Of a stretch of DNA of 32,777 bases, positions 1 to 32,777 are shown piece by piece. Within the stretch, counting starts at the first letter, position 1. The number at the start of each line of letters is the position of its first letter. Where the stretch lies: assembly GCA_016789655.1 (NCBI GenBank), contig JAEUQV010000099.1:1-32777 (forward strand), read 5' to 3'. The notes beneath the pieces were generated by a model. It saw only the letters and a list, made by a program, of their open reading frames with translations. It did not search any database and was not told the DNA's origin. This DNA is from Candidatus Saccharimonadota bacterium. Lineage in GTDB: Bacteria > Patescibacteriota > Saccharimonadia > Saccharimonadales > UBA4665. Position numbers and translations under genes: made by a program.

Positions 1-165
1 TATAGGGGTTACGAAACTATGCAAGTCGGCCAGCATAAGGTTTACTTCATACTCATCGGCATGGCGCTTAGCCATATCTATAAGCGGCAGCAGCGCCCCA
101 AAGTAATTCCCAATATGCAGATCGTTATTGGCCCGCAGGCCTGTCAAAATAACAGGTTTGTTCAT
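1..165 (-). CDS. trpS: Tryptophanyl-tRNA synthetase, N-terminal fragment (runs off the window)
   Basis: Reading the minus strand from the ATG at 165 gives 55 codons open to the window edge, starting MNKPVILTGLRANNDLHIGN. The HIGN sequence is the class I aminoacyl-tRNA synthetase HIGH motif, and the following YFGAL and ADLH segments are typical of TrpRS, which charges tRNA-Trp in the cytosol. Only the start of the Rossmann catalytic domain is visible; KMSKS lies outside. There is no Shine-Dalgarno sequence. Instead a TATACT box lies 7 nt before the ATG, suggesting a leaderless message. It lies downstream of the 100-aa unknown gene on the same strand, 27 bp away. Confidence 0.85.
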   Translation of the reverse strand, partial: MNKPVILTGLRANNDLHIGNYFGALLPLIDMAKRHADEYEVNLMLADLHSFVTPI

Positions 166-172
166 ATAAAGT

Positions 173-178
173 AGTATA
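173..178 (-). promoter_or_regulatory. -10 box for trpS, leaderless geometry
   Basis: The minus strand reads TATACT, then 7 nt, then the trpS ATG at 165. This puts the predicted transcription start on the A of the start codon. No convincing -35 was seen 17 bp upstream. Confidence 0.5.
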
Positions 179-192
179 CCTTAACTTACAAC

Positions 193-495
193 TTATTTGG
201 CCTTGAAAGCTTCTCGCGCCGTAGTACATGCGGCATTGCCTACTTTATTGGCTAATCTTCTGGTTTCGTCAACCATCGTCGTTAATAATATATTTGCCGC
301 AGCAGCTACTGTAATTCTTGTCATATCAAGGCTGGAATGTTCGCCGACCTCAGCTATAACTTTGCCCGCCACACTATCGCATATTTTTCCATCATTCGAT
401 AGGGGGCAATTCGCACAACTAAGCGACCGAATTGGTATTCTTCTGCTGGATATTGAACCGCCTGAAGCATCTTCTACGGCTAAAACTTCACTCAT
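193..495 (-). CDS. Hypothetical 100-aa protein with a CxxC-x8-C cluster
   Basis: I do not recognise this family. The ORF has a strong ribosome binding site (GGAGGAG, two bases before the ATG at 495), which supports it being real. The protein has Cys at residues 27, 30 and 39 (SCANCPLSNDGKIC), plus Cys90. This could be a small metal or Fe-S site or a disulfide pair. The second half is an Ala-rich amphipathic helical stretch (about 57-98). There is no signal peptide and no membrane segment. It sits between a bidirectional terminator and trpS. Its promoter is not obvious, because the terminator hairpin ends only about 25 bp upstream of the start codon. Confidence 0.65.
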   Translation of the reverse strand: MSEVLAVEDASGGSISSRRIPIRSLSCANCPLSNDGKICDSVAGKVIAEVGEHSSLDMTRITVAAAANILLTTMVDETRRLANKVGNAACTTAREAFKAK

Positions 496-520
496 AACTC
501 CTCCATTATTTACTAAATAG

Positions 521-546
521 AAAAAAGGCCGGTGGCGGCCTTTTTT
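521..546. terminator. Bidirectional intrinsic terminator
   Basis: AAAAAAGGCCG, loop GTGG, then CGGCCTTTTTT: a GC-rich stem with an A-run on one side and a T-run on the other, so it works in both directions. On the minus strand it would end transcription of the glycosidase gene before the 100-aa gene. Confidence 0.85.
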
Positions 547-806
547 GTGGGTTCAAATGGTGGTTTCAGCACACAGAACAGACCGTCACAGAAGTGTCGG
601 CAAACCAATACGATTTGTTGTAGTGACTGTTGCTGATATTCATAAATGCATCTTACCATGGCGGCCAGCAAGATGCAATTGTAAGAGCCCATTTCTAATC
701 TTATGCCTTAAATAATCGCTGTATACATTGTATAACCCAATCTAGACAAAAGCACCACAGATATTAGTCCAGTTAGACTTGGTATGATTTCATAGCGCTC
801 GATATG
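547..806. other. 260-bp gene-free spacer
   Basis: No ORF with a plausible start is seen. It holds two weak imperfect hairpins: CCGTCAC AGAA GTGTCGG at 583-600 with one T-T mismatch, and a CATCTT/AAGATG pair around 650. Neither has a T-run. The promoter of the 100-aa gene may lie here, but no clear -35/-10 pair was found. Confidence 0.4.
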
Positions 807-3800
807 CTACTTCTTATGGTGATCGATTAAAATAACGCCATCACTCCCATCGTCGTCAAGCACCGACTGTTTGGTTGTAACTGTCTTGCTACCCGAAGAC
901 TTAGTCGGCTTCTTGGCGGATGGCTTGGTGCTCTGTTCAGAGTCGCTTGCTTCAGATAAAGGCGCTGGCGCAACAACCGTGTCGACGGCAGACGTGCTAT
1001 TTGAACTGTCTGGGTAGGAATTCTTGCTGGGGCTTGCGGCATGCTGGAACTGCTTGTCAGCTTCTAGGAAAGGATCTCCAACCAGGTCGCCAGAACTGGC
1101 TTGCTGCTGCATTTCCTGAGCAATAATCGGTTGCTGCCAGTCGGGAATCGCAGCGTGCTCTGGAGTTGAAAGCGGCAAGCTATTAGGAACTCCAGGAAAC
1201 ACTGGCATTTGATCGCTAGCTGTGTGTGGGTCTGTTTGCAGGCTAGGCATCGGTGCGGTAGCCATAGGTGCTGGAGTGTAAGGTAAGTAGTCGCCTGACG
1301 AGTAATTGTCGTAGCTAATGTCATCACTTGAAAGTTTGCGTTTTACAAACCAGAAACCACCACCTATCATTGGTAGCAACAGCAGCAACCACAACCAGGG
1401 TTTGCTCTTCTTGGAAGCGATGGTGTTATTGGCGACAGTAACTACCCTGGTGACCTCACTCTGGCTACCATCTATGAAGTAGGTTCGCTCAGTTAAAGTA
1501 TAGCGTCCATTCTTCAGCCGGGTAGTGTCAAGCACGAATGGCTTGTTGTCATCGGTCTGAATGAGTGTCTCACCGTTGTAGTATTCGACTCGCAAGATAG
1601 ACTGTTCTTTTGCAGAGTTCGTTACATTTGAAGGATCCAAGGTAGTCGGACCAGCTACCGTTTCGGTCGCAGCCGCATTACTGACGGATTGGCCTGTAGA
1701 AGCAGTCACCGTCTTGGCTGTGGCATCGGCTTTGTTTACAGGTGGAGCGGTAGCCGCTGGCGCTGGTGGAGCTGGTTGCCCATTAACCATGACGCTGATA
1801 CTCTTGCTCGTTTGCTTGCCTGCACTATTTACGCATGTCAAAGTATAACTGGTTGAGCTAGATAGCGCGGGGGTCTTCCAGTTACCGATTGCACCTGTCG
1901 TTACGAGAGGGCTTGGGTTGAGACTACAACCGTTAGCCGCCACATTGCTCGTCAGCCAGCTCACGATAGTTGTCTGTCCACTTGTCAAACTAGCAGGAGT
2001 GGCAGTAAAGCTTACGATGATAGGATCAGCCGGGGGAACAGGGGCGCTAGTTACCTTTATAGTCAGCGGATCAGCACTGGTGCTGCCGGCGCTATTCTTG
2101 CAAGAAAGAGTGTACGTCGTAGTAGCCGTTAGATTCATAAATAGTTTGCTAGCACTTGCCGCCACTGTCATATTGCCTGGGTTAAGCGTGCAGCTAGTAG
2201 CACCAGTACTGCTCCAGCTGACAGTAACACTGCCACCTGTAGTAATTGTCGTAGCTGAGGAGGTGAAGGTCGGCTTAGCAGGCGGGGCTACTGGAGCCGA
2301 AACAGTGACGCTGACCGTCCGGGTGGCAGAACCGGCAGCATTCGTACAGGTTAGGGTGTAGGTTCGCGTGCCAGTAGTCGTAAGGGTGGCGGTCTGCCAA
2401 GAAGTAGTAGTCGTGTTAGTTGGCCCTCCAGGAGTAACAGAACATCCACTGGCGTTGCTACTCGCCCAGGACAGCGTGGTACTTCCTCCAGCCGTCAAGC
2501 TGGCCGGACTGGCTGTAAAGCTGCTGATAGTCGGTGCAGGCACAGGCGTGGTGTTACGAACCGTTATGGTACGAGCCCCTGTGGCAGTACTATTGCCAGC
2601 GGCATCTGTCGCCCGGATAGCAATACTATGGTTACCGTCACCGACACTGGTGCTATTCCACGCAAAATTGGCGCTACTGCTGCTATTGGTAGCTTTAACA
2701 GCGCCGTCAACCAGCAATTCTACCTTGGTGACACCGACATTGTCAGTGGCAACCCCATTTACAGCCACGACGCTGCTAACGGCTGCACCAGCAGCTGGGC
2801 TAGTCAAAGTAACAGTCGGCGCAGTCGTATCTGTCGCAGCGACAGCATTGCCGTAAACGCCAGCCTCCCAAATGGAATTACCATAGCTGCTGTTCCAGCG
2901 ATCAGTGCCTACAATTCTGAAATACCGTCCGGTCGTCGTACCACTGTACGAAGTATAATCAACATATTGAGGTGAGGTGTTGTTGGTAGCGCCACTATAA
3001 AATGTCGTCCACGTACTGTTGTTGCTTGATATCTGAAGCTGGAAGTTGCGTATTGTATCTCCCGCCCACTTAATACTGACTTTGTTTAATGCATAATTCC
3101 CGCCTAAGTCGGCTGTAAGGCTTACTGGACTATTTGGCTGTGATATCCAACGTGTACTGCCATTACCGTCAGTCACATATGAAACGGGGTGGCCTGACTC
3201 AGAGGTAGAATCGGCCACCGAGGATGAAAACACTTTACCTGCCAGCAGATTACCTGTCGGGGAGACGTCACCAGTGGTACTGCCACCACCACTGCCAGTA
3301 CCCGTGCCGCCGCTACCAGTTCCGGTACCGGTTCCTGTTCCTGATCCACCGCCATTACCGCTACCCCAGGTCAAAGATTGGTAGCGAGCAGCCGCATTTG
3401 GAGTAGCTGTCGGATGCATACCGATTGTATAATTTGACTCAGTCCCTATGAAATTGAAGTAAACGTCGTATAAAAATTGCCCTGCACCCGTTCCAGCGTG
3501 TGCGGTCATAAATTGGTTCATGGTGGAGATATACGCAGGGTTGTCGTCGTAAGCGTTACTCCCGTTATTAAGACCCCACTCAGGGAAAGCCATTGGCTTA
3601 CCATGGCTAGCCGCAAACTGACGCCACGCCTCTATACCAATCGGTGACCCATCGGACATCGTGGCATTGTGATCTGTCCCCCAATCGTATGTATCTGGCC
3701 CTACAACATCTACACAGCTATCGCCAGGGTATGTATTTTTGGGTGTAGCAGCGCCCCCAAGGGTGCCATCGTTAGCCGACCATGTCATTTTTAACCCAGC

Positions 3801-4358
3801 AGCATGTGCCATATTCGCAACAGCACAGTAGGTGGTTTTGTAGTTCGCCTCCTCGCCGGGCATAACACTCCAATGTTGAAAGTCCATGTTAAATTCGTGC
3901 GCGAAGCGAACAAATGTAGTCCCTTTGCCGCTGCGATGTGATGCGATATTGTTAATGGCATTTTGCCAACGAGCATTATAAGCACCGTTGGCCGCGGCAG
4001 ACCAAGATTCACCATTTCCCTTAAAAATGCCGCCGATGGCAATATCCATAGCGCCATTGAAAAAATCATACTCACTTGCGGACGACCCGTCTGTACAATC
4101 AGGTATATCACACCAAGTTCCAACAATAGTTACCGGCTCTCCCCGCCATGTGCCAAAGTCTTGATTACCGGCATAATTACTTGCGCCGGACATCCAATCG
4201 CCTGTTGCGGCATGAGAAAGATATAACATATACGTGCCGACGCATGCGAATAATAGTATGCTACTAGTTACCCACAGTTTCTTTCTAGATAAACGCTTTA
4301 TAGCTATACTTTTACAAAATCGTCCAATGTGATTCTTTGCTGCACCGAATCCAGTCAT
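807..4358 (-). CDS. Membrane-anchored, multidomain GH26-like surface glycosidase
   Basis: A protein of 1183 aa. Residues 28-50 form an N-terminal signal or anchor segment ending in LSHAA. Residues about 52-331 resemble GH26 endo-mannanase-type hydrolases: FAHEFN (152-157, His-Glu, likely acid/base E155) and FPEWG (258-262, likely nucleophile E260), 105 residues apart as the family expects. Then follow a Gly/Thr/Ser linker (332-365), a discoidin/CBM32-like domain (about 368-504), an Ig-like domain (about 512-602), three related PKD/Ig-like repeats (about 608-688, 696-772, 778-860), a Pro/Ala linker, another Ig-like segment (about 915-978), a membrane helix (987-1005) and a charged low-complexity tail of about 178 residues. 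The start overlaps the stop of the 76-aa gene (ATGA). There is no LPXTG. The polysaccharide substrate is not known; glycan binding and cutting at the surface, perhaps of the host or matrix, is inferred. Confidence 0.8.
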   Translation of the reverse strand: MTGFGAAKNHIGRFCKSIAIKRLSRKKLWVTSSILLFACVGTYMLYLSHAATGDWMSGASNYAGNQDFGTWRGEPVTIVGTWCDIPDCTDGSSASEYDFFNGAMDIAIGGIFKGNGESWSAAANGAYNARWQNAINNIASHRSGKGTTFVRFAHEFNMDFQHWSVMPGEEANYKTTYCAVANMAHAAGLKMTWSANDGTLGGAATPKNTYPGDSCVDVVGPDTYDWGTDHNATMSDGSPIGIEAWRQFAASHGKPMAFPEWGLNNGSNAYDDNPAYISTMNQFMTAHAGTGAGQFLYDVYFNFIGTESNYTIGMHPTATPNAAARYQSLTWGSGNGGGSGTGTGTGTGSGGTGTGSGGGSTTGDVSPTGNLLAGKVFSSSVADSTSESGHPVSYVTDGNGSTRWISQPNSPVSLTADLGGNYALNKVSIKWAGDTIRNFQLQISSNNSTWTTFYSGATNNTSPQYVDYTSYSGTTTGRYFRIVGTDRWNSSYGNSIWEAGVYGNAVAATDTTAPTVTLTSPAAGAAVSSVVAVNGVATDNVGVTKVELLVDGAVKATNSSSSANFAWNSTSVGDGNHSIAIRATDAAGNSTATGARTITVRNTTPVPAPTISSFTASPASLTAGGSTTLSWASSNASGCSVTPGGPTNTTTTSWQTATLTTTGTRTYTLTCTNAAGSATRTVSVTVSAPVAPPAKPTFTSSATTITTGGSVTVSWSSTGATSCTLNPGNMTVAASASKLFMNLTATTTYTLSCKNSAGSTSADPLTIKVTSAPVPPADPIIVSFTATPASLTSGQTTIVSWLTSNVAANGCSLNPSPLVTTGAIGNWKTPALSSSTSYTLTCVNSAGKQTSKSISVMVNGQPAPPAPAATAPPVNKADATAKTVTASTGQSVSNAAATETVAGPTTLDPSNVTNSAKEQSILRVEYYNGETLIQTDDNKPFVLDTTRLKNGRYTLTERTYFIDGSQSEVTRVVTVANNTIASKKSKPWLWLLLLLPMIGGGFWFVKRKLSSDDISYDNYSSGDYLPYTPAPMATAPMPSLQTDPHTASDQMPVFPGVPNSLPLSTPEHAAIPDWQQPIIAQEMQQQASSGDLVGDPFLEADKQFQHAASPSKNSYPDSSNSTSAVDTVVAPAPLSEASDSEQSTKPSAKKPTKSSGSKTVTTKQSVLDDDGSDGVILIDHHKK

Positions 4359-4585
4359 TGTGCATGTCCAAACTGTATCAAAACGTTCTGCGACAATTTC
4401 TCAACCATCATGGAATCTCTTTCGGGAGCCGAACTGCCAGAATCAGCATGTGCCATGGAAAACATGGGTATGCTGAAACTTACGAATTCCATCAGTAAGC
4501 CCAATAGAACCAGCGTCTTTACATGCAAGACGTTTGGTTTTCTATCATTAACACCCTTTTTTTGCTTTTGAAATTTCTTGCTCAT
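4355..4585 (-). CDS. Small secreted or membrane protein coupled to the glycosidase gene
   Basis: A 76-aa protein of unknown family. A basic N-terminus (SKKFQKQKKG) is followed by a hydrophobic stretch (about 24-45) ending SMAHA, a good signal-peptidase site, and then a short polar mature part of about 30 residues. Its TGA overlaps the ATG of the glycosidase gene by four bases (ATGA at 4355-4358), so the two are probably translated together; this is the best evidence that the gene is real. No Shine-Dalgarno sequence is visible before the ATG. It could be a secreted partner or simply a translated leader that drives the large downstream gene. Confidence 0.6.
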   Translation of the reverse strand: MSKKFQKQKKGVNDRKPNVLHVKTLVLLGLLMEFVSFSIPMFSMAHADSGSSAPERDSMMVEKLSQNVLIQFGHAQ

Positions 4586-4737
4586 ATTACGATGACATTC
4601 TTACAACTTTGTAACACTGTTGTTCTATACGCTTATGGTACAGCTTAATGCTATTCGACGCAAGGATGCTTTCATAGATAGACTAGGCGAATGAATGCGC
4701 AGCCTGTTTATTTTTCTCATCTTTCCCTGGCAAAAAT

Positions 4738-4791
4738 TTGACGCACATAAATTGACCATGGTATGTTTAACTTGCAAGAAAGAACTATAAT
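4738..4791 (+). promoter_or_regulatory. Promoter region of the His-rich gene
   Basis: TTGACG (4738-4743), an 18-bp spacer and TATGTT (4762-4767) preceded by TGG, an extended -10. A second perfect -10 hexamer, TATAAT (4786-4791), lacks a well-spaced -35. Either would serve the GTG start at 4822. Confidence 0.55.
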
Positions 4792-4821
4792 AAAACAAAT
4801 ACATCAATTTAGGAGGTTTAC

Positions 4822-5607
4822 GTGGACGATCAGCAAGATTACTCAGCAAGCAACGCTGGCGCCACCGGTGATGCTAATGAACAGGGTGGCCATGGTGGTC
4901 ACTTTGGCTTTGGCCGTCATGGTGGGCATCATCACGACGGGCATCATCATGGTGATCATCATCATGAGCATGGTCATCATCATGGCGGCGGCCACTGGAA
5001 CGGCGGTGATCAGGCGGTTCAAGGCGAATCGACTGGCGCAGAAAGCCCTACTAGCGACGGATCCGTGACGCCATCCGATCCGCACCAAGGGGGTTATTGG
5101 AATAACCAGCATCCTACCAGCGATGACTCATCGACCAATTGGCAAAGCGGTAATTCTGGAACACAAGCACAGCCGCTACCTGGCCAAGCTGACCAGCCAA
5201 TTCCAGCAATTCCGGTCAGTGACAATCAGGGTGGTCAATCTAGCAGCAATGTTTCAAACAATCAGCAGCCCGCTGCTAATGACCCTTCGACGAACTGGCA
5301 AAATTCGGGTAGCAATACATCAACCGTTCAACCGTCATATCCGACACAAAATGATCAGCCAGCTGACTCGGTACCTGTTGCTGGCGGTCAAGACATATCT
5401 GCCGGTCCTGCTTCCGACTGGCAAAGTTCTGACACCGGATCAACACCTGCTTCAACTGAACAGAGTGGCGAAAGTGCTACAAACACACAAGCGCCCGCTG
5501 ACACTACGCCCGTATATGGGGGCACCGTAGACACAAGTGGGAGCGGTCAGAACGATACATCTGCATCAAACCCAGTAGATGTAGTTGGCATGACGGGCGC
5601 ATCGTAA
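4822..5607 (+). CDS. His-rich low-complexity protein with Trp-centred repeats
   Basis: A 261-aa protein read from a GTG start, with AGGAGG five bases upstream (4811-4816). Residues 24-58 carry 17 histidines in HHH clusters separated by Gly/Asp, a likely Ni/Zn/Cu-binding segment. Residues 80-261 are Ser/Thr/Gln/Asn/Pro-rich and disordered. They contain three imperfect repeats around STNWQSG (W107), STNWQNSG (W159) and SDWQSSDTG (W200), each followed by a Pro/Gln-rich stretch and a PV motif. There is no signal peptide, membrane helix or Cys. It is the only plus-strand gene in the window, divergent from the glycosidase pair and ended by a terminator. Metal storage or buffering is an inference from composition only; no family is recognised. 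Confidence 0.75.
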   Translation: MDDQQDYSASNAGATGDANEQGGHGGHFGFGRHGGHHHDGHHHGDHHHEHGHHHGGGHWNGGDQAVQGESTGAESPTSDGSVTPSDPHQGGYWNNQHPTSDDSSTNWQSGNSGTQAQPLPGQADQPIPAIPVSDNQGGQSSSNVSNNQQPAANDPSTNWQNSGSNTSTVQPSYPTQNDQPADSVPVAGGQDISAGPASDWQSSDTGSTPASTEQSGESATNTQAPADTTPVYGGTVDTSGSGQNDTSASNPVDVVGMTGAS

Positions 5608-5626
5608 GTTCAAGTTAAAGCAAACA

Positions 5627-5659
5627 TTAAAAAGCCTTTCGATCTGGAGGGCTTTTTAA
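5627..5659. terminator. Bidirectional terminator between convergent genes
   Basis: TTAAAAAGCC (5627-5636) pairs with GGCTTTTTAA (5650-5659) across a 13-nt loop. It lies between the His-rich gene (+) and apbE (-) and has A/T tracts suitable for both strands. Confidence 0.85.
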
Positions 5660-5673
5660 TTACTAGTTGAAGG

Positions 5674-6606
5674 TTACGATATAACTATAAGATTCGATCC
5701 GAACGGCACTGTAACGCTGGTATCTTTCAACTGTAAGCAAATTGCCTTAATGGAACTATCTATCTGGTCTTTTAGGCAATGGGCTTCGGGATCAATAATG
5801 CAAGTCTTTGCAAATATATCAGCTGCAGTGCCTGAACTAGCTACAACCGTTGCCATAAGTATGGAGGTGCTGGTTGGTTTACCGGTTCGAGGGTCTATTA
5901 TATGATGCCAACCCGAACCACTACGCCTAACTACACTTGATGATGCGATAGCCAGGACCTCGCCGATGTTATTCGATATAAGCCCCACCCGAGCGCCCCT
6001 CTGACGAGCTGCAGATATACCGATTCGCCATGGGTTATAATCTGCGTCAAACCCGTGACAGATTATATCGCCACCAAGTGAGATGTAGTATCTGCTAACA
6101 TTCATACGTTCGAGAAGGGCTGCGAGCGTATCGAGCATATAGCCTTTACCGATGCCTCCGATATCTATTGCGGTTTCTTCTGGGATGCGTGCACTAACTT
6201 CGGTGATTTCAATCTCATTTGAGCTAACCATGTGCCTTGACCGTACATCCAGAAGCGGATCGGCTTGCTCCACATGCGGCCAGGATCCCCGATAACCAGC
6301 GGCTTGCAAAGCTGGCAATACGAATGGGTTAAACAATCCTTCAGTTATATGAGCATATTTTTTACATACTGTGAGTAGTTCGGTAAAGTCAGCCGATATA
6401 CCAACCCACTGCCCAGCCTTTTCATTAAATTGTGATATTTCACTATCTGGTCTGAACCGACTAAAACGAATGTCAAACTCAGTTATAGTGTGCCAAACGC
6501 TATGAAAAACGTGTTCTATAGACTCGTAATCTGCGGCCACCAAGACTATATCAGCACGAGAGCCTAGCACATGTCTTTGTTGCCGAAATCTTTTTAATAC
6601 GCTCAT
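5674..6606 (-). CDS. apbE: FAD:protein FMN transferase (ApbE family)
   Basis: A 310-aa protein of normal family length. ApbE enzymes use FAD and Mg2+ to attach FMN covalently to a Thr/Ser in target flavoproteins. Visible family motifs: FSRFRPDSEISQFN (48-61), DIGGIGKGYMLD (148-159), SLGGD (176-180), HHIIDPRTGKP (234-244) and TAADIFAKT (260-268, carrying the Mg-binding Asp/Thr). Most characterised ApbE proteins are exported lipoproteins; this one has no signal peptide or lipobox, so a cytosolic site is inferred. The gene follows the ABC transporter by 48 bp on the same strand. It also has its own TACTAT box 8 nt before the ATG and no nearby Shine-Dalgarno sequence. No target flavoprotein is encoded in the window. 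Confidence 0.88.
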   Translation of the reverse strand: MSVLKRFRQQRHVLGSRADIVLVAADYESIEHVFHSVWHTITEFDIRFSRFRPDSEISQFNEKAGQWVGISADFTELLTVCKKYAHITEGLFNPFVLPALQAAGYRGSWPHVEQADPLLDVRSRHMVSSNEIEITEVSARIPEETAIDIGGIGKGYMLDTLAALLERMNVSRYYISLGGDIICHGFDADYNPWRIGISAARQRGARVGLISNNIGEVLAIASSSVVRRSGSGWHHIIDPRTGKPTSTSILMATVVASSGTAADIFAKTCIIDPEAHCLKDQIDSSIKAICLQLKDTSVTVPFGSNLIVIS

Positions 6607-6614
6607 GTTTATCT

Positions 6615-6620
6615 ATAGTA
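6615..6620 (-). promoter_or_regulatory. -10 box for apbE, leaderless geometry
   Basis: The minus strand reads TGG-TACTAT (extended -10), then 8 nt, then the apbE ATG. The only AAGGA is about 20 nt from the ATG, too far to act as a ribosome binding site. Confidence 0.4.
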
Positions 6621-6654
6621 CCATGTCCTTACGTTATGTAGTTCTGTGTTATGC

Positions 6655-8838
6655 CTAATGCAACTTTATAACCACTTCATCGATATCTCCCCAATCATCT
6701 TTACGATGAACGATTACGCCTGGCGCAGAATCTGAAGATGCATATATTTCTTCTGGAGTTTGTTGCAATGTAAATATTTGCGGACGTGCATCTGCTGAAC
6801 TAGTCGATTCTTTACTATCGTTATGGGGTGTCACATCGCGTGCTACAGGTTCAGCAGCATCTTGTAGTCCTGCTTGTGCCATATTTTCAGGGCGCACAAA
6901 CCATTTGTCTTCTTCAATCTGTCGCGCAATTTGTTGCTCGGTCAAGCCCTCGAGGAGTTTCAAGTAATGATCTAACCCTCCTAGTTCGTTTACATTGCGC
7001 AACACACCATTATCGAGAACGTATATCGTATCCATTAAGGCTAGCAGCGACTTTCTATGAGTAGCCATGAGAACTGTTTTGTTTTGTATAATTTGCATAA
7101 GAGAATCCCGAATATAGTTTTCACTTTTGGCGTCAAGTGCTGCTGTCGGTTCATCTAGGCACATTATTGGCGCATCTTTAATTAACGAACGTGCTATTGC
7201 AACTCGCTGCTTTTGTCCTCCGCTCAGTGAAGAGCCATTTTCACCCGCTGGGGAATTGACACCCATAGGCAGTTTGACAGTAAACTCAAGTACATTTGCC
7301 ACCTCTACTGCGTGCTTAACTTCATCTAAGTTAACCTGCCTGTAAATATCGCCATCATAAATATTCTCTAAGATACTTCCCGCAAATAACTGTGGCGCCT
7401 GACTGACCCACGCTACTTTTTGGCGTAGACCTTGTAGTGAAACAGACTGTATGTCGATGCCGTCTACCAAAATAGACCCGCTTTGAGGCTCAACAAATAA
7501 CGGTAGCAGCTTCAATAGGGTACTCTTCCCGCCCCCGCTTGGACCAATAATGCCGACCTTTTCCCCTTTATTGATATGCAGTGTTAGATTCTGAAAGACA
7601 GGCCGCCCTTGATATGAATAGCTCACATTTTGGAAATCAATCACCCCCTGGATGTTAGGAGGTACCTGCCGATCTTTTCTGAGGTCCTCTATACCTTCAT
7701 GGTCACTGAGCACATCGTAAACGCGTCCAACATCTATGATCTTCTGGTAACGTGTAGTTATCTTTCGTACCAAACTTTCGACAGGGTTTAAAAGATAGCC
7801 CATATACGTCATGAATACAAATAACTGTCCAAAAGTCATTTGATTGTTCATAGCGGCTGTGCCACCAAAATACATAACGATAGCCGTCGCCAAAACAACA
7901 AAGAACGTGTTTGTATAGCGAAGCAGGTTGCTCCACATCAAATTTCTCTGTGTTGCACGATAGCCGGCATGCCACAGATCATCTACCTTAAGTAGCAGCT
8001 TGTCTTCAAGCGTAAATGCTTGCACGGTTTCGGCGTTATCAACTGCTTCATTGATAGTACTGGCAGTTTTGCTGTTTATCTCAGTCAGCTGACGAGAGTA
8101 TTGGCCCATTTTAGGCCCGACAAACCGCATCGTAACATACAAAAGCGGCATAAGCACAATTGACACCAATGTTAAACTGACGCTAAAACTAGCCATAATG
8201 CCGAGTACACCAATAATCATAATGACCGAACTTATGATCGCGGCTGTCGAACCAAGTACTAGATCCGATAGGCTGTTTGTGACCACGTTTTGCCTATATA
8301 CATAATCACCTTTGGCCAATCGTTCTTGATGGTATAAGGGAAGATGTAAAATATGACGGAATGACTCGGCTTTTATTGAGCGGTTCAGCCAAAAACCTAT
8401 TTTAAGCAGCATAAAGTCGCTCATCCATGCAAAAGCCGATCCGAATATAAAAATCAACAATGTCAATCCCGAAGTAATTGCAATCAAAATAGGCTGATGA
8501 GTGTAGGCACTTAACGGTCCTGGGGCGGGGATTGTACCCAGCGCAGAATCAACCATAATTTTTGTAGGCCACGGCCTAAGCAATGTAAACACAGCCTGGC
8601 CCAACCCTAGTAGCACAACGATACCTACCGCCGGAAGTGCTCTTTTCTGGTATTTTTTTAGCCAAGTTTTGAAATCAGTCTTATTGGCATGCTGAGCATT
8701 TTTGGCTAGCCATTCATCTACCGCCTGATTTACCATCACTCTTGGCCAACCAACACTCCCGAGTACATCGGCAAGCATGCTAGGCGGAACGCCCGAAGCG
8801 ATCGCCATGGTAATAGCCTCGTTCAGTTTGGGTCTCAT
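6655..8838 (-). CDS. ABC exporter, fused transmembrane and ATP-binding domains, with extra N- and C-terminal regions
   Basis: A 727-aa half-transporter of the MsbA/lipid and multidrug exporter type. Membrane helices lie between about residues 68 and 350. The ATPase domain (about 400-625) has Walker A GPSGGGKST (432-440), Q-loop Q480, signature LSGGQ (538-542), Walker B with LDEP (561-564), D-loop ALD and the switch His594 (MATHR). All catalytic residues are intact, and it likely works as a homodimer. Unusual parts are an N-terminal helical region (1-48) with a GVPPSMLADVLGSVGWP motif and a polar, probably disordered C-terminal tail of about 95 residues ending in DEVVIKLH. The substrate cannot be read from sequence. 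A TATACT box lies at 8875-8880 upstream. apbE follows downstream. Confidence 0.88.
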   Translation of the reverse strand: MRPKLNEAITMAIASGVPPSMLADVLGSVGWPRVMVNQAVDEWLAKNAQHANKTDFKTWLKKYQKRALPAVGIVVLLGLGQAVFTLLRPWPTKIMVDSALGTIPAPGPLSAYTHQPILIAITSGLTLLIFIFGSAFAWMSDFMLLKIGFWLNRSIKAESFRHILHLPLYHQERLAKGDYVYRQNVVTNSLSDLVLGSTAAIISSVIMIIGVLGIMASFSVSLTLVSIVLMPLLYVTMRFVGPKMGQYSRQLTEINSKTASTINEAVDNAETVQAFTLEDKLLLKVDDLWHAGYRATQRNLMWSNLLRYTNTFFVVLATAIVMYFGGTAAMNNQMTFGQLFVFMTYMGYLLNPVESLVRKITTRYQKIIDVGRVYDVLSDHEGIEDLRKDRQVPPNIQGVIDFQNVSYSYQGRPVFQNLTLHINKGEKVGIIGPSGGGKSTLLKLLPLFVEPQSGSILVDGIDIQSVSLQGLRQKVAWVSQAPQLFAGSILENIYDGDIYRQVNLDEVKHAVEVANVLEFTVKLPMGVNSPAGENGSSLSGGQKQRVAIARSLIKDAPIMCLDEPTAALDAKSENYIRDSLMQIIQNKTVLMATHRKSLLALMDTIYVLDNGVLRNVNELGGLDHYLKLLEGLTEQQIARQIEEDKWFVRPENMAQAGLQDAAEPVARDVTPHNDSKESTSSADARPQIFTLQQTPEEIYASSDSAPGVIVHRKDDWGDIDEVVIKLH

Positions 8839-8938
8839 ACCCCACCCTCATTGCCCTTATGCATATTTGCCTATAGTATAGCCCATAACAGAGGGTGAAA
8901 GCTATAGATTAAGCTAGTTTTACATACAGTGGAACTAT

Positions 8939-8966
8939 AAAAACTCCCGAATGTTCGGGAGTTTTT
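8939..8966. terminator. Terminator at the end of the ribosomal operon
   Basis: AAAAACTCCCGAA (8939-8951), loop TG, TTCGGGAGTTTTT (8954-8966): a perfect 13-base inverted repeat with T-tracts on both strands. It lies 18 bp after the rpsI stop codon. Confidence 0.92.
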
Positions 8967-8984
8967 GTTGGGTAGTCTGTACAA

Positions 8985-9392
8985 CTATCGTTTGGTGAAT
9001 TGGCGCTGTTTACGAGCACCCTTAAGGCCAAATTTCTTGCGTTCACGTTCGCGCGTGTCTCTACCTAAGAGACCTGCACGACGTAATGTGGACTTGTAGT
9101 CTTCACTTTTTTCAACGAGGGCTTTTGCAATGCCAAGGCGAATAGCGTCAACTTGGCCAGCGTGACCACCGCCGGTTACGACAACTGTGACATCATAGTC
9201 CTTTGCCGGTAGCTCAAGTACGGTGAATGGCTTGTACACTTCATTCATCAGTAACTTGCTTTCCGCAAAATACTCAGTAATCGGCTTGTCATTAACGACG
9301 ATTGTGCCGTTTTTACCGTTCATCAGCCGCACGCGAGCAGTTGCACTTTTACGACGACCGAGAGCGTAATAGTAGTGTTTTGTATCGGCCAT
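8985..9392 (-). CDS. rpsI: 30S ribosomal protein S9
   Basis: A 135-aa protein, usual length for S9, a protein of the 30S head whose C-terminal tail reaches the P-site tRNA. It has ALGRRKSATARV near the N-terminus, GGGHAGQVDAIRLGIAKAL in the middle, and the conserved basic tail ending GARKQRQFTKR. It is the last gene of the infA-rpmJ-rpsM-rpsK-rpsD-rpoA-rplQ-rplM-rpsI unit, 2 bp after rplM, and is followed by a strong terminator. Confidence 0.97.
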   Translation of the reverse strand: MADTKHYYYALGRRKSATARVRLMNGKNGTIVVNDKPITEYFAESKLLMNEVYKPFTVLELPAKDYDVTVVVTGGGHAGQVDAIRLGIAKALVEKSEDYKSTLRRAGLLGRDTRERERKKFGLKGARKQRQFTKR

Positions 9393-9394
9393 GA

Positions 9395-9835
9395 CTATTT
9401 AGCCCCTTTCAAACTTACGATTTCTGGTTTTTGAGCTGCATGTTCGTGCTCTGCACCAGCGTAGACCTTTAGACGCTTGAGGCGTCCATCACGTAACTTA
9501 TTGACGGGAAGCATCCCACGTACAGCTTTGTAAATGACTTCTGTTGAATCTTTAGCCATAACGTCTTTGAGTTTCGTTTCGGTTAAGCCACCAGGAAATC
9601 CGCTGTGACGATAGTACATTTTCTTTTCTTCTTTACCACCTGTAACTCGAAGTTTGTCGGCATTTACTACGACTACGAAATCACCGCAATCTATATGGGC
9701 TGTAAACATAGGCTTTCCTTTGCCTGTCAACAGGGTAGCTATCTGTGTTGCGGCGCGTCCGAGAGTTGTTTCTGATGCGTCTACAACATACCATTTTCGG
9801 GTAACGTCGCTAGGTTTAGCTGAATATGTTGCCAT
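9395..9835 (-). CDS. rplM: 50S ribosomal protein L13
   Basis: A 146-aa protein of normal length; L13 is an early-assembly 23S rRNA-binding protein. Visible motifs: KWYVVDASETTLGRAAT near the N-terminus, the HIDCGDFVVVVNADK segment, and RGMLPVNKLRDGRLKRLKVY near the C-terminus. The start codon overlaps the rplQ stop by one base (TAATG), so translation is probably coupled. rplM and rpsI joined to the end of the alpha operon is a common arrangement in Gram-positive bacteria and CPR. Confidence 0.97.
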   Translation of the reverse strand: MATYSAKPSDVTRKWYVVDASETTLGRAATQIATLLTGKGKPMFTAHIDCGDFVVVVNADKLRVTGGKEEKKMYYRHSGFPGGLTETKLKDVMAKDSTEVIYKAVRGMLPVNKLRDGRLKRLKVYAGAEHEHAAQKPEIVSLKGAK

Positions 9836-10374
9836 TATTTCTCTCCTGACTTACGGACTTGGACCGCTGGCTTATGGCTCAGATTCTGACCAGCAACTTT
9901 ACCGGATCGTGTTGAGGTAGCTGCTGCTACTTTAGCGCCGTGTGCTTGTGCAGTTTCATCATGACGCTGTTTGACTGGGGCTTTTGCTGCAGACTTGGCA
10001 ACAGGCGCTTCTTTTAAATCATCAACAAAACTGATACGAGCCATTTCAGCATTGTCACCTCGACGGCTGCCAGTATGCACAATGCGAAGATACCCACTAT
10101 TTCGTGTTGTTAACTTAGGTGCAATCTCATCGACAAGCCGATGTGCGGTGCTTACGGTTTGTAGGCCAGCAATAACTTGTCGTCGGTTGTGTAGGTCGCC
10201 TTTTTTAGCCTTTGTTATCAGCTTTTCAACATAGCCTATGACTGTCTTTGCCTTAGGAACGGTCGTTTGGATGGACCCGTGGATTATTAACGCTTCAGCC
10301 AGACTCTTGACGAGAGCTTCGCGCTGGTCACGTTCACGACCAAACTTCGTTCCCTGATATCCATGTCTATGCAT
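9835..10374 (-). CDS. rplQ: 50S ribosomal protein L17 with C-terminal extension
   Basis: A 179-aa protein. The core (1-122) contains the family start MHRHGYQGTKFGR, then REALVKSLAEALI, TVPKAK and the end MARISFVDDL. L17 lies near the peptide exit tunnel. The last ~57 residues are an Ala/Lys/Gln-rich tail not present in typical L17 (about 120-127 aa). The start codon follows the rpoA stop with no gap (TAGATG). Confidence 0.96.
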   Translation of the reverse strand: MHRHGYQGTKFGRERDQREALVKSLAEALIIHGSIQTTVPKAKTVIGYVEKLITKAKKGDLHNRRQVIAGLQTVSTAHRLVDEIAPKLTTRNSGYLRIVHTGSRRGDNAEMARISFVDDLKEAPVAKSAAKAPVKQRHDETAQAHGAKVAAATSTRSGKVAGQNLSHKPAVQVRKSGEK

Positions 10375-11313
10375 CTAGAGCTCCAGTTCCGCCAATTTAT
10401 CTTTGACTTCATCGAGCGCCTTGCTACCAAAACCCTTTAGGTCACGCAGTTCGGCATCGCTCAGAGCGAATAAATCCTGGATAGTGTGAATGTCGTTGTT
10501 TATGAGAGCATTCGTCGTCCTGGCGGTTAGATTCAGGTCTTCGATACTTGTAGTTAGCATGGAGCCATCATCGCTGATTGCATCGTCGGTTGCTACGGCT
10601 ACGGGCGCCGTATCCTGTGAAGGTAAGCGTGTCTTACCAGCAAGCGCTGAGTACTGATTTACCAGAATAGCAGCAGCTTCTTCGAAAGCATCGCGCGGAG
10701 TAATCGTACCATCGGTATCGATTGTAACGCTAAGTTTATCGAGGTCAGTCATTTGTCCAACACGTGTCTTATCTACTTTGTAGCGAACACGTACAACAGG
10801 GCTGAAGATGGCATCGAGAGCTATAAAATCACTCTGTTTCTTTGCGGTGCTTTCTTCTATCGTGCGGTAGCCTCTACCCGTCTCTACAACGAGATCTATC
10901 ACCAAGTTTGCCTTATCATCATCGAGCGTTGCTATGACCTGATCAGCATTTACTACCTCCACGTCAGCGTTGCCTTGGATATTCCTGGCAGTAACAACAC
11001 CCTTACCTTTTTTCACAATTCGCAACGTTTGTGCATCATCGCCATAAACGCGGAAGCGCAACCGCTTAAGGTTTAGCATGATGGCTACGACGTCTTCTTT
11101 AACGCCATTTATCGTTGTGAACTCATGTGTAACGCCTTCTATCTTGAAGCTAGTGACACCTGCACCGCTGATGCTGGATAGCAGGACACGACGCAAACTG
11201 TTACCAAGCGTCATGCCGTATCCAGTTTGTAGTGGTTCAATCACAAACGTACTGCTAGTATCGCTATGATCGTCGACAGCTACAAGTCCTGGCGTATGAA
11301 TCATTTTTGACAT
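10375..11313 (-). CDS. rpoA: DNA-directed RNA polymerase alpha subunit
   Basis: A 312-aa protein, full length for alpha. The N-terminal dimerisation/assembly domain includes GYGMTLGNSLRRVLLSS (about 31-47) and RGYRTIEES. The C-terminal domain (about 250-312) has the helix-hairpin-helix sequence DLFALSDAELRDLKGFG, used for UP-element DNA and activator contact. The gene lies in the usual alpha-operon position between rpsD and rplQ. Confidence 0.97.
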   Translation of the reverse strand: MSKMIHTPGLVAVDDHSDTSSTFVIEPLQTGYGMTLGNSLRRVLLSSISGAGVTSFKIEGVTHEFTTINGVKEDVVAIMLNLKRLRFRVYGDDAQTLRIVKKGKGVVTARNIQGNADVEVVNADQVIATLDDDKANLVIDLVVETGRGYRTIEESTAKKQSDFIALDAIFSPVVRVRYKVDKTRVGQMTDLDKLSVTIDTDGTITPRDAFEEAAAILVNQYSALAGKTRLPSQDTAPVAVATDDAISDDGSMLTTSIEDLNLTARTTNALINNDIHTIQDLFALSDAELRDLKGFGSKALDEVKDKLAELEL

Positions 11314-11334
11314 GTCTATAGATGTCCCTTTCCG

Positions 11335-11952
11335 TTAGCGTGAGTAGTACTCGACGATTAGTTGTTCGTTAATATCTTGTTCGGCATCATCACGGGCTGG
11401 CTTGCCAGTCACTTTGATGTTGATTTTCTTACGGTCAACCGTTTGCCATGCAGGCGTTGCGCTAGGAGCTGGACTCGTGTCGTCGAGCTTCTTAAAATAC
11501 TCGTTTGCCTTGCTGTGAGCGCGAAGCTCAATAACATCGCCCTCACGGACACGAATCGATGGGACATCGACACGTCGTCCATTCAATATGAAGTGACCAT
11601 GGGTTACTAGTTGGCGAGCAGCTCGACGGCTTGGCGCGAATCCCGCACGATATACGGTATTGTCAAGACGACGTTCTAGATACTGTAATAGAGTAGCTCC
11701 AGATTGACCTGGTGTGCGCGAGGCTTCTGCCATAAGGTTACTGAATTGCTTCTCTAGCAAACCGTACAGACGCTTTACCTTTTGCTTTTCACGCAACTGT
11801 AATGCGTACTGGCTTGGCTTGTTTCGCATACGACCGCCAGCAGCCTGCCCAGGGGCATTTGTTCGCTTGGCTAACGCCTTATGTGCCTTAGGGTGAAGAG
11901 CATAACCTTCACGACGCGACATTTTTACGATGGAGTGAGTATCACGTGCCAT
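11335..11952 (-). CDS. rpsD: 30S ribosomal protein S4, zinc-free form
   Basis: A 205-aa protein of usual length; S4 nucleates 16S rRNA folding. The S4 RNA-binding domain is visible as RRLDNTVYRAGFAPSRRAAR followed by QLVTHGHFILNGRRV, and the C-terminus ends IVEYYSR. Zinc-type S4 proteins carry a Cys cluster in the first ~35 residues; here the whole protein has no Cys, so it is the C-minus form. It lies between rpsK and rpoA. Confidence 0.96.
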   Translation of the reverse strand: MARDTHSIVKMSRREGYALHPKAHKALAKRTNAPGQAAGGRMRNKPSQYALQLREKQKVKRLYGLLEKQFSNLMAEASRTPGQSGATLLQYLERRLDNTVYRAGFAPSRRAARQLVTHGHFILNGRRVDVPSIRVREGDVIELRAHSKANEYFKKLDDTSPAPSATPAWQTVDRKKINIKVTGKPARDDAEQDINEQLIVEYYSR

Positions 11953-11955
11953 AGA

Positions 11956-12360
11956 CTAAACCCTCCTCGATTTTTTAGGGCGAACGCCACCATGCGGCAC
12001 GCCAGTAACATCCACGATGCTTTCAACGCCGATGCCTACCGTCTGCATAGCGCGGATTGCTGCGTCACGACCAAGACCAACACCCTTGACGAAAACATTG
12101 ACGCGAGACAAGCCGTACGCCTGCTTGGCGATAGTACCAGCTTTTTCTGCTGCTACCTGTGCAGCATAGGCCGTGCCTTTTTTAGAACCGCGGAATCCGC
12201 ATGCTCCAGCACTCGATGCTGCGAGCGCACCGCCTTGGCTGTCTGTTAAAGTAACGATTGTGTTGTTGAAGCTGGCCTGAACATGAAGCTGACCCGCAGG
12301 AACACTGCGCTTGGCTTTCTTTTTCTTGGCAACAGCTGTGTTATTCGATGTATCTGCCAT
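11956..12360 (-). CDS. rpsK: 30S ribosomal protein S11
   Basis: A 134-aa protein of usual length. S11 sits on the 30S platform near the mRNA exit. Motifs: HVQASFNNTIVTLTDSQGG, GFRGSKKGTAYAAQ, GLGRDAAIRA and the C-terminal PHGGVRPKKSRRV. That end is slightly unusual; many bacteria have HNGCRPPKKRRV, so the Cys is replaced here too. It lies 7 bp after rpsM. Confidence 0.97.
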   Translation of the reverse strand: MADTSNNTAVAKKKKAKRSVPAGQLHVQASFNNTIVTLTDSQGGALAASSAGACGFRGSKKGTAYAAQVAAEKAGTIAKQAYGLSRVNVFVKGVGLGRDAAIRAMQTVGIGVESIVDVTGVPHGGVRPKKSRRV

Positions 12361-12367
12361 ATTAATC

Positions 12368-12754
12368 CTAAGTCTTTGAAGCTACTTTCTTCGCCGTACC
12401 ACCAACGGTGATTTTCTTTCCGCGACGCGTGCGAGCGTTTGTCTTCGTACGCTGTCCGCGAGAAGGTAGATTATTCTTATGACGCAAACCACGGTAGCTA
12501 CCAATGTCTTTAAGACGCTTGATATTGCTGCTCACGATGCGTTGTAGTTCACCTTCTACTGTGTAGTGCTCATTTATGTAGTCTTGGATACGGGCAATTT
12601 CAGCGTCCGTAAGGTCTTTCGTTCTGACCGTTCGCTCTACTTTTGCCGCTGTCAAAATGTCGTCAGCCGTTTTAGGCCCGACGCCAAAGACATAGGTCAA
12701 AGCAACCCATATCTGCTTTTCGGCTGGGATTGTAACCCCTGATATGCGTGCCAT
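12368..12754 (-). CDS. rpsM: 30S ribosomal protein S13
   Basis: A 128-aa protein starting MARISGVTIPAEKQIWVALT. The helix-turn region FGVGPKTADDIL and the tail GSYRGLRHKNNLPSRGQRTK (with NARTRRGKK) are diagnostic. S13 forms intersubunit bridges with L5 and contacts P-site tRNA. It follows rpmJ by 3 bp. Confidence 0.97.
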   Translation of the reverse strand: MARISGVTIPAEKQIWVALTYVFGVGPKTADDILTAAKVERTVRTKDLTDAEIARIQDYINEHYTVEGELQRIVSSNIKRLKDIGSYRGLRHKNNLPSRGQRTKTNARTRRGKKITVGGTAKKVASKT

Positions 12755-12757
12755 ATG

Positions 12758-12874
12758 TTAGCCCTGCCTCTGCTTATGCTTAGGTTTAGATTTGTTGATT
12801 ACATAGAGACGCCCCTTACGACGCACGATTTTGTCGTCGGGGCTAATCTTTTTGACGCTTGCACGTACTTTCAT
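12758..12874 (-). CDS. rpmJ: 50S ribosomal protein L36, zinc-free form
   Basis: A 38-aa protein found by translating the gap between infA and rpsM. It starts [15 protein letters not shown] and ends KPKHKQRQG, the exact length and frame of L36. In zinc-binding L36 the ligands are Cys11, Cys14, Cys27 and His33. Here they are Ser11, Asp14, Asn27 and His33, so three of four ligands are lost. A GGAAGGAG ribosome binding site lies 13 nt from the ATG, rather distant. The start codon lies inside one arm of a 12-bp inverted repeat (see the regulatory element at 12873-13008). Confidence 0.93.
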
Positions 12875-13008
12875 GTACGGATCATTGCTCCTTCCAGCGA
12901 TGACTCACTGCTTAATTGATACTGGTCGATCGAACTTTCGAAGGATTGATCCGTACATCGACCGGCAATTGCCAAATCAGTCCGGATGAATCAATCCCTA
13001 GAAAGTTC
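12873..13008 (-). promoter_or_regulatory. infA-rpmJ intergenic element with two mutually exclusive stems
   Basis: The spacer folds in two incompatible ways on the minus-strand transcript. Stem 1: 13008-12988 with 12952-12932, 21 positions with one mismatch and two G-U pairs (GAACTTTC with GAAAGTTC, GGGATTGAT with ATCAATCC). Stem 2: ATGTACGGATCA (12958-12947) with TGATCCGTACAT (12884-12873), 12 perfect pairs, which buries the rpmJ AUG. The stems share 12947-12952, so only one can form. A third pairing, GGTCGAT with ATCGACC (12962-12956 with 12930-12924), could make a pseudoknot. The layout suggests control of L36 and downstream genes; the ligand or trigger is unknown. Confidence 0.55.
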
Positions 13009-13228
13009 AACCTTTTCGGTAGGTTATTCGGCCCTTCGTTAGATCGTAAGGCGTTAGTTCTACCGTCACGTTATCGCCAGGCACGATACGGATAAAATGC
13101 TTCCGCATGCGGCCAGCTACGTGCGCTATAATCTGATGTCCGTTTTCAAGTTCTACACGAAACTGAGTCCCTGGGAGGGTCTCGACTATTACGCCGCTTA
13201 GTTCAATGACTTCCTTATTACTCGACAT
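13007..13228 (-). CDS. infA: Translation initiation factor IF-1
   Basis: A 73-aa protein, usual length. It is a single OB-fold that binds the 30S A site during initiation. Motifs: [37 protein letters not shown] and the end [11 protein letters not shown]. It is the first gene of the alpha-type operon and has its own promoter, with a predicted leader of only about 12 nt and no visible Shine-Dalgarno sequence. adk and map, often found between secY and infA, are absent here. Confidence 0.96.
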
Positions 13229-13246
13229 AGGTTATAACGTCCCGCT

Positions 13247-13276
13247 AGTATAGCATTTTTTACGACGTGCTGTAAA
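13247..13276 (-). promoter_or_regulatory. Promoter of infA and the alpha-type operon
   Basis: Minus strand: TTTACA (13276-13271), 18-bp spacer, TATACT (13252-13247) preceded by TGC, an extended -10. The predicted start of transcription is about 13240, 12 nt before the infA ATG. Confidence 0.7.
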
Positions 13277-13314
13277 GTGTTTTAAGGTATTTGGCTATAC
13301 CCTGAATTAGAATC

Positions 13315-14838
13315 TTATTTTTGTGCCTTTTTTGTCCTAAGCCGATGAAGAGATTTAGGAACATAGCGCATATATTTAGCTCCACCGGTCGTTGCCATTA
13401 GATCATCGCCCCCAGTAGAGTCGTAGAAGAAGTCATCGCGGCTGTATTGGTCATAGGTAATCATAAGTGCGCGTGACTCAACAGCACGTAGCGTCTCAAG
13501 CGACACCGCTACAAGAATGAGCACACTGGTGCCGCCTAGTGCAATGTCTGTATTTAAGAATATTTGCGCAATTATAGGCATTATTGCAAGTATCCCTAAA
13601 CATATGGCCCCGAAGAGAGTGAGCTTATTGACTGTTTTTGAAAGATACTTTTCTGTCTGCAAACCAGACCTGACACCCTCTATAAAGCCGCCCTGCTTTT
13701 GCAAATTTTCAGCAATTTCTTTGCTATTGAAGGTAATACTGGTGTAAAAGAAGGTAAACAAAAATACAAGCATGAAGTATGTAACCGGGTATATATATGG
13801 CTCCCAGCCACCAGCCGCGAAGCTACTTGCTGAAGGATTCTGAAACCAAACTACCAGATCTTGGCCGATTTTCTGTAGCCGCTCGCTGTTATTCGAACTA
13901 AGAAGTTGCCCAACGAAACTTGGAACGCTCAAGAATGCAACAGCGAATATTATCGGCACGACACCAGCAGTGATTAGTTTTACTGGCAACGTTGTGGTTA
14001 CGCCGCCATACGCCCGATTCCCCTGAACACGCTTTGCATAATTCACGGTCAAGCGCTTAGAGGCTTCGTTTAGCATGACGACAATCCAAGTAGTGAGCAA
14101 TACAGCTACGAGGATGATAAGTGCGTACCAAAACGCTTTTTCATTTATTGGCAGCTCTTTACCGAACAGACTCCACTTGTTGCTTTTATCGTAGACAGAT
14201 GAGGCTATCTGAGAAATAGTTGCTGGCAGCCCACTAACGATGCCGACAGTAATTAGCAGGGATATACCGTTACCAACTGACTTTTCAGTCACGAGTTCGC
14301 CCATCCACATGAGTAGCATAGAACCACCGGTGAGGGCAGCAATCATGAGTACCCACTGCCAAATAGAGGTGTTTGCAGTTATATCTCCAATACCTCCAAC
14401 CTGTTGCGCCTGGGCACGTACTAGGTATATAACACCTATTGACTGGATTATCGCTAACGGAAGCGTCAAGAGTCGAGTGTATTGGTTAATTCTTTTCTGC
14501 CCCGACTCTCCATCTTTACGCATATTTTCGAGCTTAGGTATTGCCTTAGTGAGTAGTTGCATGATAATAGAAGCGTTGATGTATGGACCAAGCCCTGCAA
14601 TCATAATAGAGAAGTTTGCAAGTGCACCACCGCTAAGTACATTGATAAAACTTAATAGTTGCGGGGTATTTTGTGACGTAAATAAATTCTTAAGAACTTG
14701 CTGCAGCGTCTGAGGATCTGCTAAAGGTACGGGAATGTGTGCGAGTATGCGAAAAATGAGTAGAATCATGAGCACGCCGAATATCCGCTTACGCATGTCA
14801 GCTTGTTTGAACGACGCTCCAATAACCTTCCAGTTCAC
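13315..14838 (-). CDS. secY: Protein translocase subunit SecY
   Basis: A 507-aa polytopic membrane protein, the channel of the Sec translocon. Motifs: IPVP near the first helix, GLGPYINASIIMQLL, GESGQKRINQYTR (110-122), WMGELVTEKSVGNGISL (178-194), the VNYAKRVQG loop, and LQKQGGFIEGVRSG before the last helices. It is longer than E. coli SecY (443 aa), mostly from loops after the third and sixth helices and a ~50-residue cytoplasmic tail (STGGDDLMATTGG, then basic). The start is GTG at 14838; an ATG alternative does not fit the N-terminus. It has its own promoter after the L15 terminator. Confidence 0.96.
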   Translation of the reverse strand: MNWKVIGASFKQADMRKRIFGVLMILLIFRILAHIPVPLADPQTLQQVLKNLFTSQNTPQLLSFINVLSGGALANFSIMIAGLGPYINASIIMQLLTKAIPKLENMRKDGESGQKRINQYTRLLTLPLAIIQSIGVIYLVRAQAQQVGGIGDITANTSIWQWVLMIAALTGGSMLLMWMGELVTEKSVGNGISLLITVGIVSGLPATISQIASSVYDKSNKWSLFGKELPINEKAFWYALIILVAVLLTTWIVVMLNEASKRLTVNYAKRVQGNRAYGGVTTTLPVKLITAGVVPIIFAVAFLSVPSFVGQLLSSNNSERLQKIGQDLVVWFQNPSASSFAAGGWEPYIYPVTYFMLVFLFTFFYTSITFNSKEIAENLQKQGGFIEGVRSGLQTEKYLSKTVNKLTLFGAICLGILAIMPIIAQIFLNTDIALGGTSVLILVAVSLETLRAVESRALMITYDQYSRDDFFYDSTGGDDLMATTGGAKYMRYVPKSLHRLRTKKAQK

Positions 14839-14879
14839 TGTTGTTCCCTATTCTTTATCTAGTAAAACTTCTCGGAAGT

Positions 14880-14908
14880 AGTATACAAGGTTTTGTAACC
14901 ACCGCCAA
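14880..14908 (-). promoter_or_regulatory. Promoter of secY
   Basis: Minus strand: TTGGCG (14908-14903), 17-bp spacer, TATACT (14885-14880). Predicted start about 14873, giving a leader of about 35 nt. It is downstream of the L15 terminator, so secY begins a new unit. Confidence 0.7.
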
Positions 14909-15074
14909 GCTGATGATGCGATTTTATCTAATGTGAACTACGAAAGTAGTAAATATGGCATACATAAAAACAGTGAGAATCCCTTATGCACGTCTTCAAA
15001 AACCACCTCACTTTATAGGGATCCAAGGGGTTTCGTGGATAATCTGACAGAAAAGATATGAGAATATCCATTAA
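14909..15074. other. Gene-free stretch between the L15 terminator and the secY promoter
   Basis: It holds a small perfect hairpin ACTAC-GAAA-GTAGT (14937-14950) and an open frame of 47 codons on the minus strand (14928-15071) with no ribosome binding site. Nothing else is supported. Confidence 0.35.
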
Positions 15075-15103
15075 AAAAGACCACGCATTGCGCGTGGTCT
15101 TTT
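15075..15103 (-). terminator. Intrinsic terminator after rplO
   Basis: AAAAGACCACGC (15075-15086), loop of 5, GCGTGGTCTTTT (15092-15103): 12 perfect pairs. The minus strand ends in a run of six T. It closes the rplC-to-rplO unit and separates it from secY. Confidence 0.9.
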
Positions 15104-15122
15104 GAAAAGTTTGCTGTGATCT

Positions 15123-15587
15123 TTAGTCTTTTTGAGCCTTAGCCACTCGCTTTTGACGCGGCACAGCCACAAATACGCCACCGGCCGATTGAAGCGCATC
15201 GACTGCCTTCACACTAGCAGCTTGCAGTTCCACGGTGACTTTTTTGGAAATATCACCACGGTACAATAGTTTTACAGTAACAAATTCTGAAGACACAAGC
15301 CCTTTTGCGGCTAGACTTGCATTGTCGACCTTGGCGCCGAGTGCCTGCAATTGGTCTGTGTATATATTTTCAGCCTTGGGTTTAAGGCTGCGGAAGCCCC
15401 GCAACTTTGGCAAACGCTGCATAAGTGGGTTTTGACCACCTTCAAACCCAGGTCGCTTACTGAATCCTGTGCGCGCGCCTTGTCCTTTCGTACCACGACC
15501 GGCAGTCTTACCCTGACCGGCAGCAATTCCACGACCAACACGCTTGGGCGATTTCTTTGGAGCGCTTTGTAAATCATTGTACTTCAT
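15123..15587 (-). CDS. rplO: 50S ribosomal protein L15
   Basis: A 154-aa protein of usual length. The N-terminal Gly-rich extension (KRVGRGIAAGQGKTAGRGTK, then GFEGGQNPLMQRLPKLRGF) threads into 23S rRNA; the C-terminal part is a small globular domain. The start overlaps the rpsE stop by one base (TAATG), leaving no room for rpmD (L30), normally found here. It is the last gene before the terminator at 15075-15103. Confidence 0.96.
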   Translation of the reverse strand: MKYNDLQSAPKKSPKRVGRGIAAGQGKTAGRGTKGQGARTGFSKRPGFEGGQNPLMQRLPKLRGFRSLKPKAENIYTDQLQALGAKVDNASLAAKGLVSSEFVTVKLLYRGDISKKVTVELQAASVKAVDALQSAGGVFVAVPRQKRVAKAQKD

Positions 15588-16237
15588 TACTCAGCCTCCT
15601 TTTTGACAACAGGCTTCTTTTCTGTCTGCGTGGATTTTCTAGCTGCTTTCAGTTTAGTTGTAACCCAGTTTTTGCTTGGTTCTATGCTTTGAAGTGCTGC
15701 GATTGTCGCATATGCAATATTGGTCTTGTTGCTCGAACCAAGTGACTTGCTGAGTGCATTGCTAACACCTGTTACTTCCAGCACAGTGCGAACCACGCCA
15801 CCTGCGATCAGGCCAGTACCTGCGGCTGCAGGCATGACAAGTATACGAGCGCCGGCAACCTTGGCCTCAGCTTCGTGTGGAACAGTTCCCTTGTAAAGCT
15901 GAATGTTCACGAAATGCTTCTTAGCAACTTCTGTTGCTTTACTGACTGCAGCGGTCACATCGGCACCCTTAGCAGTTCCGATTCCGACCTTGCCCTTATG
16001 ATCACCTACAACGACTAGCGCTCGGAAACGGAAGCGACGACCACCCTTAACAACACGAGCAACGCGATCAATATGGACGACGCGTTCATCGAATTGCTTT
16101 TCCTCTGGAGCTGTAGCCTGTGCACGAGCTGGTCGGCCACCATCACGACGACCGCCACGAGGAGGGCGAGTTTGATTTTTAGCTGCGGTTTCAGCAGCGG
16201 CAGTCTGCATAGCTTGGGCTTGAGTATTTTCGGCCAT
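15587..16237 (-). CDS. rpsE: 30S ribosomal protein S5
   Basis: A 216-aa protein; S5 helps decoding fidelity and 30S assembly. The S5 core shows VVHIDRVARVVKGGRRFRF, VVVGDHKGKVGIG, VMPAAAGTGLIAGG and AYATIAAL. I chose the ATG at 16237 over the in-frame ATG at 16270: GGAG lies 7 nt before it, and the upstream choice would overlap rplR by 32 bp. The first ~45 residues are an Ala/Gln/Arg-rich extension before the core, and a Lys-rich tail follows it. L30, usually next in the operon, is missing. Confidence 0.95.
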   Translation of the reverse strand: MAENTQAQAMQTAAAETAAKNQTRPPRGGRRDGGRPARAQATAPEEKQFDERVVHIDRVARVVKGGRRFRFRALVVVGDHKGKVGIGTAKGADVTAAVSKATEVAKKHFVNIQLYKGTVPHEAEAKVAGARILVMPAAAGTGLIAGGVVRTVLEVTGVSNALSKSLGSSNKTNIAYATIAALQSIEPSKNWVTTKLKAARKSTQTEKKPVVKKEAE

Positions 16238-16238
16238 A

Positions 16239-16592
16239 CTAAAACTCCAATCCTTTCTCCCGTGCCGCATCGGCGAGGGCTTTTACACGACCATGGTATT
16301 GTTTACCTGCGCGGTCAAATACAACTTTACTAACCTTTGCCTTCTGAGCGGCTGCGGCGATTTCAGCACCAACCCAAGAAGCTTTTTCTGTCATTGTACC
16401 CTTTGCGACTTTGCTGCCGACACTTGTGCAGGCTGCTATGGTGTGGTGTTTGCTATCGTCGATTATTTGAGCACTGACATTGGTGTTGCTAACAAATACA
16501 CTCAAGCGAGGACGCTCAGTTGTGCCTTGTACGGTAGCGCGGATGCGATATTTACGCTGAGCGCGCTGCAAATTTTTCTGAGATACGCTCAT
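16239..16592 (-). CDS. rplR: 50S ribosomal protein L18
   Basis: A 117-aa protein of usual length; L18 binds 5S rRNA. Motifs: RAQRKYRIRATVQGTTERPR, LSVFVSNTNVSAQIIDD and the C-terminal VVFDRAGKQYHGRVKALADA plus REKGLEF. It lies 2 bp after rplF. Confidence 0.96.
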   Translation of the reverse strand: MSVSQKNLQRAQRKYRIRATVQGTTERPRLSVFVSNTNVSAQIIDDSKHHTIAACTSVGSKVAKGTMTEKASWVGAEIAAAAQKAKVSKVVFDRAGKQYHGRVKALADAAREKGLEF

Positions 16593-16594
16593 GA

Positions 16595-17134
16595 TTATTT
16601 ATCCTTTCCTGACTTACCTGACTTACGCAAAATACGTTCATCAGCATACTTTATGCCCTTGCCCTTATACGGTTCTGGTTTCTTCAACGCACGAATTTCA
16701 GCCGCAACTTGGCCAACTTGCTGCTTATTTATACCGCTAACGGTCATTTTGTTCTGCTCGACAACTACTTGAACACCTTGCGGTACTTTGTAAATGACAT
16801 CGTGGCTAAAACCAATGTTAAGCTTAAGGTCAGCTCCTTGCAGAGCAACGCGATAGCCGACACCATTTAGCTCAAGTTGCTTACTAAAACCCTGGGTTAC
16901 ACCGACAACCATATTGTTTATCAATGCACGCATGAGGCCATGGGCGGCTCGTATCTTTGGCTCGTCATTGGCACGAGTTACCGTTAGTACGCCGTCCTGA
17001 ATTGTAACGGTGACACCCGCAAGCTGCGGGGTTTCGAGATTCCCTTTGGCCCCAGATACCTTAATGGCATCTGAGTCGACAGTGATTGTCACACCGCTTG
17101 GGATCGTGATGGGTAGTTTTCCTACTCGACTCAT
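16595..17134 (-). CDS. rplF: 50S ribosomal protein L6
   Basis: A 179-aa protein with the two repeated L6 folds. It starts MSRVGKLPITIPSGVTI and shows GVTQGFSKQLELNGVGYR and the C-terminal KKPEPYKGKGIKYADE. L6 lies near the sarcin-ricin loop and factor-binding site. No Shine-Dalgarno sequence is seen before the ATG; the upstream DNA is a pyrimidine-rich word repeat (17142-17219), so an insertion may have displaced the original site. Confidence 0.96.
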   Translation of the reverse strand: MSRVGKLPITIPSGVTITVDSDAIKVSGAKGNLETPQLAGVTVTIQDGVLTVTRANDEPKIRAAHGLMRALINNMVVGVTQGFSKQLELNGVGYRVALQGADLKLNIGFSHDVIYKVPQGVQVVVEQNKMTVSGINKQQVGQVAAEIRALKKPEPYKGKGIKYADERILRKSGKSGKDK

Positions 17135-17141
17135 TGTGATA

Positions 17142-17219
17142 GTTAGAGGTAAGAGTTATGAGTTAGGAGTTAAGAGTTTGATTGCTCTTATCTCTTATCT
17201 TTTATCTCTTATCTCTCCT
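17142..17219. repeat. Inverted word-repeat cluster between rpsH and rplF, no gene inside
   Basis: The left half is built of AGTTA/AAGAG words and the right half is CTCTTATCTCTTATC plus variants. The two arms are imperfect inverted copies meeting at a perfect TAAGAG/CTCTTA hairpin with loop TTTGATTG (17171-17190). The right arm, read on the minus strand, shares AGATAAGAGATAAGAG with the repeat before rplX. Confidence 0.7.
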
Positions 17220-17229
17220 TTCTTTCTTA

Positions 17230-17631
17230 TTAATATACTTGGCAGATTAACTCACCACCGACGCCTTGAGCTTTTGCTTCTTCGCCGGTCATAAGGCCTT
17301 TACTTGTGCTAATTATCAGTACACCACGCCCACGCTTCACCTGTGGAACTTCACGAGCATTAGTGTATTGACGACGGCCAGGCTTACTCAATCGCTTGAT
17401 TTCGGTAATCTTTGGGTTTTCGCCATCTAAATTGATGGTTATACGAAGCTGCTTTCCGACGCTCAGGTCGGTCACCGCTACATCCTGCAAAAATCCATTA
17501 TTGCGCAGTGAAATAGCTACGTTTTCTTTTATCTTGCTATGCGGCAAGCTGACTTCGCTTTTCCCGACAGCAATCGCATTACGGATACGTGTCAGCATGT
17601 CAGCGATAGGGTCTGTTGTAGTCACACTCAT
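17230..17631 (-). CDS. rpsH: 30S ribosomal protein S8
   Basis: A 133-aa protein of usual length; S8 binds the central domain of 16S rRNA. Motifs: DPIADMLTRIRNAIAVGK, SLPHSKIKENVA, and the C-terminal GRGVLIISTSKGLMTGEEA ending ELICQVY. It lies 1 bp after rpsN. The gap to rplF holds a word-repeat cluster. Confidence 0.97.
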   Translation of the reverse strand: MSVTTTDPIADMLTRIRNAIAVGKSEVSLPHSKIKENVAISLRNNGFLQDVAVTDLSVGKQLRITINLDGENPKITEIKRLSKPGRRQYTNAREVPQVKRGRGVLIISTSKGLMTGEEAKAQGVGGELICQVY

Positions 17632-17632
17632 A

Positions 17633-17902
17633 TTACCAACTCGCTTTCGTTACACCAGGGATTTCACCCTTGCTTGCATGTTCGCGGAATGCGATACGGC
17701 TCAACCCGAACTGTCGCATGTAAGCGTGTGGGCGACCCGTCTCAATACAGCGGTTTTTACGACGTGTCGGGCTAGAATTTCGTGGCAGCTTTGCAAGCCC
17801 TTCAAAGTCACCGAGTTCTTTAAGTTCGGCGCGCTTCGCCGCGTACTTTTCAATCATCTTTATCCGTTTTTTATCACGAGCCAGATTTGATTTTCTTGCC
17901 AT
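17633..17902 (-). CDS. rpsN: 30S ribosomal protein S14, zinc-free long form
   Basis: An 89-aa protein of the long, C-minus S14 type; the zinc type is about 61 aa with two CxxC pairs. Here the only Cys is in [12 protein letters not shown], and no CxxC is present. The end [19 protein letters not shown] and KASW is diagnostic. S14 organises the 30S head. The start overlaps the rplE stop by one base. Confidence 0.96.
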
Positions 17903-18504
17903 TACTTATTCTCCTTTTCGAACGGCATACCAAATTTCTGCAGCAATGCCTTGCTATGTGCTTTATCCTGACACTTTACAACAAATACGGCTTGCATGCC
18001 GTGTGGCGTAGTCGTTTCTTCGAATGTCAGCTCAGGGAAAACACTTTGATCGGTTAGGCCGATGCTGTAATTGCCTTGCTTATCAAAAGCTTTGTTGCTG
18101 ACACCATGAAAGTCTCGCAAACGCGGCAATACGATATTGACCAAACGATCCATGAACTCATACATCCGCTCACCACGTAGTGTGAGCTTAAGTCCAATCA
18201 TATTACCCTCGCGCAGTTTAAAACCAGCAATCGAGTTTTTTGCCACGGTCTCTACAGGCTCTTGGCCAGTTACTTTGCGTAGCGTGTTTTTAGCTGCTTC
18301 GATAGTTTTCTTGTCTTCTTTAGCTTTGCCAAGACCAACATTCACGACAATCTTTTCAAGGCGGGGTACCTGATGTGGGTTATTGAGACCAAGTTCTTTC
18401 AATAGTTCTGCGGCATAGACGTCGTTATATGCTGTCTTCAGGCGAGCAACATAAGTAGGTGTGGCCTTTTTTGCCGCTGGTTTTTTTGCAGTAGCTTCAG
18501 CCAT
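17902..18504 (-). CDS. rplE: 50S ribosomal protein L5
   Basis: A 200-aa protein; L5 binds 5S rRNA and contacts S13. An Ala/Lys-rich extension of about 17 residues precedes the family core. Motifs: [45 protein letters not shown] and [16 protein letters not shown]. It overlaps the rplX stop by one base. Confidence 0.96.
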
Positions 18505-18857
18505 TACTTTATCTCCTTGCCAGAGCTTTTAAATACACGCGTCTTACTACCATCGTTGTTTAGCTTGTAGCCTATTCGGCTTGGTTTATTGGCAGTAGGA
18601 TCTACGATAGCAACCTTGCTTACCCAAATGGGTTTGGTTATTTCCAATATACCACCCTGTGGATGAGCCTTGTTAGGCTTTTGGTGCTTCTTAACGATGT
18701 TCACCCCTTCGACTGTAACTTTGTTATCTGCTGGGTGAGTAGCGACGACCTTGCCTTGCTTGCCCTTGTACTTGCCGGACAACACTTGGACTAAATCGCC
18801 CTTCTTCAATCTAATCTTCATTCTCTTATCTCTTATCTCTTGACTCTTGACTCTCAT
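18504..18857 (-). CDS. rplX: 50S ribosomal protein L24, probably with a repeat-encoded N-terminus
   Basis: The KOW-type core starts [21 protein letters not shown]24 is an assembly initiator on 23S rRNA. Two starts are possible. The ATG at 18857 directly follows the rplN stop and has GGAGG 8 nt upstream, giving 117 aa. The ATG at 18821 gives the usual length of 105 aa but has only weak purine-rich sequence before it. The 36 bp between them are word repeats that stay in frame and would encode [13 protein letters not shown] favour 18857 because of the ribosome binding site. Confidence 0.9.
18821..18857. repeat. Word repeat at the rplX start
   Basis: On the minus strand: GAGAGTCAAGAGTCAAGAG followed by ATAAGAGATAAGAGAATG. 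It shares GAGTCAAGAGAT with the start of the four-helix-bundle gene (31732 leftward) and AGATAAGAGATAAGAG with the rpsH-rplF cluster, linking three loci to one repeat family. Confidence 0.7.
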
Positions 18858-19226
18858 TTAGAGTACCTCCGGGGCCAAGCTGATGATCTTGGCATAACCC
18901 ATATCGCGAAGTTCACGAGGAACAGGTCCAAATATACGTGTGCCCTTAGGGTTCTTGTCGTCATTGATAATGACTGCAGCATTGTCATCAAACTTGATGG
19001 TGCTCCCATCTTTTCGCTTGATTTCCTTTTGGGTACGAACTACAACTGCCCTAACGACAGATTTCTTCTTAACGTTTCCGCTTGGGTTGGCGTCTTTCAC
19101 GGTTGCTGTGATAATATCACCGACTTTTGCGTAACGGCGACGTGTGCCTCCCAGGACGCGGATACAAAGTATCTCCTTTGCGCCGCTGTTGTCGCACACC
19201 ACTAGCCGCGTTTCTTGTTGGACCAT
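18858..19226 (-). CDS. rplN: 50S ribosomal protein L14
   Basis: A 122-aa protein of exact family length. It starts [20 protein letters not shown] and contains [20 protein letters not shown] and [21 protein letters not shown]14 forms intersubunit bridges and is the docking site of the silencing factor RsfS. Its start overlaps the rpsQ stop by one base. The final codons carry the GGAGG used by rplX. Confidence 0.97.
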
Positions 19227-19528
19227 TACTTGTCCTCCTCTGCATCAGCCTTATTTGCCTTGGCGGCTTCAGGTTCAACGTGCTTTACTTCCGCTATTTC
19301 GACTACCGCCTGTAATGCAAAGCTTTTTCGCTTGCTGATAGGTCGTGTTTCGACGATAACAACTTTGTCACCTTCTTTAGCTTGGTTGTTCTCGTCATGA
19401 GCCATAAACTTCTTGGTAATCGTATATTGCTTGCGATACAGGGGATGCGTTTTGCGCTCCCGCACAGTAACGACGATAGTTTTATCGGCCTTCGCGCTGC
19501 TGACGACACCAGTAATTGATTTCGCCAT
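19226..19528 (-). CDS. rpsQ: 30S ribosomal protein S17
   Basis: A 100-aa protein. The OB-fold core (1-80) has [20 protein letters not shown] and [13 protein letters not shown]; a ~20-residue Ala/Lys/Glu-rich tail follows. GGAGG lies about 9 nt before the ATG. The upstream gap to rpmC holds an inverted word repeat. Confidence 0.95.
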
Positions 19529-19552
19529 TATGCGTTCCCTCCGGTGATTGAG

Positions 19553-19619
19553 TAATGATTAACGATTAAGGAAGAACGAATGAATTCGTTAATCATTAAT
19601 CGTAATTCGTTAATCGATT
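19553..19619. repeat. Inverted and direct word repeats between rpmC and rpsQ
   Basis: TAATGATTAACGA (19553-19565) is a perfect inverted match to TCGTTAATCATTA (19586-19598) across 20 bp. TTCGTTAATC is also directly repeated at 19585-19594 and 19606-19615. No gene lies inside. Confidence 0.75.
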
Positions 19620-19820
19620 TCATTTTGCCTCCTTTACCAGTTGTTCACCTAACACGGTCAGCATCCGGGCAAGGTCTTTTCGCTTGCCGCGTACTGCACG
19701 GACGTTCTGATTATCGCCCATGTAGATATGCCGGCGTAGCTCTGCAATCTCGTCTTTAAGCTTCGATGTTTCAGTAGTGAGCTCAGCGGTGCTGAGTTTA
19801 CGTATGTCTGCTATTTTCAT
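19620..19820 (-). CDS. rpmC: 50S ribosomal protein L29
   Basis: A 66-aa helical-hairpin protein near the tunnel exit. It starts [18 protein letters not shown] and contains LKDEIAELRRH and VRAVRGKRKDLARMLTVL, the classic L29 pattern. The start overlaps the rplP stop by one base (TAATG). Confidence 0.95.
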   Translation of the reverse strand: MKIADIRKLSTAELTTETSKLKDEIAELRRHIYMGDNQNVRAVRGKRKDLARMLTVLGEQLVKEAK

Positions 19821-20233
19821 TACGCACCCTCCTTCACGAGAAACTTCGTCTTGACTGGCAATTTATGGCTAGCCAAACGCATTGCTTCTCGAGCAACTTC
19901 TTCACTTACGCCCTGCATCTCAAACATGATGGTGCCTGGCTTAACTTTTGCAACGAAGAATTCAGGGCTACCCTTGCCACTACCCATTTTGACGTCAAGT
20001 GGCTTACGAGTAACAGGAGTATGCGGGAAAATGCGGATCCAGATTTTACCGCCACGCTTGATGTATCGGGTCATCGCCTGACGACTCGCTTCTATCTGGC
20101 GGCTAGTAATACGCTCATGCCCCTGTGCTTGCAAAGCAAAATCACCATAAGCTATATAATGACCAGCGGTAGCGACACCTCGGATCTTGCCCTTACGGAC
20201 TTTTCGGAACTTTGTTCGCTTGGGTAACAACAT
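19820..20233 (-). CDS. rplP: 50S ribosomal protein L16
   Basis: A 137-aa protein, usual length. The ATG at 20233 ([19 protein letters not shown]) is chosen over an upstream in-frame ATG at 20266 because AAGGAG lies 7 nt before it and the family starts there. Motifs: [36 protein letters not shown] and [19 protein letters not shown]16 helps position A-site tRNA at the peptidyl transferase centre. Confidence 0.96.
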
Positions 20234-20256
20234 TATGCATCTCCTTTCGGATCTGC

Positions 20257-20353
20257 CATTTGGCATATATCATTATTCATTTGCCAATTATTTGTCATTA
20301 TCCTATTTACCAATTCTATTTTGATAAATGAAAAAATGTTAAATGGTAAATGT
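20257..20353. repeat. Degenerate word-repeat spacer between rpsC and rplP
   Basis: The words CATTTGGCA, CATTATTCATTTGCCA and CATTATC on the left are echoed in inverted form by GATAAATG, AAATGGTAAATG on the right. It is AT-rich and gene-free, and resembles the clearer clusters at 19553 and 17142, but the arms are imperfect. Confidence 0.45.
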
Positions 20354-20366
20354 AAGGACACAGTCA

Positions 20367-20996
20367 TTATTTGTCCCCCTTATAGATCCATACTTTGATG
20401 CCGATGATGCCGGCTCCAGGCCAATTGGCTCGAGCAGAAGCAAAATCGATATCCGCGCGAATGGTGTGAAGTGGTACAGAACCTACAGCCTCCTTTTCGC
20501 GGCGGCTCATTTCTGCACCATTCAAACGACCAGCGACCTCGATACGGATACCCTTAGCACCGGCCCGCATCGAAGCAGCGCTGGCACTTTTGATAGCGCG
20601 GCGGAAGCTCATACGTCGCTCAAGTTGATGCGCTATGTTTTCTGCGACCAACTTAGCATGTAAATCGGGCTTTTTCACCTCTTCGATATTGACGCGAACA
20701 GGTACACCATAGACTTTTTCGATAGCTGCTTTGGTCTCTTGAGCTCCTTGACCACCTCGTCCGATTACGACACCGGCTTTTGCGGTTGCGATTGTAACTG
20801 TCACTAAGTTAGGTGATCGCTCTATGTCTACTTTATTGATAGCGCCACGCGTTCCGAACTTTTCTTGGACGAGCTTACGCACCTTAAGGTCCTGTGCGAG
20901 GTAGTTGGCATACTCACGTTTACCAACGAACCATTTGCTCCGCCAATCTTTATTGGCCTGCAGGCGCATAGAAATGGGGTTAACTTTCTGACCCAT
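20367..20996 (-). CDS. rpsC: 30S ribosomal protein S3
   Basis: A 209-aa protein of usual length. It starts MGQKVNPISMRLQANKDWRS. The KH domain contains VVIGRGGQGAQETK, and the C-terminal domain contains GAEMSRREKEAVGSVPLHTI and KVWIYKGDK. S3 lines the mRNA entry channel. Its start overlaps the rplV stop by one base. Confidence 0.97.
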   Translation of the reverse strand: MGQKVNPISMRLQANKDWRSKWFVGKREYANYLAQDLKVRKLVQEKFGTRGAINKVDIERSPNLVTVTIATAKAGVVIGRGGQGAQETKAAIEKVYGVPVRVNIEEVKKPDLHAKLVAENIAHQLERRMSFRRAIKSASAASMRAGAKGIRIEVAGRLNGAEMSRREKEAVGSVPLHTIRADIDFASARANWPGAGIIGIKVWIYKGDK

Positions 20997-21385
20997 TATT
21001 TTGCCTCCTTCTTAGCTGCAGGCTTAGCGGCTGCAGGTTGCTTGACTGGACGTTGTTCACCATCAACTAGCACGCGGATATGGCTACTGCGCTTCATGTA
21101 CGGCAATGCACGACCCATAGCTGCTGGGCGATAGCGCTTCATACGAGCGCCATGGTTTACAGTAATCTCAACGATACGAAGCGTGTCAGCTTTGTAGTTG
21201 TGATTGTGCGAAGCATTAGCTTGTGCACTCTTGATAGTCTTGAGAACCGGCAATGCTGCACGGCGAGGCGTGTGCTCTAAAATAACTATGGCGTCAGCAA
21301 CAGTGCGGCCACGTACCAGTGAAGCCACTGCGGCTACTTTGCGCGGGCTCAAGCGAACACCTTTGGATTCTGCTTTAACACTCAT
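20996..21385 (-). CDS. rplV: 50S ribosomal protein L22
   Basis: A 129-aa protein. Motifs: GVRLSPRKVAAVASLVRGRT, HTPRRAALPVLKTIKSAQAN and the tunnel-lining loop with MKRYRPAAMGRALPYMKRSS. The C-terminus has a short Lys/Ala tail. L22 forms part of the exit-tunnel constriction. It lies 2 bp after rpsS. Confidence 0.97.
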   Translation of the reverse strand: MSVKAESKGVRLSPRKVAAVASLVRGRTVADAIVILEHTPRRAALPVLKTIKSAQANASHNHNYKADTLRIVEITVNHGARMKRYRPAAMGRALPYMKRSSHIRVLVDGEQRPVKQPAAAKPAAKKEAK

Positions 21386-21387
21386 GC

Positions 21388-21660
21388 CTACTTACCTTTC
21401 GCTAGCTTTCCACCGTGAGAACGGAACTTACGGGTTGGGCTAAATTCACCGAGTTTGTGACCAACCATGTTTTCGGTGACGAAAACTGGTACATGAACCT
21501 TACCGTTATGAACGGCAAACGTTTTACCAACAAACTCTGGTGCAATCGTACTAGCACGTGCCCATGTCTTGATAATTGTGCGATCCTCTGGGCCAAGCGC
21601 AGCGACTTTTTTCGCTAGCTTCGGATCGATAAACGGCCCCTTCTTCAGTGAACGACTCAT
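21388..21660 (-). CDS. rpsS: 30S ribosomal protein S19
   Basis: A 90-aa protein. It starts [19 protein letters not shown] and contains [34 protein letters not shown]: the complete family pattern. S19 forms a complex with S13 in the 30S head. It lies 3 bp after rplB. Confidence 0.98.
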
Positions 21661-21663
21661 TAC

Positions 21664-22494
21664 CTATTTCCTCTTGGCCGCATGACGGCTTCTTACGATC
21701 ATATTGTTAGTGCTCTTGCGTCGGCGTGTCTTGAAACCAAGCGTCTTCTGGCCCCATGGGGTACGAGGCGCTTTAGCCATACGGTGACGGCCACCATCAC
21801 CACCACCGTGTGGGTGATCTACAGCGTTCATAACAACACCACGAACACTCGGACGCTTACCGAGATGGCGTGAGCGACCGGCCTTACCAACCTTTATATT
21901 TTGATGCTGTTCGTTGCCGACAACACCAACTGAAGCTGTGCAAACTAAAGCGATTTTGCGTACTTCGCCGCTCGGCAAACGTACCTGACCATAGTCACCT
22001 TCTTTAGCCATAAGCATAGCTCCATTACCAGCACTGCGGGCAATCTGCGCACCACGGCCAGGCTGTAGTTCTATAGCATGAATTGTCGTACCGACAGGGA
22101 TGTTTTTTAGTGGCAAACGATTGCCATTTTCGATGGGTGCTTCATCGTGAGCACTCAGCGTTTGCCCCTGGCGCATACCACTCGTTGCAAGGATGTAATG
22201 ATATATACCATTACTATCCTTAACACGAGCGATACGAGCACTACGGTTTGGATCGTACTCAATGTGCTCAACGACCCCTTCACCAGTAAAGCTGAAATTG
22301 ACCATGCGGTAATGCTTGCGAGCACCACCGCCTTGGTGACGAGTAGTAATGCGCCCCTGATTATTACGACCGCTTCCGCGTTTGGTGCTTTTGACCAATG
22401 AACGCAATGGCTTCTTGGTAGTAACGGCATCAAAGTCCTGGCTAGACATACCGCGTCGACCAGGAGTCGTAGGATTGTATGCTTTGATAGCCAT
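21664..22494 (-). CDS. rplB: 50S ribosomal protein L2
   Basis: A 276-aa protein of usual length, needed for subunit joining and peptidyl transferase structure. Motifs: GRNNQGRITTRHQGGGARKH, NGAMLMAKEGDYGQVRLPSG, RGVVMNAVDHPHGGGDGGRH (with the conserved His) and PWGQKTLGFKTRR. The start overlaps the rplW stop by one base. Confidence 0.98.
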   Translation of the reverse strand: MAIKAYNPTTPGRRGMSSQDFDAVTTKKPLRSLVKSTKRGSGRNNQGRITTRHQGGGARKHYRMVNFSFTGEGVVEHIEYDPNRSARIARVKDSNGIYHYILATSGMRQGQTLSAHDEAPIENGNRLPLKNIPVGTTIHAIELQPGRGAQIARSAGNGAMLMAKEGDYGQVRLPSGEVRKIALVCTASVGVVGNEQHQNIKVGKAGRSRHLGKRPSVRGVVMNAVDHPHGGGDGGRHRMAKAPRTPWGQKTLGFKTRRRKSTNNMIVRSRHAAKRK

Positions 22495-22928
22495 TATTTG
22501 CTCTCCTTCTTAGCCTTGCCAGTTAATTTTTTAACGACAGACGTTTTCTTCTCGGCAGGCTCTGTATCTTTCTTAGCTGAAGATTTTTTGGCCTTTTCGG
22601 CTTCCTTAGCGGCATCTTTTACCTCAGTTTCCTCAGCTTGGAAGAATGGCAGGTGACTACCGCTAGCAAGCGTTACATAGGCTTTTTTCATATCGGCTTG
22701 AGTGCCCTTACGGTTGCTGCTACGACGACCGGTCAGGTTCATAACGCGCTTTTCTTTGCCTTTTCGATTAACGATACGCACGCTGGCAACAGTTACATCA
22801 AACTGCTTAGCAATAGCTGCGGCAATCTCGTGCTTATTGAGTTCAGCCGGTACATCAAGAGCAAATGTGTTGGTCGATTGGCTTAACTGGAAGGCCTTTT
22901 CGCTCAGTCGTGGTCTGACAGTATGCAT
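22494..22928 (-). CDS. rplW: 50S ribosomal protein L23 with Lys-rich tail
   Basis: A 144-aa protein. The core (about 1-97) shows RPRLSEKAFQLSQSTNTFAL, VDVPAELNKHEIAAAIAKQF (as DVPAELNKHEI) and NRKGKEKRVMNLTGRRSSNR. A Lys/Glu/Ala-rich tail of about 45 residues follows, longer than in typical L23 (about 95-100 aa). L23 is the docking site at the tunnel exit for trigger factor, SRP and SecYEG; the tail lies on that surface. It overlaps the rplD stop by one base. Confidence 0.95.
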   Translation of the reverse strand: MHTVRPRLSEKAFQLSQSTNTFALDVPAELNKHEIAAAIAKQFDVTVASVRIVNRKGKEKRVMNLTGRRSSNRKGTQADMKKAYVTLASGSHLPFFQAEETEVKDAAKEAEKAKKSSAKKDTEPAEKKTSVVKKLTGKAKKESK

Positions 22929-23587
22929 TATTTGTCCTCCTTTGCAGTCTTAGCTACTGGCTTAAGCCATGCTTCAACAGCTTTCAACGCATCGCTTGTG
23001 ATGACGATATGATCTGCGTTCAGAATATCGAAAACGTTGAGATACGTAGCAGAAACCAGAATGACGTTCTGCAGGTTCGCGGTAGCCATAATGACTTCAG
23101 GAATCTTAGCGTCTACGACCACGAGAGTGTCGCGAACAGCGCCCAGCTTAGTCAAAAGCTTAGCCATTTCTGCGGTTTTGCCATCTTTGCTAGCGAGCTT
23201 CTCGATAATTACCAGTTTCCCATCCGCGTTTGCGAGGCTAAGTGCCTGACGCAAAGCAACACGCTTACTAGTAGTCGAGATCCTCTTGCTGTAATTTTCC
23301 TGACCAGTTGGACCAAAGACGATACCACCGCCACGCCAGATTGGGTTACGTGAGCTACCGAAACGAGCTCGGCCAGTACCCTTCTGCTTCCATGGCTTCT
23401 TGCCGCCACCACGGACAAGCCCGCGCGTTTTTACTACGGCTAGGTTGTCGCGGCCATTGGCCAAATATGCTTCGTAGGCTTGTTTGAGTAGTTGATGATT
23501 CTTCACTTCGACACCGAAGACATCGCTGCTAAGTTTTGCAGCTATTGTTGCCTTGGTACCTGTTGCTGTAAATGTAGGGGTAGCCAT
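22928..23587 (-). CDS. rplD: 50S ribosomal protein L4
   Basis: A 219-aa protein of usual length. The tunnel-reaching loop has [20 protein letters not shown] followed by [16 protein letters not shown]; the C-terminal part has [15 protein letters not shown] and a final [12 protein letters not shown]4 lines the exit tunnel; in E. coli it also represses the S10 operon. It lies 2 bp after rplC. Confidence 0.97.
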
Positions 23588-23589
23588 AA

Positions 23590-24210
23590 TTATTTCTCCT
23601 CCCCACGGATGATAACGATGCCTTTGCGTGGACCAGGTACAGCGCCAACAACGCCGATATAACCTTTTTCCGCATCGACAAGTGCAACCTTAAGATTGCG
23701 CACCGTTACTTGATCATGCCCGAGATGGCCGGCCATTTTTTTACCCTTCAAAATGTGCTGTGGGTACATAGAGCCGATTGAACCGACACGGCGATAGCTG
23801 CGGCCACCGTGCGTCTTTCGACCTCGATGGAAGTTGTGGCGGCGAATGGTGCCAGCCCAACCTTTACCTTTGCTCGTGCCTGTAACGTGTACTACGTCAC
23901 CAATTGAAAAGACCTCGGCGTTGATTGTTGTTCCAACTTTGAGGTCTTCGGTGATTTCTGGGACGCGGAACTCGCGGAGAATACGTACCATCATCTTGGC
24001 TTGCTTAAGATGGCCAGCTTGTGGCTTGGCAACCTTTTCTTCTTTTACTTCCTCGCAACCGAGCTGGACGGCAGTATAGCCATCGGAATCGTCAGTCTTC
24101 ACCTGTGTAATTACACAGGGACTAGCGGAAAGCAAGGTAACAGCTTGAGTCGTACCGTCTTCTGCGATGGTACTCGTCATGCCAACCTTTCGTGTGATTA
24201 GTGCTTTCAT
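23590..24210 (-). CDS. rplC: 50S ribosomal protein L3
   Basis: A 206-aa protein. I take the ATG at 24210 (MKALITRKVGMTSTIAEDG) because the family starts there. A frame extends to 24285 but the extra residues resemble no L3, and no start in this area has a good Shine-Dalgarno sequence. Motifs: GWAGTIRRHNFHRGRKTHGG and SYRRVGSIGSMYPQHILKGK, with MAGHLGHDQVTVRNL. L3 contacts the peptidyl transferase centre. It is the first gene of a long unit with its own strong promoter and a ~247-nt leader. Confidence 0.94.
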   Translation of the reverse strand: MKALITRKVGMTSTIAEDGTTQAVTLLSASPCVITQVKTDDSDGYTAVQLGCEEVKEEKVAKPQAGHLKQAKMMVRILREFRVPEITEDLKVGTTINAEVFSIGDVVHVTGTSKGKGWAGTIRRHNFHRGRKTHGGRSYRRVGSIGSMYPQHILKGKKMAGHLGHDQVTVRNLKVALVDAEKGYIGVVGAVPGPRKGIVIIRGEEK

Positions 24211-24457
24211 AGCTTTTATCATGTACGTGGAGCTCTTTAGATTGACTCTGATATCTTGACCGTACGCTGCACGGCCTGCCATCATCTCGTCTATACGAGC
24301 CCTCGCACACTCTTCCTTTGTTATTTAGAGTGTTATTACTTCTACAAACAACCAGTCTTTGTGACTTGTACACTGACACAAAGAACCGCGGTGGTCGGGG
24401 GTTTCCGGCAAGTACCGGACCTACCTCACTTCACCATATTTGGCGTGTTTGTACGTA
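24211..24457 (-). ncRNA. Structured 5' leader of the rplC operon
   Basis: Between the predicted start of transcription (about 24457) and the L3 ATG lie at least three hairpins: TCCGG/CCGGA (24404-24408 with 24415-24419, loop 6), CTTTGTG/CACAAAG (24357-24363 with 24377-24383, loop 13) and ACACTCT/AGAGTGT (24307-24313 with 24327-24333, loop 13, with AAAGGA in the minus-strand loop). Ribosomal-protein leaders commonly mediate autoregulation; that role is inferred here. Confidence 0.45.
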
Positions 24458-24463
24458 GAAAAC

Positions 24464-24493
24464 AGATTAGCATAAAACTCAAACCCCTGTCAA
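24464..24493 (-). promoter_or_regulatory. Promoter of the rplC-to-rplO operon
   Basis: Minus strand: consensus TTGACA (24493-24488), 18-bp spacer, TAATCT (24469-24464) preceded by TGC, an extended -10. This is one of the best promoters in the window. Confidence 0.8.
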
Positions 24494-24509
24494 GCTGTTG
24501 CATAAACTA

Positions 24510-24788
24510 CTACAGGTTTATAAACAGGCCATAAGGTGCAACAAACCCAAACAACGCAGCTACAACCAACACCGCATACTCAATCTTACGATCGATTTTA
24601 AAGTGCTCGTGTGTCGTAAAAAGTATGCCCAAGGCCATACCAAGCGGCAGCGGCAACTGTAAATTACTTCCCGATTTCGTCACCTTCAACCACAACGACC
24701 CAAGAATGACATACAACGTCACCTTCAATATAAACCCGCCATCAGTCTGCGATGATCCAGCGTTAGTAGATTTATTTTTTTTAGCCAT
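24510..24788 (-). CDS. Small integral membrane protein, unknown function
   Basis: A 92-aa protein of no family I recognise. A charged N-terminus (KKNKSTN) precedes three likely membrane segments at about 18-36, 44-60 and 71-90, with a short polar loop HEHFKIDRKIE between the last two. It lies between the RelA/SpoT-like gene (33 bp upstream) and the rplC promoter. A TATAGT box preceded by TGC sits exactly 7 nt before the ATG and there is no ribosome binding site, so it is probably read from a leaderless message. Its place inside the S10 region suggests it is conserved there, but that needs a comparison. Confidence 0.7.
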   Translation of the reverse strand: MAKKNKSTNAGSSQTDGGFILKVTLYVILGSLWLKVTKSGSNLQLPLPLGMALGILFTTHEHFKIDRKIEYAVLVVAALFGFVAPYGLFINL

Positions 24789-24795
24789 TAGCTAC

Positions 24796-24801
24796 ACTAT
24801 A
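24796..24801 (-). promoter_or_regulatory. -10 box of the small membrane gene, leaderless geometry
   Basis: Minus strand TGC-TATAGT, then 7 nt, then ATG at 24788. The -35 at 17 bp is weak (TGAAAA). Confidence 0.45.
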
Positions 24802-24821
24802 GCATGAGTTTGCTGTGTTTT

Positions 24822-26480
24822 TCACTTTCTTCTAGTGAGTGCTTTCCATGTGTGTTCAACTGGTTTTGAACGGGCTACTTGGACTCTAAAATCTACTCCC
24901 CGCCGTACGCTACCCGCTACTAGAGCGTGCCCGCCAACTTCTTCTCGCCGTGCATGCACCCGAGCCAGCTCAACCAATGCTTCTGGAGTGACATCTTGAT
25001 ATACCTGCTCGTCTGAACCCTTAGCCTGTTTTCGCAGCTTATGCAGCACGTGCGCACCTACGCCTACACGACTCGCTAGACGCTGCTCTTCTGTCAAAAA
25101 CTGAACTTCAATGGGTGCTCCATCAGCGGCAAACTTACAGGTAAACTTCGCAACCTGGTATGGACTTCTTACAGTGGCTATCACGACTTCGGTTGCTTCA
25201 CGAACCAACCGCTCACCGGTTACACCGTTTAGCGCAAGAGCACCTACCATAAGTCGTGTAAAACTTTCCTTGCCTTTAACATGTAAAGAATGTTCGCGGC
25301 TGGGCGATGTAACGAACTCGATTTCAGTACTTTTAGATGCTTCTACGGCGGCATGCGAAAAATGAGACGCAAGGGAATTGGCATCTGGTGAAATTATGGT
25401 AATTCCGATTACATCGGCTGGCAAAACTATTTTCTCTAGAGCTACCATTCGGTCTGCGGGCGTGACATTCCATAGTTCGGTGTTCTGGCGAGCCATTTTC
25501 ATTGCCAGCGATCCCACAGTTTTGTATCGCCAGACGGCTCGTGATAACTCCATGTCGCCCTCACGCTGTAATAAGCCAATGCCAAGCGTCATACCATGCC
25601 CACTTGAATCTCCAAACGCAAAGTCTGTATCAAACTCGGCACCTGTAATAACGCCAAGTAGCTTCTGTACTTTAGTATGTACCGTTTGTTTTTCATCCGC
25701 CTGCCCCAGCAGCTCGTTTGCCTTATCGACAAAGTCGCCAAGTCCGGCTTTTTGAAGGCGAATGATATTAGCCTCGCTTCGTAGTACTGCAGCAAGGCCA
25801 TCGTAGCCAATTACCTCGCATACCGGCGCATAGTAAGACTCCGTTCTATGTATAAGCTGCAATATCTGACGTTCATTGTCTTTCGCTTGAGCGTCTCTTA
25901 ACTGTACAAGCGTTCGTGACGCTGCTATCAGTATCGACTCGAGATTTACTCTTGAGATATCGCGCATCATCTCAGCAATCGGCAGCATAGTACTTGGCTC
26001 AAGCCAAACTTCTTTGTCTACCCGCTCACTGCCTTGCCCGCGTAGTGCCAAAGCGAGTGCCGGAGAGCGGCCAACTAGCACTGTATGACTAGCTGAAGCC
26101 TGTCTATGTACTTCTGTTTGGTCAGCAAGCAACCCGCTCACAAACTCCCAGGACGTTTCGCCAATGTCCGAACTATATCTGTGCAAAGCTCGAAAAACGT
26201 TTTTTTTGGTTGCTGGTTCGTCTGTCAAGCCAATCGTCAACGGGCTAAGCATGGCAGCTCTATACGTATCTGGGTTTAGTCCCCCGCACGAAAAATCTCT
26301 TAGAGTCTGAACGGTTTTCTGACCTACGTTATGCAGCCTCCCCATGTCAAACCTGACAGTGCCACAATACCGTTCAAATACGCCGACTTCGGCACTAAAT
26401 GAAGTAGTACCCTGTTGCTCGGCTATGGGAACCTCACTGTCATAAGGGGATTCGACCAGCGCTATGCCTGGACTTAGCAT
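24822..26480 (-). CDS. Divergent RelA/SpoT-like (p)ppGpp synthetase-type protein
   Basis: A 552-aa protein from the ATG at 26480; numbers here count from the TTG 12 codons upstream. The synthetase-like part has RYK (330-332), S336 and KM (340-341), matching the RxKxxxSxxxKM nucleotide-binding motif; PADVIGITII with D368 at the catalytic Asp position; HSLH (409-412) in place of YQSIH; and IEVQFLT (469-475) leading to GVGAHVLHK, matching EIQIRT...AAHW. The stacking Tyr of the YQSIH motif is replaced by Glu408. The N-terminal half recalls the helical hydrolase domain (ESYYAPVCEVIGY) but has no HD motif, and TGS/ACT domains are absent. It probably makes or senses alarmones. The frame upstream to TTG at 26516 overlaps a TTGACA box, so I reject that start. 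Confidence 0.6.
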   Translation of the reverse strand: MLSPGIALVESPYDSEVPIAEQQGTTSFSAEVGVFERYCGTVRFDMGRLHNVGQKTVQTLRDFSCGGLNPDTYRAAMLSPLTIGLTDEPATKKNVFRALHRYSSDIGETSWEFVSGLLADQTEVHRQASASHTVLVGRSPALALALRGQGSERVDKEVWLEPSTMLPIAEMMRDISRVNLESILIAASRTLVQLRDAQAKDNERQILQLIHRTESYYAPVCEVIGYDGLAAVLRSEANIIRLQKAGLGDFVDKANELLGQADEKQTVHTKVQKLLGVITGAEFDTDFAFGDSSGHGMTLGIGLLQREGDMELSRAVWRYKTVGSLAMKMARQNTELWNVTPADRMVALEKIVLPADVIGITIISPDANSLASHFSHAAVEASKSTEIEFVTSPSREHSLHVKGKESFTRLMVGALALNGVTGERLVREATEVVIATVRSPYQVAKFTCKFAADGAPIEVQFLTEEQRLASRVGVGAHVLHKLRKQAKGSDEQVYQDVTPEALVELARVHARREEVGGHALVAGSVRRGVDFRVQVARSKPVEHTWKALTRRK

Positions 26481-26487
26481 AGCCACT

Positions 26488-26516
26488 ATTTTTGCATTTT
26501 TACAAACTTCTGTCAA
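26488..26516 (-). promoter_or_regulatory. Promoter of the RelA/SpoT-like gene, leaderless geometry
   Basis: Minus strand: TTGACA (26516-26511), 17-bp spacer, AAAAAT (26493-26488) preceded by TGC, then 7 nt to the ATG at 26480. The -10 is a weak match but the spacing is ideal. Confidence 0.5.
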
Positions 26517-26739
26517 TATTGCTCACGGTTCGTGCTGTCCGGTTGGGAGGCTGGGGTGGTTTTGCATCGTTTGCAATGGTGGCCGTTATGTTTTCAGCGA
26601 TGATTCACATTTCGCTTCGTGGAAACTACAGATGACACCTTGCCCTAATTGACGAGCAGGCATTGCCAACTACTATTAAGGCATGGCAAACAGCATGTTG
26701 CGGACGATCTGTGGTATCGAGACAGTGCTGCTACAAGGC
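26517..26739. other. Gene-free spacer between rpsJ and the RelA/SpoT-like gene
   Basis: No ORF is supported. It has an inverted pair TTGCCA/TGGCAA (around 26668-26694) and TTGCA/TGCAA (around 26560-26575), but no T-run, so no clear terminator for rpsJ. Confidence 0.4.
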
Positions 26740-27069
26740 CTACATCTTGATTTCGACGTCGCAGCCGGCGGGGAGAGAGAGGTTCATTAGGCTGTCGATG
26801 GTCTTGGGGGTGGGCTCAAATACATCTATAAGGCGCTTGTGGACGCGCATTTCGAACTGTTCGCGGCCTTTCTTGTAGACATGCGGGCTTTTTACGACCG
26901 TGAAGGTGCTTTTGCGTGTGGGTAGCGGGATTGGGCCTGCCAAGCTTGCGCCCGTGCGAAGTGCGGTGTCTACAATCTGCTTTGCTGCTTGGTCAATAAT
27001 ACGGTGATCGTATGCCTTAAGACGAATACGAATACGCTGCTTGCCTGCTTCTGGTTTGACATCTGCCAT
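26740..27069 (-). CDS. rpsJ: 30S ribosomal protein S10
   Basis: A 109-aa protein of usual length. Motifs: [40 protein letters not shown] and [16 protein letters not shown]10 is in the 30S head and, as NusE, also joins transcription antitermination complexes. GGAGG lies 7 nt before the ATG. Unlike the classic S10 operon, rplC does not follow directly: a RelA/SpoT-like gene and a membrane gene with their own promoters come between. Confidence 0.97.
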
Positions 27070-27085
27070 TTTTAATCCTCCGGAT

Positions 27086-27117
27086 TTAGTAGTTAGTAGT
27101 TAGTAGTTAGTAGTTAG
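27086..27117. repeat. 7-bp tandem repeat before rpsJ
   Basis: TTAGTAG repeated four times plus TTAG, with no mismatch. It lies just upstream of the rpsJ ribosome binding site, inside the predicted ~170-nt leader. Confidence 0.9.
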
Positions 27118-27243
27118 GATAAGCCCTTGGCTACGAACGACTGCAAACTGCCAGCTTAACCTAGCTTGGTACTGTAACATCTTGACGATTTATTGAGAAA
27201 ACCGGCACGACTTTTAGTCAGTACTCTTTTGTTTACGAGGCTA

Positions 27244-27271
27244 ATTATAATACATAAGCCCTAGGATGCAA
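27244..27271 (-). promoter_or_regulatory. Probable rpsJ promoter
   Basis: Minus strand: TTGCAT (27271-27266), 16-bp spacer, consensus TATAAT (27249-27244). The -35 lies inside the end of the J-domain gene. Confidence 0.55.
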
Positions 27272-27689
27272 GCTTATTCTTGAATATGCGTGATGCAATA
27301 AATGTTTTAATGTGTGCGGCTGCTTTGACTTTAGGGCCTCGCTTTGGTGCATTTTTATATTCAGCCCAAAGACTATCCACGAACATGTCGATTTCAAAGT
27401 CATTCATATCGTCTACTGAGTTAACGGCACGTCCATCGCTGTATTTATAATCACTTGGCTTTGTTTCTCCGGTATGATAGCCGTGTATCATGTCGTAGGC
27501 TGCTTTGGCGCTTTGGTTTGCGAGAGTCTTATACGCTTCATTGTAGAGCCGCATTTCACGAGCTGATCCACCGACATCTGGGTGATGTATCTTGGCGCAC
27601 TGCAAATACGCAGCCCTAATTTGACCTGTGGCCGCATCAGGCTTGAGCCCAAGCAATTTATAATAATCGACAAACACCTTCTGATCCAT
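27261..27689 (-). CDS. J-domain protein (DnaJ-like, no zinc finger)
   Basis: A 142-aa protein. The J domain occupies about residues 8-66: DYYKLLGLKPDAATGQIRAA, the HPD motif at 36-38 that stimulates DnaK ATPase, and LYNEAYKTLANQSAKAAYD. There is no Gly/Phe region, zinc finger or C-terminal DnaJ domain. The remaining ~75 residues (MNDFEIDMFVDSLWAEYKN and a basic helix ending FKNKLAS) match no domain I know. It is probably a specialised DnaK co-chaperone. It lies between tuf and rpsJ; a -10 box overlaps the T-tract of the tuf terminator, so it may be read from its own promoter. No Shine-Dalgarno sequence is evident. Confidence 0.82.
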   Translation of the reverse strand: MDQKVFVDYYKLLGLKPDAATGQIRAAYLQCAKIHHPDVGGSAREMRLYNEAYKTLANQSAKAAYDMIHGYHTGETKPSDYKYSDGRAVNSVDDMNDFEIDMFVDSLWAEYKNAPKRGPKVKAAAHIKTFIASRIFKNKLAS

Positions 27690-27719
27690 TCAGCTATTGT
27701 ACCAGCTCTGTAAAGAAGT

Positions 27720-27725
27720 AGTATA
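27720..27725 (-). promoter_or_regulatory. -10 box of the J-domain gene inside the tuf terminator tail
   Basis: Minus strand TATACT overlaps the terminator T-tract (TTTTTATACT). The -35 position (TGGAAA, 27748-27743) falls in the hairpin loop, 17 bp away. Predicted leader is about 24 nt. Confidence 0.45.
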
Positions 27726-27727
27726 AA

Positions 27728-27758
27728 AACAGATGCCTAGTGTTTCCAGGCATCTGTT
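27728..27758. terminator. Terminator after tuf
   Basis: AACAGATGCCT (27728-27738) pairs with AGGCATCTGTT (27748-27758) across a 9-nt loop; the minus strand continues TTTTTATAC. It lies 28 bp after the tuf stop. Confidence 0.88.
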
Positions 27759-27786
27759 CATTTTATTCGATACGCGATAAGCGTAA

Positions 27787-28971
27787 CTATTTGTCGATCT
27801 TGGTGACGACACCTGCACCGACGGTGCGGCCGCCTTCGCGGATAGCGAAGCGCAGACCCTGCTCCATAGCGATAGGAGCAAGTAGTTTTACCTTGAAGGT
27901 GACAGTATCGCCAGGCATGACCATTTCTTTATCGGCAGGTAGTTCAACCTCACCAGTTACGTCCGTAGTACGGAAGTAGAACTGAGGCTTGTATCCCTTA
28001 AAGAATGGTGTGTGACGACCACCTTCTTCCTTGCTCAGGATGTAGACTTCTGAGTCGAATTCAGTGTGAGGTGTGATTGTACCTGGCTTAGCCAAAACCT
28101 GGCCGCGCTCGATATCGTCACGCTCAATACCACGAAGCAATACGCCAGCATTGTCGCCAGCTTGACCCTGGTCGAGGCTCTTTTTGAAGGCTTCGATACC
28201 AGTTACAACACTCTTCTGAGTTGGGCGGATGCCGACGATTTCAACTTCGTCGTTGATCTTTACGACACCTTGCTCAATACGACCGGTAGCAACTGTGCCA
28301 CGACCCTTGATAGAAAAGACGTCTTCGATTGGCATGATGAATGGCTTGTCGAGATCACGAACTGGCTCTGGCAGATAGTCGTCCATAGCCTTAATGAGTT
28401 CCATGACTGCATCTTCGTTGGCAGCATCGCCTTCGACCGCCTTGGCAGCCGAACCCTTGACGATTGGGCAGTCACGGTCAAAGCCGTTCTTCTCAAGCAG
28501 ATCTCGGATTTCTTCTTCGACGAGTTCAACAAGGTCGGCATCGGCGAGGTCCATTTTGTTCATGAAAACTAGGATCTTTGGTACGCCAACCTGGCGGGCC
28601 AAAAGTACGTGTTCGCGAGTCTGAGGCATGGGGCCGTCAGCTGCAGATACCACGAGGATAGCGCCGTCAACTTGTGCGGCACCGGTAATCATGTTCTTGA
28701 CATAGTCAGCGTGTCCTGGCATGTCAACGTGTGCATAGTGGCGCTTTTCGCTTTCGTACTCTTGGTGAGAAGTGGCGATGGTTATACCACGAGCCTTCTC
28801 TTCTGGTGCATTATCGATCTGATCGTATGCAACTGGTTTGTTGGTGTCGCTTGGTAGTTTTTTAGCGAGAACTGCAGTAATTGCAGCAGTCAGCGTTGTC
28901 TTGCCGTGGTCGACGTGGCCCATAGTACCAACATTGACGTGAGGCTTTGAACGGTCAAAAGTTCCTGCCAT
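27787..28971 (-). CDS. tuf: Elongation factor Tu
   Basis: A 394-aa protein of full length; it delivers aminoacyl-tRNA to the ribosome. G1 GHVDHGKT (18-25), G2 RGITI (61-65), G3 DMPGH with catalytic His87 (83-87), G4 NKMD (138-141). In E. coli G3 is DCPGH and G4 is NKCD; both Cys are Met here. Domains 2 and 3 are complete, with [13 protein letters not shown] and [20 protein letters not shown]. It has its own promoter and terminator. The ribosome binding site lies in a perfect palindrome. Confidence 0.98.
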
Positions 28972-28974
28972 AGA

Positions 28975-28988
28975 AAGGAGTACTCCTT
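28975..28988 (-). promoter_or_regulatory. Shine-Dalgarno of tuf inside a palindrome
   Basis: AAGGAGTACTCCTT on both strands. The AAGGAG 11 nt before the ATG can pair with the following TCCTT (stem AAGGA/TCCTT, loop GTAC), hiding the ribosome binding site. Confidence 0.5.
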
Positions 28989-29079
28989 GATTAATTGTTT
29001 AATTGATGTGAATAGTTGTTCACGCGGTCCATATTGCTTGGTCTACCAAAACAACGCCCTCACGCGAGATACGCTGTTA

Positions 29080-29108
29080 AGTATAGGCAACCGTTACGTA
29101 TTTGTAAA
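29080..29108 (-). promoter_or_regulatory. Promoter of tuf
   Basis: Minus strand: TTTACA (29108-29103), 17-bp spacer, TATACT (29085-29080). Predicted start about 29073, leader about 100 nt. So tuf is transcribed independently of fusA, at least in part. Confidence 0.75.
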
Positions 29109-29207
29109 GTGTTTGTTCACCTTCATCGAACATGTATTCCAACATTCGACAATGTCTATTTGCATGGGCTATTCGTTAGCGTATTAGTGCAAAGTGATTG
29201 AAATAAC

Positions 29208-31295
29208 CTACTTACTGTTCTTGGCGATGATGGCGTCGGCGACATTGTTTGGAACGACGGCGTAATGGTCAAGTTCCATGGAGCTACTGGCACGACCCTG
29301 GCTCATAGAGCGCAGGTTGGTCGTGTAGCCAAACATCTCACCAAGTGGAACGAACGCTGTTATTTCCTTGATCCCGGATGAAAGATCTTCCATGGACTCG
29401 ATGCGACCGCGCTTACTGTTGAGGTCACCGATGACGTCACCCATGAATTCTTCTGGGGTCACGACGACAACTTTCATGACAGGCTCAAGCAGAACCGGTC
29501 CAGCCTTCTTGAAGCCATCCTGGAAGCCCATAGAGCCTGCGATACTAAACGCCATTTCGTTGGAGTCAACTTCGTGGTAGCTACCATCGTACAGTTCGAC
29601 CTTTACGTCCACTACTGGGTAGCCAGCGATAACACCATTTGACATTGCCTCTTCGATGCCTTTGCGGACAGCTGGGATGTACTCTGATGGTACTACACCG
29701 CCCTTAATAGAGTTGATAAACTCAAACCCAGCACCAGCTTCATTTTGACTGAGGCGCAACCAGACGTCACCGTACTGACCACGGCCACCTGACTGGCGGA
29801 CAAACTTGCCCTGGGCTTCGATGGCATCTTTTCTGATGGTTTCGCGGTACGCAACCTGTGGTTGACCTATATTTGCTTCGACGTTGAATTCACGCTTCAT
29901 GCGGTCTACCAGGATTTCAAGGTGCAACTCACCCATACCAGAGATAATCGTCTGACCAGTTTCGTCATCCACGCGGACACGAAATGTTGGATCTTCTTCA
30001 GCCAAGCGTTGCAGCGCCAAGCTCATCTTTTCTTGGTCGGCTTTTGTCTTTGGTTCGATAGCGATTGAAACTGGCGGCTCTGGGAACGTAATATTCTCGA
30101 GCACGATTGGGTTTGCAGGGTCACAGAGTGTATTACCGGTCGTGGTCCCCTTGAGACCGACGATAGCAGCGATATCACCAGCTACCACTTCAGTTACATC
30201 TTCACGCTTATCGGCCTGCATACGTACGATACGACCGACACGCTCTTTTTCACCGGTCGAGCTATTGAGCACATAGGAACCAGCCTGCAATTTCCCGGAA
30301 TAAACGCGGAAATAAGCAAGCTTACCTACAAATGGGTCAGTTGTGATTTTAAATGCTAAACCAGAAAGTGGCTCGGTTTCGCTGTGCTTGCGCTCTATTT
30401 CATCGCCGGATTTCGGATGTACACCCCAAGTGTTGCTGCGGTCGTCTGGCGCTGGCAGATAATCATTGACCATATCGAGGACCTTTTCAACGATCACGCC
30501 GCGGCCATCACCACCAGTTACCGCGTAGAATTTGCCGGTCAAAACAGCAGTACGGATTGCTTGCTTGATTTCATCTTCGCTGAGCCCTTCTTCACCAACC
30601 TCGAAGTATTTTTCGAGCATAGCTTCATCTTCGGCTACAGCGTTTTCGACAAGCAGACTCCGGTACTTCTTCACCTGATCCATCATATCGGCAGGGATTT
30701 CGCCCTCAATCAGCTCGTGATCATGGAATTCTTTGTAGGTGTACGCCTTCATGGAAACCAGGTCGACAACACCATTGATTGCTTGCTCGAAGCCGATCGG
30801 CAGATGGACTGGGAAGGCCCGCTTGCTCAGGCGATTGTGGATGCTCTCAAGGCTCTTATAGAAATCGCCACCGGTCTGGTTGATTTTATTTATGAAACAT
30901 ATACGAGGCACACCGTATTTGTCGGCCTGACGCCACACGGTCTCGGACTGGCTCTCTACGCCCATCTTGCCATCGAATACCACGCAAGCGCCATCGAGCA
31001 CACGGAGACTGCGCTCCACCTCAGCGGTGAAATCGATGTGGCCTGGTGTATCGATGATGTTGATCTGTTTGCCTTTCCAGAAACACGTCACAGCGGCAGA
31101 GACGATGGTAATACCACGTTCACGCTCCTGCGCCATCCAGTCGGTAGTCGTCTCACCTTCGTGAACCGCACCGATCTTATGCTTTAGGCCGGTACGGTAC
31201 AAAATACCTTCGGTCGTCGTTGTCTTACCCGCGTCAATATGAGCGATGATGCCCATATTGCGGATGTTCTTCATTTCTACTTTCTTATCTGCCAT
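29208..31295 (-). CDS. fusA: Elongation factor G
   Basis: A 695-aa protein of full length; a GTPase for translocation and, with RRF, ribosome recycling. G1 AHIDAGKT (18-25), the switch I sequence ERGITIVSAA, G3 DTPGHIDF, G4 NKIN in place of the usual NKMD, and domain IV GRGQYGDVWLRLS with GGVVPSEYIPAV; domain V ends the protein. GGGAG lies about 5 nt before the ATG. It is separated from rpsG by the four-helix-bundle cassette. No terminator was found between fusA and tuf. Confidence 0.97.
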   Translation of the reverse strand: MADKKVEMKNIRNMGIIAHIDAGKTTTTEGILYRTGLKHKIGAVHEGETTTDWMAQERERGITIVSAAVTCFWKGKQINIIDTPGHIDFTAEVERSLRVLDGACVVFDGKMGVESQSETVWRQADKYGVPRICFINKINQTGGDFYKSLESIHNRLSKRAFPVHLPIGFEQAINGVVDLVSMKAYTYKEFHDHELIEGEIPADMMDQVKKYRSLLVENAVAEDEAMLEKYFEVGEEGLSEDEIKQAIRTAVLTGKFYAVTGGDGRGVIVEKVLDMVNDYLPAPDDRSNTWGVHPKSGDEIERKHSETEPLSGLAFKITTDPFVGKLAYFRVYSGKLQAGSYVLNSSTGEKERVGRIVRMQADKREDVTEVVAGDIAAIVGLKGTTTGNTLCDPANPIVLENITFPEPPVSIAIEPKTKADQEKMSLALQRLAEEDPTFRVRVDDETGQTIISGMGELHLEILVDRMKREFNVEANIGQPQVAYRETIRKDAIEAQGKFVRQSGGRGQYGDVWLRLSQNEAGAGFEFINSIKGGVVPSEYIPAVRKGIEEAMSNGVIAGYPVVDVKVELYDGSYHEVDSNEMAFSIAGSMGFQDGFKKAGPVLLEPVMKVVVVTPEEFMGDVIGDLNSKRGRIESMEDLSSGIKEITAFVPLGEMFGYTTNLRSMSQGRASSSMELDHYAVVPNNVADAIIAKNSK

Positions 31296-31318
31296 TGTCG
31301 CTCCCTCTTTGTCGCTCT

Positions 31319-31752
31319 AGAGTCATGAGACATGAGTCATGAGACATGAGTTTATTCGTTAGTCTTGTTAATTAATCCTGTTAGTATCTTGTGACATTCA
31401 ACTGATCTAGCCTCAAGCTCCGTATATGAGAGACCCGGCAAGAAGTTGACGTCTTTGGCAATGAGCAACTGCGCCTGAACTTCATGCAAAGACGCTCGTG
31501 CCATATCGTAAAAGTGAGCTCTATCGGCTTTGGTACGTCGACCAAAGCCTTCGGCAATGTTCGAACTTACAGAGACAGCTGCTCTGCGGATTTGGTTTGT
31601 AAGACCGAATTGTTCGTTTTTAGGAAAATCTTCTGTTGCTTTGTAAATGTTCACAGCGAGCCGATGAGCCTTCTGCCAAGCAACCAGGTCTTTGAAATCT
31701 GTGATTTTAGGATTTGAGATCTCTTGACTCATGTCTCTTGTCTCATGACTCT
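31319..31752. mobile_element. Putative miniature cassette: inverted word repeats around a four-helix-bundle gene
   Basis: AGAGTCATGAGACA occurs at the left outer end (31319-31332) and in exact inverted orientation at the right outer end (31752-31739). The left arm continues as a 14-bp tandem unit GAGTCATGAGACAT (31320-31347, two copies); the right arm as related GAGACATGAGTCAAGAG. The gene fills the space exactly: its stop abuts the left arm and its start codon lies in the right arm. CGCTC flanks both sides (31313-31317, 31753-31757), a possible 5-bp target duplication with a one-base offset. No transposase is present. Confidence 0.6.
31352..31732 (-). CDS. Four-helix-bundle protein (23S rRNA intervening-sequence protein family)
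   Basis: A 126-aa protein. The hallmark sequence FPKNEQFGLTNQIRRAAVSV followed by SSNIAEGFGR identifies the TIGR02436-type family, first described from intervening sequences within 23S rRNA genes; its biochemical role is unsettled. FKDLVAWQKAHRLAVNIY forms helix 1. The start codon is made from the repeat (ATGAGTCAAGAG encodes MSQE), so the N-terminus is repeat-derived and there is no proper Shine-Dalgarno sequence. The gene interrupts the conserved rpsG-fusA junction and lies within inverted repeats. The host operon would transcribe it. Confidence 0.85.
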   Translation of the reverse strand: MSQEISNPKITDFKDLVAWQKAHRLAVNIYKATEDFPKNEQFGLTNQIRRAAVSVSSNIAEGFGRRTKADRAHFYDMARASLHEVQAQLLIAKDVNFLPGLSYTELEARSVECHKILTGLINKTNE

Positions 31753-31770
31753 CGCTCGCATTAGCGAGCG
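31753..31770 (-). other. Hairpin just after the rpsG stop codon
   Basis: CGCTCGC-ATTA-GCGAGCG, a perfect 7-bp stem 1 bp past the rpsG stop, with no T-run. It abuts the cassette edge and could be an mRNA-end stabiliser or an insertion target. Confidence 0.6.
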
Positions 31771-31771
31771 C

Positions 31772-32251
31772 TTAGCCGCGTGCGAAGTGTGCGAATGCAC
31801 GGTTTGCTTCTGCCATGCGGTGCGTGTCTTCGCGCTTCTTCACGGCAGCGCCCTGGTTGTTGTAGGCATCCATGAGTTCGGCTGCTATACGATCGGCCAT
31901 GCTCATACCCTTACGTGAGCGAGCTGCTGCCACGAACCACATAGTGGTAAGGTGGCTCTGGCGCTGACCTTTGACTTCAAAAGGAATCTGGTAGTTAGCA
32001 CCACCGACACGGCGAGAACGAGTCTCAACGTTGGGGCGAATATTGCCAAAAGCCTGATCGAATACTTCAAGTGGGTTATCGACTTTCAATTTATTGGCTG
32101 CAGTTTGCATACCAGTGTACACAAGTCGCTCGGCGACTTGCTTTTTGCCATCGCGCATAACGCGATTTATGAGGCGCTGCACAGGAACGCTATTGTACAT
32201 ACGATCTGCGGGGATGTCCCGGACGAGTGAGGCGGTAACTTTGCGTGGCAT
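31772..32251 (-). CDS. rpsG: 30S ribosomal protein S7
   Basis: A 159-aa protein, usual length. S7 nucleates the 30S head and in E. coli represses the str operon. Motifs: PVQRLINRVMRDGKKQVAER, NIRPNVETRSRRVGGANYQI and AELMDAYNNQGAAVKKRED. The start overlaps the rpsL stop by one base (TAATG). Confidence 0.97.
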   Translation of the reverse strand: MPRKVTASLVRDIPADRMYNSVPVQRLINRVMRDGKKQVAERLVYTGMQTAANKLKVDNPLEVFDQAFGNIRPNVETRSRRVGGANYQIPFEVKGQRQSHLTTMWFVAAARSRKGMSMADRIAAELMDAYNNQGAAVKKREDTHRMAEANRAFAHFARG

Positions 32252-32664
32252 TATTTGCTCTCCTTCTTGGCGCCGTATTTACTGCGACCCTGCTTACGGT
32301 TCTGTACACCCTGAAGGTCAAGCGCACCACGTACGATGTGGTATCGCACACCAGGAAGGTCCTTTACGCGACCACCACGCACCATAACAACAGCGTGCTC
32401 CTGGAGATTATGACCTTCACCACCAATGTAAGCCCAAACTTCATAGCCATTACCTAAGCGCACGCGCGCGACTTTTCGCAGAGCTGAGTTAGGTTTCTTT
32501 GGTGTTTTGGTCGTGACCTTCACGCATACACCACGCTTAAATGGTGCGGTTTTCTCGTAACTCTTGGTTTTGAGGTTGTTTACTACGCGCTGTAACGCAG
32601 GCGACTTACTCTTAGTCGTAACTTTGGTGCGTGGTTTGCGTACCAATTGATTAATAGTAGGCAA
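32251..32664 (-). CDS. rpsL: 30S ribosomal protein S12
   Basis: A 137-aa protein, usual length, at the decoding centre. Motifs: [32 protein letters not shown] (with the Lys linked to streptomycin response in other bacteria), [20 protein letters not shown] and [12 protein letters not shown]. The start codon is TTG at 32664, with AAAGGG about 6 nt upstream; no ATG fits. It is the first gene of the str-type operon. Confidence 0.97.
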
Positions 32665-32777
32665 AGTATGCCCTTTCTGAGGCTATTGCCTCACTTACAT
32701 TCGTCTCGAAGAGAATCATCTCCTCTACCGCCATGAATCAGGTGTAACTGAAACGGCTCGAAATTGATATAACATTG
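32665..32777 (-). promoter_or_regulatory. Leader of the str-type operon
   Basis: A small hairpin GAGGC-TATT-GCCTC (32679-32692) sits directly before the rpsL ribosome binding site. A possible extended -10 (TGTTATAT) lies at the window edge near 32767-32775; its -35 would be outside. Confidence 0.35.

What the first reader, a model, noticed from the sequence alone, without database searches (positions are those of the whole stretch)
31319..31752. Miniature inverted-repeat cassette carrying a four-helix-bundle gene between rpsG and fusA
A 434-bp unit has exact 14-bp terminal inverted repeats (AGAGTCATGAGACA), internal 14-bp tandem units, a possible CGCTC flanking duplication, and a single gene whose start codon is built from the repeat. 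It sits in one of the most conserved gene junctions in bacteria. Proteins of this family are known from 23S rRNA intervening sequences, but no mechanism of mobility is established. The layout suggests a tiny element moved in trans, or one whose own protein takes part.
Basis: partly seen in the sequence, partly recalled or inferred. Interest (0 to 1): 0.7.

Follow-up and report, generated by a model that had tools for sequence, protein, structure and literature searches.

The report
Mobile gene with heptamer inverted arms
A tiny mobile DNA element, one small four-helix-bundle gene between two inverted arms made of 7-base repeats, has jumped into a core ribosome operon of a Patescibacteria genome, and genomes rich in this gene family also carry the mysterious 7-base repeat arrays that genomes without it lack.

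Summary
In detail: 434 bp, exact 14-bp ends, 32-nt arms (88% complementary), one PF05635 gene. The true unit is 7 bp (GAGWCAW), not 14. The same design recurs widely. 59/79 relatives of the gene in several phyla, 26/30 further Patescibacteria loci and 6/8 cyanobacterial plasmid genes have inverted arms; control ORFs 37/574. The arm sequence differs per element, the period stays 7 (sometimes 8). Arms plus gene move as a unit: two copies in one MAG are 99.3% identical over 426 bp, ending at the right arm's outer edge, with unrelated flanks; relatives have near-empty junctions (5 and 10 bp) and decayed relics. The same heptamers also form gene-less hairpins. Period-7 arrays away from the gene: 18.6 per 100 kb in 20 gene-rich genomes, 0.3 in 20 gene-free ones. 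Proteins and heptamers co-vary (Mantel 0.46). Best reading: an intergenic relative of 23S rRNA intervening sequences, mobile as a unit, whose protein helps spread its own heptamer arms using host enzymes. Mobility is well supported; the protein's causal role is inferred. The claimed CGCTC duplication is not significant. No transposase, reverse transcriptase or intron was found.

The parts
31319..31752 (.). whole element (arm + four-helix-bundle gene + arm)
   Evidence: boundaries by analogy with the 99.3% identical copies in L056
31319..31351 (.). 3' arm of the element (left in the window): heptamer array GAGTCAT GAGACAT GAGTCAT GAGACAT GAG
   Evidence: period-7 array; pairs with the other arm
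31721..31752 (.). 5' arm of the element (right in the window): inverted heptamer array CTC TTGACTC ATGTCTC TTGTCTC ATGACTC; contains the gene's start codon
31352..31732 (-). four-helix-bundle protein gene, 126 aa (PF05635 / TIGR02436; IVP/S23 family)
   Evidence: AlphaFold2 pLDDT 95.8, four helices, best PDB match 2gsc TM 0.87
31753..31771 (.). short GC hairpin (GCGCTCGC-TAAT-GCGAGCG on the - strand) between rpsG stop and the arm
   Evidence: sequence and RNA fold
29208..31295 (-). fusA (downstream host gene, co-oriented)
31772..32251 (-). rpsG (upstream host gene, co-oriented)
17142..17219 (.). gene-less inverted pair of heptamer arrays (GAGTTAA type) with a 2-nt loop: probable non-autonomous relative
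18821..18855 (.). single heptamer array TTATCTC/TTGACTC, same motif family as the element's arm
27081..27121 (.). single heptamer array (GTTAGTA)

Best explanation
The 434-bp unit is a small mobile element: one four-helix-bundle (IVP/S23-type) gene bounded by inverted arms of degenerate 7-bp repeats, inserted in sense orientation between rpsG and fusA. It is one of a large dispersed class with a different heptamer per element. SHOWN: arms and gene form one unit; the unit appears at new sites, leaves near-empty junctions or relics in relatives, and shares its heptamer with many gene-less hairpins in the same genome; heptamer arrays are abundant only in genomes that carry the gene family. INFERRED: the protein, which has no recognisable nuclease or transposase, acts as an Avd-like nucleic-acid scaffold on its own arm sequence (paired as a hairpin in RNA or single-stranded DNA) and lets host repair or replication enzymes copy the hairpin into new intergenic sites. 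Slippage or templated copying in 7-nt steps then lengthens the arms. Gene-less hairpins are deletion derivatives or products made in trans, as MITEs are for a transposon. In the mRNA the paired arms fold the insert out, as in rRNA intervening sequences, which may explain why insertion into essential operons is tolerated.
For: Architecture: inverted arms at 59/79 4HB genes versus 37/574 control ORFs, 26/30 new loci, 6/8 cyanobacterial plasmid genes, the other two with direct arrays; period 7 dominates. Unit: L056 copies 99.3% identical over 426 bp up to the outer end of the right arm, unrelated flanks. Sites: absent from rpsG-fusA in 27 relatives; 5-bp gap in G038 and relic in G059; atpG-atpD intact in G062, 10 bp in G000, relic in G059; replacement inside an older arm, L155. 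Copy number in the genus varies from 0 to about 7. Gene-less hairpins with the same heptamer. Density 18.6 versus 0.3 arrays per 100 kb, p=2.7e-5, not seen for other periods; the genus agrees, rho 0.79. Protein-heptamer Mantel rho 0.46, 0/500 permutations, non-orthologous sites. RNA arms pair, z=-4.6. Avd-like fold TM 0.74. Sense orientation between co-oriented genes 68/81 versus 314/540.
Against: No catalytic domain in the protein, and no reverse transcriptase found in the own genome, so the moving enzyme is unknown. No target-site duplication could be shown. Only one case of nearly identical dispersed copies was found, on one contig of a MAG. The gene-array association is a correlation; the 20+20 genomes were not phylogenetically matched (the 7-genome genus comparison partly controls for this). 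Some heptamer types in the own genome have no matching 4HB gene. Many Flavobacteriaceae elements are plainly vertical.
Confidence: 0.55

Rival explanations
1. Passenger: heptamer hairpins are an independent repeat family moved or expanded by an unknown host or mobile enzyme; 4HB genes merely ride between two arms and play no part.
For: The protein lacks catalytic domains; gene-less hairpins outnumber gene-bearing ones; an unrelated cargo, the PD-(D/E)XK GxxExxY gene, also has inverted short-repeat arms in 19/26 loci.
Against: Heptamer arrays are nearly absent where the family is absent; arms co-vary with the protein; GxxExxY arms have a different motif and no clear period 7, so cargo and arm type go together.
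Confidence: 0.2
2. RNA insulation: the arms are selected because they pair in the polycistronic mRNA and are cut by RNase III, as in 23S rRNA intervening sequences; heptamer arrays arise by slippage and the gene moves by ordinary recombination.
For: The arms form the closing stem of the folded transcript, z -4.6; same anatomy as the Coxiella IVS, 428-444 nt with 28-bp terminal repeats cut by RNase III (PMC4990558); sense orientation.
Against: Does not explain gene-less hairpins by the dozen elsewhere, arrays inside coding sequences, or the genome-wide restriction to 4HB-bearing genomes. It may be true in addition.
Confidence: 0.15
3. Regulator: the 4HB protein is a domesticated RNA- or DNA-binding regulator and the heptamer arrays are its operator sites spread by selection.
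For: Arrays lie mostly in intergenic gaps (78/105 versus 12% of sequence) and the arms reach the start codon in 26/76 elements.
Against: Several heptamer types and several 4HB paralogues per genome, patchy and relic-ridden distribution in one genus, identical dispersed copies.
Confidence: 0.07
4. Ordinary vertically inherited gene with chance or low-complexity flanks.
For: Flavobacteriaceae elements are syntenic.
Against: Shuffle, control-ORF and relative comparisons.
Confidence: 0.03

Closest known systems
23S rRNA intervening sequences (IVS) with S23/IVP gene (e.g. Coxiella burnetii, PMC4990558)
   Same: Same protein family, same size (428-444 versus 434 nt), terminal inverted repeats closing a stem, no transposase, sporadic distribution
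   Different: Here in the gap between two protein-coding genes; arms are heptamer arrays whose sequence differs per element; gene-less copies; RNase III excision untested
Heptameric repeat arrays: TAACTGA (PMC4679880), GGGAATC/GGGGAYT (PMC4692102), cyanobacterial STRR
   Same: 7-bp degenerate tandem units, intergenic, near start and stop codons; 70-75 inverted pairs reported per Xanthomonas genome
   Different: A linked gene family is not mentioned in the passages read of these two papers; here the arrays are the arms of 4HB elements and track that gene family
MITE / autonomous transposon pairs and REP / RAYT
   Same: A gene-bearing copy and many short gene-less copies sharing the ends
   Different: No DDE or Y1 transposase; the protein is a non-catalytic four-helix bundle; ends are arrays, not fixed sequences
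DGR accessory protein Avd (PDB 4dwl, 8ub7)
   Same: Same fold (TM 0.74), weak sequence similarity (bAvd E=4.7e-7)
   Different: No reverse transcriptase in the own genome

Membership tests
IVP/S23 four-helix-bundle family (PF05635, TIGR02436) | profile match above curated cut-off | tested here: met
   128.7 bits versus 33.8; 123.4 versus 24
IVP/S23 four-helix-bundle family (PF05635, TIGR02436) | four-helix-bundle fold like 2gsc/2rld | tested here: met
   model pLDDT 95.8, TM 0.87 to 2gsc
23S rRNA intervening sequence | located inside an rRNA gene | tested here: not met
   between rpsG and fusA; no Rfam match in 28000-32777
23S rRNA intervening sequence | complementary ends that close a stem around the ORF | tested here: met
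   32-nt arms, RNA fold z -4.6
23S rRNA intervening sequence | excision by RNase III | not testable with these tools
   needs RNA work
Insertion sequence / MITE | terminal inverted repeats | tested here: met
   14 bp exact, 32 nt at 88%
Insertion sequence / MITE | target-site duplication | tested here: inconclusive
   CGCTC occurs 61 times in the window; junctions too diverged
Insertion sequence / MITE | encoded transposase (autonomous copy) | tested here: not met
   single ORF, PF05635 only
Diversity-generating retroelement | reverse transcriptase | tested here: not met
   PF00078 absent in G000 (93% complete); one RT in G062 only
Group I/II intron | catalytic RNA structure | tested here: not met
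   no Rfam match at gathering threshold
Bacterial heptamer repeat arrays (STRR/TAACTGA/GGGAATC kind) | tandem degenerate 7-bp units, mainly intergenic | tested here: met

The most novel reading that the evidence does not exclude
Four-helix-bundle IVP proteins drive a widespread class of mobile hairpin elements without a transposase, each copying its own degenerate heptamer arms, and the long-unexplained heptamer repeat families of Patescibacteria, cyanobacteria, Xanthomonas and Bacteroidota are their arms and gene-less offspring.
Probability: 0.4. Interest if true: 0.92.

Novelty: new variant of a known kind. Interest (0 to 1): 0.78.

Why it matters
Two old puzzles meet. Intervening-sequence (S23/IVP) genes have been suspected of mobility without a mechanism, and heptamer repeat arrays in bacterial genomes have had no known origin. 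The data here tie the two together: the gene sits between heptamer arms, arms and gene move as a unit, and heptamer arrays are abundant only where the gene family is. That gives both questions a direct test (delete or add one 120-codon gene and watch the arrays), and suggests a mobile element type whose only protein is a non-catalytic scaffold.

Tried and rejected
Target-site duplication: CGCTC is common, and the L056 copies and genus junctions show none. Reverse-transcriptase dependence: none found in the own genome. Intron or known RNA: no Rfam match. Viral carriage: no relative confirmed in IMG/VR contigs, none in phage records. Fixed 14-bp TIR family: rejected, every element has its own heptamer. 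Concerted evolution of the two arms in orthologous pnp-UDG elements: within-genome and between-genome arm scores were similar for L005/L150, so not shown. Two further literature searches found no paper linking the gene family to heptamer repeats.

Full report
OBSERVATION. The outer 14 bp are exact inverted copies, the arms extend to 32 nt at 88% complementarity, and the inverted score (25) exceeds all 2,868 same-geometry placements in the window (max 16). The single gene (31352-31732, minus strand, 126 aa) is a PF05635/TIGR02436 four-helix-bundle (4HB) protein; an AlphaFold2 model (pLDDT 95.8) matches 2gsc (XCC0516) at TM 0.87 and the DGR protein Avd at 0.74. Its ATG lies inside the arm. The repeat unit is a degenerate 7-mer, GAGWCAW, not a 14-mer. 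The CGCTC 'duplication' is a common 5-mer and not significant.

NOT VERTICAL AT THIS SITE. In the 27 family relatives where rpsG and fusA are adjacent and readable, none has a 4HB gene there. Within the genus (7 genomes), G038 has a 5-bp gap, four have unrelated small ORFs, and G059 has a relic: SVECHKTVTGLINKTN against SVECHKILTGLINKTN of the window protein, score 76 versus a shuffle maximum of 37. A second site behaves alike: between atpG and atpD, G062 has an intact element, the window genome has 10 bp, and G059 has a decayed 4HB (score 85 versus 42) still bounded by inverted arms. 4HB matches per genus genome are 8, 5, 3, 1, 0, 0, 0, the 8 and the 3 including split genes.

ARMS AND GENE ARE ONE UNIT. 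In L056 (a Patescibacteria MAG) two copies at different pilin-gene junctions are 99.3% identical over 426 bp. Identity stops at the outer end of the right arm, the left arm differs by 14 bp (two heptamers), and the flanks are unrelated. In G062 at pnp-UDG a diverged 4HB (54% identity to the G000 protein, against 72% for G054) with new CAGATGW-type arms lies inside a remnant of the older GATCAAT-type right arm seen in G000 and G054.

THE DESIGN IS GENERAL. Among GTDB loci found with the window protein, 59/79 4HB genes have inverted flanks above all shuffles, against 37/574 control ORFs in the same loci. Period 7 dominates (42/76 upstream and 36/76 downstream strong, 10/600 random segments); some Flavobacteriaceae show 8. 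A second set of Patescibacteria loci gives 26/30. Cyanobacterial plasmid 4HB genes (Nostoc, Calothrix, Anabaena and others) have inverted heptamer (once octamer) arms in 6/8, and direct arrays in the other two; some sit inside CRISPR operons, cas10-cmr3 and cas6-cas4. Elements lie in sense between co-oriented genes (68/81 versus 314/540).

GENE-LESS RELATIVES. The arm heptamer of L056 recurs at about 40 more sites in that genome, many as inverted pairs with 16-140 bp between them and the same polarity as the 4HB arms; a few single arrays lie inside coding sequences. The window genome shows the same for GAGWCAW, and the window itself has a gene-less inverted pair at 17142-17219.

GENE FAMILY AND ARRAYS GO TOGETHER. 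In 20-kb samples, period-7 arrays away from 4HB genes number 1 in 319 kb for 20 genomes without PF05635 and 54 in 290 kb for 20 genomes with 8-13 matches (0.3 versus 18.6 per 100 kb; p=2.7e-5; mean GC 0.42 and 0.43; other periods not raised). In the genus the rank correlation is 0.79 over seven genomes. Among 55 Patescibacteria elements at non-orthologous sites, protein distance predicts heptamer distance (rho 0.46, unchanged after GC correction, 0/500 permutations). Shared host ancestry may contribute to both results.

MECHANISM. Shown: unit mobility, arms as ends, non-autonomous offspring, gene-array association. Inferred: the protein acts on its own arms. It has no catalytic domain, and no reverse transcriptase is found in the genome, so host enzymes must do the chemistry. 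The constant 7-bp period with changing sequence suggests a fixed step in copying or binding rather than a conserved sequence. The transcript folds with the arms as closing stem (z -4.6), as in rRNA intervening sequences, whose excision by RNase III is established (PMC4990558); that may protect the invaded operon.

KNOWN CONTEXT. The closest known element is the 23S rRNA IVS; the location criterion is not met, so this is filed as a variant, not a member. CPR rRNA insertions can encode the same protein (PMC11270868). Heptamer families described in Beggiatoaceae, cyanobacteria, Bacteroidetes, Xanthomonas and Nostoc have no assigned origin (PMC4679880, PMC4692102); Xanthomonas campestris does encode a 4HB protein (2gsc). 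I found no paper in the held library linking the two, but many subscription journals are not held.

LIMITS. One clear case of recent multiplication; MAG data; no target duplication; unmatched phylogeny in the 20+20 comparison; intermediate-copy genomes not sampled.

Noticed in passing
L069:6519-6950; L197-L226: GxxExxY (TIGR04256, PD-(D/E)XK) genes have inverted arms of ACGAA/ACTAA/ACAGAT/ACGCTGA-type short repeats in 19/26 testable Patescibacteria loci: a second, unrelated cargo with the same cassette design.
   Followed up: partly
L085:699-1274 and L079:7991-8584: PaaX/Cas2-like genes flanked by palindromic repeats (e.g. ATTCCACAAAAAATAAGCTATAGCTTATTTTTTGTGGAAT on both sides).
   Followed up: no
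rpsG-fusA junction, L119-L147 and L158-L172: The rpsG-fusA gap in this family often holds a small, fast-evolving, apparently lineage-specific ORF of about 80-130 codons, different in almost every genome.
   Followed up: no
L056:5351-5953, 6344-6901, 7299-7892: The element's right arm is read through as the N-terminal leader of the next pilin-like protein (MKIRNTKYEIRNTN... before GFTILE), so insertion rewrote the leader peptide.
   Followed up: no
G347 loci L265, L267, L269: Heptamer arrays ATACGAA lie inside what look like coding sequences (murD-like and ksgA-like by eye).
   Followed up: no
L004 (G000:C110:23869-24179): A frame-broken 4HB gene next to about 20 tandem copies of GTAGACT: a decaying element with one greatly expanded arm.
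   Followed up: no
window 17142-17219: Gene-less heptamer hairpin (GAGTTAA type) with a 2-nt loop.
   Followed up: partly
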